This document shows, one piece after another, positions 1 to 64,000 of a DNA stretch of 64,000 nt. Position 1 is the stretch's first letter. The number at the start of each line of letters is the position of its first letter. The stretch covers positions 1 through 64,000 of the forward strand of contig NZ_AQXC01000004.1 of assembly GCF_000375525.1 (NCBI RefSeq), read 5' to 3'. Under the pieces are notes generated by a model that searched no databases, had not been told where the DNA came from, and saw nothing but the letters and a program-made list of their open reading frames with translations. The translations under genes and the position numbers were made by a program. The DNA comes from Corynebacterium propinquum DSM 44285. GTDB taxonomy: Bacteria > Actinomycetota > Actinomycetes > Mycobacteriales > Mycobacteriaceae.

Positions 1-377
1 GTCTGCGGCGGTATAAACCTTCTTCAACGCTGCGGATACGCCTTTGCGATCCCCGTAGGCCACCCACCGGTTAGCAGCACGAATAAGGTGCACCACACAG
101 GTTTGCACCATAGAGCCAGGCCAGGTTGCTTCTACTGCTTCAGGCAAACCTTTAAGCCCGTCACAGCAGACAATGAAGACGTCTTTAACCCCACGATTAG
201 CCAGGTTAGAGCACACTTGTGCCCAAAACGACGCGCCTTCTTCTTTAGCTATCCACAAGCCCAGAATGTGTTTGATTCCGTCGACATCCACGCCGATGGC
301 CATATAGGCAGACTTGTTGACTACACGTCCACCATCACGGACTTTGATACGCAACGCGTCGAGGCAAGGCGTCAAAA
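1..377 (-). pseudogene. IS256-family (mutator type) transposase, internal fragment
   Basis: The minus strand reads continuously as the middle of a mutator/IS256-type DDE transposase: CLDALRIKVRDGGRVVNK, then AYMAIGVDVDGIKHILGLW, then FIVCCDGLKGLPEAV, then VVHLIRAANRWVAYGDRK. The Asp in the CLDAL segment and the Asp in CCDGLKG match the first two catalytic acidic positions of the family. The gene runs off the window at base 1, so the C-terminal end is not visible. It is cut at about 377, where the frame passes abruptly into methyltransferase sequence, so the N-terminal third is missing. It is therefore a remnant and cannot make a full transposase. What lies outside the window could still hold the other terminal repeat. 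Confidence 0.85.
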
Positions 378-382
378 ATCAT

Positions 383-1285
383 GGGGACTTGTTCACCGCC
401 ATGGCAGGCGACGACGTGGACGAGGACGTGGCCGACGCCGCACCCACCAACCCGGAGGACGAAGACGAGGAAGTCCAGCGAACCTCCGTGTTCCTGACCC
501 GCCTGCTGTTTCTCCTTTTCAGCGACGGTGCCGGCCTGTGGGAGCAGGACCTGTTCTACCGCTTCGTGCACGAGCACACGACCAGCGAAAACCTGGGCGG
601 GCAACTCGACGCCCTGTTTGACGTGCTCAACACCTCCGAGACCAAGCGTAGGCAGGTCCCGGAGTCAATGGCGGCGTTCCCCTACGTCAACGGGGCCCTG
701 TTCGACCGGGCAGGCGAGACACGTACCACCACGTTTTTCAGCCCCGCCATGCGCGAAGCCCTGTTGGAGGCGTGCCGGTTCCACTGGACGGATATTTCCC
801 CGGCGATCTTCGGCAGTCTTTTCCAGCTGGTGAAGTCGAAGGAGGCCCGCCGCCTGGACGGGGAGCACTACACATCCGAGAAAAACATCCTCAAAACACT
901 CAAACCGCTGTTTCTCGACGAGCTCCGCGAAGAAGCCGACCGCCTCATCAACTCCAAATCAACCAGCGTGAAAAAGCTCCGCGAATTCCGCGACAGCCTC
1001 GCCACACACGTATTCATGGACCCAGCCTGTGGCTCAGGAAACTTCCTCATCGTCGCCTACCGCGAACTACGCAAGATCGAAACCGACGTGATCGTCGCGA
1101 TTCGTGAGCGCGAAGGCAACACCGCAATGTCACTGGACATCACCTGGGAACAGAAGCTTTCCATCGGCCAGTTCTACGGTATTGAGCTGAACTGGTGGCC
1201 AGCCCGCATCGCCGAGACCGCGATGTTCCTTGTGGACCACCAAGCCAACCGCGAACTCGCCGACAAGGTGGGCCGAGCCCCGGGG
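383..1285 (+). pseudogene. MmeI-like class I DNA methyltransferase (type IIG R-M), central fragment
   Basis: About 300 codons read as part of a class I SAM-dependent DNA methyltransferase of the MmeI-like family. The first ~200 residues resemble the helical spacer, including RTSVFLTRLLFLLFSDG and GEHYTSEKNI. SAM-binding motif I follows as FMDPACGSGNFLIVAYRELR, and then FYGIELNWWPARIAETAMF, typical of these enzymes just before the catalytic NPPY motif. The nuclease-side N-terminus is missing (joined to IS256 sequence near 380). The frame is broken near 1285 by an IS3 fragment before any NPPY motif. MmeI-like proteins normally carry nuclease, methylase and target recognition in one chain, so this piece should be inactive. 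A probable C-terminal remnant lies at about 5916-6062. Confidence 0.8.
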
Positions 1286-1286
1286 C

Positions 1287-1693
1287 CCCAAACTGATTTT
1301 TATACGCGTCGATATAGGAGATCATTTGGTCGTGGGGCGGACGGGTTCCGCTGCGAAAAAGCCGAAGCAGTTTTGAGAATCCCGTTTCCTCGTTTCAGTT
1401 CACGGTTCTCTCGGCGCAGACGCTTGCGCTCTTCTTCCATTGTTTCGCTAACCGGCGTGGTGCGGCCATCTCGTGTGGAGGCACTGTCGCGGTACCACGC
1501 CCGCAATGTAGCGCGTGATACGCCGAGGAGCTCGCCGACCTGTTCTCAGACGCGCTGTAGTGAGAAGGACTCCAAGCGGACCATTTCAATGATCTGATGG
1601 ACCGCCTTCTCCTTAAACTCGACGGAATACTTTCTGAGCATAGTGCCTAATCCTTCCTTATCTGAGGTAGGAACTAAACCCAGGACGCTTCAC
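1287..1693 (-). mobile_element. IS3-family element, 5' fragment (broken orfA plus start of orfB)
   Basis: On the minus strand an IS3 orfA starts at 1640 (MLRKYSVEFKEKAVHQIIEM) and continues through a helix-turn-helix region and a leucine-zipper-like stretch to KTASAFFAAE. An in-frame TGA interrupts it after ...SLQRV (about 1556-1558), so orfA is a pseudogene. orfB begins with MISYIDAYKNQFG at 1325 and is cut after about 13 codons where methyltransferase sequence resumes. The terminal repeat TGAAGCGTCCTGGG lies at the 1693 end. The fragment keeps one end only and is not mobile by itself. It marks the point at which the methyltransferase gene was broken. Confidence 0.85.
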
Positions 1694-1789
1694 TAGAATT
1701 CCCATCTAAACCCCTATGGTGTGGGCGGGGTTTTTCGGACCGGATGACTTAACATAGGAGACCATAACGACCGACCAGGTCAGAAAGAT

Positions 1790-2080
1790 ATGGAAACCAT
1801 GAAAAAGTTCACCAAACACGCCCCAGAACAAATCGTGGCTAAATTAGAAAAAGCCACAAAACTTGCCAATGAAGGCAAAACCAACGCAGAGATCTGCCGC
1901 GACATCGGTGTTTCAGAAGCCACCTTGGCACGCTGGCGCCGTGACTACGGGCAGATCAACCGCAAAGAAGCCAAAGAACTCAAGCGTCTGCAGGATGAAA
2001 ATGCACAGCTAAAAGCTCTTTTGGGTCAAGCAGAACTAGAAAAAGAAGCATTACGCGAGCTAGCTGAGAAAAAATTCTAA
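1790..2080 (+). CDS. IS3-family transposase OrfA (helix-turn-helix)
   Basis: This 96-residue protein has the IS3 OrfA layout: an N-terminal helix-turn-helix (NAEICRDIGVSEATLARWRR) that binds the terminal repeats, then a coiled coil (KELKRLQDENAQLKALLGQ) for multimerisation. It ends in an A6 run at 2069-2074 followed by TTCTAA. A -1 slip there continues in frame as KKILSPQRKHES into orfB, which is the usual way this family makes the OrfAB transposase. OrfA alone commonly acts as a regulator. The element is flanked by a target duplication and the gene has no stops or indels. Confidence 0.9.
   Translation: METMKKFTKHAPEQIVAKLEKATKLANEGKTNAEICRDIGVSEATLARWRRDYGQINRKEAKELKRLQDENAQLKALLGQAELEKEALRELAEKKF
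2069..2074 (+). other. Putative programmed -1 frameshift site (A6)
   Basis: Six adenines followed by TTCTAA end orfA. Shifting back one base reads AAA AAA ATT CTA AGC and joins orfA directly to the orfB frame, which stays open through to 2952. This matches the known expression mode of IS3 OrfAB. No downstream hairpin or pseudoknot was worked out. Confidence 0.7.
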
Positions 2081-2103
2081 GCCCGCAACGCAAACACGAA
2101 TCC

Positions 2104-2952
2104 GTGGACTATCTCACCGATAAAGGCTTTAGTACGCGGTTATCGTGTCGTGTTGTCGGGCTATCTAGATCAAGCTATCAGCGGGCGCGTAGGCAACGCG
2201 CAAAGCGTAGTGGTATCCCAAGCGCAGATCGCTACCATTTGCTGCGTGAGTGGATGAATGAGTTTGCTGATACCCATCGTCGGTGGGGTTATAGGCGTGG
2301 ACTTGTTCATGCTCGCGGTGCTGGTTTCAGCGTTTCTCGGGATGTGTTTCGCAGGTTGTGGTGTGAGGAAAACTTACGGGTTTTTCCTCGTAAACAACGT
2401 AAGCAGGTGATCTCACATAATCCTGAACCCCGAAAAGGAGCAGCAGAAAAACCAGGAGAGATTTGGGCACTGGATTTCCAGTTTGATTCTGATTACACCG
2501 GCCGGGCGTTTAAGATCTGCAACGTCATCGATGAGTTTAGTCGCAAGCATGTGACTTTTAGCCTGGCTCGGTCTATTAGTGCTGCTGATGTGGTGGAAAT
2601 GCTAGATGTTGCTGTGTTAGAGCATGGCTGTCCAAAGGTGTTGCGTATGGATAACGGCCCGGAGTTTATTGCGGGTAAGCTACGAGATTGGGTTGATGAG
2701 CAACAGTTAACCCAGGCGTTCATTCCCCCTGGTCAGCCGTGGCATAACGGGTTTGTGGAGTCGTTTCATAATCGTATGCGTGATGAGTTGTTGGCTGATA
2801 ATGTCTTTGATGATCACACCCATGCTGCCCGGATGGTGGCGTGGTGGTCACAAAGGTATAATCAGTTGCATCCGCATTCGTCTTTGGGTTATTTAAGCCC
2901 GGATGCGTTTGTTGAGTGTTGGAAGAAAGAAAATCTCGAGGTTACCAGTTAA
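2104..2952 (+). CDS. IS3-family transposase OrfB (rve integrase core)
   Basis: This 282-residue DDE transposase core is expressed as the OrfAB fusion by -1 frameshifting, or from GTG 2104. A HTH_21-type segment (MNEFADTHRRWGYRR) is followed by the rve domain. The catalytic triad is visible as D in WALDFQFDS, D in LRMDNGPEF and E in NGFVESFHNRMRDELL, with the usual C-terminal ending YNQLHPHSSLGYLSPDAF. The length is normal and there are no internal stops. It catalyses excision and insertion of the 1717-2983 element. Confidence 0.9.
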   Translation: MDYLTDKGFSTRLSCRVVGLSRSSYQRARRQRAKRSGIPSADRYHLLREWMNEFADTHRRWGYRRGLVHARGAGFSVSRDVFRRLWCEENLRVFPRKQRKQVISHNPEPRKGAAEKPGEIWALDFQFDSDYTGRAFKICNVIDEFSRKHVTFSLARSISAADVVEMLDVAVLEHGCPKVLRMDNGPEFIAGKLRDWVDEQQLTQAFIPPGQPWHNGFVESFHNRMRDELLADNVFDDHTHAARMVAWWSQRYNQLHPHSSLGYLSPDAFVECWKKENLEVTS

Positions 2953-3060
2953 GGTCACTGGTCCGATATTCCAGCCCACTCCACCTACATGCGCCCATGA
3001 ATGCTGATATCATATCCATTATCTCTCTTAACGCTCCCTTTACAAGGTAAGGAAAACATA

Positions 3061-3288
3061 GTGTCGATTATGAAACGTGTAGGCTTCGCGACTGCAGCGT
3101 GCGCCCTCTCTACTTCCCTGCTTCTGCCGGCGACGGCGTCGGCGGCTGCATCGTGGCACGGCCCTTTCAATACTGCAGCCGGATGCTGGGCAAATATGTC
3201 CATTCCTCGACTGGATGCAGGCGCCAACTACCCTGATATTCGTGGGTGTAAACGTCACGATGATGGCAAGTACTGGTACCGCTACTAG
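3061..3288 (+). CDS. Small secreted protein, function unknown
   Basis: From GTG 3061 (TAAGGA ribosome-binding site 8 bases upstream) this encodes 75 residues. Residues 4-31 form a clear Sec signal peptide: a basic start (MKRV), a hydrophobic core (ALSTSLLLPA) and an ASA-AA cleavage region. The mature part is about 44 residues, has two cysteines (GCWAN, GCKRH) and ends in KYWYRY. A second possible start, ATG 3070, gives the same mature peptide. I recognise no family. It lies just outside the complete IS3 element, in a region of inserted and decaying DNA, so it may be accessory cargo. Confidence 0.6.
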   Translation: MSIMKRVGFATAACALSTSLLLPATASAAASWHGPFNTAAGCWANMSIPRLDAGANYPDIRGCKRHDDGKYWYRY

Positions 3289-3438
3289 AGTCACGGTATT
3301 CCCTGCCCATTTCCACTGGGATGGTGACGGAAGGTCTGCAATGTCCTGTCAGCGGCGCAAGCAGAGATCATAATGCGCTCTGGTAGGTTTTGTTCTGCGC
3401 TCAGTTGTAAAACGCTTTGCGAGGGGGCAAGTGAGTAG

Positions 3439-4059
3439 ATGATAGATATCAACGTGGCATTCTTGGGTTTTGCCGATTCCTTCAATCTGCTCCTGTGGCT
3501 GCTTATCGCATTGGGATACTCAAGTAAGGTAAAAAGACCCCGCATATCAGTAGTTATCTTTTCTGATTGGCTGGGAATTGTGGCCGCTACAGGGATTGTT
3601 TTTTGGGTCATTAAAGCTTCGTATTGGACCCCTCCTCATGCTGCTCATTCACCTGTATTGGGGATTCTGCTTATTTGCCTTGGGGCTATCGGGTTAGCAA
3701 CTAGGAAACGCCACAAGGTGTTGCTTCAAAAGGCAAAGTATCTAGCTAAGAGACTCTATGCCTCTGTTCTTAACGCTAGTGCCATTGGGTTTTCGATCGG
3801 ATTTATTCAATCGGTCACTTCAATCCCCTTTCTCGGAGGCATCTTCACACTGGCCAGAGAAGAGGACGTCAAGATGATGGCTCTTTCCATGCTCCTCTAC
3901 TCGTTATTAGCCATCTCCACCAGCGTTGTTATTTTCTTTGCAGGATTTCTACTCGATACTTCAAGCAGAGATAGCGCAGCCCTTTCCGGAAAGGGAAGCA
4001 CTTTAACGGCTGCGGTTTTGACGATCACTGGCATTTTATTGCTGCTTTTCGCCTGTTAA
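3439..4059 (+). CDS. Integral membrane protein, possibly GAP/Sap or LysE-like
   Basis: This 206-residue protein is mostly hydrophobic with about six predicted membrane segments: residues ~5-25, 40-60, 70-90, 110-135, 150-175 and 185-205. They are separated by a short basic loop (TRKRHKVLLQKAKYLAKR, ~residues 88-106) and an acidic loop (TLAREEDVKM). Length, helix layout and the duplicated three-helix feel resemble small transporters of the LysE or GAP/Sap type, but no diagnostic motif is visible and the assignment is tentative. An ATG follows a GAGGGGG stretch. It sits between two IS3 copies, so it is probably accessory. Confidence 0.6.
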   Translation: MIDINVAFLGFADSFNLLLWLLIALGYSSKVKRPRISVVIFSDWLGIVAATGIVFWVIKASYWTPPHAAHSPVLGILLICLGAIGLATRKRHKVLLQKAKYLAKRLYASVLNASAIGFSIGFIQSVTSIPFLGGIFTLAREEDVKMMALSMLLYSLLAISTSVVIFFAGFLLDTSSRDSAALSGKGSTLTAAVLTITGILLLLFAC

Positions 4060-4511
4060 TGTGAATGGGTATTGACCGAGCGAAGCGTCAGCTTCGAGTA
4101 TCTGACAGTCAAACAATGGCGTCACCCCAGCACGTCCTGTCCCATCGACTCGACGGCTCCGTCTATGGCTTCACTTCTGGGCTGGCAGCGTTCTACTAAG
4201 TGTAGAAGGAGAAATGACTTCCCTCCCGGAAAGCATGCCTATAACGCTGTAATTGCACTGGCCAGGCGCCAGCTTGGGGCCGTTTTTCATTTCTTGACCT
4301 GGTTAATTGGTTTCTTTAGCTGTTTCGACTTTCCTTAATCACCAGCATCTTTGTTCTGTTTGAGGTGAGCGCTGGAGGCGGCTAACAGCACGCGCCTGAT
4401 TTCGTCTGCGGTGAGATGGGGCCGTCCACCTCAGAAACTAGCTCTACAAAGATTGATGCTTCAAAATCTCCTTTACCTGGCTTAGATACTGAACAAGACA
4501 CTGGAACCTGG
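4060..4511. other. Gene-poor spacer with a short coding remnant
   Basis: No convincing intact gene. A 267-base open frame at 4072-4338 has no homology-like features. On the minus strand, about 4338-4425 reads GRPHLTADEIRRVLLAAS... to a stop. This looks like the C-terminal tail of a lost protein (the GRP-x-LT-x-D/E-I pattern recalls resolvase-type helix-turn-helix tails), but it is too short to assign. The stretch is probably scar tissue of earlier insertions. Confidence 0.4.
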
Positions 4512-4554
4512 GGTTACCCGCAAATCGTGGACACGTAGTGGAGCTACCTAATGG

Positions 4555-5456
4555 TTAGGCAGCTATTTCTTTTCTGCTGGTGGTTAGACCAATGTGGTTC
4601 TCGAAATCGACAGGGCTTACCATCCCGAGTGCTTCAGTGCCGGCGCCGACGGTTGTAGACCACTTCAATCCAGTAAGCAACGGCCTTGCGGGCGGAATCA
4701 CGGGTTGCCCAGCGCTTCCGGTCGTAGAACTCGGTTTTAAGCGTCGACCAGAACGACTCAGCCATCGCGTTATCGAAACACACACCGGTACGACCCACAG
4801 ACTGAGCAATGCCTAGGTTGCGGCATACCTCCCAGAGCTGCTCGCTGGTAAATTGCGTTCCCCGGTCGGCGTGAAACACCAGCCCGTCAGCAACGTCACC
4901 GCGGAAGCGTATGCGCCATCCGCAGTGCTCGTTCGACCAGGCATGTATCTTGCACGCTATCCATAGCCCAGCCCAGCACCCTGCGGGAATGACCATCGCG
5001 GACCGCGCACAAATACAACCAGCCCTCACCGGTGCGCAGATAAGTAATATCTGACATCCACACCCGGTTAAGCTCACCAGTATCAAACATGCGCTTTACC
5101 AGGTCAGGAAGCGTGGACTTACGCTTAGATTGAATCGTTGTCGCCGGCACAAAAGCACGCGGTGAAATCCCTTCAATGCCCATCAGACGCATCCGCTTAG
5201 CCACAGTCTTGCGATTGACACTGATCTGGTAGCGCTCACCTAGCTCTGCAGTGGTTCGCGGGGCACCATAGACCTCGTCGGAGTCTTTCCAGATCTGATG
5301 AATCTTGCGATCAACATCATCGTAAAATGCTGCACGATCATCCTTACCGGATAAGCGTTGCTGCTGCATATGGGCCCATTTGTAGTATCCAGACCGAGAC
5401 ACCTTCAAAAGGCGTGCCATGCGCTTGATACTGAAATTCGCCTTGCTCTGGCCGCA
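4555..5456 (-). pseudogene. IS3-family transposase OrfB, frameshifted
   Basis: Three frames together give a normal OrfB. The first part (from ~5456) reads ANFSIKRMARLLKVSRSGYYKW and VWMSDITYLRTGEGWLYL with the first catalytic Asp. The frame shifts near 4898, where CTTCCGCGG replaces the expected CTTCGCGG. The next part has GLVFHADRGTQFTS and NAMAESFWSTLKTEFY, the second Asp and the catalytic Glu. A second shift near 4635, after YNRRRRH, moves the ending ALGMVSPVDFENHIG into a third frame. The junction with orfA also needs an extra shift. All catalytic residues survive, so the decay looks recent. Confidence 0.85.
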
Positions 5457-5774
5457 TCAATTCGAATTTTTCTGATCGCGTTGCTTTGCGGCGAAGAAGG
5501 CTGTCGCTTTTGACAAAAACTCATTATCCATCTTGGCTTCTGCCAGCTCACGACGCAGACGAGCATTCTCCGCACGAAGATCCGCCTCGCTTCGCCCATC
5601 AGAGGATCCTCGGCGTTCACGCTCATTTTTCACCCACCGGCCTAAAAGGCCTGGTCCGACGCCAATCTCCTTAGCTACATGAGCAATTGGGCGTTCTGAC
5701 TCGATTACTAGGTTCGCGGCTTCACGTCGATACTCAGGTGTGTATTTCTGGCGTTGTTGACTCACAATGAGCAT
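5457..5774 (-). CDS. IS3-family OrfA of the decayed element
   Basis: This 105-residue protein starts MLIVSQQRQKYTPEYRREA. A helix-turn-helix (PIAHVAKEIGVGPGLLGRWV) is followed by a coiled coil (ADLRAENARLRRELAEAKMD) and the conserved tail FLSKATAFFAAKQ. The reading frame is whole. Its partner orfB is broken, so no working OrfAB can form from this copy, but the protein could still bind related terminal repeats and interfere with other copies. Confidence 0.8.
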   Translation of the reverse strand: MLIVSQQRQKYTPEYRREAANLVIESERPIAHVAKEIGVGPGLLGRWVKNERERRGSSDGRSEADLRAENARLRRELAEAKMDNEFLSKATAFFAAKQRDQKNSN

Positions 5775-5841
5775 CCTCTCTTACGGACACAAGATCCGCA
5801 TTAATCGGGTGTCCACTAAACGAGGGTAACCTCAAACCCCC

Positions 5842-6062
5842 TTGGTCAGTGTGGAGTGGCCAAGCCACCCAGCAATCGTTGAAGTGGGGTATAGGTCTTT
5901 TGACCGCCAGTATGAAGTGCCCCGAGTTTTGTTCCGCTCAAAGCTCACGATGTGTTGGATAAAGAAGTCGACAAAGCATTTGGAGCGCCCCGCAAACTCA
6001 CGAACGAGCGTCAGCGGCAGGGGTTGCTGTTCGCCAATTACGTGAGATCTCTTAACGGATAG
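5842..6062 (+). pseudogene. Probable C-terminal remnant of the MmeI-like methyltransferase
   Basis: The frame open from 5916 reads VPLKAHDVLDKEVDKAFG, then APRKLTNERQRQGLLFANY, to a TAG at 6060-6062. The spacing 'AH-x-x-LD-x-x-VD-x-x-(F/Y)G ... R-x-x-LLF-x-x-Y' is what I know from the extreme C-terminus of MmeI-like methyltransferases, so it fits the 383-1285 fragment. Upstream, a different frame (5842-5940) reads GYRSFDRQYEVPRVLF, which also looks methylase-derived, implying a further frame break. The middle and target-recognition part of the enzyme has been lost or replaced by about 4.6 kb of inserted DNA. The link between the two pieces is inferred. Confidence 0.55.
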
Positions 6063-6403
6063 GGCGCGGTTGTGGCAGCGTGTTCGTTCATGATTGTGGT
6101 GAAATCTTTAATCGCTGCGATCAGTTCTTGATGCTGCGGTGTCGCAGGAACCTTTCGTCCCGCACGTAAGTCGTGGGTCATTGTTCGCACCAGTTTTGCC
6201 GCGTCTGCGGCTTGTTCATCGGGCATGCGAAGTGCCAACTGCTCCCGTGCTTGCGCAACCTCGTCGCGGTGGCGTTGCTCGCGTCGTTCACGGCTGGCTG
6301 CGGCTCGGCAAGCGTCAGAACAGAACCTTGCGCGTCGACCTCTGGGGTCGGAGCGCGGAGGAATGGGCTTTCCGCAGTGCTCGCATGGTCCTTGTGCGCT
6401 CAC
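6038..6403 (-). CDS. Small putative zinc-binding protein (CxxC...CxxxC), plasmid-like
   Basis: This 121-residue protein begins with a likely zinc site: CEHCGKPIP followed by RFCSDACRAAASRER, a four-cysteine arrangement seen in small treble-clef or MYND-like modules. A basic, helical middle and a charged helical tail follow. Its ATG overlaps the TGA of the upstream gene (ATGA at 6400-6403), so the two are translationally coupled. Its 3' end overlaps the methyltransferase remnant convergently. Function unknown; such small pairs are common on plasmids and integrative elements. Confidence 0.6.
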   Translation of the reverse strand: MSAQGPCEHCGKPIPPRSDPRGRRARFCSDACRAAASRERREQRHRDEVAQAREQLALRMPDEQAADAAKLVRTMTHDLRAGRKVPATPQHQELIAAIKDFTTIMNEHAATTAPYPLRDLT

Positions 6404-6645
6404 AGTCCGAGCAGCTTTCGCGCGGCGGTTTCGTCGCGCTCGGTCTCCTCAGCTTGAGTCGTTAGGGTGTCGGCGATTGCTCGCTGTTCTGCTGCGTCCA
6501 GCGCGTCGAAGTCGTTGGCAAGCGCGGTGAGGATTGCGGCGAGTGCGCGCTCGCTGCCTCCCAGTGTTGCATCGTTTGCGTCCCATTCGAGTGCGCGAGA
6601 CAGGCGAGGGTGGTCGGAAAACATTGCACGAATCGTTTGTTTCAT
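6400..6645 (-). CDS. Small helical protein, first gene of a two-gene operon
   Basis: This acidic, all-helical protein has 81 residues and no recognisable motif (for example NDFDALDAAEQRAIADTL). It overlaps the downstream cysteine-cluster gene by four bases. The start at 6645 has no Shine-Dalgarno sequence, but TATAAT ends 7 bases before the ATG, so the mRNA is probably leaderless. A perfect 10-bp palindrome CGAACGTTCG abuts the -10 box. It may belong to the same small mobile-element module as the ribbon-helix-helix gene at 6808-7131. Confidence 0.55.
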   Translation of the reverse strand: MKQTIRAMFSDHPRLSRALEWDANDATLGGSERALAAILTALANDFDALDAAEQRAIADTLTTQAEETERDETAARKLLGL

Positions 6646-6652
6646 GTGCCCA

Positions 6653-6669
6653 ATTATAGCGAACGTTCG
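6653..6669 (-). promoter_or_regulatory. -10 box and abutting palindrome of the 6645-6038 operon
   Basis: On the minus strand TATAAT (6653-6658) lies 7 bases before the ATG at 6645. Directly upstream is the perfect palindrome CGAACGTTCG (6660-6669). A protein bound there would cover the promoter, so it is a candidate operator. Confidence 0.55.
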
Positions 6670-6807
6670 ATTTAATTGTTGGAGTATTTCACATCAAACT
6701 GAACACGGTTCCGCGTCGACAGGACGCACCCCAAGTAGCCACGCTATGAGCAATCCCAGAACGACCGGCAGGGTTCGGCTACCTCACAGAGGTGCTGACG
6801 CGAACGC

Positions 6808-7131
6808 CTACGGCGTTCTTGTCCCCGAAGAATCACTACCGGGCTTCTCCTCGTGGTAGCGGTCGGCATTGATCGCGTCTTCCATCAGGCCGAGCGTGAT
6901 TTCCTCGAAGGCGTCTTTGATCGCGAGCGATTCAAAGTCTTTCGAGACTTGCTCCCAGTGCATGCGCTCCAGGGTCGGAATCATTGCCCATAGCGCCATA
7001 CGTAGATATGTCCCGCGACTGCGCCCAGTGCGCTCGGCGAGCGCGTCGAGTCGCTCAACAAGTTCATGCTCTAAGCGCACAGTGACAACCGGACCGCGCC
7101 CGATCACACCGTGCTGCTTTCTCGTTGCCAT
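6808..7131 (-). CDS. Ribbon-helix-helix (CopG-like) DNA-binding protein
   Basis: This 107-residue protein has a ribbon-helix-helix module in residues ~12-48. The strand VVTVRLEHELVERLDAL is followed by AERTGRSRGTYLRMALW, the pattern of CopG/Arc-type repressors. A Trp-containing acidic helical tail follows. ATG 7131 is chosen over 7137 because AGGAGG then lies 8 rather than 2 bases upstream. A perfect 33-bp palindrome sits about 42 bases upstream of the start, which fits an autoregulated regulator of plasmid copy, partition or mobilisation. No toxin partner is visible next to it. Confidence 0.7.
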   Translation of the reverse strand: MATRKQHGVIGRGPVVTVRLEHELVERLDALAERTGRSRGTYLRMALWAMIPTLERMHWEQVSKDFESLAIKDAFEEITLGLMEDAINADRYHEEKPGSDSSGTRTP

Positions 7132-7172
7132 GATCATCGCCTCCTTCTTTTTCACTCCAACGTTGCTTCCTT

Positions 7173-7205
7173 CCTCTACATGTAAACATTGTTTACATGT
7201 AGAGG
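7173..7205. promoter_or_regulatory. Perfect 33-bp palindrome, candidate operator
   Basis: Two perfect 15-bp arms, CCTCTACATGTAAAC (7173-7187) and GTTTACATGTAGAGG (7191-7205), flank a 3-base centre ATT. The arms contain the nested palindrome ACATGT. The site lies about 42 bases upstream of the ribbon-helix-helix gene. It could be the binding site of that protein, or a plasmid-type origin or transfer site. Confidence 0.6.
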
Positions 7206-7548
7206 ATTGGGTAAAAGCGAAGACCCCTTTTTCGGAGCGCTCGCCCGTATTGGGGGGGGGGGGGGTGATGTGGCCGGGGAACGCATCAACGGGCCAAGGA
7301 GTCTTCTGACGTTTCAAGGGATGCTAGCCTCCCCCAAATCGCTGCCGCATAGTCTAGCCAGTCTGGCGACGCTCGCGGTGAAAATCGCCCAATTTTCCCT
7401 TTCCCTTCCCCTCCCCAAGGCGAGCGCAGCTAGCGCTTGCTTTGTTTTTGAAGCCTGGGGGCTTTATTTGTTGTCAAAGTTTCTTGTGCAGTTGTCTCAT
7501 CAATATTTTGCTCAACTGTGTGAAAAACTCTTGCATTTCTTCAACTTC
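7206..7548. other. Non-coding stretch with G14 run and hairpins
   Basis: No gene seen. A run of 14 G lies at 7252-7265. A hairpin (GCGAGCGC ... GCGCTTGC, 7420-7440) and a small GC stem AAGCC/GGCTT followed by T-rich sequence (7451-7470) could act as a terminator on the plus strand. Confidence 0.5.
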
Positions 7549-7731
7549 TTATTCTGAATAGCCGCCTACTCCGTCGACCGAAAGCGGGGGAAGATCACTG
7601 GCAAGGGTGACGGTCGCTGGGGCTTGGCTAGCTGGGACTGAAGGATCCGCATAAGCGATGTTTGTCGTTGTTGCAGACCCTATAAGCGCTACGAGCGCCG
7701 CGAACGTTGTGAAAAGATGCTGTTTTAACAT
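7549..7731 (-). CDS. Small secreted protein, function unknown
   Basis: This 60-residue protein starts at ATG 7731, which has GAGGGA about 4 bases upstream; an in-frame ATG at 7743 is less well placed. Residues 1-28 are a Sec signal peptide (MLKQHLFTTFAALVALIG) ending in AYADP, a good AxA-type cleavage site. The mature peptide of about 32 residues is Pro/Ala/Val-rich and has no cysteine. No family recognised. Confidence 0.55.
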   Translation of the reverse strand: MLKQHLFTTFAALVALIGSATTTNIAYADPSVPASQAPATVTLASDLPPLSVDGVGGYSE

Positions 7732-7917
7732 GTGATCCCTCATGCCTTTTTGTTATCTGTATCTCAGTTTATTCAAGTATGCCAGATGAAACATATTTGG
7801 TGTGGAAACTTACAGATTTATGCCAGCTTTTTTGGTGAAGCCGTAATGCTGGCGAGGGTCTAATTGGAGGCATCGCGCCCTTCCACCCTGTGGGGTCCTG
7901 TGTCTAGAATGAACGCA

Positions 7918-8172
7918 ATGGACGATGCACTGATAACCAGCACATCGATAGCTGGGGGAACGCTAACGGGAGTAACGCAGATGCTGGTATCGCTATCGCC
8001 GTGGTTGCAGATGCCGATTGTCGTGGTGGTCGCAGGAATTGTGGCGGCGGTATTGGCGACGGTAATCGTGCGCGGCTTGAACTTTGTGCTAACTGCCTGG
8101 TTGTCATTGCGGGACAACGCACGTGACAAGCCGGAAGCGAAGGCACAGGATAGCCAGTCGACAACTCAATGA
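7918..8172 (+). CDS. Small membrane protein, single-pass
   Basis: 84 residues. One strong membrane segment at ~residues 30-52 (PIVVVVAGIVAAVLATVIV) is followed by an amphipathic stretch and a polar charged tail (DKPEAKAQDSQSTTQ). The start is set at ATG 7918 because TAGAAT ends 7 bases before it and no Shine-Dalgarno sequence is present, the leaderless pattern seen repeatedly in this window. An ATG at 7909 lies within that -10 box and is unlikely to be used. Function unknown. Confidence 0.6.
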   Translation: MDDALITSTSIAGGTLTGVTQMLVSLSPWLQMPIVVVVAGIVAAVLATVIVRGLNFVLTAWLSLRDNARDKPEAKAQDSQSTTQ

Positions 8173-8205
8173 CGGAATGAGCGGTAAAAAGGCTAGGCTA
8201 GTGGC

Positions 8206-8304
8206 ATGGCGAAGCAGAAGAAGTACCCGCGTTCCCGTGTGCGTTTTGCACTTATTACCTTGCTGGTACTGATTGTCCTGGTGTATTTGTTCAGTCGTAT
8301 TTAA
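8206..8304 (+). CDS. 32-residue single-pass membrane protein
   Basis: A very short gene: MAKQKKYPRSRVRF, then a hydrophobic helix (ALITLLVLIVLVYLF), then SRI. A basic N-terminus followed by one transmembrane helix predicts a small inner-membrane protein with the N-terminus inside. TAGGCT ends 6 bases before the ATG, matching the leaderless promoter spacing of neighbouring genes, which supports real expression. It lies between the 84-residue membrane protein and the acyl-CoA ligase. Function unknown. Confidence 0.6.
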   Translation: MAKQKKYPRSRVRFALITLLVLIVLVYLFSRI

Positions 8305-8451
8305 GTCGCTGTTAGTTCACCGCTCCAGCGTGAACGCCCGGTATGCGGGCGTCGTCCCGCACTAGCACGTCCGACTTCGGGGAAACGCGGGGTGGGGGAG
8401 TACAGTTGCCCTGAGAGTAAGTGGAACGGCGCGTAACCACCTAGGAGAACT

Positions 8452-10281
8452 GTGCGAGAAGCCTTCAGCCCCGCAAAATACACCATTGAACCTGGCCAGA
8501 CACTATTGACCCTGACCATCGATGCGGTGAAAGCCCAGCCAAAGGCAGAGATGTTCACCCGCCCGAAAAACCACACCTGGGTCCCGGTGTCCCGCCAGGA
8601 GTTTCTGGACGAGGTTTATGCGGTGGCCAAGGGGCTGCTCGACGCTGGTGTGGAGCATGGTGATCGCGTTGCGCTGATGGCCAATACGCGCTACGAGTGG
8701 ATGCTTCTCAACTACGCCATTTGGGCCGCCGGTGCCGTTGTCGTTCCGGTTTATCCGTCGTCGTCGCTGTCGCAGGTCCAGTGGATCATCGAGAACTCCG
8801 GCGCCGTGCTTGGCTTTGGTGAAACCCAAGAACACAGTGAGATCCTGCGTATGTTGCAGCTTGCCGACGACGGCGAGCCGCGTGTGAAAGACTCCACGTC
8901 GCAGATGCGTGCGTTCTATGAAATTAACGACGGCGCGGTAGCAGCGCTGCAAGCAGCAGGAAAAAATATTGATGACGACGCCGTCGATAAGCGCATTGCT
9001 GCGACCACGTCGGATGATTTGGCTTCACTGGTCTACACCTCGGGCACCACGGGGCGGCCGAAAGGTTGTATGCTGACGCATCGCAATTGGACTGCCCAGG
9101 TCCTAGGGTTGCTCACCAACCCAATCGGGGGCATTGCGCATGCTGGCAACCACGTGTTGACCTTTTTGCCGCTGGCGCACGTGCTGGCATTTTCGGTCTC
9201 TGCAGCAGCGATGATCAGTGGGACGACACAGAATTTTTGGGCGGATTTCGCGACCTTGCCAACGGAATTCCAGCGCTCCAAACCAAACTTGATTCTGGGC
9301 GTCCCGCGCGTTTTTGAAAAAGTCCGCAATGGTGCGCGTGCGAAAGCACATGATTCCGGAACTGTTCAGGGGAAGTTATTCGATCGGGCCGAGGCGACCG
9401 CGATCGCTTATTCCCGTGCCCTAGATACAGAAGATGGCCCGTCGTTGGCGCTGCGCGGCGCACACAAAGTCATGGATAAATTGGTGCTATCCAAAATCCG
9501 AGCGGGTATGGGTGGAGAAGTTGACTACTGCATTTCCGGCGGGTCTGCGATGAGCCCGGAAGTGATGCATTTCTTCCGGGGAATCGGTGTGCCCATTTAT
9601 GAAGGCTACGGCTTGACAGAAACTGCCGCCGCCGCGACCGTTGATTTTGAAAACCAGAAAATTGGCACCGTAGGCCCGCCGCTGGGCGGAACCCGTGTGC
9701 GCATTGCCCCGGATGGTGAGCTGCAGTTAGCCGGAGATTTGGTATTCGACGGTTACTGGCGCAACGCAGAAGCTACCGACGAAGCATTCGATGGTCAGTG
9801 GTATTGCACGGGAGATCTGGGCGAGATTCTGCCTTCCGGTCACGTCAAAATTGTCGGGCGGAAAAAGGATCTGATCGTCACCGCGGGCGGCAAAAACGTC
9901 GCCCCGGGTGGGCTCGAAGATGGCCTGTGCTCGCACCCGTTGATCTCCCAGGCGCTCGTGGTTGGTGACGGCAAACCATTCGTTGCTGTCTTGGTGACAT
10001 TGGACGAGCAAGCACTGGGCCGCTGGAAGTCGCAGCACAATATTCCTGCCGCCCGCAGCGTCGACGAATTAGCACACGATGCAACGCTGCGTGCAGAAAT
10101 CCAGGACGCCATCAACGCGGTGAATTCCACGGTCTCGCACGCAGAAGCAATCAAGAAGTTCTACATCCTCGATAAAGACTTCACGGAGGAATCCGGCGAA
10201 CTCACCCCGACGATGAAGGTGAAGCGCAACGTGGTTGTCCAGCGTTATTCGGAGGTGTTGGAGAAGCTGTACTCGCGCTAG
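8452..10281 (+). CDS. Long-chain fatty-acid-CoA ligase (FadD15-type AMP-forming)
   Basis: A 609-residue ANL-superfamily enzyme that activates long-chain fatty acids with ATP and CoA, via an acyl-adenylate, on the cytoplasmic side. The P-loop is YTSGTTGRPKGCMLTH (~residue 195). The motif YEGYGLTET (~383), the GDLGE segment (~454) and the hinge/A10 region GRKKDLIVTAGGKNVAPG (~470-490) are all present. The GTG start follows AGGAGAACT. Mycolic-acid bacteria carry many FadDs; this one resembles the house-keeping FadD15 type, supplying acyl-CoA for lipid synthesis or beta-oxidation. The exact substrate cannot be told from sequence. Confidence 0.9.
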   Translation: MREAFSPAKYTIEPGQTLLTLTIDAVKAQPKAEMFTRPKNHTWVPVSRQEFLDEVYAVAKGLLDAGVEHGDRVALMANTRYEWMLLNYAIWAAGAVVVPVYPSSSLSQVQWIIENSGAVLGFGETQEHSEILRMLQLADDGEPRVKDSTSQMRAFYEINDGAVAALQAAGKNIDDDAVDKRIAATTSDDLASLVYTSGTTGRPKGCMLTHRNWTAQVLGLLTNPIGGIAHAGNHVLTFLPLAHVLAFSVSAAAMISGTTQNFWADFATLPTEFQRSKPNLILGVPRVFEKVRNGARAKAHDSGTVQGKLFDRAEATAIAYSRALDTEDGPSLALRGAHKVMDKLVLSKIRAGMGGEVDYCISGGSAMSPEVMHFFRGIGVPIYEGYGLTETAAAATVDFENQKIGTVGPPLGGTRVRIAPDGELQLAGDLVFDGYWRNAEATDEAFDGQWYCTGDLGEILPSGHVKIVGRKKDLIVTAGGKNVAPGGLEDGLCSHPLISQALVVGDGKPFVAVLVTLDEQALGRWKSQHNIPAARSVDELAHDATLRAEIQDAINAVNSTVSHAEAIKKFYILDKDFTEESGELTPTMKVKRNVVVQRYSEVLEKLYSR

Positions 10282-10509
10282 AATCCGCAGCCTGTGGGCC
10301 AGCTCTGTCTTATGCTCCGAGCCTGCCACCAGGAACCGTCGGCAAGCTTATAAACTGCTGAGTTTTTTCCGGCGAGTCGAACCATTTTTGGGCCGCTACT
10401 GCAATAGGCTACAGCGCAGAGAAACTCTCAACTAGTACTTCAGGTTTCGTGGGCTAGGTTGAGGATGAGGGTATTCGGTCGCGACGGTCTAGAAGGAGGC
10501 AGCCCCCTA

Positions 10510-11193
10510 ATGCGCAAAATCGCTGCTGAACTGCGCCATCGTGAGCTCACCCAAGAGGTGTACAACATTGGCGACGAGGTGGCCGAATACATCGAGCACG
10601 TGATCGAAGCGATCGAAGATTACGACGCGGAACTCGTCGAGGATTGCCTGGCGGAGTTGGCGGAGATCGTGGAAGATGCGCGCCGAGATTCCCGCGATGT
10701 CGTCGGCGAGCTGATTGGCCTGCGCCAGGCACTCGTTTCCGGGGTGGCTTCAGGTAGCATTTCTGCGGCTGCCGACGGTACCAAGCGGATAACCGAGCCC
10801 GAAGCCGTGACAGCGGAGTCGCTGCAGGCATTTTTCCCGCTGTCTGGCCCGCCGGTAGTGGTCAACGAGCTAGTTCATACGCTGCACGAACGCACGACAC
10901 ACACCGTGGACTTTCTGCGCGAGTTGGTGGAATACGTACTCGAACAGACAGAGGCCGTGGCCCGCGATTTGGATGCGGTCTCCCTGCCGCACCTATACAA
11001 CAAAGTTGGGAGGATGGCTGCGACGGCGGCGCATGCGTGGGAAACCACTGCGGTTTCTGCGCACCCTGCTTTTGCCCGCAGCATGCGTGGGCGCAAACCG
11101 CCGGAATTTTTGGAAGAACGCGCACGCATTGACCGGATCGTCGCCAAGGTTGCTGCAAAGCGCGCTCGGTTGCGCGCTGCGAGCGTGGGCTAG
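10510..11193 (+). CDS. Conserved-looking helical protein of unknown function
   Basis: 227 residues from ATG 10510, preceded by a strong AAGGAGGC site about 10 bases upstream. The sequence is almost entirely alpha-helical, with an acidic N-terminal half (EYIEHVIEAIEDYDAELVED) and a basic C-terminus (RIVAKVAAKRARLRAA). No signal peptide, membrane segment or catalytic motif is visible. It stands alone between fadD and the convergent CNNM genes. An upstream in-frame ATG at 10459 lacks a ribosome-binding site. Function unknown. Confidence 0.6.
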   Translation: MRKIAAELRHRELTQEVYNIGDEVAEYIEHVIEAIEDYDAELVEDCLAELAEIVEDARRDSRDVVGELIGLRQALVSGVASGSISAAADGTKRITEPEAVTAESLQAFFPLSGPPVVVNELVHTLHERTTHTVDFLRELVEYVLEQTEAVARDLDAVSLPHLYNKVGRMAATAAHAWETTAVSAHPAFARSMRGRKPPEFLEERARIDRIVAKVAAKRARLRAASVG

Positions 11194-11235
11194 CGACAGT
11201 AGCGCAGTAGCAGCGGGCAGGACGAGGCTTTCTTT

Positions 11236-12276
11236 CTAAGCTTCCCGCTCCAGCTGCTTCGTGATTTCCGGCCATAGCTGGCCCATGATGTCGTCCCAGT
11301 TCAAAATCCACAGTGATTCGCTGTTGTCTCCGCGACCAACGACGACGATTTGTTCGCCGAGTGCGCGCATGTGCTCGATGGCGTGCTGCACTTTCGTGGA
11401 ACCAGCTAGCGACAAGGCTGGGCGGGCGACAGCGGCGGCTGGACTATCTGGCTCCTGTAGCAACGTATCCCGTACGTGCACTACCCGCGGTACGGCGGAT
11501 TCTGCATCGGAGATCACCACACGCAAACGGTTCATCGACCGGCTCGCCTCTTGCACATCACGTACCGTGGCGTCATGTGGCAGGGGAGTAATCTCCACGC
11601 CATGCGCCCGGGCCAAGGCAGAGACTGTGGAGTTTTCCAACTCAATCACACCACTGATCTGCTGTGCAGACTTCTGATCCATCGCACCCGTCTGCCCAGA
11701 ATGCTGCACCAACGTGCGCAAAGTATCGGTGTCATAACCCTGCGCACCGGCGCGATCGACCGGCTGCACGCCAGTAGCCGCAACCAACTTATTGGCAATG
11801 ACGTTGATCCACTTCAACAACGGGCGGAAGATCCAGATGAACCCGCGGGCTGGTAATGCAATGATCCGCACGGCAAGCTCTGGGTGCGCAATCGCCCACG
11901 ACTTCGGCGCCATTTCACCAACCACCAGGTGCACAAACGTCACCAGCAGCAATGCCACCACAAACGCGATCGTGTCTGCTAAACCACCAGAAATCCCGAC
12001 GGCGGCAAACACGGGCATCAGCATATGATGGATCCAGGGCTTGGTGATCGCACCCAGCGCAAACGTCGCCGCAGTAATCCCAAGCTGTGCGCCAGCCAAC
12101 ATGATGGTCAACTCATTCAAGCTCCGCAATGCCGCGCGCGAGGCCGCAGAAGACTCCGCGGTTTCTTCCAGGCGGTGTCGGCGGGCACCCATCAAAGAAA
12201 ACTCAATGATGACGAAAAACCCGGACAATATGACGATCGCCAGGCTCAACGGGCCAGCGATATACCATTCCTGCAT
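11236..12276 (-). CDS. CNNM/DUF21 transmembrane protein with CBS pair
   Basis: 346 residues. The N-terminal DUF21/CNNM membrane domain (~1-190, about four hydrophobic segments) holds the family motif GEMAPKSWAIAHPE. It is followed by a cytoplasmic CBS-type region (~205-330). Such proteins (HlyC/CorC/MpfA relatives) are thought to move or sense Mg2+ and other divalent cations. It lacks the C-terminal CorC_HlyC domain present in its upstream neighbour. Only three bases separate it from that gene, so the two are one operon and could form a heteromer. Confidence 0.85.
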   Translation of the reverse strand: MQEWYIAGPLSLAIVILSGFFVIIEFSLMGARRHRLEETAESSAASRAALRSLNELTIMLAGAQLGITAATFALGAITKPWIHHMLMPVFAAVGISGGLADTIAFVVALLLVTFVHLVVGEMAPKSWAIAHPELAVRIIALPARGFIWIFRPLLKWINVIANKLVAATGVQPVDRAGAQGYDTDTLRTLVQHSGQTGAMDQKSAQQISGVIELENSTVSALARAHGVEITPLPHDATVRDVQEASRSMNRLRVVISDAESAVPRVVHVRDTLLQEPDSPAAAVARPALSLAGSTKVQHAIEHMRALGEQIVVVGRGDNSESLWILNWDDIMGQLWPEITKQLEREA

Positions 12277-12279
12277 TCC

Positions 12280-13704
12280 CTAGCCCCTTTCTGCCGTTTC
12301 CTCTTCAGCGCGGGCGCTGCGGCCGCCTTCGCTCCCTGCGCCCTCGAATTCCTCAACCAATTCCAGGGACAAACTCGATGGCACGTGCCGTTCTACCTCG
12401 TCCACCGTGATAATCAACTGGCGGTTTGGCGCGGCATCCGCATCCACCCAGTCCTCTGGTTCTGCATCCAATTCGATGGTGTGGGTTTCGCCTTCTTCCA
12501 CGAGTGAGCCCACCTGGGCAATCAACAATCCAGCGACGGTTTCGTAGTCGCCTTCCGGCAGGTCGTGCCCGATGGCGCGCTCGACCTCATCCAGCGGGGT
12601 ATCGCCATCGACTGTCCAGTGGTCCTCGGCGGTTTCGGTGATCTCTTCGGATTCTTCCAGGTCAACGTCATGCTCGTCGGTGACGTCGCCAAGAATCTCT
12701 TCGGCCAGATCCTCCAAGGTGACGATGCCGACGAAACCGCCGTATTCATCAATCACGCAGGCCATTTTCTCGTCGTTTTCTTGCAGCTCGACGACGACGT
12801 CGGGAAGCGGCATCAGCTCCGGAACCACCAACGATTCGCGCATAAGCTCGGTAGCCAACGTGCTGTCAGGCTTGTCAGTCAGCAAAATATCCGTGAGGTG
12901 CACCACGCCGATTGGGGTGTGTTCGTCGTCGATAATGGGGTAGCGGGTGTGCGCAATGGCCATGAGTTCGCGCAGCTCACCGAGGGTGGTATCAGGATCA
13001 ATCACGTCGACGCGTGAGCGGGGGATCATGGCGTGTTCGACGTCGTGGTCGGGAAAGTCCAACAGGCGGTCGAGCACCATGAAAGTCTCGTCGTCAATGT
13101 CGCCGGTCTCGTGGGAGCTTTCCACGATGGACTCGAATTCTTTGGTGGTCGCGGAATTATCGATATCGGCAACCGGCTCGATGCGTAAAACGCGAAGTAA
13201 AGCGTTGGAGGAAAAATCGAAAAATTTGATCAGGGGGCCGAAAATTCGCAGGTACCAGGCCGTGGACCGCGACAAAAACAGCGCGGATTCCATCGGGGCG
13301 GCGATGGTGTAGTTCTTCGGGAATAGTTCACCGAAGATCATCTGCACAACCGTGGATACCGCCAGGGCAGATACGGTACCGATCGCGACGGCCGCAGTCA
13401 CAGAAAGCCCGGTTGCACTCAGCAAGGTGCCCAGTGACTCGCCCACCAGCGGCTCTGCGACGTAACCCACCAGCAGGCCAGTGACGGTAATGCCCAATTG
13501 CGCGCCGGAGAGCATGAATGAGGTGCGGTTGGTGATTGCCAAAGCGCGTTTGCTGGCGTCGTCGCCACGCGCGGCATTGGTGTGCAACTGCGCACGGTCG
13601 ACGGACATGAAGGAAAATTCCTGGGCCACGAAGTAGCCGTTGGCCACGATGATCAGAAAAATCACCGCGAGCCCGAGAATGAGGAACAAAACCGCACTTA
13701 ACAT
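12280..13704 (-). CDS. CNNM/CBS/CorC_HlyC membrane protein (MpfA-like)
   Basis: 474 residues from ATG 13704 (GAGG upstream). The N-terminal DUF21/CNNM domain has four hydrophobic segments and the motif [17 protein letters not shown] pair (~210-340: [30 protein letters not shown]) and a C-terminal CorC_HlyC FAD-binding-like domain (~360-450) follow. The family is linked to Mg2+ efflux or homeostasis. An open frame extends 33 codons further upstream but is basic and lacks a ribosome site. In many actinobacteria a CNNM gene sits between ybeY and era; here that slot holds a broken pdxY instead. Confidence 0.87.
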
Positions 13705-13884
13705 GGTTGCACCGCCTCGGTGCTCATGGATTGTTCGTGCGGGTCGTCGATACTTCGACTCGGAGGTTCCACCATCATCCTTTCTGCCCTGCGGCAATCT
13801 CACTGCTCACTTATTTCACGCCTACTATGTAGCGCGCAATAAATACGACCAGCGTACACCTTGGTTGGCAACGCGACCAACTAT

Positions 13885-13890
13885 TAGGCT
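13885..13890 (+). promoter_or_regulatory. -10 box TAGGCT, leaderless hemW
   Basis: TAGGCT ends 6 bases before ATG 13897, placing the predicted transcript start at the initiation codon. Confidence 0.5.
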
Positions 13891-13896
13891 GGTGCT

Positions 13897-15126
13897 ATGC
13901 AGTCGCAGATGTCCAGCCAGTCGCAGATATCCAGCCAGTTGTCCAGCCGCCTCACCAGTCAGTCCGGTGACCCGTTTGGCTTGTATATCCATGTGCCGTT
14001 TTGTGCTACACGCTGTGGTTATTGCGATTTCAATACCTACACCCCACGGGAAGCTGGTGGCGCGAATCCGCAGGGCTACCTGGACGCGTTGGACGTGGAG
14101 CTCGACATGGCGGCCCAGCGCGTTGGTCGGAAAGCGGACACGGTATTTATTGGCGGCGGCACCCCATCGTTGCTGGGGGCAGATGGGCTGGGCCGAATCT
14201 TGTCGACGGTGCGCACTACCTTTGGTCTTGCCGACGATGCGGAGGTCACCACGGAATCTAACCCGGAATCGACCTCTCCGGAGTTTTTCGCGGGCCTGCG
14301 GGAGGCTGGTTATAACCGCATTTCTTTGGGGATGCAGTCTGCCTCGCATGATGTTTTGCAGGTGCTGGAGCGCGCACACACCCCAGGCCGGGCGTTTGCT
14401 GCTGCTCGTGAGGCGCGCCAGGCAGGCTTCGAGCACGTCAATCTGGACATGATTTATGCGACGCCAACGGAAACTGATGACGATGTTGCCCGCACCCTGG
14501 ACTTGGTGATTGCAGCCGAGGTAGATCACGTTTCGGCATATTCGCTGATCGTGGAAGACGGCACTGCGATGGCGCGTAAGGTGCGCCGCGGCGAGATTCC
14601 GGCCCCACAAGAAGATGTGATGGCCACCCGCTACGAGATGATCGCGCGGCGCCTGGCCGAGGCCGGCATGGAGTGGTACGAGGTCTCGAATTGGGCCCGG
14701 TCCGGCGGCGAATGCCAACACAATTTGATCTATTGGCGCGATGGCGACTGGTGGGGCGCGGGCCCGGGTGCGCACTCTCACCTGGGTATGCAGCGGTTTT
14801 CCAATGTGAAGCACCCGAATCGCTATTCCGCTGTGCTTGCCGACGGCGAGTTGCCGATTAACCAGGTGGAAGATTTGACCCCGGCGGATCGCCACACTGA
14901 GCTGCTGATGTTGGGGCTGCGGCTGCGCGAAGGCATTGACTACGCCGCCGTGGGCGCCGGTGCTGCGGGCGTCGTACAGAATTTTGTGGACCGCGGCCTG
15001 CTGCACTTTCCGCAACCGGACCGGCTGGCGTTGACCGATGCGGGCAGGCTGCTTGCCGACGGTATCATCACCGATATTTTGGTCGCTGAAGATGACGGTA
15101 CAGCTGATGTGAAAGCGAGGTCCTGA
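13897..15126 (+). CDS. hemW: Radical SAM haem chaperone HemW
   Basis: 409 residues with a radical-SAM 4Fe-4S motif CATRCGYC (C36-x3-C40-x2-C43) and the HemN-like layout: [26 protein letters not shown], and later [16 protein letters not shown] and GAGPGAHSH. It lacks the extra cysteine of true oxygen-independent coproporphyrinogen oxidase (HemN), which fits HemW, a haem-binding chaperone. The N-terminus has an odd Gln/Ser-rich repeat ([14 protein letters not shown]). It overlaps hrcA by one base (TGATG), so hemW-hrcA are coupled. Confidence 0.9.
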
Positions 15127-16157
15127 TGGCTGGTGCGACTGAGGCACGCCGGGTGGAAGTTCTGCGTGCGATCGTCACGGATTACATCGCTTCCCAGGAA
15201 CCCGTGGGGTCGAAGGCGCTGGTGGAGCGTCATCAATTGGGGGTGTCGTCGGCAACGATCCGCAACGACATGGCGGTGTTGGAATCAGAGGGCTTTATTG
15301 CCCAGCAGCATGCGTCGTCGGGAAGAGTGCCCACCGAAAAAGGTTACCGGCGCTTCGTTGATGGTTTGGGCGAGGTCAAGCCGATGTCGGAGGCGGAAAA
15401 ACGCGCCATTCGCACGTTCCTGGAAGACGGCGTCGATTTGGAAGATGTGCTGCGGCGCTCGGTGCGGTTGTTGGCGCAGCTGACCAGGCAGGCGGCGGTG
15501 GTGCAGTTGCCGACGTTGAACGTTTCGCACGTCAAACATGTGGAAGTCGTGGATCTGACACCGATGCGCTTGTTGTTGGTGTTGATCACGGATACTGGGC
15601 GCGTCGACCAGCGCAACGTGGAATTGGATGCCCCGATCGGGGAGGCGGAAGTTCATGAACTGCGGCAGCTGTTAAACCGTGCGCTCGCGCGGGTTCCGGT
15701 AGGGCAGGCGGCCAATCGGGTGGCTGATTTGTTGGAGCATTCCCCGGCGGATTTGCGTCACCACATGATTCGCGTGGCCACGGTGCTGATAGAAACGTTG
15801 GTGGATCAGCCCAACGACCGGTTGTTGATGGCGGGGGCGTCGAATCTGACCCGGGCAGGGCGTGATTTTCCACAGGGTCTGCCACAGATTATTGACGCGC
15901 TGGAAGAACAAGTGGTGATGTTTAAGCTGTTAGCGAACGTGCCGGAACTTGGCAATGTCGACGTGCTGATTGGCCAGGAGAACGAAGACGAAGAATTGCA
16001 GCAGGCGTCGATCGTTACCGCTGGTTATGGCAATGAATCCGCCACACTCGGTGGGCTTGGTGTGGTGGGTCCCACATTTATGGATTATCCGGGAACAATT
16101 TCTTCGGTTCGTGCTGTTGCACGGTATGTCAGCCAGATTCTGGCAGGCACGAATTAG
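15126..16157 (+). CDS. hrcA: Heat-inducible transcription repressor HrcA
   Basis: 343 residues. A winged helix at the N-terminus ([20 protein letters not shown], then [13 protein letters not shown]) is followed by the HrcA GAF-like core and dimerisation domain ([21 protein letters not shown]). HrcA binds CIRCE operators to repress groES/groEL and sometimes dnaK. No CIRCE inverted repeat (TTAGCACTC-N9-GAGTGCTAA) is visible near hrcA or dnaJ here, so its targets are probably elsewhere. It is coupled to hemW and lies 111 bases ahead of dnaJ, the usual actinobacterial order. Confidence 0.93.
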
Positions 16158-16268
16158 CCTGTAGGCTGGTAGATCGATTAATGCACAAAGATGCATGTGC
16201 AGTTGCAGGTGCAGCGAGAACACCGAGAAACCCTATAAACCAACTGACCCGAAGGAATCGATACAACA

Positions 16269-17414
16269 GTGGCTCGTGACTATTACGGAATTTTGGGAGT
16301 ATCCAAAGACGCCAGCGAGGCGGAGATCAAAAAGGCGTACCGCAAACTCGCCCGTAAATATCACCCGGATGTGAACCCGTCCGACGAGGCCGCCTCGAAG
16401 TTTTCCGAAGCGACCGACGCTCACGACGTCTTGATGGATCCGAAGAAGCGCAAAATCGTCGACATGGGTGGCGATCCCATGGAGCAAGGCGGCGGAGCCG
16501 GGGGCGGTGGCGGCTTCGGCGGCGCCGGTGGCTTTGGCGATATCTTTGAAGCCTTCTTTGGCGGTGGCGCAGGGGGCGGGTCCCGTGGCCCGCGTTCGCG
16601 TGTGCAGCCGGGTAACGACGCGCTGCTGCGTACCTCCATCACGCTGAACCAGGCCTATACCGGCATGAAAAAACAAGTTACCGTCGACACCGCGGTGCTG
16701 TGTGACCGGTGTACCGGTTCCGGCTCGGCGGATGGTGAGAAGCCAGTGACCTGCGAGGTATGTAATGGCGCTGGTGAGATCCAGGAGATGCAGCGCAGCT
16801 TCTTGGGCAATGTGATGACGACGCGTGCGTGCCACAATTGCCAGGGCTTTGGTGAAGTTATCAAGGATCCGTGCAATCACTGTGGCGGCGATGGCCGCGT
16901 GAAAAAGCGCCGTGATCTGACCATCAACGTCCCGAAAGGCATCGACGATGGCATGCGTATTCGCATGGCAGGTCAGGGTGAAGTTGGCCACGGCGGTGGG
17001 CCAGCAGGCGACCTGTATGTGGAAGTCCGGGTGAAAAAGCACGATATCTTCACCCGCGATGCCGATACGCTGCACCTGTCCATCACCGTGCCGATGGTTG
17101 ATGCTGCGTTGGGCACCACCTGCAACGTGGAAGGCCTGGACGGCGAAGAGATCGAATTTGAGATCGCAGCCGGAACTCAGCCGGGCGGCCAGATTGTGAA
17201 GGAAGGCAAAGGCATGCCACGCGTGCGCACCGACGGGCAAGGCAAGATGATTGCACATGTCGACGTCGCCGTGCCGACGGACCTGGACAAAAAGACCCGC
17301 CAGTTGCTGGAGGAAGTCCGCGACAAGCGCGAAGAATCGTCTCGCGTGAATTCCGAAGCCGACGGTCACTCGGACGGATTGTTCAGCCGGCTGCGTGGAC
17401 GCTTTGGATTTTAA
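16269..17414 (+). CDS. dnaJ: Molecular chaperone DnaJ (second copy type, hrcA-linked)
   Basis: 381 residues with GTG start. The J-domain carries HPD at 32-34, then a Gly/Phe-rich linker (~75-110, [15 protein letters not shown]). Four CxxCxGxG-type zinc repeats span ~145-208: [32 protein letters not shown]. The C-terminal substrate-binding domains follow. It is a co-chaperone that stimulates DnaK ATPase and delivers unfolded proteins. Position next to hrcA marks it as the DnaJ2 type rather than the dnaK-grpE-linked copy. Confidence 0.93.
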
Positions 17415-17444
17415 GCTCGGCTTCTAGCGCACAAGGTAGTCGCA

Positions 17445-18185
17445 ATGTCACTCCCGGTATTTTTTGCTTCCGCGCCGTTGCCGCAGGTCGGTGAGGCCAC
17501 GGAGCTCACTGGGCCAGAAGCCCGCCACGCCGTCACGGTCAAGCGTATCGGGCCCGGCGAGCTCATCCAGCTGATTGATGGCGCGGCACGCTGGGCCGAA
17601 ATTGAGGTCACCGAAACATCCGGCAAAGAACACTTGACCGGGATAGCGGTGGCCAGCGGCGAATGCGAGCGCCCGGACCCGTACGTCATTGTCGTACAAG
17701 CATTACCGAAGGCCGAGCGCAGTGAGTTAGCCGTGGACTTGGCGACGCAAGCCGGTGCCGATGAGATCATCCCGTGGCAAGCCGCCCGCTGTATTGCGAA
17801 ATGGCAGGGCGCCAAACGCAACAAAGGCGTGCAGAAGTGGCAGTCCGCGGCGGCTGCAGCGGCGAAACAATCGCGCCGGGTGACGGTGCCGGAAGTCCGG
17901 GAACCGGTGAGCACTGCCCAGCTGGCGCAGCTGATCGACGGGCACACCGCCGTCGTATTGCACGAAGAAGCGAGCCAGCCGCTAGCCCAGCTGGCTCCGG
18001 AGTTTTCCGGCACGGTGTTTCTTATCGTCGGGCCAGAAGGTGGCATCGGCGAGGAAGAAGTAGCGCTACTGCGCAGCGTCGGTGCGCAGCCGGTGGTTCT
18101 GGGGCCACAGGTGCTGCGCACAGCTTCTGCGGCGATGGTGGCGCTGTCCGTCATCGGTGCAGCCACCAGCCGTTGGGGTGGGTAG
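17445..18185 (+). CDS. rsmE: 16S rRNA (uracil-1498-N3)-methyltransferase RsmE
   Basis: 246 residues. The N-terminal PUA-like domain (ELTGPEARHAVTVKRIGPGE) is followed by a SPOUT/trefoil-knot methyltransferase domain. Knot motifs are VGPEGGIGEEEV (~residue 196) and LGPQVLRTASAAMVAL near the C-terminus. It methylates U1498 of 16S rRNA. It starts 30 bases after dnaJ and is the common downstream neighbour in actinobacteria. Confidence 0.92.
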   Translation: MSLPVFFASAPLPQVGEATELTGPEARHAVTVKRIGPGELIQLIDGAARWAEIEVTETSGKEHLTGIAVASGECERPDPYVIVVQALPKAERSELAVDLATQAGADEIIPWQAARCIAKWQGAKRNKGVQKWQSAAAAAAKQSRRVTVPEVREPVSTAQLAQLIDGHTAVVLHEEASQPLAQLAPEFSGTVFLIVGPEGGIGEEEVALLRSVGAQPVVLGPQVLRTASAAMVALSVIGAATSRWGG

Positions 18186-18194
18186 TCCACACGC

Positions 18195-18235
18195 TTATGA
18201 ATTCTTATGAACTTTATGAAGTTTATGAATTTATG
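18195..18235. repeat. Five phased TTATG(AA) repeats
   Basis: TTATGA copies start at 18195, 18205, 18214 and 18223, with a last TTATG at 18231, spaced 8-10 bases apart, in the space between convergent rsmE and dipZ. The spacing is close to one helical turn. No gene uses it as a promoter; a 14-codon frame (MNSYELYEVYEFMR) also runs through it. Confidence 0.6.
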
Positions 18236-18283
18236 CGCTGAAGTGCAGAAACGATGACGAACAAATGTTTGTGTACCGTCAAA

Positions 18284-19900
18284 CTACCCAAAAGTAAACG
18301 AGTACAGGCTCAAACCGGGTGAGACTTCGATCTCCAGGATTCCCGCTTGTGCTTTCTCAACGTCGAGGAGGTTTACCGTTCCGTCGTCGGTAACAGTGAA
18401 CTCTTGCCCGTTGGCCTTGATGGTGCCACTGCCGGAAACGACTGCTTGCACCAGAGCTGCGCGGTAGTTCAAGCGGATTGTGGCGTTGTCACCAGCGGTG
18501 ATGTTTTCCCGGTCGATGGTCCAATCGCCTTCCAAGGTGTATTGACCGATCTCCGGCTCCGGTCCAGATAAGGTGCCGGACTTATACGCGGGGTTGGCGT
18601 AGTACCGGGCGCGTTGGCTGCCCAAATAAGTCTCCGGGTTGCGATGCTGTGTGGTTTCGTCGTCGGAATCTTCCAATGGGGCAGGAAGTTCAACCGACGG
18701 ATCACGCTTCTGTAGCAACTCGCGCACGAGCTGCTCAGTACGGGCATAGGCTCCCTCGCCTTCGTGGATTTCCCGGACGGTGCCCTCAGCGTCGACAAGA
18801 TAATGTGCCGGCCAATATTGATTGTTGAAGGCTTTCCAGGTGGCGAAGGAATTGTCTTGGGCGACTGGGTAGTTGATGTTTTGCTCGGAAACCGCCTGGC
18901 GCACGTTCGCGGTTTCCCGCTCGAAGGCATATTCCGGGGAGTGTACGCCGATGACGGTGAAGCCATAGTCGCGGTAGTGATCATAAAGTTTGGTGATGTG
19001 TTTATTCGCGCGTTGGCAGTTGATGCAGGCATAAGCCCAGAAATCGATCAGCGTGACATCACCAGAAGTACGCGGGTCGACGGGGGTGTCCGTGTTCATC
19101 CAGTTTTCCAGGCCCACCAGCTCCGGGACGGTGCCGCAATTGCCAAGTTCACCGTTGCCACGGCAATCTTCCAATGAGTCTGATCCTTCGTTTTGTTGTG
19201 CCAGTTGCGCGGTGACGGTCTTTTCGGCATCACCTGTCCAGTTTGGTAGTTTTTGCTGGATCCACGCCGGCGCACCCAATGCCAGGGCACCGGCCATACT
19301 GATGACGATAACGCCAGCGGTGGCGCGGAAGACGCGTTGACGCGACTGGAAGAAATCTACGCGCTTGCCCACTTGCTGGCCGCCCAACGCAAAAACCAGC
19401 AGTGGGATGGCTACGCCAATCGCGAACGAGATGCAGAGAACGGCGATGCGGGCATCGATTTCGCCTGTAGCACCAGCCACGGTGATTGCCGCCAATACTG
19501 GGCCAGCGCACGGTACAAAAACCACACCCATGGCCAGGCCGACGGCAAACCCGCCCTTATCGCGGGCGCGGGCCTGCAACTTATGTGCCCGCGGCAGGAA
19601 CTGGAATGGCCATTCCAGTAGCTCCTGTAGTTTGGGAAAGATCATTCCTAGGCCGACCAGCACCAATAGTGCGATGCCGAGCTTCCACAAAATATCTGCG
19701 GGCAGCCCCAGCGCATTGAGCAACGTGGTGGCAAACAGCGTGACGACGGTAAAGCTGGTGACCAAACCGCCGATAACCAACCATGGGCGGGCTTTGGAGC
19801 CTTGGGATACTGCCAGCACTAGCGGCAGGATCGGCAAAATACACGGTGATATACCCGTGATCAGGCCACCGATAAAACCGATGGCGATGGTGCTGAGCAT
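18284..19900 (-). CDS. dipZ: DipZ: CcdA-type membrane domain fused to thioredoxin-like and C-terminal domains
   Basis: 538 residues. Residues 1-230 are a CcdA/DsbD-like domain with about six membrane helices and the redox cysteine region GISPCILPILPL and VPCAGPVLAA. A periplasmic thioredoxin fold follows with the CxxC motif YACINCQRANKH (~290) and AlkylHydroperoxide/redoxin features (DNSFATWKAFNNQYWPAHYL). A C-terminal beta-rich carbohydrate-binding-like domain ends the protein. It passes electrons from the cytoplasm to extracytoplasmic thiols. It faces, divergently, an operon with SigK-like and RskA-like genes; in mycobacteria dipZ is a SigK target, so the pairing is meaningful. Confidence 0.9.
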   Translation of the reverse strand: MLSTIAIGFIGGLITGISPCILPILPLVLAVSQGSKARPWLVIGGLVTSFTVVTLFATTLLNALGLPADILWKLGIALLVLVGLGMIFPKLQELLEWPFQFLPRAHKLQARARDKGGFAVGLAMGVVFVPCAGPVLAAITVAGATGEIDARIAVLCISFAIGVAIPLLVFALGGQQVGKRVDFFQSRQRVFRATAGVIVISMAGALALGAPAWIQQKLPNWTGDAEKTVTAQLAQQNEGSDSLEDCRGNGELGNCGTVPELVGLENWMNTDTPVDPRTSGDVTLIDFWAYACINCQRANKHITKLYDHYRDYGFTVIGVHSPEYAFERETANVRQAVSEQNINYPVAQDNSFATWKAFNNQYWPAHYLVDAEGTVREIHEGEGAYARTEQLVRELLQKRDPSVELPAPLEDSDDETTQHRNPETYLGSQRARYYANPAYKSGTLSGPEPEIGQYTLEGDWTIDRENITAGDNATIRLNYRAALVQAVVSGSGTIKANGQEFTVTDDGTVNLLDVEKAQAGILEIEVSPGLSLYSFTFG

Positions 19901-20127
19901 GATTGTGCAGCCTTTCTGAATGTCGCGCGCGTGACGGCGGAGGTTCGTCGTACGCGGCTCGTATTTTCTCTGTCATTGGTTTATCCGGAGCCGAGCGCCG
20001 TAGTGGATTGCTGCGAATGGCAGAAAAAAAATTTTCATATTTTCCAATCCGGTCTGCAGGGTGGCTCCGCAGTAGTAGTTGAAGGCAGGAAAAACTGCTG
20101 AAACCACTAGTTGTTGAGGAGACCCCA

Positions 20128-20544
20128 ATGTCTGCACATACTTCGATGAAGAAATTTTTGATCACTGCCGCTGCCGTTGCGATGAGCACGGTGGGCCTGG
20201 CTGCGTGCAGTAATGATTCTGCTGCAACTCCAACGAAGTCGTCAGAAACGAGCACTGAGAAGAGCACTGAGAAAAGCTCGGACGAGAGCTCGGACAAGAT
20301 GAGTTCTGAAAAGACGACCTCGGAGAGCACGAGTGGCGACAAGATGGGGGGCGACAGCGACAAAATGGGCGGCGACAAGATGGAGCACGACAAGATGAGC
20401 CACGATGACAAAATGGGTGGCGACAAGATGGGGGGCGACAGCGACAAAATGGGCGGCGACAAGATGGAGCACGACAAAATGGAACACGACAAGATGGGCG
20501 GTGAAGGCGACAAGATGGAGCATGACGACAAGATGAGCCAGTAG
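20128..20544 (+). CDS. Lipoprotein with (DKMxx) repeats, MXKDX-type
   Basis: 138 residues. Signal peptide with lipobox (VGLAAC, Cys ~30), then a Ser/Thr/Glu-rich spacer. Residues ~70-138 are built of DKM-x-x units such as GGDKMEHDKMSHDDKM. The pattern alternates acidic residues, Met and some His, typical of pentapeptide MXKDX repeat proteins and suggestive of metal (copper?) or oxidant interaction; this is inference. The DNA contains an 84-bp tandem duplication. It is the first gene of the operon with the sigma factor, 11 bases downstream. Confidence 0.75.
   Translation: MSAHTSMKKFLITAAAVAMSTVGLAACSNDSAATPTKSSETSTEKSTEKSSDESSDKMSSEKTTSESTSGDKMGGDSDKMGGDKMEHDKMSHDDKMGGDKMGGDSDKMGGDKMEHDKMEHDKMGGEGDKMEHDDKMSQ
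20335..20481 (+). repeat. 84-bp tandem repeat in the lipoprotein gene
   Basis: A unit starting GGCGACAAGATGGGGGGC at 20335 recurs at 20419, 84 bases (28 codons) later, with near-identical sequence over more than 60 bases of the second copy. In-frame unit gain or loss would change protein length. Confidence 0.75.
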
Positions 20545-20555
20545 TATGTAATGCT

Positions 20556-21137
20556 GTGTCTAGTTGCAGCCCTGAAGAACATGCTCGCCTCGACGCGCTC
20601 GTCGCGGGCGTGGCCGACGGGGACCAGCGCGCTTTTTCACAGCTTTATGATGCGCTTTCGCCGCTGGCCTACGGTGTGATCATCCAGATCCTCGGTGATA
20701 ACTCGCTCGCGGAAGAAGTGCTGCAGGAAGTTTTCGTGGAAGTCTGGAATAAAGCACGTAGCTTTGACCCAGACCGTGGTCGCGCCCGCACGTGGGTGGG
20801 TAGGATCGCGCATTCCCGCGGAATTGATAAACTGCGTGCGCATAACGCCAGCGTGCGCCGCGACGATGCCGATTTTGTTCTTGGGGAACGCATCCGCGAA
20901 ATAGATGTGGAAACTGAGGCCCTTACTAATGTGGAGGGAAAACGACTGCGGGCAGCCGTCGACAAGATTGGCGAGCCACACCGCACGGCCGTTCTGCTGA
21001 CGTTTTTCGACGGGCTAAGTCACGCGGAACTGGCAGAATCCACCAATGTCCCATTGGGTACCGCAAAAACGCGGGTGCGCGATGGGGTACGCAAACTAGC
21101 AGCTGTTTGGGGAAGGGGTGAAGCCCACCATGAGTGA
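20556..21137 (+). CDS. sigK: ECF sigma factor, SigK type
   Basis: 193 residues. Sigma region 2 (AFSQLYDALSPLAYGVIIQI, EEVLQEVFVEVWNKA, FDPDRGRARTWVGRIAHSRG) and region 4 (LLTFFDGLSHAELAESTNV, PLGTAKTRVRDGVRKL) are present with no extra domain. The partner downstream is an RskA-like anti-sigma factor, supporting the SigK group. The GTG start has no Shine-Dalgarno sequence. TAGTAT lies 8 bases before it, overlapping the lipoprotein stop, so it may also have its own leaderless transcript. Its likely regulon includes the facing dipZ and its own operon. Confidence 0.88.
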   Translation: MSSCSPEEHARLDALVAGVADGDQRAFSQLYDALSPLAYGVIIQILGDNSLAEEVLQEVFVEVWNKARSFDPDRGRARTWVGRIAHSRGIDKLRAHNASVRRDDADFVLGERIREIDVETEALTNVEGKRLRAAVDKIGEPHRTAVLLTFFDGLSHAELAESTNVPLGTAKTRVRDGVRKLAAVWGRGEAHHE

Positions 21138-21954
21138 TCGCGACGGGAAGCACGTCTCGAGCAACGACATCACTAGTAATAACGTCTCTCAGGCTAACTC
21201 GGAACAATTCGACGACGAGTTTTTCGATGCCTTCCTCGATGCTGTCCCGGAGCACACCCCGCCGCAGCATGTGAAAGGGCAGCTGCTTGCACGCCTCGGT
21301 CATTCTGATGCGGGCGCAGCTTTAGATGATCACACGCAGCGTGAATCGGCGGTGGAAGCACATAATGTCGTTTCGTTGCGGGCGAAAGCTTCATCCGCGA
21401 CGGCTCAGTCCGCGATGGCTCAGTCCGCAACGCCTCAGTCAGCGGCTTCTCGGAAGAGTGTGCCGCGAAAAACCTGGGTGCTGGCCGGTGGTCTCGCAGC
21501 CGCTGTATTGTTGGTGGTAGTTACAGTGCTTACTCCCGTGCTGGATAATGCTACCGATGACGCTGGTGAAGGCACGATCGTTGCAGAAGATGCTGATTCG
21601 ACCGCGGATGGGCACGAACAGATGCATGAGATCATGTCGGCGGCCGATCTGGTCAGCGGCGCGACTACCGCGGAAGGCGCACGCCTGCACATTGTGTCGT
21701 CGACAGAAATGGGCAAAGCCGGTGCGATGGTGGATGGTCAACCGGATCTTGCCGACGGCATGGGCGCGCAGGTGTGGTCCGTCGACAAGAATGGCGTGGT
21801 GCGTTCGGCCGGAGTCATCGGCCAAGACCCGCACGAGGACGTGTGGATGCCTTTCGACGCTGCCACCCATAAGGTCATGGTCACTGAAGAGCCCGCAGCT
21901 GGCAGCACGAGCCCGAGTGGTCGGATGCTCGCTGAGGTCGTGTTGGAAGCCTAA
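21130..21954 (+). CDS. rskA: Anti-sigma-K factor RskA-like
   Basis: 274 residues from ATG 21130, overlapping the sigma gene by 8 bases. The N-terminal cytoplasmic part (~1-60, with EFFDAFLDAVPEHTPP) would hold the sigma factor. An Ala/Ser/Gln-rich repeat (AMAQSATPQSA) follows, then a single membrane helix (~115-137). The extracytoplasmic RskA domain (~150-274) has GAQVWSVDKNG and the EEPAAGSTSPSG end. The canonical HxxxCxxC zinc motif is absent. Regulated proteolysis releases the sigma factor in the SigK/RskA paradigm. Met-rich exposed residues might sense redox state; unproven. Confidence 0.82.
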   Translation: MSDRDGKHVSSNDITSNNVSQANSEQFDDEFFDAFLDAVPEHTPPQHVKGQLLARLGHSDAGAALDDHTQRESAVEAHNVVSLRAKASSATAQSAMAQSATPQSAASRKSVPRKTWVLAGGLAAAVLLVVVTVLTPVLDNATDDAGEGTIVAEDADSTADGHEQMHEIMSAADLVSGATTAEGARLHIVSSTEMGKAGAMVDGQPDLADGMGAQVWSVDKNGVVRSAGVIGQDPHEDVWMPFDAATHKVMVTEEPAAGSTSPSGRMLAEVVLEA

Positions 21955-21998
21955 AAACGAGACGCGGACAAACTTCGTGGAAAGTTAGTTGCAGTTGG

Positions 21999-22004
21999 TA
22001 GGCT
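21999..22004 (+). promoter_or_regulatory. -10 box TAGGCT, leaderless phoH
   Basis: TAGGCT ends 6 bases before GTG 22011. Confidence 0.5.
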
Positions 22005-22010
22005 AGCGAC

Positions 22011-22997
22011 GTGCACATTCAAACCCGCAAGATCGACCTGGACCCCGCTTATGCACGCGCAGTGTTAGGCACTACTGATGAAAACCTGCGCGTGCTGGAT
22101 AACCAGCTGGACGCGGATATTTTTGCCCGCGGCACGATGGTGAAAATCACCGGCCCGGATTATGAGGTCGCGCGTGCAGTGAAAGCGTTCGATGAATTGG
22201 AAGCTATGGCACGGCGTGGCCACACCGTCAGCCCTGATGGCGTCAAGCACGTGTTGTCGCTGTTGAGCGAAGATTCACCGGTTTCTGTTGCCAAGGCACT
22301 GGGCGGCAGTATTGTCTCGCGTCGCGGTAAAAAGATTCGTGCGAAAACCGTTGGCCAGGCTGAATACGTGGATGCGATTGATGAAAACACCATTGTTTTC
22401 GGCTTGGGTCCAGCCGGTACTGGAAAGACTTACCTGGCGGTGGCTAAGGCGGTGCAGGCGCTGCAAAATAAACAGGTCCAGCGCATCATCCTGACTCGCC
22501 CGGCAGTGGAAGCCGGCGAGAAGCTGGGCTTTTTGCCGGGCACTTTGAATGACAAGATTGATCCTTATTTGCGTCCGCTGCACGACGCATTGCGGGACAT
22601 GCTGGACCCGGAGGCTATTCCGCGTCTCATGGAAGCCGGGATCATTGAGGTGGCCCCGCTTGCCTATATGCGTGGCCGTACGCTCAACGACGCGTTTGTG
22701 ATCTTGGATGAGGCGCAAAATACCACCCCCGCGCAGATGAAGATGTTTTTGACGCGCTTGGGCTTTGGCACCACCTTCGTGGTTACCGGTGATGAATCCC
22801 AGGTTGATCTGCCGCGCGGGCAGAATTCTGGGCTCAAGACCGTGCGTCGCATTCTCGGCGGGGTGGAAGGGATCCACTTCGCGGAAATGGGTGCTGGCGA
22901 TGTTGTGCGCCATGCGTTGGTGGGCCGCATCGTCGATGCTTATGACTATCACGAGCAGTCGGGCACGAGTAGCCGGGAAGCGAATTCCCGAGATTGA
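22011..22997 (+). CDS. phoH: PhoH-family P-loop ATPase
   Basis: 328 residues. N-terminal KH-like segment, then a RecA-type ATPase with Walker A GPAGTGKT (~134) and Walker B FVILDEAQN (~230), plus VTGDESQVDLP and the arginine-rich LKTVRRILGG. PhoH proteins are ATPases linked to RNA metabolism and normally precede ybeY, as here (54-base gap). The GTG start is leaderless, so the phoH-ybeY-era group probably begins its transcript here. Confidence 0.9.
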   Translation: MHIQTRKIDLDPAYARAVLGTTDENLRVLDNQLDADIFARGTMVKITGPDYEVARAVKAFDELEAMARRGHTVSPDGVKHVLSLLSEDSPVSVAKALGGSIVSRRGKKIRAKTVGQAEYVDAIDENTIVFGLGPAGTGKTYLAVAKAVQALQNKQVQRIILTRPAVEAGEKLGFLPGTLNDKIDPYLRPLHDALRDMLDPEAIPRLMEAGIIEVAPLAYMRGRTLNDAFVILDEAQNTTPAQMKMFLTRLGFGTTFVVTGDESQVDLPRGQNSGLKTVRRILGGVEGIHFAEMGAGDVVRHALVGRIVDAYDYHEQSGTSSREANSRD

Positions 22998-23051
22998 TTC
23001 TACGAATCAACGAAGCAGGAACCGTACTAGGAAACCACACAGGATCGGCAT

Positions 23052-23690
23052 ATGAGTATCGAATTTTTCAATGAGTCTGGCTTCGACGGCATCAACGAAG
23101 AAATGTTGCTGGATGTCGCGGGATTCGCATTGGCAGCTATGGATGTGAGCCCAGATGTGGAAGCCACGATCACGTGTGTTGATGAAGACACCATTGCTGA
23201 GTTGCACGTGCATTGGATGAATTTGCCCGGCCCGACGGATGTGATGAGTTTCCCGATTGATGAGCTCACCCCGGGGTTTCATACTCCGCGCCCGGATGGT
23301 GAGTCCGCTGGCCCGGCGATGCTGGGCGATATCGTGTTGTGCCCAGAGTTCGCGAAGAAGCAGGCAGATGCTGGTGGACACAGCCTGGCACACGAGCTTG
23401 CACTGTTAACGACGCACTCGTGCTTGCATTTATTGGGGTATGATCATGGCACCCCGGCCGAGGAAAAAGAAATGTTCGCGCTGCAAAACGAGATTCTCGC
23501 GGACTGGTACGACGATGTTGCTCGCAGCGGGAAAAAGTTCCCGCCGAAGCCCACTGGTCCGCAGGCTTTCCCGTCGGCAGCTGATCGCGCTCATTTGGAT
23601 GAACAGTTGGCGGGGGAAGCTCGTGCCGACGGACGCATCCCGGCGATCGCGCAGCCGCAGGACAAATCTGGCGAGAACGAAGAAAACTAA
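23052..23690 (+). CDS. ybeY: Endoribonuclease YbeY (rRNA maturation)
   Basis: 212 residues. The zinc-binding YbeY signature is present in the segment [21 protein letters not shown], with three histidines spaced H-x3-x-H-x5-H in the [13 protein letters not shown] part. It matures the 3' end of 16S rRNA and takes part in ribosome quality control. It carries a ~45-residue charged C-terminal tail beyond the core, not needed for activity in other species. In an operon with phoH. Confidence 0.9.
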
Positions 23691-23732
23691 TACAGAATTG
23701 CGTGTAATTTCAGGTGAAGAGGTAGCCGTTTT

Positions 23733-24571
23733 ATGAACATGAACACTGTGTTGTCGATCCAATCGCACGTGAGTTTCGGTCACGTGGGCAACTCCGCAGC
23801 TGTGTTTCCGCTGCAGCGTGCTGGCTATGAGGTCTGGCCAGTGCATACCGTGAATTTCTCTAATCACACCGGTTATGGCGATTGGGGCGGCCCGCTGCTT
23901 CCGGCAGACCAGGTTGCTGATGTCATTGACGGTCTGGCTACCAGGGCAGCCCAGAGATTGCGGATGTCATCATCGATGCGGTCACGCGTATCAAAAAAGA
24001 AAACCCGAATGCTGTGTATGCCTGTGACCCGGTGATGGGCAACGCGAAATCCGGGTGTTTTGTGGATGATTCTATCCCGCCGCTCCTGCGGGACAAGGTG
24101 ATTCCGGTGGCAGATATTGCTACCCCGAACCAGTTTGAGCTTGGTTTTTTAACTGGTAAGCCAGTCGACACTTTCGAGCAAGTTCTCGACGCTGTGCGCG
24201 CCTTGCAGGAGATGGGCCCGAGCGTGGTGTTGGTGACTTCCCTGGTGCGCCCGGAAACCGGCGATGATGTCATCGAAATGCTCGCCGTTGACGGTGATGA
24301 GGCCTACTTGGTGCAAACCCCGTACCTGAATTTCAAACGTAATGGTTCCGGCGATGTTACCGCCGCGCTGTTCAGCGGCCATTACGCCTACCATGGTGAA
24401 GTATCGCAAGCGCTGGAGGCCACGGCGGCATCGGTCTACGAGCTGTTGGAGACCACCTATAAGCGTGGTTCTGCTGAGTTGGATTTGATCTTTGCGCAGG
24501 AATGTTTCGTGGATCCGAAGCAGCACTTTGATGTCACAGCCGTGGACAACTTTCCTACAGGCGGGAAATAA
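23733..24571 (+). pseudogene. pdxY: Pyridoxal/pyridoxamine kinase PdxY, broken by a small deletion
   Basis: The first 66 codons match the start of PdxY ([34 protein letters not shown]). At 23931-23938 the frame passes from VIDGL straight into [14 protein letters not shown] in frame +2, and then all remaining motifs follow: [41 protein letters not shown]. About 12-14 residues (the DAVLS-type segment before GYQG) are missing and the shift is out of frame, so no full enzyme can be made. The enzyme would phosphorylate pyridoxal to PLP in the salvage pathway. Loss implies reliance on de novo synthesis or another kinase. Confidence 0.85.
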
Positions 24572-24574
24572 TCG

Positions 24575-25501
24575 ATGAGCCTAGATAGCTATCTTGATGT
24601 ACCGGAAGGCTTCCGTTCTGGTTTTGTCAGCTTCGTTGGGCGCCCCAATACCGGCAAATCGACGCTGACGAATGCGCTGGTGGGCCAGAAGATCGCCATC
24701 ACAGCGGACCAGCCAGAAACCACCCGCCATGCCATTCGTGGGCTGATCCATCGCGAGGACGCGCAGGTCGTGGTGGTGGATACCCCTGGATTGCACCGCC
24801 CACGGACATTACTGGGTGAGCGTTTGAACGAGTTGGTGAAGGACAATTATTCGGACGTCGACGTGATCGGTTTTACCGTGCCTGCCGACGAGAAGATTGG
24901 CCCGGGCGATCGCTGGATTCTGGATAATATCCGCAACGTAGCACCGAATGTGCCGATTATCGGGATCGTGACCAAGCTGGATAAGGTGGGCAAGGATACC
25001 GTCGGCAAGCAGCTCATGGCGTTGCACGACATGCTCGGTGGCGATAGTGAAGTGGTTCCGGTTTCTGCGACTAAGCGCACCCAGATTGATGTGCTGACTG
25101 ATGTGATTGTGCAGCATTTGCCGGAGGGGCATAAGTTTTATCCGGATGATCACCTGACCGACGATGACAATTTCACCCGCATCAGTGAGCTGATCCGTGA
25201 GGCCGCACTCTCCGGTTTGCGTGATGAGCTTCCGCACTCGGTGGCAGTGGAAATCGACGAAATTCTTCCCGACGAAGACCGCCCGGGTGTCAGCAATGTG
25301 CACGCGGTGTTGTACGTGGAACGCCCTGGCCAAAAGAAAATCATCGAAGGCAAAGATGGTCGGCGCTACGGACGTATCGTGCATAACGCGCGCAAGCAGA
25401 TCATCGAGTTGCTGGGACATAACGTATTTTTGGACCTGCGCATCAAGGTACTGAAAAACTGGCAGTCGGATCCGAAGTCGCTGGGGCGGCTTGGTTTTTA
25501 A
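24575..25501 (+). CDS. era: GTPase Era
   Basis: 308 residues. G1 GRPNTGKST (22-30), G3 DTPGLHRP, G4 TKLDKVG, and a C-terminal KH domain (HNVFLDLRIKVLKNWQ) are all present. Era binds the 3' end of 16S rRNA and acts in 30S assembly, coupling ribosome biogenesis to growth. It starts three bases after the pdxY remnant and ends four bases before recO, so it sits inside the operon. Note NTGKS, where many Era proteins have NVGKS; T at this position is tolerated in the P-loop. Confidence 0.95.
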   Translation: MSLDSYLDVPEGFRSGFVSFVGRPNTGKSTLTNALVGQKIAITADQPETTRHAIRGLIHREDAQVVVVDTPGLHRPRTLLGERLNELVKDNYSDVDVIGFTVPADEKIGPGDRWILDNIRNVAPNVPIIGIVTKLDKVGKDTVGKQLMALHDMLGGDSEVVPVSATKRTQIDVLTDVIVQHLPEGHKFYPDDHLTDDDNFTRISELIREAALSGLRDELPHSVAVEIDEILPDEDRPGVSNVHAVLYVERPGQKKIIEGKDGRRYGRIVHNARKQIIELLGHNVFLDLRIKVLKNWQSDPKSLGRLGF

Positions 25502-25504
25502 ATA

Positions 25505-26245
25505 GTGGCACGGAGTAAACCGTATCGCGACGACGCAGTGGTGGTGCGCACGTATGATTTCGGCGAGGCCGATCGCATCATCGTGTTGTTGACTAAGCAG
25601 CATGGGGTCGTCCGCGCAGTGGCTAAGGGCGTGCGGCGGGCGAAGTCTCGTTTTGGATCGCGGTTGGCGCCTTTTGTGCACTTGAATGTGCAGCTGTATC
25701 CCGGACGGAGCCTGGATACCATTACCGGTGCAGATACAGTGGCGTTTTTTGCCGCCGGAATTATCGATGATTATGAGCGCTATACCGCTGGCTGCGCCAT
25801 GTTGGAGGCTGCGGAGCGATTGACGCAATCCGACGATGCGTCGATGTTTAGCGCCTTGGTGGGGGCGTTGAGTCTGCTTGGCGACGCCCACGATCCGGTC
25901 GCGGTGTGTGATTCGTTTTTATTGCAGGCGATGGATTATGCCGGCTGGGCCCCAGTGCTGTTTGCGTGCGCGCAGTGTTCCCGTCCTGGTCCACACCATG
26001 CTTTTCACCCGGGGGTCGGTGGTGCGTGTTGCCATCAGTGTCGGCCGCCAGGTTCGGCGAATATCGCTGAGGACGTGTTGCACTATATGTGGTTGTTGGC
26101 CGGGCGTTATTGGGATAAGGCCGCCGAGCTCAGCCGAAAGAATCCGGAAATTTCTAGTACTGCGCACAGACTGGTGCGGTGGCACCTGCAGTGGCATATG
26201 GAGCGCAACGTGACGGCGTTGAGCATCATGGAACAGTCGTTATAA
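25505..26245 (+). CDS. recO: DNA repair protein RecO
   Basis: 246 residues, GTG start. N-terminal OB fold ([20 protein letters not shown]) followed by a helical domain. The zinc site is CAQCSRPG ... [10 protein letters not shown] (~155-180). RecO helps RecR load RecA on SSB-coated DNA. It lies between era and uppS as in other actinobacteria. Confidence 0.93.
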
Positions 26246-26292
26246 CCAATCATTCTTTGCAACCAATCATTCCGTGCTTGCTTGCTGCGCAC

Positions 26293-26298
26293 TAGACT
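26293..26298 (+). promoter_or_regulatory. -10 box TAGACT, leaderless uppS
   Basis: TAGACT ends 8 bases before ATG 26307, supporting that start over the longer open frame beginning at 26274. Confidence 0.5.
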
Positions 26299-26306
26299 GT
26301 CAGGCG

Positions 26307-27044
26307 ATGAGTATTTTCGATACGGACCACCAGATCCCGCAGCAGTTCATTCCACGCCATATTGCCCTGGTGATGGACGGTAACGGGCGGTGGGCGCAAG
26401 AGCGCGGTATGGAGCGAACCGAGGGGCACAAGCGCGGTGAAGCGGTGTTGATGGATGCCGTGGATGCGTGCCTGGAGCTGGGGGTGGAATACCTTTCGGC
26501 ATACGCGTTTTCCACGGAAAACTGGCGTCGTTCTGCTGGCGAGGTTCGTTTTCTCATGGGATTTAACCGCGATGTGTTGCGCCGTCAGCGCGACGTGTTG
26601 CATGAAAAAGGCGTGCGCGTGGTGTGGGCTGGGCGGCGTCCGCGGTTGTGGCGCAGCGTGATTAAAGAGCTGCGCGAGGCCGAAGAATTGACGAAGAACA
26701 ATACCCGGATGACTCTGGTGATGTGCGTCAACTACGGTGGCCGGGCTGAGCTTGCCGACGCCATGCAGCTGTTGGGCCACGATATTGAGGCTGGGAAGCT
26801 GCGGGCCGGCGATATTAATGAGAAAACCATTGGGCGCTATCTTTATGATCCCGGCATGCCGGATGTGGATTTGTTTTTGCGGCCGTCGGGAGAAAAGCGC
26901 ACCTCGAATTTCTTGTTGTGGCAATCCGCGTATGCAGAGATGGTGTATCAGGATAAGCTATTTCCGGATTTCACCCCGCAAGATTTATATGATGCTGTGG
27001 CGGAATATGCGCGCCGTGATCGCCGATTCGGAGGCACGAAGTGA
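26307..27044 (+). CDS. uppS: cis-prenyl (undecaprenyl/decaprenyl) diphosphate synthase
   Basis: 245 residues. The family signature [12 protein letters not shown] (catalytic Asp24) and the later [21 protein letters not shown] and [13 protein letters not shown] are present. It adds isopentenyl units in cis to make the long polyprenyl phosphate that carries peptidoglycan, arabinogalactan and mannan precursors. In mycolata the recO-linked copy makes the decaprenyl-length product; that length is inferred from context. It overlaps the next gene by four bases (GTGA). Confidence 0.92.
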
Positions 27045-28135
27045 ATCAGCAGCAAGCCCCATCTGAGCAGCAACTAGAGCGGTGGCGTCGGTATCTTGCT
27101 AATGAACGCTCGGAAGCCAAGGTGTATAAAACCCTGGCTGCCAGGCAGAAGAACCCGGAGGATCGTGAGATCCTGACCAAAATCGCGGAAGCGGAATCGC
27201 GCCACCAGCAATATTGGCGAGACAAATTGGGCGATCAGCTCGGCTCGCCCCGGAAGGCGGATTTCAATACCCGGGCGTTGGGTTTTCTGGCGAAAATCTT
27301 CGGATCCGTGTTTACTCTGGCGCTGATGCAGTCGGCGGAATCGCGGAGCCCGTATCTTGCCGACGACGATGCTTCTGATCAGTTGGCGATGGATGAGCAA
27401 GTTCACGCGGAAGTGGTGCGCGGGCTGGCCACGCGCTCGCGTGAGCGGATGTCGGGAACGTTCCGGGCGGCAGTCTTTGGCGTTAATGACGGCTTGGTGT
27501 CCAACCTGGCGTTGGTGCTTGGCGTGCTGGGTTCCGGGGTGGGCAGCACGGTGGTGCTGATCACCGGTGTGTCTGGCTTGCTCGCGGGCGCATTGTCCAT
27601 GGGGGCCGGTGAATTTATCTCTGTGAAATCGCAAAACGAGCTGCTGGGGGCGTCTACTCCGCAGACCTCGTCGTCGGCGATGGCAGCTAATGTGGATGTC
27701 GAAGCCAATGAACTGGCTTTAGTCTTCCGTGCCCGTGGAATGTCGGAATCGGAGGCACAGCACAAGGCTGATAAATTATTCGCCAAAATTTCGCAGGATG
27801 CTGAATCCCGCGGCGGTATTGCTGTCGAAGATGATGAGTTCGGCCAGGTGAACACACCAGGCGGTGCCTGGGAAGCGGCTATTTCGAGTTTCTTTTTCTT
27901 TGCCGGTGGCGCGCTGTTGCCGATCTTGCCGTTTATTTTCGGAGCTTCCACCAGCCTGGGGGCTGTGATTGCGGTCGTGCTGGTGTCACTAGCGCTGTTG
28001 ACTACTGGGGGAGTAACCGGAATTTTATCGGGTAAACCACCGGCCTGGCGTGCGGTGCGCCAGTTGCTCATTGGTCTGGGCGCAGCCGGGGCCACGTATG
28101 TGCTGGGCCTTGCCTTTGGCGGGATCGTCGGTTAA
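27041..28135 (+). CDS. VIT1/CCC1-family Fe/Mn transporter with ferritin-like N-terminus
   Basis: 364 residues. Residues 1-~120 form a rubrerythrin/ferritin-like helical domain with Glu/His positions ([22 protein letters not shown]). The C-terminal VIT1/CCC1 domain has five membrane helices, beginning [16 protein letters not shown] and [16 protein letters not shown], both classic family motifs. It likely exports or stores Fe2+/Mn2+ out of the cytoplasm, with the N-terminal domain binding metal. GTG start overlaps uppS. Next door is the metal-sensing zur/smtB pair, but transcribed convergently. Confidence 0.87.
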
Positions 28136-28150
28136 TAAACCCGCCGTGCG

Positions 28151-28591
28151 CTATTTAGCGCTGGCGCTGTCTTGTTTCTTGCTGCACTCTGCACAGATGC
28201 CGAAGACTTCGGCATCGTGGCCGGTGAGTTGGAAACCATAGTTGGCGACAACCTCTTGTGCCCAGCGTTCCACCGGGCCGCCGTCGATTTCTTCGGTGCG
28301 CCCGCAGCTGGTGCACACCAAATGGTGGTGGTGATGGTGGGATTCGCAGCTGCGGTACAGCGTCTCACCGGATGGCATGTGGAGCACGTCCACCGCGTCA
28401 ATCTCAGAGAGTGATTGCAAGGTGCGGTAGACCGTCGTCAAGCCAACCTGGCTGTCGCGATGTACCAATTCGTGGTGAATGGCTTTTGCGGATGCGAAGT
28501 TGTCCAGCTCGTTGAGTACCTGAATGACGGCGGTGCGCTGGCGGGTATTGCGGGCGCCTAGCTTCGGGATGGCGGACTGTACGGAAGACAT
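28151..28591 (-). CDS. zur: Fur-family zinc regulator Zur (FurB)
   Basis: 146 residues. N-terminal winged helix (RNTRQRTAVIQVLNEL, VGLTTVYRTLQSLSE) and a C-terminal metal domain with SHHHHHHLVCTSCG and ICAECSKKQ, i.e. the two CxxC pairs of the structural zinc site. It represses zinc uptake genes when zinc is ample. It is immediately downstream of an ArsR/SmtB gene, the same pair as Rv2358-Rv2359 in M. tuberculosis. TAGACT ends 6 bases before its ATG, so it probably also has its own leaderless promoter. Confidence 0.9.
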   Translation of the reverse strand: MSSVQSAIPKLGARNTRQRTAVIQVLNELDNFASAKAIHHELVHRDSQVGLTTVYRTLQSLSEIDAVDVLHMPSGETLYRSCESHHHHHHLVCTSCGRTEEIDGGPVERWAQEVVANYGFQLTGHDAEVFGICAECSKKQDSASAK

Positions 28592-28597
28592 TGCTCC

Positions 28598-28603
28598 AGT
28601 CTA
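28598..28603 (-). promoter_or_regulatory. -10 box TAGACT, internal leaderless promoter of zur
   Basis: On the minus strand TAGACT lies between the smtB stop (28605) and zur, ending 6 bases before ATG 28591. Confidence 0.5.
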
Positions 28604-28604
28604 T

Positions 28605-28892
28605 TTAAGGAGCGATGCTGGCCGCAATGGCCGCGATATTGAGTGCTTCGCGGCGGGTGAGTTGATAGGTTACTTCGCGCCCACAGGAATGCGAAGAGAC
28701 CAAGCCGGATTGTTTCAAAATCCGCAAATGCTGGCTCACCAGTGGTTGTGAGCGGCCGAGTTCGCGCACGAGTTCGTAGACGCAGCAGTCGCGTTGGCTC
28801 AAGCAATGCAGGATTTGCAGGCGCAGTGGGGAATTTAATGCGCGGATGATGGTCGCAGCTGCGGTGGTGTTCGCGATAACGTCGGTAGGCAT
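28605..28892 (-). CDS. smtB: ArsR/SmtB-family metal-responsive repressor
   Basis: 95 residues from ATG 28892 (AGGAAGG 7 bases upstream). The winged helix includes ALNSPLRLQILHCLSQ, then the recognition helix region ELGRSQPLVSQHLRILKQSG. The vicinal cysteines of RDCCVYELV and a later HSCGRE could bind metal. In M. tuberculosis the equivalent SmtB represses zur when zinc is low and is released by zinc; the same logic is inferred here from gene order. Divergent from glyS. Confidence 0.85.
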   Translation of the reverse strand: MPTDVIANTTAAATIIRALNSPLRLQILHCLSQRDCCVYELVRELGRSQPLVSQHLRILKQSGLVSSHSCGREVTYQLTRREALNIAAIAASIAP

Positions 28893-29229
28893 CACGAGTC
28901 CTTCCTGGTGGGAGCCTATCTAGCGCCACGGATTTGGCGATAGATAACAATCCCGTCGATAATGGGATTGATCTTCAATAAGTGACATCTTACTGGTTTT
29001 CAGGTGCCTGAACAAAACTAACCAAGTGTTGCCTTATGTTTGCAAAGCGTATGGTTTTGTTGCTACCCCCATTCGGGGATGCTTATGAATCATGTGAAAA
29101 GTCTGGGATACCAGAAAACATAATGGGCACAGTGCAGTCTAGACCACCTAACTCCGGTGCGGTTGTGCAGGCACTGTAGGATGGCCTGCGAGAACTGACT
29201 TATCCCCTACCAGAGGAGTCCTTGTAACA
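28893..29229. promoter_or_regulatory. Divergent control region smtB-zur / glyS
   Basis: No gene. An inverted repeat CAATCCC-N9-GGGATTG lies at 28948-28970, 56 bases upstream of smtB, a candidate SmtB operator. glyS has AGAGGAG about 11 bases before its ATG. No T-box leader is evident ahead of glyS. Confidence 0.5.
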
Positions 29230-30609
29230 ATGGCGAATGTCATCGACACCGTCGTAAACCTGTGTAAGCGCCGTGGCCTGGTCTACCAAGCCGGTGAGAT
29301 CTACGGTGGCTCACGCTCGGCATGGGATTACGGCCCGCTTGGCGTCGAGCTGAAAGAAAACATCAAGCGTCAGTGGTGGCGTCACATGGTGCAATCCCGC
29401 GATGACGTCGTCGGTATTGACTCTTCCATCATCTTGCCGCGCCAGACCTGGGTTTCGTCCGGCCACGTCGAGGTGTTTACTGACCCGTTGGTGGAATCGC
29501 TCTACACCCACAAGCGCTACCGCGCTGACCACCTGCTGGAGGCTTACGAAGAAAAGCACGGCCACCCACCAGAAAATGGTCTGGCAGATATCAACGACCC
29601 GGAGACCGGCCAGCCTGGTAACTGGACTGAGCCGCGCGCCTTTTCTGGTCTACTGAAAACCTTCCTGGGCCCAGTCGACGACGAAGAAGGCCTGCACTAC
29701 CTGCGCCCGGAAACCGCGCAGGGTATTTTCGTGAACTTCAAGAATGTACTGACTTCCTCGCGCATGAAGCCACCATTCGGCATCGCGAATATCGGTAAGT
29801 CCTTCCGTAACGAGATCACCCCGGGCAACTTCATCTTCCGTACCCGTGAGTTCGAGCAGATGGAAATGGAGTTTTTCGTCGAGCCCGGCACCGACGAGGA
29901 ATGGCACCAGTACTGGATCGATGACCGCCACCAGTGGTACATCGACCTGGGCATCAAGCCAGAAAACCTCCGTCTGTATGAGCACCCACCAGAGTCGCTG
30001 TCGCACTATTCCAAGCGCACTGTCGACGTGGAATACGCCTTTGGTTTCCAGGGCTCCACGTGGGGTGAGCTGGAAGGCGTGGCCAACCGTACTGACTATG
30101 ACCTGCGTGTGCACCAAGAAGGCTCTGGCGAAGACATGTCGTATTTCGACCAGTCGAAAGAAGAGCGTTGGATCCCGTACGTCATTGAACCAGCCGCTGG
30201 CTTGGGGCGTTCTATGATGGCTTTTCTTGTCGACGCCTACCACGAAGAAGAAGCACCGAATGCCAAGGGCGGCACCGACAAGCGCGTCGTGCTGCGGCTG
30301 GATCGTCGCCTGGCACCGGTCAAGGTAGCGGTTTTGCCGTTGTCCAAGAAGGAAGAGCTGACCGGCCCAGCGAAGGAACTGTCGCAGAAGCTGCGCCAGC
30401 ATTGGAATGTTGACTTTGATACTTCCGGTGCTATCGGCCGCCGCTACCGTCGTCACGACGAAATCGGTACCCCGTTCTGCGTCACCTACGATTTCGACTC
30501 CCTGGAAGACGGCGCCGTCACCGTCCGCGAGCGTGACACCATGGAGCAGGAACGCGTAGCTATCGAGGATCTGGAATCCTACTTGGCTGCACGCCTGGTT
30601 GGCTGCTAA
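29230..30609 (+). CDS. glyS: Glycyl-tRNA synthetase (dimeric)
   Basis: 459 residues, the usual size of the single-chain alpha2 class II enzyme. Class II motifs: [20 protein letters not shown] with [17 protein letters not shown] (motif 2 region) and [14 protein letters not shown] (motif 3). The C-terminal anticodon-binding domain contains [12 protein letters not shown]. It charges tRNA-Gly in the cytoplasm. The order smtB-zur / glyS is conserved with mycobacteria. Confidence 0.95.
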
Positions 30610-30637
30610 AGACCGGCTGTTAAAGAAAGGCACGCGC

Positions 30638-31150
30638 ATGCGCTACACCAGTTGGGACCGCAATGATCGCAACACCCCGGTGTTGTTGGAAGAAGATGGG
30701 CCGAACCGTCTGGGAGTCTTCAGTGACGAGCTGGCGCGGCTCGATGGGGCCAACTGGCAGCTGCAGGTGGAACAATCCCGCGGGATTGAAGCAGTGGATG
30801 CGGAAACCTCGCAGCCGAAGCTGTCTGTCGACGGCAACCTGGCGCGTGCCCAGCGTGTGCTCGCTCGGGTGGGGGAGCGCGAATTTACGTTGATCAATGA
30901 ATCTGGCAAAAACTGGATCATTGATGATGAAAACGGCGCCAAGGTTGCACAGTTCAGTGGTGCCAACCGGGGTGTGCGCCGGGCCATTGTGGAGTTCGAC
31001 GGAGAACAATCACTGAGCCGTGATGAAATCATCGCGTTGAGCTTTACCGCGCGCATGATTCTGGAATCGCGGCTATCGTCGTCGGCCGTCGGCATTATCG
31101 CCACGCTGCTGTTGTGCACGATCGTGGCGATCCTGGCCTTTTTGTTTTAG
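30638..31150 (+). CDS. Membrane-anchored protein of unknown function
   Basis: 170 residues from ATG 30638 (AAAGG 9 bases upstream). A soluble N-terminal ~145 residues, beta-rich and resembling a phospholipid-scramblase/LURP-like fold only loosely (NWIIDDENGAKVAQF), ends in one C-terminal membrane helix (SAVGIIATLLLCTIVAILAFLF). It follows glyS by 28 bases and overlaps the stop of the convergent TPM gene by four bases. No confident family. Confidence 0.6.
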   Translation: MRYTSWDRNDRNTPVLLEEDGPNRLGVFSDELARLDGANWQLQVEQSRGIEAVDAETSQPKLSVDGNLARAQRVLARVGEREFTLINESGKNWIIDDENGAKVAQFSGANRGVRRAIVEFDGEQSLSRDEIIALSFTARMILESRLSSSAVGIIATLLLCTIVAILAFLF

Positions 31151-33420
31151 AACGAGCCACCGGAGTGGCCGCCGCCGAAGCCGCCACCTCCGCCGAAGCT
31201 TCCGCCGCCACCAAAACCACCGCCGAAGCCACTGCTTCCACCGGAACCACCCAAGATGGATCCGAGCACCATACCGGTCAACAAAGAACCAGTGGAGCTG
31301 CGGCCACGGCGGTAACCACGTCCGGTGGGGCCGCCGAAACCACCATGCGAATTCATTGACCGCTGGTGATCTTTGACGTCATCTTCGGCACGTTTAATCG
31401 CTGCTTGCGCGGCCTGGCCCGCACCACGAGCAGCCTCGATGGCTAATCGGGCATCGGTCTGCCGCAACTGCAAGGCTTCTGCGTGCATGCGCTGGGCGTC
31501 GGCAAGCGCGGTTCGAGCCCCAGATTTTACGATGCGGCCGCGGGAAGAGATTAAATCTTCTGCCGACTGAATCCGGGAGTTCGCAGACTGCAGCTGCTGC
31601 TGCAACAGCTGCAGCGTGCGCTGGTGATCCGCAGATTTTTCGCGTACCCGGTCCAGCTTGTCGTCGAGCTCAGTATCGGCATCCAACAGCTGGTTATAGC
31701 TGCCCAACGGGTCGGTGTTTTTATTTTCCTTGGCGTGGGCCAGTGCTTCGCGCGCGGAGCCAACGACGGCATCGAGCCGGTCCCAGTCCGCTGGGGTGCC
31801 ATCCTGCGTGCCTTGCTGTTTCAGCTGGGCAGCCTCGGCAATTTCTTCTTCGACTTCGGCAATAAGATCGTTGATGCCAGATTTCGCAGTGGCAATATCT
31901 GAGCGCGCGTTTTCCACGCCGTCGAGCAGGCGAGTGGTGACTTCCAGCGCGTGTTCAGTTTCGCGAATCGTTTCCACCAGGCCCTGCTGCTGGCCAGCTG
32001 GCTTGTCCTGCAATTCGTTCGCGTGGGCGAGCAAATCTTCGGCCTCTTCCAATGAGACCTCAGCCATTTCTGGGTTGTCGATGATGGTGTGCAGTACTTC
32101 TGGCGAGTAGTTTTCCTGCAGTGAGGCCATGGTGGATTGCGCCCGCTGCAGTTGGGAGCGGGCAGCGACGCTGCGCTGAGTAAGTTCAGAAACCTTGGAG
32201 TCAGCTTGGGCCAGCAAGTTACGCATCTCCGCGAATTTCTCGGCTTGCGAATCCAGCTCGCGGTCGGCCTTGCCGCAATCCGAGATAATCTCCACCAGCC
32301 GGGCGCGGCGCTGGTCTTCCGGCACGGCGTTGTGGGAATCCAGCTCTTTTTTCGTGCGGAAGGCGCGCTGCATGACGGATTTCGAGTTGTTCATCGCGCG
32401 GGTGAATTGCCGGGCGCGGTCGGCACCGAATTCCGCGATGGCCAGGTCCAGTTCTTCTTTCGCACGGCGGATCGACTCATCCGTCGAGGTGATTTCTTCA
32501 TCGGCGCGTTCTTCCAACGTCGCCACCGGTAGCCGCAGTAGTGAGCTGGTGTCGTCCGGCGAGATTCCGCGGGCATCACTCAACAATTTCGACGAGTTGT
32601 GCTTGTTCTGCCTGCGGTTGTAATACCAGACACCACCGCCACCTGCGACGACGGCTAGACCACCGGCGGCGAGCCAACCAGCACCCGAAGAATCACCGTT
32701 GCCACCGCTAGAGCCGCTGCCGCCGCCAGCTGAACCGGTGCGCACAGCCTGTGCGGCAGCCAGCCCAGCACCGGCGAAGTTGTCGTTGATCAGCTCGTCG
32801 TAGGCAGCCTCCGAGGCAGCATCGAGCTTGCTTTGGCTCCAGGTGCCACCCGGCGAGGCGTAGACGTCGTATTGCCGGTCATCCACGGCGATTGCCAGCA
32901 CGCCAACGTTGCTACCTTGCCCGCCGCCGTTGGCCGCGGCGGTGGTTTCGGCATATTCCTGCGCACTCATGCCACCGAAGGTGTCTGTGTAGACGATATA
33001 AAACTGAATGCGATCCGACTGTTGCAGCTGCTTGAGCTCGTCGTTAATGGCTTGCTCATCATCCGGGGAGAGGATGCCGACGCCGTCGACGAGTTGGCTG
33101 TCGAGCCGACCTGCATCCACCGCCTGGGCCAGTACCTGCGAGTACTCCGCGACCGCAGGGGGTTCGGTGGCAGCGCTTGCACCGGCCGTACCCAGGCCGA
33201 AAGACGCGGCCCAGCCGGTGGCAGCCGCTGCCGCAGCAATACCGGCTGCAGTGCGGAAACCGCCGCGGGTGCCCGAACCGAGCAGGCGGCGTCGAAAAGC
33301 GACGGCTTTACCGGGATGTGCAGCGTCGTAGGCGTCGCAAGGACGTGAAGTACGTCCACGCGAGAAACCTGCACGCGCTGTGGAAGCTGAGGATTCGAAA
33401 GAAGCTGAATTCTGCCGCAT
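31147..33420 (-). CDS. TPM-domain membrane protein with long coiled coil and Gly-rich tail
   Basis: 757 residues from ATG 33420, where TAACAT ends 7 bases upstream (leaderless). A ~55-residue basic cytoplasmic N-terminus precedes a membrane or signal segment (~60-90). Then comes a TPM (DUF477-like) domain (~105-235; VDGVGILSPDDEQAINDEL, RIQFYIVYTD, GVLAIAVDDRQYDVYASPG), a Gly/Ser linker, a second membrane helix (~265-285), and ~380 residues of coiled coil. It ends in [23 protein letters not shown] proteins act at membranes in varied roles; the real job is unknown. The Gly-rich C-terminus is common in this family. Confidence 0.8.
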   Translation of the reverse strand: MRQNSASFESSASTARAGFSRGRTSRPCDAYDAAHPGKAVAFRRRLLGSGTRGGFRTAAGIAAAAAATGWAASFGLGTAGASAATEPPAVAEYSQVLAQAVDAGRLDSQLVDGVGILSPDDEQAINDELKQLQQSDRIQFYIVYTDTFGGMSAQEYAETTAAANGGGQGSNVGVLAIAVDDRQYDVYASPGGTWSQSKLDAASEAAYDELINDNFAGAGLAAAQAVRTGSAGGGSGSSGGNGDSSGAGWLAAGGLAVVAGGGGVWYYNRRQNKHNSSKLLSDARGISPDDTSSLLRLPVATLEERADEEITSTDESIRRAKEELDLAIAEFGADRARQFTRAMNNSKSVMQRAFRTKKELDSHNAVPEDQRRARLVEIISDCGKADRELDSQAEKFAEMRNLLAQADSKVSELTQRSVAARSQLQRAQSTMASLQENYSPEVLHTIIDNPEMAEVSLEEAEDLLAHANELQDKPAGQQQGLVETIRETEHALEVTTRLLDGVENARSDIATAKSGINDLIAEVEEEIAEAAQLKQQGTQDGTPADWDRLDAVVGSAREALAHAKENKNTDPLGSYNQLLDADTELDDKLDRVREKSADHQRTLQLLQQQLQSANSRIQSAEDLISSRGRIVKSGARTALADAQRMHAEALQLRQTDARLAIEAARGAGQAAQAAIKRAEDDVKDHQRSMNSHGGFGGPTGRGYRRGRSSTGSLLTGMVLGSILGGSGGSSGFGGGFGGGGSFGGGGGFGGGHSGGSF

Positions 33421-33427
33421 GGCGACG

Positions 33428-33433
33428 ATGTTA
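33428..33433 (-). promoter_or_regulatory. -10 box TAACAT, leaderless TPM-domain gene
   Basis: Minus strand TAACAT ends 7 bases before ATG 33420, supporting this start over 29 further upstream codons. Confidence 0.45.
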
Positions 33434-33470
33434 CCCGTCTGCAGTAGCGCGGTAAGGCAGACTATAGGAC

Positions 33471-34247
33471 GTGAAACCACAAACAATCGCACGAGCAGGG
33501 CTGGCAACGCTTACACTCGCGCCCGCAATAATCGCGGCTGTGCAAGCATCCCGCGTGCTCACTATCGCTTATCGACGGCGCTACCTGCCGGTTTATGATC
33601 CAGAAGCCATCGTGGTTATGGGCACCGCACAGTACAACGGCACCCCGTCGCGGCAATTCGCGGCGCGTTTGGATCAGGCGGTGTTTGCCGCACACATTTT
33701 CCCGGATGCCCAAGTGCTGTGTGTCGGTGGTGCGTTGCCCGGCGATACCGTCACCGAGGCGGAGGTTGGCGCGGACTATCTTCGGGCTCACGGGATTGTG
33801 CGGGCAGAAGCCGTCGGCAAGGGCTCTGATAGTGCGGCGAGCTTGGCGGCGGTGTTGAGCAGGTACCCGCACCTGCAGGGCCGCGATGTGCTGTTGGTGA
33901 CCGATCCGAATCACAGTGCGCGGGCGGAGAAAATCGCGCGCAGGTGTGGGGTGTTGCCGCAGGCGTTTCCTACTCCGGATTCGCCGAGCCAGTTTCCCAG
34001 TCCGGCCTGGTGGAAATCGCTGCTGCATGAGATCGGCGGGTTGACGGTGGCGGATGTGTATGTGCTGGCAGGAGCCTCCTGTGCGGTTAGGCTAGAAAGT
34101 GTGTTGCGCAGGGTGCAGGCGATCGTGTGGCCATCGCGTCGGATGCGGCATGAGTATCTGCGTGCCCAGCATGCGCGGGAACAGCAACAGCAAGACCAAC
34201 AACAAGAACAACAACAACAAGACCAGCAACAGGGGAGCAGCCAGTGA
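33471..34247 (+). CDS. YdcF/DUF218-family protein with poly-Gln tail
   Basis: 258 residues, GTG start. One N-terminal membrane helix (LATLTLAPAIIAAVQA) and a DUF218 domain (~45-200): AIVVMGTAQYNGTPS, DAQVLCVGGALPGD, GSDSAASL, VLLVTDPNHSARAE. DUF218 proteins (SanA, YdcF, ElyC) act in envelope biogenesis. The last ~25 residues are Gln/Asp repeats (QQQQDQQQEQQQQDQQQ) from CAA/CAG-type repeats. The last four bases overlap dgt (GTGA), so the two genes are coupled. Confidence 0.8.
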   Translation: MKPQTIARAGLATLTLAPAIIAAVQASRVLTIAYRRRYLPVYDPEAIVVMGTAQYNGTPSRQFAARLDQAVFAAHIFPDAQVLCVGGALPGDTVTEAEVGADYLRAHGIVRAEAVGKGSDSAASLAAVLSRYPHLQGRDVLLVTDPNHSARAEKIARRCGVLPQAFPTPDSPSQFPSPAWWKSLLHEIGGLTVADVYVLAGASCAVRLESVLRRVQAIVWPSRRMRHEYLRAQHAREQQQQDQQQEQQQQDQQQGSSQ

Positions 34248-35623
34248 CAGCAGCTGGGAATGACTACCGCTACTACCGCTATAGCCAGGCGGATATGCAA
34301 CGCCGGTTTGGAGAGCGCGCGAAACAATCACTCTTGACGACGGCTAGCACCGGTGGTGCGGCTGGTACCGGCAGCTCCATCGACCCCGCGACGGCGGAAC
34401 AACGCGACGAGTTTTCCCGGGATCGTGCCCGCGCGTTGCACTCGGCTGCGTTGCGTCGGCTAGCGGACAAAACCCAGGTGGTGGGCCCGCGCGATGGGGA
34501 TACTCCGCGCACTCGCTTGACGCATTCCCTGGAGGTCGCGCAGATTTCCCGGGGCATTGGCGAAGGCCTGGGCTTAAACCCGGACCTGTGTGAAATGGCA
34601 GGGCTGATTCACGATATCGGCCACCCGCCGTACGGCCACAATGGCGAGACCGCGCTCAATGAGCTTGCCGACGAATGTGGCGGCTTCGAAGGCAACGCGC
34701 AAACGCTGCGGATTCTCACGCTGCTGGAACCGAAAATTCTGGACGACGCCGGTGCCAGCTGCGGGCTGAACCTGACCCGGGCGGCACTGGATGCGGCGTG
34801 CAAATATCCGCGCACCAAAACCAACTCGGATGGCAGCACGAATCGGAAATATGGCTGCTATGACGAGCAAGCCGATGTGCTGGAATGGATCCGCGCTCAC
34901 GACCCCGCGGGCAATCACCGCAGCGGCCAGGCGCGTGCCACGATGGAAGCACAAACCATGGACTGGTCTGACGATATCGCCTATTCCGTGCACGACGTCG
35001 AAGACGGTGTGGTCGCCGGGCGCGTGAACCTGGCTGTGCTCTGGGATCTGGTGGAGCTAGCCGCGTTGGCAGAAAAAGGGGCCAAGGCCTTCGGCGGGGA
35101 TGCGGAAGAGCTGCTCGACGCCGCCGGGGCGCTGCGCGATTTGCCGATCATCAATGCCGCGGTTGATTTCACCCCCAGCTTGCGCGGCTACGTGCAGCTG
35201 AAAGCCATGACCTCCGAGCTCGTCGGCAGGTACGTCGGCGCGACTATTGCGGCGAGCCGGGAGCACAATGCGGAGCTCGTCGACAAGGGGCAATTGGGGC
35301 GCTACCAGGGCACGCTGCTGGTTCCGCGACAGGCAGAAGCTGAGGTAAAGCTGCTGAAAACCCTGGCTGTGCTGTATGTCATGGATGAGCCTTCGCACCT
35401 GGCGCGGCAAGATCGGCAGCGCGAGCGGGTCTACAACGTTTATGACTATCTGGTGGCGGGCGCGCCGGGTTCGCTGGATCCCATGTTTGCGCTGTGGTGG
35501 GAGCAAGCAGAAACTTCGGCGCAGCGCCAGCGGGTGATCATTGATCAGATAGCGTCGATGACGGAATCGCGGCTGGAGCGCCTAGCACAGCAGGCTGCGC
35601 AGTTGTCCGGATTTTTGCACTAG
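34244..35623 (+). CDS. dgt: dGTPase-like HD-domain triphosphohydrolase
   Basis: 459 residues, GTG start overlapping the YdcF gene. HD-domain residues: THSLEVAQISRGIG (metal His), LIHDIGHPPYGHNGE (HD pair), and WSDDIAYSVHDVEDG (distal Asp). It hydrolyses dNTPs to deoxynucleoside and triphosphate, influencing nucleotide pools. It precedes dnaG, the same order as in mycobacteria. Confidence 0.92.
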   Translation: MTAAGNDYRYYRYSQADMQRRFGERAKQSLLTTASTGGAAGTGSSIDPATAEQRDEFSRDRARALHSAALRRLADKTQVVGPRDGDTPRTRLTHSLEVAQISRGIGEGLGLNPDLCEMAGLIHDIGHPPYGHNGETALNELADECGGFEGNAQTLRILTLLEPKILDDAGASCGLNLTRAALDAACKYPRTKTNSDGSTNRKYGCYDEQADVLEWIRAHDPAGNHRSGQARATMEAQTMDWSDDIAYSVHDVEDGVVAGRVNLAVLWDLVELAALAEKGAKAFGGDAEELLDAAGALRDLPIINAAVDFTPSLRGYVQLKAMTSELVGRYVGATIAASREHNAELVDKGQLGRYQGTLLVPRQAEAEVKLLKTLAVLYVMDEPSHLARQDRQRERVYNVYDYLVAGAPGSLDPMFALWWEQAETSAQRQRVIIDQIASMTESRLERLAQQAAQLSGFLH

Positions 35624-35652
35624 TCCAGCTACGCTGTTGTGACGGGAAAAGG

Positions 35653-35658
35653 TAGTCT
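35653..35658 (+). promoter_or_regulatory. -10 box TAGTCT, leaderless dnaG
   Basis: TAGTCT ends 6 bases before ATG 35665, supporting that start over the TTG at 35659. Confidence 0.5.
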
Positions 35659-35664
35659 TTGGGC

Positions 35665-37569
35665 ATGGCTCAAGGACGGATCCCCGATAGTGATATTCAG
35701 GCAATCCGCGAACGCGCAGCTATCGACGAGATCGTCGGCGAGTATGTACAGCTGAAAAGCGCGGGGCATGATTCGTTGAAGGGCCTGTCACCGTTTAAAG
35801 ACGAAAAGACGCCGTCGTTCCATGTGCGCCCGCAGCGCGGCTATTATCACTGCTTTTCTTCCGGCAAGGGCGGCGATGTTTTCAGCTTCCTCATGGAAAT
35901 GGAGCAGCTGAGCTTCCCGGAGGCGGTGGAAGCCGTCGCGGAAAAGATCGGTTATCACATCACGTACCAGGGCGGAACCACTGGTGGACGGCGGGAAAAA
36001 CCTGGTACCCGCCAGCGCCTGATCCAAGCCAATCGCGTGGCGCACGAGTTCTATCGTGAGCAGCTCGAAACAGAGCAGGCGCGCACCGGGCGCGAGTTTT
36101 TGCTGGACCGCGGGTTTTCGCGCGAGCAGATTTACGAGTTTGAAATTGGTTATGCCCCGGCTGGGTGGGACACGATGACCAAGCACCTGCTGCGCAAGGG
36201 CTTCGAGTTCGACGAGCTGGAAAAGGCAGGCCTGTCAAAGATGGGCAAGCGCGGCCCGATAGACCGTTTCCACCGCCGTTTGCTGTGGCCCATCAAGGAT
36301 ATCGCCGGCAACGTGATTGGTTTTGGTGCGCGCAAGCTTTTCGACGACGACAAGCTAGGCAAATACATGAACACCCCGGATACCATGCTGTATCACAAAT
36401 CCAAGGTGTTGTTTGGCCTGGACATGGCGAAAAAACATATCGCTGCTGGCCACCAGGCCGTGGTCGTGGAAGGCTATACCGATGTCATGGCGATGCATGC
36501 CGCCGGGGTAAAAACCGCGATCGCTGCCTGTGGTACCGCTTTTGGTCAGGACCACTTGCAGGTGATCCGCCGGTTGATGCTGGACGATAATTATTTCAAT
36601 GGTGAGCTGATCTATACCTTCGACGGCGACGAGGCCGGGCAGAAGGCTGCGCTGCGGGCGTTTTCTGGCGAACAGAAATTTTCCGGGCAGTCCTTTGTGG
36701 CTATTGCCCCGCCGGGGATGGACCCGTGCGATCTGCGCCTGGAGCGTGGCGACGCCGCGGTGCGGGATTTGGTGGCTGACCGCATCCCGATGTTCGAGTT
36801 CGTGATTCAGTCCATTTTGGCCAGCCACAAGTTGGATACAGCGGAGGGCCGCTTGCAGGCTTTACGACGAACCGTGCCGGTGGTTGCCGGGATTCGTGAC
36901 AAACCACTGCAGATGGAATACGCGCGGCGGTTGTCTGGCTGGGTCGGCTGGGAAAGCCCGGATGAGGTCGTCGCACAGGTGCGCAAGGAATCTGCGAAGG
37001 TACAGAACCCACAGGAAGCGGTGAAGCGTGCGCGTCGGTTTGATAATGACAGCCAGCGTGATGCCCGGCAGGATAAGCCCGGCATCGTCGCGCCGAACCC
37101 GCGGGATACGTATTTGTGGCCGCAGCGCGAATCGCTGAAACTGGCGCTGCAGTACCCGCAACACGTCGGCGAGTATTTCGACGGCTTGGGTGAGGACGTG
37201 TTCAGCAACGAGGCCTACCGGGCGGTGCGGGCTGCGATTTACCAGGCCGGGGGAGTAGCCAATGCCAGCGACGGTGTCGACTGGATCGCCGCGGTGGCCG
37301 AGCACATGGCGGATTTGGTGGGCCGCTCGCTGGTGTCGGAACTTGCTGTAGAAGAGATCCGCTACGCGAATGCGGGGCTGGAGGCTTACGTCGACATGGT
37401 GTTATCCCGGTTGCAGGAAGCGCGGGTGGGCGATCAGATTGCGCAGTTGAAAGCGCAGCTACAGCGCATGCGCCCGAGCGACGATGAGCAAACCTACCAC
37501 TCTTTGTTCGCTGATTTGGTGGCGCTGGAGCAGGCGCGCCGGGACCTGATTGCGCGCGCGTTTCGGTAG
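35665..37569 (+). CDS. dnaG: DNA primase DnaG with degenerate zinc-binding domain
   Basis: 634 residues. N-terminal CHC2-type domain (~1-100), catalytic core with TOPRIM motifs VVVEGYTDVMAMHAAG and FDGDEAGQKAAL, and a C-terminal DnaB-interacting domain. It makes RNA primers for replication. In typical DnaG the first domain binds zinc through C-x2-H ... C-x2-C (LCPFH ... HCFGC). Here the equivalents read LSPFK ... HCFSS, so three of four ligands are replaced and only one Cys remains. The fold-defining surroundings (DEKTPSFHVRPQRGYYHCF, GKGGDVFSF) are intact, so the gene is surely functional. Confidence 0.95.
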   Translation: MAQGRIPDSDIQAIRERAAIDEIVGEYVQLKSAGHDSLKGLSPFKDEKTPSFHVRPQRGYYHCFSSGKGGDVFSFLMEMEQLSFPEAVEAVAEKIGYHITYQGGTTGGRREKPGTRQRLIQANRVAHEFYREQLETEQARTGREFLLDRGFSREQIYEFEIGYAPAGWDTMTKHLLRKGFEFDELEKAGLSKMGKRGPIDRFHRRLLWPIKDIAGNVIGFGARKLFDDDKLGKYMNTPDTMLYHKSKVLFGLDMAKKHIAAGHQAVVVEGYTDVMAMHAAGVKTAIAACGTAFGQDHLQVIRRLMLDDNYFNGELIYTFDGDEAGQKAALRAFSGEQKFSGQSFVAIAPPGMDPCDLRLERGDAAVRDLVADRIPMFEFVIQSILASHKLDTAEGRLQALRRTVPVVAGIRDKPLQMEYARRLSGWVGWESPDEVVAQVRKESAKVQNPQEAVKRARRFDNDSQRDARQDKPGIVAPNPRDTYLWPQRESLKLALQYPQHVGEYFDGLGEDVFSNEAYRAVRAAIYQAGGVANASDGVDWIAAVAEHMADLVGRSLVSELAVEEIRYANAGLEAYVDMVLSRLQEARVGDQIAQLKAQLQRMRPSDDEQTYHSLFADLVALEQARRDLIARAFR

Positions 37570-37644
37570 TAAGTTGGCGCGGGTCGGGGGGTTGTGTTTA
37601 GCAGCCTTCCTTGCAGTTAGACCTTACGGGCTGGTCCTTATTAG

Positions 37645-37929
37645 CTAGTCTTCGTCGTGTTCGTAGATGCGGTCTGCTTCTGCGTGACCGTCGTAATCAT
37701 CGTGGTCGCGGCGGCCGTTTTTGCCAGCGCGCAAGTCTTTGATTTCACGCATACGTGGTTCTGGGTCCAGCTTGTTTGCGATGGCTTTGCGTGTAGAGCG
37801 AGCCACGGACTGGGTGACCGGGGAGTTAATGGCCTTTTCGTAAGCGCCTTTGATCTGGTGGAACCGCTTTCGGCCCGCCTTCGTGCCGAAGACGTATCCC
37901 GCGGTGGCACCGACGACGAACTGAATCAT
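37645..37929 (-). CDS. Small YtxH-like protein
   Basis: 94 residues from ATG 37929 (AAGGA upstream). It begins MIQFVVGATAGYVFGTKAGRK, the short hydrophobic start of YtxH-like proteins. A helical basic middle and a charged, His/Asp-rich tail (DHDDYDGHAEADRIYEHDED) follow. Family members are small, membrane-associated and of unclear role. Stands alone between dnaG and the Fic gene. Confidence 0.65.
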   Translation of the reverse strand: MIQFVVGATAGYVFGTKAGRKRFHQIKGAYEKAINSPVTQSVARSTRKAIANKLDPEPRMREIKDLRAGKNGRRDHDDYDGHAEADRIYEHDED

Positions 37930-38001
37930 GGTGAAACGTTTCCTTTTTCCTTGCGTTGCGCACAAGCCTGCGCAGTGACGTGCAATGAACTGGGCTCTAG
38001 C

Positions 38002-39331
38002 CTACCTGTCTCGAGGGGCAGGTGGTGTGGGGATGTTGGGGATTCCACCGCGGCGTGGTGGGGAGAGTTTGGTGTTAAACCTGGTGCTTGCTAGCTGCCG
38101 CTCTGCCGCGCTGACCAGAGCAAAAGCATCCATGGCGAGGAATGCATGGATATTCTTGCCGACGCTGCGCCTGGTCAGTATTTTTAGGCTTGTTAGCTCG
38201 TTCAGCGCTGCTCGGGCAGTATTTGCCGATACGCCATATGCCTGCGCAACGAGGTCGACAGTCAGCATTGGCTGCGAGATCAGTGATGATAACAAGCGGG
38301 CGGTTAAAGAATCTGTACGCACCTTGCGTTCAGAACTTCTGGAACACGAAAATTTTTCATTCCATTCTGTCTGTAATTCGTTGATGTCGTCGAATAGTCG
38401 TTGTGCTTCATCGGCTGCGATATCGGCTGCAGTGAGAAATGTGTCGACCCATGCTGCGAGTGCTGTATCGCAGCATCTTGTGTCCACAGTGGAGTTGCGT
38501 GTTTCGTCGTCGAGGGCACGAAAAGCACTAAGCCCGGCAAGATATTTATCCGACCACGTCGCCAAGACCATGCTGAGTGGCAGGATTGGCGACGGACATA
38601 AGCCTCTTCTTTGCAGGATTGTGTGAATAACCGCTCGACCTACGCGCCCATTGCCATCAGCAAAGGGGTGAATGGTTTCGAATTGGGCGTGTGCGATTGC
38701 TGCTTGAATGAGCGGGCCGTGTGCTGCACCGTTAATGAATCGTATTAAGTCTTCTAGCAAATCCGGGACATAGATGGGTGGGGGGTGGTACAAATTCCGC
38801 ATCTAATGGATGCCAATCTGAGCCACCGATCCAGTTCTGCTGCTTGCGGATACCATGAAGTTCGCTGCGTGCGATGATGGTTCGCTGCATGGTTAGCAAT
38901 CTTTCGAGGCTAAATTTTTCAGCGCTGGTGTCTGTTGCTTCAATGTCATCGAGTATTTTGACATTTGCGGCAACTGCGCGTGCAGTATCGGTGACTTTCA
39001 CGATGCGGTCGTCAGAATCCGACAATTCCGCAATGGCAACTTTGTCCGCAGCTGGTGCTAATCCTTCGATACGGGAGGACGAGACCGCTTCTGAGCGGAG
39101 CAAAAAACGAGTGACGCCTTCGAGACCTTTATGGGCGGGAGCTGCGGCAAGATTCCGAATTTTGTGTTCGACCTGGGCGGCTTTTAGCGATAGTTCTTCG
39201 GGGATATGTAAATCCCTGTGCGCGAGGAGCTCAGGTAAATAAGCACGGTAAGTACCGGCAATCCGATCCCGGCGAGTCGGGGCAGTATCTGCAGGCGTCC
39301 AGTGTAGTTCGATCCATCGTGGTAGTGGCAT
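38002..39331 (-). pseudogene. Fic-domain AMPylase with C-terminal winged helix, frameshifted at a G6 run
   Basis: Two overlapping frames give one Fic protein. The first (from ATG 39331) carries the N-terminal Fic_N part and the inhibitory helix motif SSRIEGL. The second holds the catalytic motif HPFADGNGRVGR and, at the C-terminus, a winged helix (MLTVDLVAQAYGVSANTARAALNEL). They join if one base is removed from the run of six G (38780-38785), restoring VPPPPIYVPDLLEDL. Fic proteins transfer AMP to targets; many are class II toxins held by their own inhibitory helix. As written the gene is off. The run may be a sequencing error, a dead gene, or a phase-variation switch. Confidence 0.85.
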
Positions 39332-39713
39332 TCGAGTTTCCTTTCTGTCACAACCTTAATACTTTTCCTTGTGTTCATCCGGTCGCCAGTACAAGTTTAA
39401 GTATTAAACTTGTACTGCTTTCTTTATGAGCACAAGTTAAGTCAGCTTTGTTGGCTCATGGGGTGGAGACATCTGGCAGCGAAGAGATGCCTGGTTATGA
39501 AGGCGCGCCTAGCTGTTTTAAGGCAAGTGTAACCACGGTCATGTCATATACTCTTGTGATATATGCCCCACATTTTGGGGTTTGAGTACCTAGTTGACGT
39601 GTCACTAAAGGTATACTCGCTAAACGTGTCGAGCTGGAGTTCTCAGAGGCTAGACACCGCCTCCCCAGCAAACGTTGGGAAAACTCACAAGACTCATAAG
39701 AAGGGTTGAAGAC
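39332..39713. other. Fic / lipoprotein divergent intergenic region
   Basis: No gene. It holds the 31-bp palindrome described separately, a partial extra half-site GCACAAGTTAA (~39430-39441), and a TATACT box at 39611-39616 that may serve the lipoprotein gene at 39714 about 100 bases downstream. Confidence 0.5.
39387..39417. promoter_or_regulatory. Perfect 31-bp palindrome upstream of fic, candidate operator
   Basis: Arms CAGTACAAGTTTAA (39387-39400) and TTAAACTTGTACTG (39404-39417), 14 bp and fully complementary, flank a GTA centre. The site is about 56 bases upstream of the Fic start and could bind the Fic protein's own winged helix or another regulator. Confidence 0.6.
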
Positions 39714-40187
39714 ATGAAATCGAATAATTTCCGCCGCGTTTCCATCGCAGCTGCAACCGCCGCTCTGGGCCTGACCCTCGCAGCCTGCAGCAATGGTGGT
39801 AGCTCCGCCCCAGTGACCGTCACTGAGACCGCTGCACCGGCAGATCAGAGCAGCCAGAGCAACCAGAATGGTGGCAAGGAAACTGTCACCGTTACCCCTG
39901 GTGCCGACGCTAACGCGAATGGCGGCAATGCTGGTCAGGCTGGCCAGGCTGGTGGCAACGCTGCTACCAACGATCTGCCAACCGAAATCACCGGTTACTC
40001 CGGTGAAGCAGAGCGTGACTTGACCGAAGAGCGTCTGACCAAGGACGAAGTAGCTCAGGTTCTGCAGCGTGCCCACAATGGCGAAGGAAAGGTCAAGTGG
40101 GACAACGACGGCTACTGGGAAGTTGAAGTTGGTGGCGTCGACATCGACATCGACCAGAACGGCCTGGTGCTGAACGTCGACCGCTAA
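39714..40187 (+). CDS. Lipoprotein of unknown function
   Basis: 157 residues from ATG 39714 (AGAAGG 6-7 bases upstream). Signal peptide with lipobox LTLAAC (Cys ~25), a Thr/Gln/Gly/Asn-rich linker (~26-85, NANGGNAGQAGQAGGNAA), then a compact C-terminal domain of ~70 residues. That domain reads LTKDEVAQVLQRAHNGEGK and ends DIDIDQNGLVLNVDR, which recalls the PepSY fold. A strong terminator follows at 40263. Probably a cell-surface protein; role unknown. Confidence 0.75.
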   Translation: MKSNNFRRVSIAAATAALGLTLAACSNGGSSAPVTVTETAAPADQSSQSNQNGGKETVTVTPGADANANGGNAGQAGQAGGNAATNDLPTEITGYSGEAERDLTEERLTKDEVAQVLQRAHNGEGKVKWDNDGYWEVEVGGVDIDIDQNGLVLNVDR

Positions 40188-40262
40188 GAGGTCACCAGGC
40201 TTTTGCATAGGCTTTGTGACTATGCAGAGCATTCAATAATTGGTTCTTTTGGGAACCCAGCG

Positions 40263-40303
40263 AAACCGCCCGATGTGCATGCAGCGCACCGGGCGGTTTT
40301 CTT
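40263..40303 (+). terminator. Rho-independent terminator after the lipoprotein gene
   Basis: Stem AAACCGCCCG / CGGGCGGTTT (40263-40272, 40290-40299) with a GTGC/GCAC inner pairing, followed by TCTTATT. Confidence 0.85.
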
Positions 40304-40391
40304 ATTGCCAATTTGCTTTAGACTCTAGGAGTCGGGAATGAGAAAACGGTGTGTTCCGAATTCGGCAACGAGGGAGTCAGGACCGAAGCAT

Positions 40392-41318
40392 ATGAAAACG
40401 GACGTTGCGATCATCGGCGGCGGGTTTGCAGGAACCTCGGCTGCTATTACGTTGGCACGAGCTAATCGCTCGGTGGTGCTCGTGGATTCAGGGAAGCCAC
40501 GAAATAGATATGCTGAGCATGCGCACGGAATATTGGGGTTTGATGCTGCCTCACCGTCCGAAATGCTGGATGCAGGACACCGCGAGTTTCTATCTTTTTG
40601 TGGGAAGATCGTGGAAGCGTCAGCTACCTCGCTGACAGCGGATGTGCACTCTACGCGGGCAAACACAATCAGCTGGCAGGTAGTGCTTTCAAACGGTGAG
40701 ATGATTCATGCCCGGCAAGTACTCGTCGCAACGGGGATTGCTGACAAATTACCTGCTGTTTCCGGATTGCACGAGCTTTGGGGTTCCCGAATCTTCCACT
40801 GTCCGTATTGCCATGGGTACGAGATTCGGAAGAAAAAACTTGTCGTCGTTGGAGGGGAAAATCCCGGGTTTACCTTTCGGATTACTAAGCTGCTCTCGAA
40901 ATGGACTGGCGACATCACGTTTTATCCCAATGGGCTGGATCTTTCTGAGCAAGAACAGGACAGTATGGAAAGGCTGGGGATTACCATTGACCCACACACG
41001 GTGCGCGCGGTGTCGAAATCCAGCCAGTATGAAGCGGGAATAACGGTGCAAACGGATGCGCGTGAAATCGACTACGAAGCGTGTTTTACTGGGCCCGATT
41101 TCATGCCTAACGATGGGCTTCTGCGTGACGCTGGCTGCGCTGTGGACGGTGGCTGGGTGATTACGGAAGCGGGAAAGACTTCGCAGAACGGAATATGGGC
41201 TGCGGGCAATGTAATTAGCTCTCCGGATCAAATTCCGCAAGCTATGGGAGCAGGTGCCGCGGTGGCGATCAAGATCGACCAGTATATGTTCGACCAAGAC
41301 CTGCCGGTTATCGATTAG
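40392..41318 (+). CDS. Thioredoxin-reductase-like FAD/NAD(P) oxidoreductase
   Basis: 308 residues from ATG 40392. N-terminal FAD-binding IIGGGFAGTSAAITLARA, redox motif FHCPYCHGYEI (CPYC), the second nucleotide-binding part VVVGGENPGF (degenerate GxGxxG) and the C-terminal GIWAAGNVISSP for FAD. The CxxC places it in the TrxR-like group that includes small-molecule dithiol oxidases, not proven to be TrxB. A longer open frame begins at 40338 but gives a poor N-terminus. Its partner is not adjacent. Confidence 0.8.
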   Translation: MKTDVAIIGGGFAGTSAAITLARANRSVVLVDSGKPRNRYAEHAHGILGFDAASPSEMLDAGHREFLSFCGKIVEASATSLTADVHSTRANTISWQVVLSNGEMIHARQVLVATGIADKLPAVSGLHELWGSRIFHCPYCHGYEIRKKKLVVVGGENPGFTFRITKLLSKWTGDITFYPNGLDLSEQEQDSMERLGITIDPHTVRAVSKSSQYEAGITVQTDAREIDYEACFTGPDFMPNDGLLRDAGCAVDGGWVITEAGKTSQNGIWAAGNVISSPDQIPQAMGAGAAVAIKIDQYMFDQDLPVID

Positions 41319-41442
41319 CCCCATGTAGCAGGGGGTGGTGCGCCAAATCGTGGATGTAAGAAATCGCTCAAAACCCCACGACAATTCCAAGACATGTGGC
41401 GTGAATTCCGCCTCTTTTTAAGCGTGCCCAAGGGCGACGAAA

Positions 41443-41476
41443 CCCCGCTGAACAGCGAATTCGCTGCTCAACGGGG
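41443..41476 (-). terminator. Hairpin downstream of tRNA-Asn
   Basis: CCCCG / CGGGG outer stem with CTGAACAGCG facing CGCTGCTCAA (one or two mismatches) and an AATT loop, 11 bases beyond the tRNA 3' end; on the minus strand it is followed by TTTCG. Confidence 0.7.
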
Positions 41477-41486
41477 CTATGTATTG

Positions 41487-41559
41487 CTCCTCCAACTGGG
41501 CTCGAACCAGTGACCCTTCGATTAACAGTCGAATGCTCTGCCAACTGAGCTATGGAGGA
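41487..41559 (-). tRNA. tRNA-Asn (GTT)
   Basis: 73-nt cloverleaf on the minus strand. Acceptor TCCTCCA/TGGAGGA, anticodon stem TTCGA/TCGAA with loop CTGTTAA (anticodon GTT), and T-loop GGTTCGAGCCC. The 3' CCA is not encoded. Confidence 0.95.
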
Positions 41560-41849
41560 ATATTGCTGACGACTTCCGGCTTGACCTGCGATTCAGAGTC
41601 TCTCTGAACTTTTCGGTCTGTGCCTTCCGGCGCAACGGTGATTAACTATATAAGCGTATTTAATACAGCGCAAATCGCCAGCTTAACTATGGTTTTTCGG
41701 CCTTTATTACTTCCTGCCATAGCGCAATACTGTGACGTTGGCCGAGACTGGAATTTTTCGCGGACTCATACCGTTGCGAAGGAATGTAAGGCCTACCGAA
41801 TCATCACATGGCAGACCAACTAAACCCGAGAAGAAAGGTCTAGACACGA
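41560..41849. other. Spacer between tRNA-Asn and the RclA-like gene
   Basis: No convincing gene; a 67-codon frame at 41620-41823 has no protein-like features. The RclA-like gene has GAAAGG about 8 bases before its ATG. No RclR-type regulator gene is nearby. Confidence 0.45.
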
Positions 41850-43232
41850 ATGAGTGAGAACATGAACGTCGACGTTCTAGTCATTGGCTTCGGCAAAGCC
41901 GGAAAAACCATCGCTATGAAACGAGCCGCAGCAGGCGACCGCGTCGCCCTCGTTGAGCAGTCCAGCGCGATGTACGGCGGAACCTGCATCAACATTGGCT
42001 GCGTGCCGACGAAAGCCTTGCTTACCGACGCAGAAAGCCACCACACTAAGCCAACCGCCGATGACTCCACGGCCTTTGCGCAAGCCATCCAACGCCGTGG
42101 CACTCTGACCTCCAAAATGAACCAGATCAACCTGGACCTTGCGAAAGACAAAGGCGTCATTGTCGTTGACGGCCACGCCAGCTTCGTCAGTGAGAAAACC
42201 GTGGAAGTTACCGGTGGTGACGATCGTCTGGAGATCACTGGCGAGACCGTCATCATCAACACCGGCGCTGAGCCGGTTGTTCTGCCACTGCCAGGCGCAG
42301 ACCTGGAGCGCGTCATTGACTCCACGCAGGCGCAGCAGTTGGACGAGCGCCCAGATTCCTTGCTCATCGTGGGCGGTGGCCCTATCGGCATGGAATTCGC
42401 AACCTACTTCGCGAAGTTCGGCACCAAGGTGACCGTGGTCGATACCGTCGACAAGCCATTTGCCAACTTTGATCGCGACATCGCAGAACACGTCGGCACG
42501 ATCATGGACAACTTGGGCATCACATGGGTGACAGGAGCCCAGGTCACTGAATTCCGTGAAAACGGTGCTGATGCAGTAACAACCGTGTGGAAAGACGGCG
42601 ATGGCAACGAACAGACCGCCGATACCGCGCAGGTGCTGGTCGCTGTTGGGCGCAAACCTGTCACGAAGAATCTCGGCCTGGATAAAGCCGGCATCGAGCT
42701 GACCGAGCGCGGCGCCGTAGCCGTCGACAAGCACCTGCGTACCAACGTCGAAGGCGTTTATGCCGCGGGAGACGTCAATGGTGGGCCACAATTTACCTAC
42801 GTCTCGTTCGACGATCATCGTGTGATTCTTTCGGACCGCTGGGGCGATGGCTCCCGGACGACGGAAAAACGTGTGGTTCCGACGACGACGTTCATCGACC
42901 CGCCGCTGGCGACGGTTGGTTTGGGCGAAGAAGCGGCCCGCGAAGAGGTCGAAGCGCGCGGAAACACTCTGGATGTCAAGGCTGCAGACATCAAGGATAT
43001 TCCTATCATGCCGCGGCCAAAGATCCTGGGTAAGCCAGAAGGCCGTGCGAAGATTCTGGTTGAGCGCGAAACGGACCGCATCGTGGGCGCAACCCTGCTG
43101 TGCGTCGATGCGCAAGAACTGATTAACACGCTAGCGCTGGCGATGTCCGCTGATATTCCGGCTAGCACCGTCGGCAGCGGCATCTACACCCACCCAAGCT
43201 CAAGCGAGGTTTTTAACGCATTGCTGGGGTAG
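41850..43232 (+). CDS. rclA: Pyridine nucleotide-disulphide oxidoreductase, RclA-like
   Basis: 460 residues. FAD motif VIGFGKAGKTIAM, redox pair MYGGTCINIGCVPTKAL (C-x4-C), NAD motif LIVGGGPIGMEFATYF, FAD-binding GVYAAGDVNGGPQFTYVS and the dimer-interface tail IYTHPSSSEVFNALLG. The GFGKAGKT start, the C-x4-C context and QFTYVS are close to what I recall for E. coli RclA, a flavoprotein Cu(II) reductase protecting against hypochlorous acid. Mercuric reductase or mycothione reductase are less likely given those motifs. No partner genes. Confidence 0.83.
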   Translation: MSENMNVDVLVIGFGKAGKTIAMKRAAAGDRVALVEQSSAMYGGTCINIGCVPTKALLTDAESHHTKPTADDSTAFAQAIQRRGTLTSKMNQINLDLAKDKGVIVVDGHASFVSEKTVEVTGGDDRLEITGETVIINTGAEPVVLPLPGADLERVIDSTQAQQLDERPDSLLIVGGGPIGMEFATYFAKFGTKVTVVDTVDKPFANFDRDIAEHVGTIMDNLGITWVTGAQVTEFRENGADAVTTVWKDGDGNEQTADTAQVLVAVGRKPVTKNLGLDKAGIELTERGAVAVDKHLRTNVEGVYAAGDVNGGPQFTYVSFDDHRVILSDRWGDGSRTTEKRVVPTTTFIDPPLATVGLGEEAAREEVEARGNTLDVKAADIKDIPIMPRPKILGKPEGRAKILVERETDRIVGATLLCVDAQELINTLALAMSADIPASTVGSGIYTHPSSSEVFNALLG

Positions 43233-43353
43233 TGGTAGACGGCGATTAATTTGCCGTTATACTTAAACAACAGTTTTGGCACCTCGGCTCGGGCGCTTTT
43301 TCGCAAGGATCCCGCGGAAGAGCTTTTCGGGCCGTGACGTGCGGAGACTGGAA

Positions 43354-43427
43354 GGGGCTATAGCTCAGTCGGTTAGAGCAGTGGACTCATAATCCATTGG
43401 TCGCGGGTTCGAGCCCCGCTGGCCCCA
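43354..43427 (+). tRNA. tRNA with CAT anticodon (elongator Met or Ile2)
   Basis: 74-nt cloverleaf: acceptor GGGGCTA/TGGCCCC, D arm with GTCGGTTAGAGC, anticodon stem GTGGA/TCCAT with loop CTCATAA, T-loop GGGTTCGAGCCCC. A CAT anticodon can be elongator Met or lysidine-modified Ile2; the sequence alone does not settle it, though elongator Met seems likelier. Confidence 0.9.
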
Positions 43428-43614
43428 CAAAAGCCAGGAATTTCGGCGTTGTTTTGCTTCCTTCTCGTCAGGAATAGGCGTGCCAGTGTTGGACACAGTG
43501 CCATGCAAGGAGCTGCCGGGGGTAACCAAGCTGGAATGCAACTGGCGTATCTTTCGAGGTGTATTATCGCGAATAACAACAGCCAACGGGGTTGATTAGG
43601 GCGAAAGGAAGTTG

Positions 43615-44169
43615 ATGACTGATGCAGAAGATTCGGAATTGGCCGGAAATTCGAATCGGGATTCTGTCCCTGTTCGACCTCAAAGGGGAATGGACGATTC
43701 GCCAGATGCAAAAGGCAATGCCAGCCCCGAAGACCGGCGGAAACCTCAATCAGACGCTGACACAAGGGGCGACGCGAGCAAATCGGGAGATTACCCGTTT
43801 CTTCTCGCTCAAATAAGCGCTCATCTGCAAGAAAACCATCTTCATCTTCCAATTGTTGCTCCAGATCAAGAGCAACTTGCGAACATTAAAGAAAATAGCC
43901 CCGAGCTTTATGAAATCTACCTAGACTCAATCCGCAAGGCAGTTGATGCAGATTATATCCAGCGGACCTATCCTTACACTGAGCCAATAAAGACGGTGCA
44001 ATCGGGGCGCCGCTATGGTCTGGCCGCGGTTCTTTCGGTACTTGCTGTTGCGACCATTGCTCTTGTCCTCGGTCACCCAGGATTCGCCACAGCCATTATC
44101 GCTATTGACGTAGTAGCGCTGGCTGCAGTATTCAGTTCTGGTCGTGACCGAGGAACACCAAACGAGTAG
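43615..44169 (+). CDS. Small membrane protein resembling DUF2335
   Basis: 184 residues from ATG 43615 (AAAGGA upstream). A disordered polar first ~65 residues, then a helical stretch (HLPIVAPDQEQLANIKENSPEL), and two C-terminal membrane helices (GLAAVLSVLAVATIALVLG and FATAIIAIDVVALAAVFSS). The order 'P-x-P-x-x-x-L ... long helix ... paired membrane helices' fits DUF2335, whose function is unknown. A second such gene lies at 46640, on the other side of the GCS2 and DinB genes. Confidence 0.6.
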   Translation: MTDAEDSELAGNSNRDSVPVRPQRGMDDSPDAKGNASPEDRRKPQSDADTRGDASKSGDYPFLLAQISAHLQENHLHLPIVAPDQEQLANIKENSPELYEIYLDSIRKAVDADYIQRTYPYTEPIKTVQSGRRYGLAAVLSVLAVATIALVLGHPGFATAIIAIDVVALAAVFSSGRDRGTPNE

Positions 44170-44241
44170 GGCGCGTCATTGCTGTGCCTGGCTCGTCCCA
44201 TCGACATATTCTCAGGGACGTAAGGCACAACCAAAAGTGGC

Positions 44242-45762
44242 TTAGCCGATATTGGTAGACCAGGTGTGCACCGGCTTGCCGGATTTCTGATTGTCGATAT
44301 AAGCGCTGAGCATACGTGCGATGGCTTGCCGACGCGGCGTGCTATCCGGGACGTCATGCCCCTCGGCACTCGTGTAGGTTGTGGAGTCAGCAGCGGTCGC
44401 GTTATCGAGTGCTGCTAGCTGCCAGGTTGCCCCGTTTTGTCGCTTCCGGGCGCGCCCTTCGATGATCCCGAGATGCTTCTGAATCAGCGCCGGATCCACG
44501 GCAAGCTGCTTCAAGCCCTGCTCTGCTTGCTCCAATAAATGCTCGGTCACCAGCTCAGACGCCGGGATGGTTCCTAACGTCGGCCACGTCATCTGCGCGT
44601 GAATTCCATCGCGAGCGCCGGTGAAGAAGTTGCTCGTGGCGTCGGCAAAAGACAACCGCGACCACACCGGCCGAGTCTGGCCGACGAGGAAGTTCACCAG
44701 GCCATAATAAAACGCGGCATCGGCCACAATATCTGCCACGGTGGGGCCAGCGGGCAACAAGCGGTTTTCCACGCGGATATGGGAAAGCTCGGTGTTTGGA
44801 TCATATATCGGGCGATTCCACCGCCAAATAGTCCCGTTTTGTAGGTTTAGGTAGTGCAAACCGGGCTTGCCGTCGGTGACGATCGGAGTTCCGGACTCCA
44901 CGCGGTCTTCGGGTAGCAGCGGCGAGAAATAGCGCACGTTTTCTTCGAACAGATCGAAAGCGCTGGTGATCCACCGTTCGCCGAACCACACTCGTGGCCG
45001 TACCCCCTGGGTTACTAATTCTGGGGTACGGGTATCGATGGATTGCTGGAATACCGGAATGCGTGACTCGTGCCAGAGCTTGTGCCCAGCGAACAGCGGA
45101 GAGTTCGCGCTGAGCGCGGTTTGTATGCCAGCGATGGCTTGGGAAGCATTCCACGCGGCAGCGAAATGGTTCGGTGCTACCTGCAGGTGCAGCTGGATCG
45201 ACGTGCAGGTGGATTCCGGAGCGATATCTTCAAAACTGTGCCGGTATTTCTCCTGGCCTTCCAACGCAATGTCAACCAGTTCGCCGCGGGATTCCAGTAC
45301 AGAATTCGACAATGCTTTGTAGCGATTCTCTGAGGTCATCCACGCTGGATCTTCCAGAAAATCGGTGGTCACGCTGGGGAGCGTTCCGATCATCGCGACT
45401 TCCGCATCCGCCTGTTTCGCGGCTTCACGCACGGTGTTCAGACGCCGGTTGAGCCCATCTTCGAGCTTTTCCAGGCCGGCGCCAGCAATCGATAGCGGAG
45501 GGTGGTTCATCTCCACGTTATAGGCGCCAATTTCCGACTGGTGTTCGTCGTCAAGCGCAGCCAATACCTCACCGTTGCACGTCTTGGGCTGCATATTCTT
45601 GTCGACGAGATTGAGCTCGAGTTCCAACCCGATGGTGCCCTGATCGATGAACTCGGCCTGTTGCAAGTGGCGATCGAAGACCTCGAGATCGTCGATCAAA
45701 CGTTGGCGGTAGCGCGTGCGCTGGCGCGGCGTATAGGACTCGGTACTGACTGCATCACCCAT
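44242..45762 (-). CDS. Glutamate-cysteine ligase family (GCS2-like) carboxylate-amine ligase
   Basis: 506 residues from ATG 45762 (TATACT 8 bases upstream, leaderless). The GCS2-type features are GTIGLELELNLVD at the front (metal-binding glutamates), EMNHPPLSI, CTSIQLHLQVAP, NRPIYDP and LSHIRVENRLLPAGPTVAD. It would join a carboxylate to an amine with ATP. Its real substrate is unknown: mycolata use mycothiol rather than glutathione, and EgtA-type ergothioneine ligases look different. A DinB-type protein, a family that includes thiol-dependent enzymes, is directly upstream. Confidence 0.8.
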   Translation of the reverse strand: MGDAVSTESYTPRQRTRYRQRLIDDLEVFDRHLQQAEFIDQGTIGLELELNLVDKNMQPKTCNGEVLAALDDEHQSEIGAYNVEMNHPPLSIAGAGLEKLEDGLNRRLNTVREAAKQADAEVAMIGTLPSVTTDFLEDPAWMTSENRYKALSNSVLESRGELVDIALEGQEKYRHSFEDIAPESTCTSIQLHLQVAPNHFAAAWNASQAIAGIQTALSANSPLFAGHKLWHESRIPVFQQSIDTRTPELVTQGVRPRVWFGERWITSAFDLFEENVRYFSPLLPEDRVESGTPIVTDGKPGLHYLNLQNGTIWRWNRPIYDPNTELSHIRVENRLLPAGPTVADIVADAAFYYGLVNFLVGQTRPVWSRLSFADATSNFFTGARDGIHAQMTWPTLGTIPASELVTEHLLEQAEQGLKQLAVDPALIQKHLGIIEGRARKRQNGATWQLAALDNATAADSTTYTSAEGHDVPDSTPRRQAIARMLSAYIDNQKSGKPVHTWSTNIG

Positions 45763-45770
45763 GCTGGCCA

Positions 45771-45776
45771 AGTATA
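45771..45776 (-). promoter_or_regulatory. -10 box TATACT, leaderless GCS2-like gene
   Basis: Minus strand TATACT ends 8 bases before ATG 45762. Confidence 0.5.
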
Positions 45777-45838
45777 GACCGGCGTGCGCAGGGGATTCGG
45801 ACTTTTATGCAGTGCCGGGGCGGGTGCGGTGGAATGGG

Positions 45839-45893
45839 GCGACTTTATACTTCTTTATACTTTCGGCCAATTTATAAATAAGTATAAAGTCGC
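45839..45893. repeat. Long inverted repeat with repeated TTTATAC motifs
   Basis: GCGACTTTATACTT (45839-45852) is perfectly complementary to AAGTATAAAGTCGC (45880-45893). CTTTATACT occurs again at 45853-45861, and TTTATA/TATAAA pairs inside the 27-base loop. It sits between two minus-strand genes (DinB ends 45926; GCS2 starts 45762), about 70 bases upstream of the latter. It could be a terminator for the first or an operator for the second. Confidence 0.65.
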
Positions 45894-45925
45894 GCAGCAC
45901 AGCACTTCACGCTGAGGCTGCACGA

Positions 45926-46435
45926 TTACTCCCACACCCCGGCGACATAAGTGGCCTGCGCGAGATGCGCGGTGGCGTCGTCAATAATTGACACCAAGCG
46001 GGTTCCGCGGCTGATTGGTTGGCCTTCATATTCGGCGATGATGTCACTGAGATCATCATCAGCGAGGCTGCGGCAGTAGTCGGCTAATGCATCAAGCGTT
46101 GCGGCGACGTAGCTGCGTAGGTGCTCGAAGGCTGCAGCATCCTGGAGCTGGATCTGTGCGGCATCGTTGGCAGAATGACCGTAACCCAGGCTGTCGCCGG
46201 CGTCACCAAGCGCCAGGGCGTCCCGGCACTCGCTGGAATACCACAGCTCGTCGTCGCTGGTAAGGGCCGACAGCTGCACATCAATCTCACGGCCGGTATG
46301 CCAGATCAACCAAGCGATGGAATTGGGGTGGCCCTCCGGGTGCTGGTTGAGCTGCTTGGCACTAAGGCGGGGGAGCGCGTTGAGTACGTCTTTTGGTCGT
46401 GCTGCGAAGTCTAGGAGTACGTCGATTCCGTTCAT
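45926..46435 (-). CDS. DinB-family protein (DUF664-like, possible mycothiol-dependent)
   Basis: 169 residues from ATG 46435 (an ATG three codons upstream is possible). It has the DinB four-helix layout with conserved His: NSIAWLIWHTGREIDV, and the C-terminal SIIDDATAHLAQATYVAG; these His residues usually bind a metal. Family members in mycothiol-producing bacteria include mycothiol-dependent transferases and isomerases. Location beside a GCS2-type ligase is consistent with a thiol role, but that is inference. Confidence 0.78.
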   Translation of the reverse strand: MNGIDVLLDFAARPKDVLNALPRLSAKQLNQHPEGHPNSIAWLIWHTGREIDVQLSALTSDDELWYSSECRDALALGDAGDSLGYGHSANDAAQIQLQDAAAFEHLRSYVAATLDALADYCRSLADDDLSDIIAEYEGQPISRGTRLVSIIDDATAHLAQATYVAGVWE

Positions 46436-46639
46436 GCACCCCATGGTAGTTCTGTAGTAGTTATCGGTAGCAAGCTCGTTGTTTTAGCGAAGCAATGCCG
46501 GTGTTGATACTGTGGGGTCAGTCAATTTTCAAGGGGGAGGAAATTTGTCGCTCTAGATGCATCAAGAGCCACTCATGCAGTTCACTGTTTTGGAAGAGTG
46601 ATGCGAGTAACTGGACTAGCGGCAAATAACGATTAGGAT

Positions 46640-47167
46640 ATGAAGCATGAACATGATCCGCAAAATTCTCGACGATGTGTCGAAAATTCACATGTCGCAA
46701 ACACCACGGGTGGAGCAGGCGGCACGCGAGATGCACTTGAGATCAGCGACCAGGACGCAGCGAGCCTTCGGCCGGGTTGGGGGACGGATCAATTACCAGA
46801 TGAACAGGTACTCACAGGAACTGGAAAATTCGCCGCGATAACATTCCAGGGGCCGATTCCACCGCCTTCGGTGATTGAGGACTACAACCGGATATCCGCG
46901 GGCGCTGGCAGCCAAATTCTTAAAGATGCCCACGAGGATGCGGTACAAGACAGAGAAGTAAGTAAAAGGTCTTTTGAGTTCGCGATTTTTGAAGCTAAAG
47001 TCAGACTCGTTGCAGCGGTCATGTTTCCGTTGATTGCCTTTTTATTTATTTCGTTATTCTTATTTTTCTTGGAACCCCCTGAATCATTAGTCGGTGCAGG
47101 CGTTGCAGGAATTGGTGGCATTACTCCTTTAGTCCATGCGCTCCTTAATCGAGGCAAACAGCGATAA
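46640..47167 (+). CDS. DUF2335 membrane protein
   Basis: 175 residues if ATG 46640 is used. The core FQGPIPPPSVIEDYNRIS, the charged helix DAHEDAVQDREVSKRSFEF and two membrane helices (MFPLIAFLFISLFLFFL; LVGAGVAGIGGITPLVHAL) match DUF2335. The start is doubtful: TAGGAT runs into this ATG directly, and the leaderless spacing instead points to ATG 46647, which opens a different 64-codon frame ending at 46841. The gene may therefore start internally or be frameshifted. DUF2335 function is unknown; it is often found on accessory DNA. Confidence 0.65.
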   Translation: MKHEHDPQNSRRCVENSHVANTTGGAGGTRDALEISDQDAASLRPGWGTDQLPDEQVLTGTGKFAAITFQGPIPPPSVIEDYNRISAGAGSQILKDAHEDAVQDREVSKRSFEFAIFEAKVRLVAAVMFPLIAFLFISLFLFFLEPPESLVGAGVAGIGGITPLVHALLNRGKQR

Positions 47168-47221
47168 CGAGCCTGGTATCTGCCTTGACTGAACTAGTGC
47201 GGAGGGCGTGGATAATCATCC

Positions 47222-48586
47222 CTACGCTAGCAGTCCCGTTGCAAACGCGACGGACACGATAATCACGGAAAACACCCATGCGATTGGGAAGGCCAGCTTC
47301 AAGTAGCGGCCCATCTGCGCGTTCGCCAGGCCGAGTGCCAACCACAGAGCCGGGGAGAACGGCGAGACGAACGTACCAATCACGTTGCCCAGAATCAGCG
47401 CGCTGGCAGCACCCAAGCCGGAAATATCGTAGGCGGCGACGGTTTCTTGCACGATCGGCAGCACAGAGAAGTAATACGCATCAGTCGAGGTCAACAGGTC
47501 CAGCGGAACACCCAGCATGCCGACGGCGACGTGCAGGTATGGCCCGGCGGCTTCCGGAAGCACACCAATCAGCGACAACGCGATGGCCTCCAGCATGCCG
47601 GTTTCGTTCAACACACCCAGGAACATCGCGGCGGCGATAATGATTCCGGCCATCGACAGAGCATTCGGCGCGTGTCGTTTCAAAGCATCGGCCTGCTCCG
47701 CCTGCGAGGTGAAGTTGATGATCAACGCCAGCGTGGCGGCAATCAGGAAGGTCGGTGCAGGAGGCAACAGCCCAACCAGCAACACCACCAGCGCGGCCAA
47801 CACAACCAGCACATTCAACACAGTCGGCACGGTGCCTGAGCGGAACTCGTAGCCCTGCTGTTCCTGTTCCTCGCGCTGCTTTTGTTCGAATTCATCGGCA
47901 ATGGCATGCACATCGACGTCGTCAGTGGCGGGAAGATCACCCGCGGCCTGCAGCGCGCTAATCCGGCGCTTTTCTCGCACACCCAGTGCAAAAGCGATGG
48001 CCACCACGAACACCAGCGCCAGCCCCTGCATGGGAATCAGGTGCATCCACACGGTGTTCGTGTCCTGCGAAATCACCGCACCCGCGCGCCCCAGCGGCCC
48101 GCCCCATGGCACCATGTTCATCACGGACGCAGCCAGCGCGACGATCGTCAGCAACACATACCGTGACATATGCAGCGCCTGGTAGAGCGGCAGCAGCGCA
48201 GGAATCGTGAGCAAAAACGTCGTCGAACCCGAACCATCCAGGTGCGCGACCACACCAATCAGCCCCGTACCGACGGCAACTGCTACCACATTGCCGCGCG
48301 TAGTTTTGATGAGCGCGCGAATGATCGGTGTGAACAGCCCAACGTCTTGCAGGATGCCGAAGAAAATGATCGCGAAGATGAACATCACGACGACCTTCAT
48401 CACTGAGCTCAGGCCTTCTTCGAAGAACGTCGAGAGATCTTCCAACCCAAAACCGGTAATGAAAGCACCGATTACCGGCACCAGCGTCATGGGGATCAAC
48501 GGGTGGGTTTTGCCGCGGATCAAAATGCCGACGGTGGTACCAACGATGAGGAGACCCATCAGGGTCAATCCGAGCTCAGTCTGCAT
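47222..48586 (-). CDS. CitMHS-family citrate-metal transporter
   Basis: 454 residues from ATG 48586 (TACTGT 7 bases upstream). About 12 membrane segments with a cytoplasmic loop (~215-260, HAIDEFEQKQREEQEQQ-type). CitMHS features: GLIGVVAHLDGSGSTTFLLTIPALLPLY, MNMVPWGGPLGRAG, GNVIGTFVSPFSPALWLALGLA. It imports citrate complexed with Mg2+ or Ca2+, driven by protons. No two-component citrate sensor lies beside it. Confidence 0.88.
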   Translation of the reverse strand: MQTELGLTLMGLLIVGTTVGILIRGKTHPLIPMTLVPVIGAFITGFGLEDLSTFFEEGLSSVMKVVVMFIFAIIFFGILQDVGLFTPIIRALIKTTRGNVVAVAVGTGLIGVVAHLDGSGSTTFLLTIPALLPLYQALHMSRYVLLTIVALAASVMNMVPWGGPLGRAGAVISQDTNTVWMHLIPMQGLALVFVVAIAFALGVREKRRISALQAAGDLPATDDVDVHAIADEFEQKQREEQEQQGYEFRSGTVPTVLNVLVVLAALVVLLVGLLPPAPTFLIAATLALIINFTSQAEQADALKRHAPNALSMAGIIIAAAMFLGVLNETGMLEAIALSLIGVLPEAAGPYLHVAVGMLGVPLDLLTSTDAYYFSVLPIVQETVAAYDISGLGAASALILGNVIGTFVSPFSPALWLALGLANAQMGRYLKLAFPIAWVFSVIIVSVAFATGLLA

Positions 48587-48593
48587 ACGCAGT

Positions 48594-48599
48594 ACAGTA
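48594..48599 (-). promoter_or_regulatory. -10 box TACTGT, leaderless CitMHS gene
   Basis: Minus strand TACTGT ends 7 bases before ATG 48586. Confidence 0.45.
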
Positions 48600-48696
48600 G
48601 TGTGCAAGCTTACAGTGGCCAAACTAATGAGCGAATCATCACCGTCTCGCTTGCCGACGCCCGCACTCCGCTTGCCGACGCCATCAGGAAGGAATT

Positions 48697-49503
48697 ATGT
48701 CAGCTGAGATAATCACCGCGCTGCTGGTGGGATCGCTCGCTGCCGGTTGGGTCGATGCCGTGGTCGGCGGTGGCGGGCTGATTCTCATTCCGCTGATTCT
48801 GGTGCTCAACCCGAGCATGGCTCCCGCGCAAGCACTGGCTACGAATAAAGTCGCTGCGATTTTTGGAACTTCGAGTGCCGCGATCACGCTCTCACGCCGG
48901 GTTCCATCGGCGCTGCATGCCCTGAAATACGCTCCGCCGGCTTTGGTCGGTTCGGCGGCCGGGGCTTTGCTGGCAGCGAGCGTCGACAAGCAGGTGATGC
49001 GCCCGGTGATCATCGTGTTGCTGGTCGCGGTTGGCGTGTTTACTGTGGCGCGCCCGTCGTTTGGGGCGGCGAAAAGCTCATCGGCCGGGCCGGCTGCTGC
49101 CAGCAAGGACGCGGAAAAGAATATGCCCGCACGTCGTTGGGTGGGTCTGCTCGCGTTGGTTGGCGCGATTGGTGTGTACGACGGCGTGTTTGGCCCGGGC
49201 ACGGGGTTGTTTTTGATCATGGGCTTTGTGGCGCTGCTGGGTACTGATTTTATTGCCAGTGCCGCGCGGGCGAAGATTATTAACGTCTCGACGAATATTG
49301 GTGCGTTGATCACCTTCGGATTGCAGGGCGAGGTGCTGTGGCTGCTTGGTCTGGCGCTGGCGGTGACCAACGTGGTGGGCGCACAAATCGGTGCGCGGAT
49401 GGTGCTGGGGCGTGGTACTGGATTTGTGCGCGTGGTGTTGCTGGTGGTTGTCGTCGTTATGGCGGGAAAGCTCGCGCTGGATCAAGTGGGGATTACCGGC
49501 TAG
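48697..49503 (+). CDS. TSUP (TauE/SafE) family permease
   Basis: 268 residues after GGAAGGA. About eight membrane helices in two repeats: GSLAAGWVDAVVGGGGLILIP (the family signature) and the second repeat GVYDGVFGPGTGLFLIMGF. TSUP proteins export or import sulphite, sulphoacetate or other organosulphur anions; the substrate is not evident. A divergent CitMHS gene shares its upstream region. Confidence 0.87.
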   Translation: MSAEIITALLVGSLAAGWVDAVVGGGGLILIPLILVLNPSMAPAQALATNKVAAIFGTSSAAITLSRRVPSALHALKYAPPALVGSAAGALLAASVDKQVMRPVIIVLLVAVGVFTVARPSFGAAKSSSAGPAAASKDAEKNMPARRWVGLLALVGAIGVYDGVFGPGTGLFLIMGFVALLGTDFIASAARAKIINVSTNIGALITFGLQGEVLWLLGLALAVTNVVGAQIGARMVLGRGTGFVRVVLLVVVVVMAGKLALDQVGITG

Positions 49504-49566
49504 CTTTTGTGAGCTCAGACTGATTCGGTTTCTGACTGGTTTAGACACTGATTGTGCGGCGCGGCG

Positions 49567-49572
49567 TATCCT
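49567..49572 (+). promoter_or_regulatory. -10 box TATCCT, leaderless hydrolase-OsmC gene
   Basis: TATCCT ends 7 bases before ATG 49580. Confidence 0.5.
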
Positions 49573-49579
49573 GGTGGCC

Positions 49580-50788
49580 ATGACTACGAGCGAAAACTTC
49601 ACCATTGAAGGCCACAGTGGCATCCAGTTGGCGGCGCGGTTGGAAAGCCCGGCCAACCCCAGTGCGTATGCCTTGTTGGCGCATTGTTTTACCTGCTCAA
49701 AGGATTCCCCGGCGACATCGCGCATCGCTAAGCAGTTGGTGCAGGAAGATATCGCGGTGTTACGGATTGATTTCGCTGGTCTGGGGCATTCCGAAGGTAA
49801 TTTCGAAGATTCTACGTTTTCGGGCGACGCCCAGGATGTGGTGGCGGCCGCGGAGTGGTTGGAGGAGCATTATCAAGCCCCACAGTTGTTGATTGGTCAT
49901 TCGCTCGGTGGTGCGGCAGCGTTGGCGGCGGCTGCTGATATTGATTCGTTGCGTGCGGTGGTCACCATTGCCGCGCCGTATGATCCGGAGCATGTCACTG
50001 GTTTGTTTGCTGGTGCGCTGGACGATATCGCTGAAGATGGCTCGGCTTCGGTGAAAATTGGTGGCAAGACTGTCTGCGTGGGGCAAGGGCTTGTCGACGA
50101 CCTGCGCGGATTTGATCAAAAAGAGCGCATTGCGGCGATTGATGTGCCATTGCTGGTCATGCATTCGAACGCGGATGAGTTGGTGGATATTCACAATGCG
50201 CAGGGGATTTATCGCGCGGCACGCACCGTGAAGTCGTTTATCATGCTGGACGGCGTGGATCACTTGCTCAATAAGGATAAGCAGGCGCAGCACGCCGCGC
50301 AGATGCTGGCTGGTTGGGCTCGGCCGTATTTGCCGGATACCCCGGATGTGGACCGCGACGACTGCGCCGATGAGCGCTACAGTTATACCAAGGAAGGCGT
50401 TGTTGAAGCGCGACTTACCGGTGATGGTGATTTCGCCACCGAGCTTCGCGCTGGAAGTCATCGCTGGATCGCCGACGAGCCGACGAGTGTGCCCGGGGCT
50501 AAAGACACTGGCCCGAACCCGTATGACATGCTGCAAGCCTCGCTGGCTACGTGCACGGCGATGACGATGGGCATGTATGCTCGCCGCAAGAAGTGGGACA
50601 TGGGCGATACTAAAGTTACCGTGACCCATGAGCGTGACAAGCAGGGCGTGACGACGTTTATCCGCGTGTTGCATTTCGATTCCGCTTTGAGCGAGGAGCA
50701 GCAAACGAAGCTCACGGCGATCTCCGAGAAATGCCCAGTGCACAAGACTTTGCACGGTGAGATCCATATTGCGACGGAAACCAGCTAG
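49580..50788 (+). CDS. Alpha/beta hydrolase fused to OsmC/Ohr-like domain
   Basis: 402 residues. N-terminal alpha/beta hydrolase (~1-255) with oxyanion/HCF region ([13 protein letters not shown]) and nucleophile elbow GHSLGG (~107), Asp in [10 protein letters not shown] and His in DGVDHLL. The C-terminal OsmC domain (~265-402) has catalytic-type cysteines in [14 protein letters not shown] and [10 protein letters not shown]. OsmC/Ohr proteins reduce organic hydroperoxides with thiols. The fusion suggests the hydrolase releases a substrate or ester-linked hydroperoxide for the peroxidase; that is inference. Confidence 0.9.
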
Positions 50789-50825
50789 TTACATATTGAC
50801 CACGTTTCACAAGGAGGAGCCCCTC

Positions 50826-51629
50826 ATGGCAACAAACAACGAAATGACTGCACATAACGATTTCGAGACTATTCAGACGGAGACCCGCGGCCGGGTCGGC
50901 ATCATTACACTCGACCGCCCCAAAGCATTGAACGCTTTGAATCAGCAGCTCATGCTCGAGGTGGTTTCTGCAGCACAAAAGTTTGATGGCGACGACGGCA
51001 TCGGGTGCATCGTGCTCACCGGATCCGAGAAAGCCTTCGCAGCCGGCGCTGATATCAAAGAAATGGCAAATAAATCTGCCACTGAAATGTACATGTCGGA
51101 TTGGTTTTCCGAATGGGAACAGCTGACGCAGGTACGCACACCGTTGATCGCGGCCGTGAATGGTTATGCGTTGGGCGGTGGCTGCGAGCTGGCCATGATG
51201 TGCGATTTCATTATCGCCGGTGATACGGCAAAATTCGGCCAGCCAGAAATCAACCTGGGCGTTTTGCCTGGCATGGGTGGTACGCAACGGTTGACCCGCG
51301 CCGTCGGCAAGGCAAAGGCAATGGAAATGTGCCTGACTGGCCGCATGATGGAGGCAGCAGAAGCCGAGCGTTCTGGTTTGGTTGCTCGCGTTGTCGAGGC
51401 TGACAAGCTTGTCGACGAAGCCGTGTCCGTTGCCGCGACCATTGCGAATAAGTCGCTGGTGGCAACAACGATGGTGACAGAAGCCGTGGATGCAGCATAT
51501 GAAACCACCTTGCGTCAGGGACTGCTGCAGGAGCGGCGTTTGTTCCATTCTGCTTTTGCTTCGGAAGATCAGAAAGAAGGAATGGATGCCTTCGCCAACA
51601 AGCGTGATCCGGAGTTCAAGCACCGCTAG
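50826..51629 (+). CDS. Enoyl-CoA hydratase/isomerase
   Basis: 267 residues from ATG 50826 (AAGGAGGAGCCCCTC upstream, excellent site). Crotonase motifs: [15 protein letters not shown]-type start, [15 protein letters not shown] (oxyanion hole), [15 protein letters not shown] and [19 protein letters not shown] with the two catalytic glutamates. It hydrates 2-enoyl-CoA in beta-oxidation. It lies 37 bases after the hydrolase-OsmC gene, probably co-transcribed or with its own ribosome site. Confidence 0.92.
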
Positions 51630-51697
51630 TGCACGGCCTGTGCTGCGCTACATGTAATCAATAGTAGTGACCGCCCGCCGAATGCCCTGCCGACGTT

Positions 51698-51703
51698 TAG
51701 ACT
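51698..51703 (+). promoter_or_regulatory. -10 box TAGACT, leaderless serine hydrolase
   Basis: TAGACT ends 7 bases before ATG 51711, favouring it over GTG 51705. Confidence 0.5.
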
Positions 51704-51710
51704 GGTGAGC

Positions 51711-52541
51711 ATGACTAACCAGGAACCACTGACATCTTTCGACAAAATCGCTGACTGGCCAGTTGATAATGTGGCTGCCGCGCTGATTCGGGATGGCGAA
51801 CTCGCCCACACCCTGGGCGACGACGCGCACGTTTTTGCCGTGGCTTCGGTGACCAAGCCGGTAGCAGCCTATGGCTTTGCGATGGCCGTAGAAGAAGGCG
51901 TGTTTGAGTGGGATACGCCGGTTGGACCCGAGGGTTCGACCGTGCGGCACTTGCTCGCACATGCCAGTGGTATCGGGAAAGACGCAGAAAACCCGGATCG
52001 TGCCCCGGAGGAGCGCCGCATCTATTCCTCGGCGGGGTTTGAGATGCTGCAGGAAAAGCTTGAGGGCGAAACCGGCATGGATTTTGCCGAATACCTCAAG
52101 TTGGGGCTGTTCGAACCGTTAGGCATGAACAACACTGTGCTGAAGGGGTCGTCTGGTTACGCGTTAGAAACCACCGCGGCTGACTTGGCCCGATTTGCCC
52201 AAGAAGTGCTGGAGCCGACACTGTTGGATCCGTCGACGGTGCAGGCGATGCTCACACCGCAGTTTGCAGATTTGCGTGGGATTGTTCCGGGCTATGGCAT
52301 GCAAAAGCCGTGTTTGTGGGGGCTAGGTTTTGAAATTCACGGTGCAAAAGATCCGCACTGGATGGGGACGGAGTTGCCGGATAATGCCGTCGGGCATTTT
52401 GGCATGAATGGTTCTTTCCTCTGGTTGGTGCCAGACGAAAAAATCGCGCTGCTCGCGCTGACCGACAAGGACTTCGGCGATTGGGCGAAGCCATTGTGGG
52501 CAGAGACGAACGACGCGATCTGGAAAGAAATTACAGGTTAA
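51711..52541 (+). CDS. Beta-lactamase-like serine hydrolase
   Basis: 276 residues, no signal peptide, so cytoplasmic. Class C-type motifs: SVTK (S46-x-x-K49), YSS as YxS/N equivalent (RRIYSSAGFEM), and HFGMNGSF near the C-terminus in place of the KTG triad. Other family features are STVRHLLAHASGIG and LFEPLGMNNTVL. It probably acts as an esterase or peptidase rather than a beta-lactamase. Confidence 0.82.
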   Translation: MTNQEPLTSFDKIADWPVDNVAAALIRDGELAHTLGDDAHVFAVASVTKPVAAYGFAMAVEEGVFEWDTPVGPEGSTVRHLLAHASGIGKDAENPDRAPEERRIYSSAGFEMLQEKLEGETGMDFAEYLKLGLFEPLGMNNTVLKGSSGYALETTAADLARFAQEVLEPTLLDPSTVQAMLTPQFADLRGIVPGYGMQKPCLWGLGFEIHGAKDPHWMGTELPDNAVGHFGMNGSFLWLVPDEKIALLALTDKDFGDWAKPLWAETNDAIWKEITG

Positions 52542-52547
52542 GCCTGG

Positions 52548-53477
52548 TTAAGCTTGGTTTTGGAAAAACTCCCAGGACAGCAGGTTTGCTGATGGGACAG
52601 CCTTGAACCAGGTGTGTCCGTTGTTGACCTGCGGGCTGACGACGGTGGCAAATTCGGTGGCCGCGCGGCAGTTGCTTCCAGAGACGGTGTGCGCACCAAC
52701 GATCCAGTTATTGGTGTTTCCGCCGGGCGCGCAGCCGTTGCGGGTAGCGAATTCGTCGAAGACCTGGCGGGCGGCCTTGTAGTGTCCGCCGTGGTCGTTG
52801 GCGCCGCCGTTGATGTTGATGACGTGGTCGTCTTTGTGGTGCATGATGAGCGTCGGCACCTGCGCGTCTTCTACACAATTGGATACCGTCGCATCGTAGT
52901 ATGCGCCTGCAGAACTGGTGACGCCGTCGACAAGATCCGGTGCGTGGCAGGCCAAGCTCAGCGCCGCGCCGCCGCCGTTGGACAGGCCTGTGGCGTAGAT
53001 GCGGTTGGTGTCCACGTTGTACTGCACTGCTAGATCAGCAACGAGCGCGCGGGCGAATGCGACGTCATCGTCGATGGTTTGGCTTGCGTATTTTGGCCCA
53101 GCCCACGCCGGCTTATTTTTCAGCTTGTCGACGACACCCTGCGGGTAGGCCACGATTGCGTCATTGCCTACGGCTTTGTTGATGTAGGAGTGGCCGCGGA
53201 AAGCATCCGCGGTATCCCAAGCACCGGAATAACCCAGAACCACAGGGTAGGCGCGGTTCGGGTCGTAATTTGCTGGGATATCGACGATGAAATCACGTGG
53301 GGTGCCGTTGACGTCGATGGTACGCGTTGCGGTGGGGGTGCCTGCGATGGCGGAGGATAGTGCGGCCATTGGGTCTGCAGTCGATTGTGCGTGGCTGACA
53401 GGTGCCGTAATGGCCAGCAGGCCGCCGAGGGTTCCGGCGGCAACCGCTGCAGTGAGTGCGCGGAAGGATAATTTCAT
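52548..53477 (-). CDS. Secreted esterase, PHB-depolymerase/LpqC-like
   Basis: 309 residues from ATG 53477. Signal peptide MKLSFRALTAAVAAGTLGG with AHA-type cleavage (APVSHAQS, ~30). Alpha/beta-hydrolase fold of the polyhydroxybutyrate depolymerase/feruloyl esterase group: nucleophile in YATGLSNGGGAALSLAC, His at NNGHTW, and cysteines likely to be disulphide bonded. It is exported and hydrolyses an unknown ester. It is convergent with the serine hydrolase, only 6 bases apart. Confidence 0.85.
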   Translation of the reverse strand: MKLSFRALTAAVAAGTLGGLLAITAPVSHAQSTADPMAALSSAIAGTPTATRTIDVNGTPRDFIVDIPANYDPNRAYPVVLGYSGAWDTADAFRGHSYINKAVGNDAIVAYPQGVVDKLKNKPAWAGPKYASQTIDDDVAFARALVADLAVQYNVDTNRIYATGLSNGGGAALSLACHAPDLVDGVTSSAGAYYDATVSNCVEDAQVPTLIMHHKDDHVININGGANDHGGHYKAARQVFDEFATRNGCAPGGNTNNWIVGAHTVSGSNCRAATEFATVVSPQVNNGHTWFKAVPSANLLSWEFFQNQA

Positions 53478-53906
53478 GATTTCGTAGCCTACTGGATGTG
53501 TGGGGCGGAAACCAGCCCAAAGCGGCGAATATTTTTGTAACGCGCTGGGGTTTCTTGGTGTGAACTGGCATTCCACCCATGGTGTAGAAGTGAATTAGAG
53601 GGATTACAGTGATGTAACTTGCTGAGCTGCGCCGATGGAAAAACCTTCAAGCAACACTTCAGGAAATGGGGGGTTCAATGGCAGCTTGAGGGTTGCTGGT
53701 GTGACTGGTGGGGTAGTTGAATCATTTGTGGCGCAAGCGAGGGTGAGCACGTTGGGGAAGACGATGCTCGCTTAGTGGGCGGCTGGCGCGCGCTGGCGTA
53801 GGGTGCTCGCTGTGATGGGGAAGTCGCGGTCGAGTGCCCTATTGCCGTGGGTGCGCTGCCAGCGGTGGCTCGCTAGGATTGCTCGCTAGTGCCGAAAACT
53901 TGTTTG
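53478..53906. other. Long non-coding stretch with GCTCGCT repeats
   Basis: No strong gene; a 46-residue frame starts at ATG 53635 but lacks a ribosome site and protein-like composition. GCTCGCT occurs four times at 53766, 53805, 53868 and 53881. Their meaning is unknown. Confidence 0.5.
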
Positions 53907-54164
53907 TTAGTTTACTTTTTCGCCGTGCTCGTCAATATAGGCAATGACATCGGAGACGGTGCTCCAGTCCTGCACAATGATTTCTTCGAGCCGCACCTTG
54001 AATTCGTCTTCGATCTTGACGACGAGCTCGATCATCGACAGTGAATCAATCGCGAGGTCACGTAGCTTGGCGTCGCGGGTGATGTCATCAGTATCTGCCG
54101 CGCTGGCCTCGTCGAGCAGGGGAACCAGGCGGGTAAAAGTGTCGAGCTTATCGGCGAGATCCAT
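53907..54164 (-). CDS. acpP: Acyl carrier protein
   Basis: 85 residues. The phosphopantetheine site is DSLSMIEL (Ser41), in the DSL context of ACPs, with a second acidic helix IEDEFKVRLEE. Start ATG 54164 is leaderless: TAGACT ends 6 bases upstream. Corynebacteria have few ACPs, mostly for FAS-I independent or meromycolate-like steps, so this stand-alone copy may serve a special pathway. No condensing enzyme or synthase lies nearby. Confidence 0.9.
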   Translation of the reverse strand: MDLADKLDTFTRLVPLLDEASAADTDDITRDAKLRDLAIDSLSMIELVVKIEDEFKVRLEEIIVQDWSTVSDVIAYIDEHGEKVN

Positions 54165-54170
54165 GCTGCC

Positions 54171-54176
54171 AGTCTA
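54171..54176 (-). promoter_or_regulatory. -10 box TAGACT, leaderless acpP
   Basis: Minus strand TAGACT ends 6 bases before ATG 54164. Confidence 0.5.
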
Positions 54177-54519
54177 GGCCATATTCGGTGCTGATTGGTT
54201 TGGAGGGTTTGAACATGCAATTCGGAACTTGGTCACATTTAAGTCGTTGAGGGCCTTAAAAATGGCTTGGGTACTATATAGTAAAACGATATAAATCCAT
54301 CAAAGTCTATTGAAGGATACAAAAATTTAACGCCACGATAAAATATCGCAACGAGTCGAGGTGTTCCCTCGAATCTGAATATTGCTCGCGTTGTGACCTC
54401 TAAGGCAAATATACTTGTTTTAGAGGTAATATTGCGTGCGATGATTTCTATATAAGTTGATGTGTTTTAAATGCGGCGAGTAATTAATGATCCACGAGAA
54501 TTAGAAAGAGTCAATAACG
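54177..54519. promoter_or_regulatory. AT-rich upstream region of the adhesin gene
   Basis: No gene. It is clearly more AT-rich than the surrounding core DNA. ACTATATAGT (about 54271-54280) and several TATAAN boxes could act as promoter elements. AGAAAGAG lies about 9 bases before the TTG start at 54520. Confidence 0.45.
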
Positions 54520-57500
54520 TTGAGCCGCATAGCGCGAAGAGGCATTGTTGCTGCCTTTATCCTTCTGTTGATTTCGGGGATTGTTCCTTCGTTGGCACAG
54601 CCCGATGAGCCAGGAATATATAATCCGACTGCATCTGCACAAACAGCCCCGCAGGAGTCATTAACTATTGCTGATGTCAGCATAACTGGCACCGAAGATG
54701 AGAATGCCACTATGACCTTGGCGGCGCTAGCTCCAACTAAAATGGGCCGTGTACAGATTACAGCGGAGTCAGGTTTTGGTGTGGCCGATGCACCGTTGGT
54801 AAATAGCTTGACGATTGCTGGAGTGGTTTACCCTGTGGATTGGGTGCAGGCAACGGCTGATCGGCTCACAATTGAAGCAGATACCGAAGTTGATCTCCAG
54901 CCGGGCACGGAAATTCTTGTTCAGTGGTCGAAAGAGGAAGAGGTTCTTCCACCTGTAGATTCCTACCGTGCCGTGATGGAGGAAGTGCCGGGCTTGGATT
55001 CGGAAGCTCTGCCTGCTGGTGATGGAGTTCCTGTGGAAGGAGATGGCGCTGGGCGTGTGGATCTGAGGTCTCGTGCGGCAGTCTTAGATCCCAGTGTAAT
55101 GGACAGGGCTGCTGTGGCGCAGGGGGATCCTTTTTCTCGTGCACGATATGATGAGATTCCGGTAAATAATGGGAGGCATAATACCTGCAGAAAATCGGGA
55201 AATTCCTTAAAAGTTAAGAGATGGTGGGAACCAGGCACACACGAAGCTGTTGACCTTGTTCAGGTGAAACTACCGAATCAAGGAAACATTGATCTTAGTG
55301 CGTCTGCCGTGGAGCTCTCTTTTGGGTCTAACCCAGAAAAGGAATGGGGGCGAATTAGGTTGCAGAACGGCACAGATTATTCGGTCTGGCGCCAGGGCAA
55401 TTCTGTGTTTTTTGAGTTGACTCGTTCCCATATGCGAGCACCCAGCGATCAAAAATCCTACGATGTAGAGGTTGAGCTGCCTTTTTCTGGTAGTGCCTGG
55501 CGGCTGAGCTGTAATATTGAACTCTACCGAAAGCAGTCCTCTTCACCTGAAGACCCAGCGGAGTTCAATCCGACGTACCCAGTCAATTTCGACTTGCTGG
55601 ATTATCCGCGCACTGCAGACACCTGTACAAAATCAGGCGAAGTGGTCACTGCTACTTCCAAATGGGGAAATGACTTAGAAGTATTGCGTCAAGGCGGTGT
55701 TGATGTCGTTGAAGTGAAACTGTCCGGAGCGCAGCATCTTGTTAGTCGCGTGAAAACTACCGATTCGAAGATGCAATTGCGCTTTGGATCCGACACAGGT
55801 GGTTGGAAAGTGCTAAACAAAGGCAGCGACTATTCGGTATCTGTCAGCGGCAACAGCGTGTATTTCAGGCTGAATAAGATACAGAAACATGCCAATCGCA
55901 ATGATTATCGTGTTCAGGCGCAAATTCCCTTGTTAGGTTCATTTGGTCGCTGCGATATTGATTTATGGAGGGAAGGTCCGGAGTGGTTCGACCGAACCTG
56001 GTCGAAGCTTAATTTAGGCGAAGCTGAAACCCCTCGCGCGGAACTTGGATGGCTTCCTGCATCCGAAAAGAATCCCCCGTTGCCGCAGCGTTGTGGGGTT
56101 AATGTTGCACTAGTTTTCGACACTTCTGATTCCTTGTTGCAGCATCCGCAAGGACCGAAGGCTAGCCGTGCCGCAGGTCTTAGCATTATTAATGCGCTGG
56201 AGGGCACAGGCAGCAACATGGCGATCTATAACTTCGCTTCACTGGCTAGACGAGTGAATGATATTCATGCAGACAAACAAAGCTTGAATGATGACGTGGG
56301 CGTGAAAAAACTCCGCGATGCTGTGGACGGATTTAATGCAAGGTTTACGAGAAACGAACACGGTGGTACAAACTACCAAGTAGGGTTAAAGCAGGTACCG
56401 AATGGCGAGTTTGATGTTGTTTATTTCATCACCGATGGACTCCCCACTACTAATAACACTGATTACCCTGGGGAAGGTTTCGACAACGGAAACCAGATTA
56501 ATAAGAGCGATCTTTCATTAGCTGTGGAAGCAGCAAATGAGCTCAAGGCTCACGGAGCGCGCATTGAAACCGTCATGGTGGGTATTGAACCGATCACTGA
56601 ACACATCCTCAATGATGGTTTCTTCAACCTGAACCGTGTTGGTGGGAAACCTGAAAAATGGAAAAAGTTTGGCGAATACGGTTATCCGAGTTATGTCGAC
56701 CCGCAGAAAGGAAAGGACCAAAAAATCCCTTCCGATTCTGTGCGCGATATGATCGAAATCGGTGGTCAGATCATGATCGCGGATAAGCCAGATTTTGATA
56801 GGCGCCACTTCGAAGTCACTAACCAGCCGGAGATATGGCGCGCTGGCATCCGAAAGACAGAAAGCATTGCCGCGGATATTTCCAGCCCGGACGCCGTCAC
56901 GTTGGTTGACAAGTTCAGCAAACTGGAAGATAGCTTGAGAGACCTTGTGCTGAAGAATTGTTTTGGTTCGATAAACGTCACGAAGTTGATCCGAGGCGAA
57001 AACAACCAGGTTTCCCCAGGACAAGATTGGACGTTTGAAACTTCAACCGTAGACGGGAAAAACCGTATTGTTAACGGTGCAGACGGGAAAACACTTGCGA
57101 ATCAAGTAACCGATACAACCAACGATCAAGGTAATTTCGGGCGGAAACTCAATCAGAAGAATCAAACGGCACAGATATCCCAGCAAGTAAAGGTTGTTGA
57201 ACAACAACAACCAGGTTTCGTGTTGCAACCGTATCCTGAGAACAAAAACGCTACGTGTACCGCTACGGTTTTTGATGCCAGAATTAACAAGTGGAAAACC
57301 GAAGATGCTCCAGTAGCAAACGTTGATGATGCGATGAAGCCAGGATTTACAGTTGCGGTGCCAGCTAGCGCAATCGTGAATTGTAGCGTCGTCAATGCTC
57401 GAGCATCGAAGCTGATGCTGACTGTGAAGAAAGTGAGTTTCGGAGATGATGCAAAGCCGTTGGATGGCTCCAAATTTAGCTTGTATAAGGTCTCAGGATC

Positions 57501-57870
57501 CGAGCGTACGCTGGTTAGCAACTTGGACGGCAAGAATATGGACATTAAGGATCTTGAATTAGGCAAGCGGTATGAACTCGTCGAGACCCAGGCTCCAAGT
57601 GGCTACCAGCTGTTATCTCGGCCGATTACTTTCGATCTAGTCGCAACTGGAACTGGTGTGCAGCAACTACAGCTAGTAGGCGGAGCGGAGCAATTCCCGG
57701 AAGTGACTGTCACCCAAGGAACTGAGGCGAACCAGCTAATCATGCAGGTCGCTAACATCTCTAAGCCTGTACTTCCACGAACCGGAGGGCCGGGACTTTA
57801 TGGGGCGCTGGTAATTGGAGTTGCGCTGCTACTGGTCGGCATCATGCTTACGCGGCGGGCAAGGGGATAA
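54520..57870 (+). CDS. LPXTG cell-wall adhesin with vWA domain (SpaC-like pilus tip protein)
   Basis: 1116 residues, TTG start behind AGAAAGAG. Signal peptide ~1-27. Residues ~221-335 and ~367-482 are two copies of a ~115-residue domain, each opening with TC-x-KSG and closing with C-x-I-x-L-(Y/W)-R. A vWA domain follows (~525-800) with MIDAS sequence DTSDS, then GGTNYQ and FITDGLPT. A SpaA-type Cna_B domain (~965-1050; KLMLTVKKVSF, LVETQAPSGYQL) precedes the sorting signal LPRTGG, a membrane helix and RRARG. This matches minor/tip pilins that bind host surfaces. No sortase or other pilin lies in the window. Lower GC suggests transfer. Confidence 0.88.
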   Translation: MSRIARRGIVAAFILLLISGIVPSLAQPDEPGIYNPTASAQTAPQESLTIADVSITGTEDENATMTLAALAPTKMGRVQITAESGFGVADAPLVNSLTIAGVVYPVDWVQATADRLTIEADTEVDLQPGTEILVQWSKEEEVLPPVDSYRAVMEEVPGLDSEALPAGDGVPVEGDGAGRVDLRSRAAVLDPSVMDRAAVAQGDPFSRARYDEIPVNNGRHNTCRKSGNSLKVKRWWEPGTHEAVDLVQVKLPNQGNIDLSASAVELSFGSNPEKEWGRIRLQNGTDYSVWRQGNSVFFELTRSHMRAPSDQKSYDVEVELPFSGSAWRLSCNIELYRKQSSSPEDPAEFNPTYPVNFDLLDYPRTADTCTKSGEVVTATSKWGNDLEVLRQGGVDVVEVKLSGAQHLVSRVKTTDSKMQLRFGSDTGGWKVLNKGSDYSVSVSGNSVYFRLNKIQKHANRNDYRVQAQIPLLGSFGRCDIDLWREGPEWFDRTWSKLNLGEAETPRAELGWLPASEKNPPLPQRCGVNVALVFDTSDSLLQHPQGPKASRAAGLSIINALEGTGSNMAIYNFASLARRVNDIHADKQSLNDDVGVKKLRDAVDGFNARFTRNEHGGTNYQVGLKQVPNGEFDVVYFITDGLPTTNNTDYPGEGFDNGNQINKSDLSLAVEAANELKAHGARIETVMVGIEPITEHILNDGFFNLNRVGGKPEKWKKFGEYGYPSYVDPQKGKDQKIPSDSVRDMIEIGGQIMIADKPDFDRRHFEVTNQPEIWRAGIRKTESIAADISSPDAVTLVDKFSKLEDSLRDLVLKNCFGSINVTKLIRGENNQVSPGQDWTFETSTVDGKNRIVNGADGKTLANQVTDTTNDQGNFGRKLNQKNQTAQISQQVKVVEQQQPGFVLQPYPENKNATCTATVFDARINKWKTEDAPVANVDDAMKPGFTVAVPASAIVNCSVVNARASKLMLTVKKVSFGDDAKPLDGSKFSLYKVSGSERTLVSNLDGKNMDIKDLELGKRYELVETQAPSGYQLLSRPITFDLVATGTGVQQLQLVGGAEQFPEVTVTQGTEANQLIMQVANISKPVLPRTGGPGLYGALVIGVALLLVGIMLTRRARG

Positions 57871-57904
57871 GACAGCAATAATTTTGAACTGAGCCAGAGA
57901 CCAT

Positions 57905-57948
57905 AGGGCCCTATGCTATCGATCCACTAATCGACAGCATAGGGCCCT
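57905..57948. terminator. Strong hairpin after the adhesin gene
   Basis: AGGGCCCTATGCT (57905-57917) pairs with AGCATAGGGCCCT (57936-57948), extended inside by TCGAT/ATCGA with a CCACTA loop; about 19 bp of stem with one mismatch. There is no T-tract, so it may act in both directions. Confidence 0.75.
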
Positions 57949-58086
57949 TGAGCATTACAATTGTGGGTTGGTGTTATGGACGTTCTGAAGCCCAGCGAAT
58001 ACGCTAGGGAAAATAGTAGACGGAAGACAACGAGAATAAGGCTGCCGCTGAATTAATTGGTTGCTGTGCCCCTACTCAGCTCGTTA

Positions 58087-58680
58087 CTACAGTAAACGTT
58101 TCCACCACTTGTCTTGGCTACTAACTCGATGAATTCTTACCGATGAGCCTGAGATCGTTCCGGTGAGAATCACGCGCGGGGCATTCGGGTTTGGGTCGGT
58201 GTCGTCAATATCGAATGTTGAGGCAATGTTGTTCGTCATACGGTTTTCGAATGCAACCCCTAAGGGAGCGATAATACGAATCGTCGCCATTCTAGCCGTA
58301 ATGTTGAACTCAGTGACTAGGGAATCCGCGTGTGCCTGGCGGAGATCAATATGGAGTGTGCCTGCATTTGCAACAAACTCTTGTCGCACAGGGACCCGCC
58401 AATCGCCGTTTAACTCGATCGTGCCGAAGGTGGTCTTCAGGGGCGCCGGAGGTGGCATTTTTCTGGCATTCGGCCGGACAGGAGGACTAGCAGATTGATA
58501 CTGTTGTGCAGCCTGTCCCAGGTAATCCCGTCGGATCGACTGCAAAACATCCATCGAATCACTGGTCCACACGATCCCGAGCAAGTAATCGAACTGTTTA
58601 ATGTTAATGCGCCCCGTGCCCACCGCGCGGGTGAGTTCATCCTGCAATTGTTGGCGCTGCTGCGGCGATGGGCTAGACAT
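58087..58680 (-). CDS. DUF1707/LiaF-like protein
   Basis: 197 residues. N-terminal DUF1707-type segment (~1-50: QQLQDELTRAVGTGRINIKQFDYLLG), a Pro-rich linker, then a beta-helix-like C-terminal domain (~85-185: FGTIELNGDW, ITARMATIRIIAPLGVAFEN, RVILTGTISGSSVRIHRV) as in LiaF/toastrack proteins. No membrane segment. Such proteins are linked to envelope stress sensing. Stands alone; poor ribosome site. Confidence 0.7.
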   Translation of the reverse strand: MSSPSPQQRQQLQDELTRAVGTGRINIKQFDYLLGIVWTSDSMDVLQSIRRDYLGQAAQQYQSASPPVRPNARKMPPPAPLKTTFGTIELNGDWRVPVRQEFVANAGTLHIDLRQAHADSLVTEFNITARMATIRIIAPLGVAFENRMTNNIASTFDIDDTDPNPNAPRVILTGTISGSSVRIHRVSSQDKWWKRLL

Positions 58681-59029
58681 CGTTTCACCAATCCAATACT
58701 TTAAGCAAACTGGGGATAATACGTTGTTTTATATTACGGCGTTCAGTGAGATTTCATGGGCAGGGATAAGGAAAGTCCTAGTCATAGTCCCCCGCGGGTG
58801 GGGTAATCACGGTTTAGCACTCGGTGGATTGGCCGGAGATTTACATGACTAAACCCCGGCTAGAGGAGTCTACGCGATGAATAACGCGAAAGCCTCCAGC
58901 CGGGGCACGGCAGCTGGCCAGATAGCCTGCTAGCCAGCAAACGCGCTCGCCAACTAGCCAACCAACCGGGGCCAACCAACTAACCAGCAAAAACTAGCCA
59001 GCTACAGCTACAGCTTAGGCCTCAATTAC
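58681..59029. other. Spacer downstream of aceE with hairpin and CCAGC/CCAAC repeats
   Basis: No gene. A hairpin at 58854-58905 (CCCCGGCTAGAGG facing CCTCCAGCCGGGG, one mismatch) follows aceE on the minus strand. Between it and the aceE stop, 58910-59020 is packed with CTAGCCAGC-, GCCAACC- and AGCTACAGC-like direct repeats. Confidence 0.55.
58854..58905 (-). terminator. Hairpin terminator downstream of aceE
   Basis: 13-base arms with one mismatch; the loop contains a further CGCG/CGCG pairing. On the minus strand the sequence after it reads GTTTAGTC. Confidence 0.65.
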
Positions 59030-61801
59030 TTATGCCTTGGTCGGATCATCCAAGTGGAACTTCTTGGCTGCCTTCTCGGCAACTTCTTCGTCCACGGTGC
59101 CTTCCTTGGCCAGGTTCAGCAGGGTGGCGACGACGATGGATTCAGCGTCGATGTTGAAGTAGCGGCGTGCGGCCTCACGGGTATCGGAGAAGCCGAAGCC
59201 GTCGGCGCCCAGTGCGGTGTAGGTGCCCGGCACGTATGGGCGCAGCTTCTTTTGCAGGTCGGTGCCGAAGTCGGAAACACCAACGAATGGGCCGTCGAAG
59301 CCTTCCAGCTGCTTGGTTACGAATGGCTTTTCTGGGTTGATTTTGCCCTGCTGCAGCGCTTCTTTGTTGCGTGCGGCAGCTTCGCGGGCCAGCTCGATCC
59401 ACGAGGTCACGGAGAATACAGACGCCTTGACGTCGAATTCTTCGGCCAGGATTTTCTGTGCGCGCAGTGCTTCGACCATGCCCACGCCAGAGGCCAAGAT
59501 GTTGGCTGGAATGGAGCCGGATTCTGCCGTGTTGTAGTGGTAGATGCCGCGGTGCAGGCCTTCCACGTCCAGATCTTCTGGCTCGGCAGGCTGATCCATT
59601 GGCTCGTTGTAGACGGTGAGGTAGTAGATGACATCTTCTCCGCCTTCTGGGCCGTACATCCGGTCGATGCCGCGGTGCACCAGGTGCGCAATTTCGTAGG
59701 CAAAGGCTGGATCGTAGGTCACCACAGCTGGGTTGGTGGCGGCCAGCATTGGTGAGTGGCCGTCCATGTGCTGCAGGCCTTCACCGGTCAGGGTGGTGCG
59801 GCCTGCGGTGGCGCCAACCAGGAAGCCGCGGGCCATTTGGTCGCCAGCTGCCCAGATGCCGTCGCCGGTGCGCTGGAAGCCGAACATCGAGTAGAAGATG
59901 TACAGCGGAATCATTGGCTCGCCGTGGGTGGCGTACGAAGTACCAGCTGCGGTGAATGATGCCACCGAGCCAGCCTCGTTGATACCCTCGTGCAGCATCT
60001 GGCCGTCCTTGGCCTCGGTGTAGGACAGCATCAGGTTGTGGTCTACCGGCACGTAGTTCTGGCCGTGTGGGTTGTAGATCTTCAGCGTTGGGAACCAGGA
60101 GTCCATGCCGAAGGTGCGGGCCTCATCCGGAATAATCGGAACGACGCGCTTGCCCAGTTCCTTATCGCGCATGAGTTCTTTGAAGGTACGTACCAGCGCC
60201 ATGGTGGTGGCAACCTGGTTCTTGCCGGAACCCTTGCGCACGCTGCGCAGCTTGTCCAGCGGTGGTACCTCGATTGGCGAATACTTCGTGCGGCGCTCCG
60301 GCAGATAACCGCCGAGTTCTTTCCGACGTTCCAGCATGTACTTGATCTCGTCGGCGTCTTTGCCTGGGTGGTAGTACGGCGGCAGGGCAGGATCTTTTTC
60401 CAGCTGCTCGTCGGAAAATGGGATGCCCTGCTTGTCGCGGAACAGCTTGAGATCGTCCAAGCCGATCTTCTTCATCTGGTGCGTGGCGTTACGGCCCTCG
60501 AAGTTGTGGCCCAGGCCGTAGCCCTTGATGGTCAGCGCCAGGATGGCGGTTGGGCGGCCATCTTTCTTTTCGGTGGCGCGCTTGTAGGCTGCGTAGATCT
60601 TGCGGTAGTCGTGGCCGCCGCGGCGCAGGGCCCAAATTTCTTCGTCGGTCATGTCTTCGACGAGCTTGGCGGTGCGCTCGTCGCGGCCGAAGAAGTGCTC
60701 GCGCACGTAGGCGCCGTCGTTGGCCTTGAAGGTCTGGTAGTCACCGTCGGCGGTGTTGTTCATGATGTTGACCAGTGCGCCGTCTTTGTCGGCGGTCAGC
60801 AGCTTGTCCCATTCGCGGCCCCAGACAATCTTGATCACGTCCCAGCCGGAGCCCAGGAAGAAGGACTCGAGCTCTTGGATGATTTGCGAGTTACCGCGCA
60901 CTGGGCCGTCGAGGCGCTGCAGGTTGCAGTTGACGATGAATGTCAAGTTGTCCAGGCCGTTCAGGGCAGCGAAGTGCACCAGGCCGCGGGATTCGGCTTC
61001 GTCCATCTCGCCGTCGCCTAGGAAGGCCCAGACGTGCTGGTCGGAGGTGTCTTTGATGCCGCGGTTTTCCAGGTACTTGTTAAAGCGCGCCTGGTAGATG
61101 GCATTCATCGGGCCCAGGCCCATGGACACGGTAGGGAATTCCCAGAACCAGTCCATGCCCTTCGGGTGTGGGTAGGAAGGCAGGCCGTTGTTCGGGCCAC
61201 GCGAAACTTCCTGGCGGAAGCCGTCGAGGTCTTCTTCATCCAAGCGGCCTTCCAGGAAGGCGCGGGCGTACATGCCGGGCGAGGCGTGGCCTTGGAAGAA
61301 GACCTGGTCGCCGCCGGATGGGTGGTCTTTGCCTTTGAAGAAGTGGTTGTAGCCAACCTCATAGAGTGGGGCGGCACCAGCGTAGGTGGAAATGTGCCCA
61401 CCGACGCCAATGCCTTCGCGCTGCGCACGGTGTACCATCACGGCGGCGTTCCAGCGCATCCAACGTCGGTAGCGCTTCTCAATTTCCTCATCGCCCGGGA
61501 ATTCTGGTTCCTGGTCGGTGGGGATGGTGTTGACGAAGTCCGTCGAAGTCAGCGACGGCAGCGGTACGCGTTTCGCCGAGGCGCGCTCCAGCAGGCGCAG
61601 CATGAGGTAGCGCGCGCGGTCAGAAGAGGCATTTTCTAGCAGCCCGTCGAGCGAGTCCATCCATTCCCGGGTTTCTTCCGGGTCTTGGTCGTTCAGGTAG
61701 GAGGCAACGCCGTCCCGGATCAGCGGGTGGTTGGATTCGTCGCTGCCGAAGTCCTGCGCGGGGTTTTTGCTGTTTGCAGAATTGTCAGAGTGATCTGCCA
61801 T
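59030..61801 (-). CDS. aceE: Pyruvate dehydrogenase E1 component (homodimeric type)
   Basis: 923 residues from ATG 61801 (AAGGAGAACCAC upstream). Homodimeric E1: thiamine-diphosphate motif [16 protein letters not shown] ... FIVNCNLQR, and [36 protein letters not shown] in the second half. It decarboxylates pyruvate and passes acetyl to the E2 lipoyl protein. In corynebacteria it joins a hybrid complex with 2-oxoglutarate dehydrogenase components. The gene stands alone. Confidence 0.96.
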
Positions 61802-62087
61802 GTGGTTCTCCTTGCACAGATATTTTTGCACCAGTTTTGCACCGATAGGCCGCGCTCACGCCGTTGAAACTGGGGTGCAGGCGGCGTTTGCCGATGTATA
61901 ACCAGCCTCGCGGCAGCGCGCGGTGTGTGGGGTCCATGTTACCCGTGCTCACCGATGGTTGAACAACGCTAAGTAATTACGGCGGAATAACCCCGCATAT
62001 CTCACATTTTCGGCGCTAATCGTTGTAGGGTGTGGCTTAAAGCTGTAATCAAGCTGTAACCGAGAAAACTCAGGAAGGATTAACACA

Positions 62088-62531
62088 GTGGTAGACACTC
62101 CGGGTGGCGAGGAGCGCACCCAGGATCTTGCACAGCGCCTTGGAATCGAAAAAGGCATGGTGGTGCAAGAAGTTGGTTGGGACGAAGACTGCGACAGCAG
62201 CATTTCCGAGGCCATTGAGGACGTTATCGGCGAAGAGCTGTTGGATGCAGATACCGATGAGCTTTGCGACGTCGTCCTGCTGTGGTGGCGGGAAGAAGAC
62301 GGGGACCTTGTCGACGGTTTGGTGGACTCGATCACTCCGCTTGCCGACGGCGGCTGCATCTGGTTACTGACCCCTGGTGCGCAAAAGCCGGGCACTGTGG
62401 AACCTGGTGTGATCTCTGAATCTGCCCAGCTGGCTGGAATGGTGCAGACGAAGGCTGATCGCTTCGGTGATTGGCAGGCTTCCTGCTTGGTGGGCCGCGG
62501 CTATACCAAGTCCAAAGGCGCTGCAGTATAA
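62088..62531 (+). CDS. DUF3052-family protein
   Basis: 147 residues, GTG start behind GGAAGGA. Acidic, with a middle like WWREEDGDLVDGLVDSITPL and the ending FGDWQASCLVGRGYTK. Actinobacterial DUF3052 genes are regularly divergent from aceE, as here. Function unknown. Confidence 0.85.
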   Translation: MVDTPGGEERTQDLAQRLGIEKGMVVQEVGWDEDCDSSISEAIEDVIGEELLDADTDELCDVVLLWWREEDGDLVDGLVDSITPLADGGCIWLLTPGAQKPGTVEPGVISESAQLAGMVQTKADRFGDWQASCLVGRGYTKSKGAAV

Positions 62532-62626
62532 CGTTCTATAACCCCATAAAATGACGCTTAACCTGGCGATTTGCCAAAGTTTATGATGGTCATGTTATGG
62601 TGTACCAGTACCTCGCACAGAGGGAT

Positions 62627-62699
62627 GCGGCTTTAGCTCAGCTGGAAGAGCAACTGGTTTACACCCAGTAGGTCGGGGGTTCGATCCCCTCAGGCCGCA
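62627..62699 (+). tRNA. tRNA-Val (TAC)
   Basis: 73-nt cloverleaf: acceptor GCGGCTT/AGGCCGC, anticodon stem ACTGG/CCAGT with loop TTTACAC (TAC), T-loop GGTTCGATCCC. The CCA is not encoded. Confidence 0.95.
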
Positions 62700-62710
62700 C
62701 AGTTGTGAAG

Positions 62711-62745
62711 TCTCGAGACATCGTTCCTATTTCGGTGTCTCGAGA
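62711..62745 (+). terminator. Terminator after tRNA-Val
   Basis: TCTCGAGACA / TGTCTCGAGA 10-bp perfect stem, 15-base loop, then TTTTCTTCGTTTT. Its right arm coincides with the likely left end of the IS481 element. Confidence 0.8.
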
Positions 62746-63986
62746 TTTTCTTCGTTTTGGGGGTTCGTTTTCTAGATTTCACCGAGTTGGTTGCGGTGGT
62801 ATTTTTTGGTTTTGTCTAAGTGGTATCGGCCCCAGATTTCGCCTGTGTGGGGGTTAATGGCGGTGATGTCGTTGTTGATGCAGATGAGCATGATTTCTTT
62901 GGTGCGGTGTTTTCTTCCGACGTAGAGTTTGCGCATGTTGCCGGCCCAGCGAAGGGTTACTTTTCCGTCGTTGTCGACTTTGTCTCGCCGTAGGCGATTG
63001 TCGGTGCCAATGGGGATGTCGAGTGGTTGGGCTTTGGGTAGTCGGTTGTAGGCCTGTGCTGGTGTTTGTCTGTTGAGTGCTCGGTGGGGTCGGTGGTTGT
63101 TGTAGTAGTCGATGATGTCATCGAGTTGTTGGTTTAGCTCGCCGATGTTGTGGGCGAATGGCCTTGCGTGCAGGGCTTTTTGGAGTGTTTGGTGGAAGCA
63201 CTCGACTTTTCCTTGGGTTTGGGGATGGTATGGAGTTCTATTCTTTTGTTGGATGCCCATTTGGAGGAGTAGCTGTTCGAAGCCGTTGCGAGTGTCGGCT
63301 TTTCTGTAGAGCTTTGTGGTGAACACGCTGCCGTTGTCGGTGAGGGTGGATTTGGGGAATCCATGTTTGTTACCTGCGGATATGAAGGTGTCGATGACGT
63401 TGGTGCCGGTTTCGTGTTCGAAGGCTTTGCAAGCGATGACAAAGCGTGAGTGGTCGTCGATGATGGTCAGGATGGCTACGCGTTGGTTGTTGTTGAGGTA
63501 GCAGTGGCTGTAGTCGAGTTGCCAGGTTTCGTTTGGTTGGTCTGCTTCGAAGCGTTTCCAGGAACTGCGTGGCCTTTTGTGAGGTTGTTCGATGACGTAG
63601 CCGTGGCGTTTGAGTATGCGGTGGATAGTTGATGCTGCTGGTAGTGGGGTTATTTTTTGTTGTTGAAGATGCCATCGGATGGTGTGGGCGCCGTTGTCTT
63701 GGCCGGTGTTTTCAAGGTGTTGTCGGATTTCGAGGATGGTTTTGACTGTGCTCTCTGGTACCTGTCTGGGGTTGGAGTGCGGGGCCCGGGAGCGTGGTTG
63801 TAGTGCTTGGTAGCCACCTTCTCGATAGCGGTGGAGTAGTTCGCGGATCCAGCGGGTGCTGACGTTAAAGAGTGCGGCGGCATCTTTATGACTCATGCCG
63901 GTCGTGAGGATGGTTTCGACGATGACTTTGTTGGAAGTCTGTTTCTTGCCCATGCTCTATTTTGGGCGGAAGTATGTCTCGCTACA
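62736..63986 (-). mobile_element. IS481-family insertion sequence
   Basis: About 1.25 kb around one transposase gene. Proposed ends: TGTCTCGAGATTTTCTTC (62736) and, inverted, TGTAGCGAGACATACTTC (63986), which share TGT, CGAGA and CTTC at the same spacing (13 of 19 positions). No target duplication could be confirmed. Both ends are within the window. Confidence 0.7.
62772..63953 (-). CDS. IS481-family transposase
   Basis: 393 residues. N-terminal helix-turn-helix (MSHKDAAALFNVSTRWIREL), a second DNA-binding segment, then the rve DDE core: D in WQLDYSHCYL, D in STLTDNGSVF and E in QGKVECFHQTLQK, with YYNNHRPHRALNRQTP. A C-terminal beta domain follows. Intact frame. It sits right after tRNA-Val. 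Confidence 0.9.
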   Translation of the reverse strand: MGKKQTSNKVIVETILTTGMSHKDAAALFNVSTRWIRELLHRYREGGYQALQPRSRAPHSNPRQVPESTVKTILEIRQHLENTGQDNGAHTIRWHLQQQKITPLPAASTIHRILKRHGYVIEQPHKRPRSSWKRFEADQPNETWQLDYSHCYLNNNQRVAILTIIDDHSRFVIACKAFEHETGTNVIDTFISAGNKHGFPKSTLTDNGSVFTTKLYRKADTRNGFEQLLLQMGIQQKNRTPYHPQTQGKVECFHQTLQKALHARPFAHNIGELNQQLDDIIDYYNNHRPHRALNRQTPAQAYNRLPKAQPLDIPIGTDNRLRRDKVDNDGKVTLRWAGNMRKLYVGRKHRTKEIMLICINNDITAINPHTGEIWGRYHLDKTKKYHRNQLGEI

Positions 63987-64000
63987 TCCTAAGGTGGTGC

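What the first reader, a model, noticed from the sequence alone, without database searches (positions are those of the whole stretch)
18284..21954. SigK-RskA circuit coupled to DipZ and a Met/Lys/Asp-repeat lipoprotein
In M. tuberculosis SigK controls mpt70, mpt83 and dipZ and is held by RskA. Here the same regulator pair is head-to-head with dipZ, and the fasciclin antigens are replaced by a lipoprotein made of DKMxx repeats. The grouping suggests an extracytoplasmic redox or metal stress response in which a Met-rich surface protein and a thiol-electron channel are co-induced. The lipoprotein as a SigK output looks undescribed to me.
Basis: partly seen in the sequence, partly recalled or inferred. 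Interest (0 to 1): 0.6.

Follow-up and report, generated by a model that had tools for sequence, protein, structure and literature searches.

The report
Methionine-rich SigK stress cassette
In many Corynebacterium species a switch-like regulator pair sits beside genes for a methionine-rich surface lipoprotein and a thiol-electron channel, and the outer sensor half of the regulator is itself methionine-rich, which suggests that the cell uses methionine both to sense and to absorb oxidants outside the membrane.

Summary
Window 18284-21954 holds dipZ(-), then a Met-rich lipoprotein, sigK and rskA(+), in a Corynebacterium genome. It is not unique: of 66 genus loci with SigK at least 41% identical, 62 have a Met-rich lipoprotein beside sigK and 59 have divergent dipZ. 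A SigK-type motif lies upstream of the lipoprotein in 58 of 63 and of dipZ in 53 of 59 regions, against 0.1-0.2 in shuffles; in this genome its strict form occurs only at these two places. Outside Corynebacterium the two traits go together, 8 of 8 against 0 of 98, in two further lineages, at mostly different Met positions, beside a SUOX/MsrP-superfamily gene. I read this as an oxidant response in which methionine senses and protects, resembling MrpX/BcrX systems. Regulation is well supported; the oxidant signal is inferred. Against: a Met-rich sensor without the lipoprotein in L058/L149 and in a decayed copy (L048); motif hits elsewhere in some other genomes exceed the control.

The parts
18284..19900 (-). 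dipZ: CcdA/DsbD-type membrane domain, extracytoplasmic thioredoxin fold with CINC motif, C-terminal Thioredoxin_10 domain
   Evidence: Pfam; PDB 2hyx/5cyy E 4e-70 over residues 241-538; relatives in 62 of the 65 genomes with the same SigK type
19984..20010 (-). SigK-type promoter motif of dipZ: CAATCC-N16-CCGGA
   Evidence: motif in 53 of 59 dipZ upstream regions
20045..20071 (+). SigK-type promoter motif of lipoprotein-sigK-rskA: CAATCC-N16-CCGCA
   Evidence: motif in 58 of 63 lipoprotein upstream regions
20128..20544 (+). Met-rich lipoprotein (start may be the ATG at 20146); lipobox LAAC, mature part 112 aa with DKMxx-type repeats
   Evidence: no curated family over its cut-off
20556..21137 (+). 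sigK, ECF sigma factor; its only Cys is residue 4, so the Cys pair of Mtb SigK is absent
21118..21954 (+). rskA, membrane anti-sigma factor (start may be the ATG at 21130)
   Evidence: RskA_C E 1.6e-17
21538..21951 (+). RskA extracytoplasmic domain (residues 141-278) with conserved Met 169, 173, 198, 204, 215, 244
   Evidence: model mean pLDDT 78.5, one helix and eight strands

Best explanation
The locus is a self-contained extracytoplasmic stress switch. RskA holds SigK at the membrane. Methionines in RskA's outer domain are oxidised by a methionine-reactive oxidant (such as hypochlorous acid, or singlet oxygen); RskA then releases or activates SigK. SigK fires two divergent promoters: one makes the Met-rich lipoprotein together with more SigK and RskA, the other makes DipZ. 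The lipoprotein is a disordered, membrane-anchored carpet of exposed methionines that is oxidised in place of essential envelope proteins; DipZ brings reducing equivalents across the membrane. Shown by sequence: gene order, the shared motif and its restriction to this locus in this genome, Met enrichment of lipoprotein and sensor, their co-occurrence. Inferred: SigK recognition of the motif, the oxidant as signal, Met oxidation as the sensing step, the sink role, and that DipZ serves repair of MetSO.
For: Motif upstream of both units, spacer 16 in 99 of 111; strict form only at this locus in the window's genome, and in 65 genomes 84 of 146 hits lie within 2.5 kb of sigK. dipZ and this SigK type occur together: 62 shared of 65 and 66 among 242 genomes. 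RskA Met enrichment only in the outer part. Non-Corynebacterium: the 8 loci with a Met-rich lipoprotein have RskA outer parts with at least 10.4% Met; the 98 without have at most 5.8%. Of 53 distinct new loci, the two with Met-rich sensors are the two with the lipoprotein. L163: its sensor (10.8% Met) was seen first, then a Met-rich lipoprotein was found beside dipZ. SigK tree: 3 changes, also by starred branches alone. SUOX/MsrP-superfamily gene beside it in Nocardioides and Nocardiopsis. Analogue: BcrX under ECF BcrS in Brucella, HOCl-induced (PMC8315932, abstract and passages).
Against: No expression data. No extracytoplasmic MetSO reductase was identified in this genome: its one MsrA and one MsrB show no signal peptide by eye, so regeneration of the lipoprotein is unproved. 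Two Corynebacterium sensors with at least 6% Met have no such lipoprotein: L058 (same genome type as L149, G179; DipZ present) and L048, a decayed second copy. Within the genus the separation is weaker: 3.9-10.0% Met with the lipoprotein type, 3.1-5.9% in fasciclin genomes. A Brachybacterium and two f29 sensors reach 5.7-5.8% without the lipoprotein. In the 65 genomes 62 motif hits lie away from sigK, more than the 14 of the reversed control, so some species may have a wider regulon. In M. kansasii, light raised mpk83 and mpk70 but not dipZ (PMC9861118). Co-occurrence tests are not corrected for kinship; 7 of the 8 non-Corynebacterium loci are one clade.
Confidence: 0.52

Rival explanations
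1. Metal response: the Met/His-bearing RskA outer domain binds Cu(I), and the Met-rich lipoprotein chelates copper at the surface, with DipZ keeping ligands reduced.
For: Met-rich low-complexity stretches are typical of Cu(I) proteins (recalled); RskA has a conserved M-H-x-I-M and a conserved His at ORF position 245.
Against: Neighbouring Met pairs at spacing 2 are 0.9% against 15.1% in shuffles and at spacing 3 7.8% against 12.9%, though repeats inflate such counts; His is only 1.4% of the lipoproteins; sensor Met positions mostly differ between lineages, unlike a fixed metal site; the partner gene elsewhere is of the SUOX/MsrP superfamily.
Confidence: 0.2
2. The lipoprotein is a fasciclin lipoprotein of the MPT83 kind that has lost its domain, leaving only a disordered linker; it is a surface spacer or decoy with no redox role, and the Met is incidental.
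For: Same place before sigK as fasciclin lipoproteins; in 11 fasciclin-like lipoproteins the linker after the lipid Cys is itself rich in Met (40 Met in 11 linkers of 34-48 residues; Fasciclin confirmed by Pfam in the three tested).
Against: A by-product would not explain why RskA's outer domain, and not its inner part or SigK, is Met-rich in the same genomes, nor the trait in separate lineages.
Confidence: 0.15
3. DipZ and the lipoprotein belong to a thiol-oxidation or cytochrome-type maturation system and SigK senses disulfide stress through thiols, as proposed for Mtb SigK.
For: DipZ is close to Rv2874; in Mtb SigK a Cys133-Cys183 disulfide affects the RskA complex (PMC7509140, introduction and part 2 of 3 of the results read).
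Against: Of 66 Corynebacterium SigKs, 33 have no Cys, 32 have one and one has two; the 62 lipoproteins have only the lipid-bearing Cys.
Confidence: 0.1

Closest known systems
SigK-RskA regulon of Mycobacterium tuberculosis (mpt83-sigK-rskA cassette, dipZ)
   Same: SigK and RskA family members, a lipoprotein beside them, DipZ in the regulon (PMC7509140, PMC3078919, PMC9861118, passages)
   Different: Fasciclin lipoproteins replaced by Met-rich repeats; the window's SigK lacks the Cys pair; RskA outer domain Met-rich; in this genome the strict motif stands only at one divergent pair
BcrS-AbcS / BcrXQP of Brucella and MrpX-YedYZ of Azospira
   Same: ECF sigma with its anti-sigma beside a Met-rich repeat protein and a redox partner; hypochlorous acid induction and resistance shown for Brucella (PMC8315932, abstract and passages; the Azospira work is not held and was seen only as cited there)
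   Different: BcrS is ECF16 with a DUF1109 anti-sigma and MsrQP partner; here SigK/RskA, a lipoprotein of Gram-positives, and DipZ in place of MsrQP
C. pseudotuberculosis island PiCp2
   Same: cskE (anti-sigma), sigK and dipZ listed together, published in 2011 (PMC3078919, passages)
   Different: The table passage lists no lipoprotein gene beside them; no promoter or sensor analysis in the passages seen

Membership tests
SigK (ECF18/19) sigma factor | Curated SigK model NF007228 over cut-off | tested here: not met
   E 2e-48, 164.6 bits, cut-off 226; it is the best of 91 models listed
SigK (ECF18/19) sigma factor | Closest solved relative is SigK and next gene is RskA_C | tested here: met
   4nqw E 9e-26; PF10099 E 1.6e-17
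SigK (ECF18/19) sigma factor | Cys pair 133/183 (94% of ECF18, 56% of ECF19 per PMC7509140) | tested here: not met
   Window SigK has only Cys4; of 66 genus SigKs 33 have no Cys
MPT83-sigK-rskA cassette | Fasciclin lipoprotein before sigK | tested here: not met
   No Fasciclin in the lipoprotein or in any of the 65 genomes of this SigK type
DipZ | CcdA-type TM domain, thioredoxin fold, C-terminal module as in Rv2874 | tested here: met
MrpX/BcrX (MXKDX repeat) system | Short exported Met-rich repeat protein beside an ECF sigma/anti-sigma pair | tested here: met
MrpX/BcrX (MXKDX repeat) system | MXKDX repeat family by model | tested here: not met
   NCBIfam scan lists no such model at E 0.1 (whether the release holds one was not checked); repeats read mostly MxxDK, not MxKDx
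MrpX/BcrX (MXKDX repeat) system | MsrPQ in the locus | tested here: not met
   DipZ instead; a PF00174-type gene stands there in the Nocardioides/Nocardiopsis loci
MrpX/BcrX (MXKDX repeat) system | Induced by and protective against hypochlorite | not testable with these tools
   needs bench work

The most novel reading that the evidence does not exclude
RskA is a direct methionine-oxidation sensor: its outer domain is enriched in methionine in three separate parts of the SigK tree, at mostly different positions, each time together with a Met-rich lipoprotein that takes up the same oxidants. Sensor and scavenger share one chemistry, and MetSO would be the long-sought signal for this branch of SigK-RskA systems.
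Probability: 0.33. Interest if true: 0.85.

Novelty: new variant of a known kind. Interest (0 to 1): 0.68.

Why it matters
The 2020 study of RskA states that the signal starting the SigK cascade is unknown (PMC7509140, passages). Parallel enrichment of methionine in the sensor's outer domain and in a neighbouring output protein points to one testable signal, methionine oxidation, and lets it be tested in harmless species. It also extends the Met-rich scavenger idea, known from Proteobacteria, to lipoproteins of Gram-positive bacteria, many of them human skin and airway commensals (recalled).

Tried and rejected
Curated families for the lipoprotein: only weak, low-complexity hits below every cut-off. 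A wider SigK regulon in this genome: the strict motif gave two hits, the looser one 20 against 4 for the reversed control; of the other 18, 15 lie inside long reading frames by position and 3 between them, and none was taken as convincing. In other genomes it is not excluded: 62 strict hits lie away from sigK in 33 of 65 genomes (one of them, in G197, is beside its dipZ on another contig), against 14 for the reversed control; I did not follow them up. A secreted Msr: the single MsrA and MsrB have no signal peptide by eye; the one PF00174 protein is a cytochrome b561 fusion on another contig. Fold of the RskA outer domain: no PDB match at E 0.001; the model's coordinates were not in the Python box, so clustering of Met in space could not be measured. 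The Mtb SigK promoter consensus could not be read: Veyrier 2008 is not held and the one CCATCC in PMC7509140 is in a primer; its likeness to this motif is recalled only.

Rows dropped and limits: of 139 loci with SigK, 15 had no RskA_C match and 4 more were short or duplicate, leaving 120 (a few, such as L092, L100, L114, L115, are not actinobacteria). L099/L244 (Actinorugispora) is among the 15: no RskA_C match after sigK, a SUOX-type gene, and a lipoprotein with too little Met (4 in its mature part) to pass. Some loci end early at contig edges, so 'no lipoprotein' there is weaker; 110 of the non-Corynebacterium loci have at least 2.6 kb upstream. One 100-base stretch (L256) was a filler in the request and was left out. 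L049, labelled Brevibacterium, groups with Corynebacterium and is truncated. The Met-lipoprotein criterion was written after the named loci had been seen, so only the 59 new loci are out of sample; they were picked by me for family spread from a capped list ranked by likeness to the Nocardioides insulae SigK, before their RskA was looked at. The script looks only 900 bases upstream of sigK on its strand, with Met at least 6%; one search asks 8% within 5 kb on both strands.

Literature for the claim 'not described': searches, all in the open PMC library only; nothing in the listings or in the passages opened showed a Met-rich lipoprotein under SigK. This does not cover subscription journals.
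Full report
What is there. The window is from a Corynebacterium genome of 2.46 Mb; its SigK is 98% identical to that of Corynebacterium sp. MSK297 and 91% to that of C. pseudodiphtheriticum. Between rsmE and phoH lie dipZ (18284-19900, minus), a lipoprotein gene (20128-20544), sigK (20556-21137) and rskA (21118-21954), the last three on plus and close together (11 bases, then overlap). Domains agree with the names, with one caution: SigK scores below the curated SigK cut-off although that model is the best match.

The lipoprotein. It has a lipobox, one Cys, and a tail with Met-Asp-Lys repeats. Across the genus its sequence varies greatly but its make-up does not: in 62 mature parts Met is 18%, Ser 17%, Asp 14%, Glu 12%, Lys 11%, while Leu, Ile and Val together are under 1% and aromatics about 0. 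Met is thus almost the only hydrophobic residue besides Ala, as expected of a disordered chain with exposed methionines (inference). Met pairs at spacings 2 and 3 are rarer than in shuffles and those at 4 to 7 commoner.

Linkage. SigK relatives at E 1e-20 occur in 83 of 242 genus genomes. I took stretches around all these hits, 84 loci. Of 66 loci (65 genomes; called type A) with SigK at least 41% identical, 62 have a Met-rich lipoprotein directly upstream by script and 59 have dipZ divergent; of 18 with less similar SigK, none by the same script. The four misses: L034 has one that the script overlooked, L170 has one further upstream, L028 ends at a contig edge, L149 has none. One of the 62, L147, is a decayed second copy. 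dipZ occurs in 66 of 242 genomes and shares 62 with the 65 type-A genomes (Fisher 8e-49, kinship ignored). Fasciclin is in 0 of these 65 and in 31 of the other 177; 14 of the 31 genomes carry the distant SigK type.

Promoters. CAATC(C/T)-N15-17-CCGNA is found upstream of the lipoprotein in 58 of 63 regions and of dipZ in 53 of 59, against means of 0.12 and 0.16 (highest 2 and 4) in 300 Markov shuffles; the spacer is 16 in 99 of 111. Bases outside the searched pattern are conserved too: C before and G after the first box, GCT before the second, giving CCAATCCG-N12-GCTCCG(T/A)A. The stricter CAATCC-N13-15-CTCCGNA gives exactly two hits in the window's genome, 19984-20010(-) and 20045-20071(+). 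Over 65 type-A genomes it gives 146 hits, against 14 for the reversed control: 84 within 2.5 kb of sigK, in 51 genomes, 31 of them with two or more there; 62 lie elsewhere, in 33 genomes. So the regulon looks local in this genome, while wider regulons in some species are not excluded. That SigK reads this motif is inferred from its place and conservation.

The sensor. In 65 aligned Corynebacterium RskA proteins, Met at window residues 169, 173, 198, 204, 215 and 244 is kept in 91-100%. In 63 loci Met is 6.8% of the outer part, 1.8% of the cytoplasmic part and 1.0% of SigK. Some of these positions hold charged or polar residues in other actinobacteria, such as Arg/Lys at 215. In 12 fasciclin-genome loci of the genus (2 more gave no RskA_C match) the outer part has 3.1-5.9% Met; type A spans 3.9-10.0%.

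Test across other genera. Among named loci Met-rich lipoproteins outside Corynebacterium were seen in Nocardiopsis and Nocardioides insulae, whose RskA outer parts have 13 Met each. I then drew 59 new loci from a class-wide SigK search. With one criterion for all, 106 distinct non-Corynebacterium sensors split as 8 Met-rich with the lipoprotein, 0 Met-rich without, 0 Met-poor with, 98 Met-poor without, at any line from 6 to 10%; Fisher 3e-12, kinship ignored; of 53 distinct new ones the two Met-rich are the two with the lipoprotein. Including named Corynebacterium at a 6% line: 18, 2, 2, 98; the 2 without are L058 and L048, the 2 below the line L036 and L037. On the SigK tree the trait needs three changes, also by well-supported branches alone: Corynebacterium, Nocardiopsidaceae, Nocardioides insulae. 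The tool warns that three changes may also be one gain and two losses and that the root is for drawing only; three gains is my reading. Met positions mostly differ between Corynebacterium and the other eight; position 204 is shared and 215 half shared. That speaks for parallel enrichment rather than one inherited Met-rich sensor. L163, an odd Corynebacterium with a distant SigK (34%), had a sensor of 10.8% Met; a look through its stretch then showed a lipoprotein of MSDEK/MSDGK repeats divergent from dipZ-sigK-rskA. The clear exception is L058/L149.

The partner. In Nocardioides insulae and Nocardiopsis potens the gene between the lipoprotein and sigK is an Oxidored_molyb (PF00174) protein, E 1e-45 and 7e-39; the other six Met-rich loci have a gene similar to these by tblastn. 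The superfamily includes MsrP (recalled). Of 110 non-Corynebacterium loci with at least 2.6 kb upstream (not made distinct), 46 have a fasciclin-like stretch, 47 a PF00174-like one, 34 both within 5 kb. So an envelope redox enzyme and a lipoprotein beside SigK is a recurrent plan, with DipZ and the Met-rich lipoprotein as the Corynebacterium form.

Comparison. Brucella BcrS-AbcS drives bcrXQP, a Met-rich MXKDX protein with MsrQP, induced by hypochlorous acid and contributing to resistance; it is likened there to MrpX of Azospira (PMC8315932, abstract and passages). The Corynebacterium locus resembles that in anatomy but is not a member: different sigma group, anti-sigma, repeat and partner. 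Against Mtb it shares SigK, RskA and DipZ but not fasciclin or the SigK Cys pair. The signal of SigK-RskA is stated to be unknown (PMC7509140). Light and UV reports on SigK-type systems fit an oxidant signal loosely (PMC9861118; PMC8965627; both passages), though dipZ did not respond in M. kansasii.

Verdict. The regulatory reading (a divergent SigK unit with a Met-rich lipoprotein as output) I hold at about 0.85; the full oxidant mechanism at 0.52; direct methionine sensing by RskA at 0.33.

Noticed in passing
L066, L073, L082 and eight further loci: Fasciclin-like lipoproteins before sigK carry a 34-48 residue linker rich in Met after the lipid Cys (40 Met in 11 linkers); the Corynebacterium lipoprotein may be such a linker without its domain.
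   Followed up: partly
34 of 110 non-Corynebacterium loci: A PF00174-like molybdoenzyme gene and a fasciclin-like gene recur together near sigK-rskA in many actinobacterial families.
   Followed up: partly
L244 (same place as L099), Actinorugispora: No RskA_C match after sigK, and the neighbouring lipoprotein has few Met while the SUOX-type gene is present.
   Followed up: partly
L147/L048, C. meitnerae: A second, decayed copy of the cassette: stops inside sigK and dipZ.
   Followed up: no
L170 (G128): Two lipoproteins upstream of sigK: one Met-rich, one Asp/Glu-rich without Met in its mature part; dipZ is on another contig.
   Followed up: no
L086 intergenic region: Divergent CCATCC-N15/16-CCGAA motifs between sigK and the SUOX-type gene in Nocardioides insulae.
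   Followed up: no
62 strict motif hits away from sigK in 33 of 65 genomes: More than the 14 of the reversed control; some sequences recur between genomes (for example G090/G091, G116/G155), possible further SigK targets or shared coding sequence.
   Followed up: no
L049: A contig labelled Brevibacterium sp. HMSC07C04 groups inside Corynebacterium in the SigK tree: probably mislabelled or contaminated.
   Followed up: no
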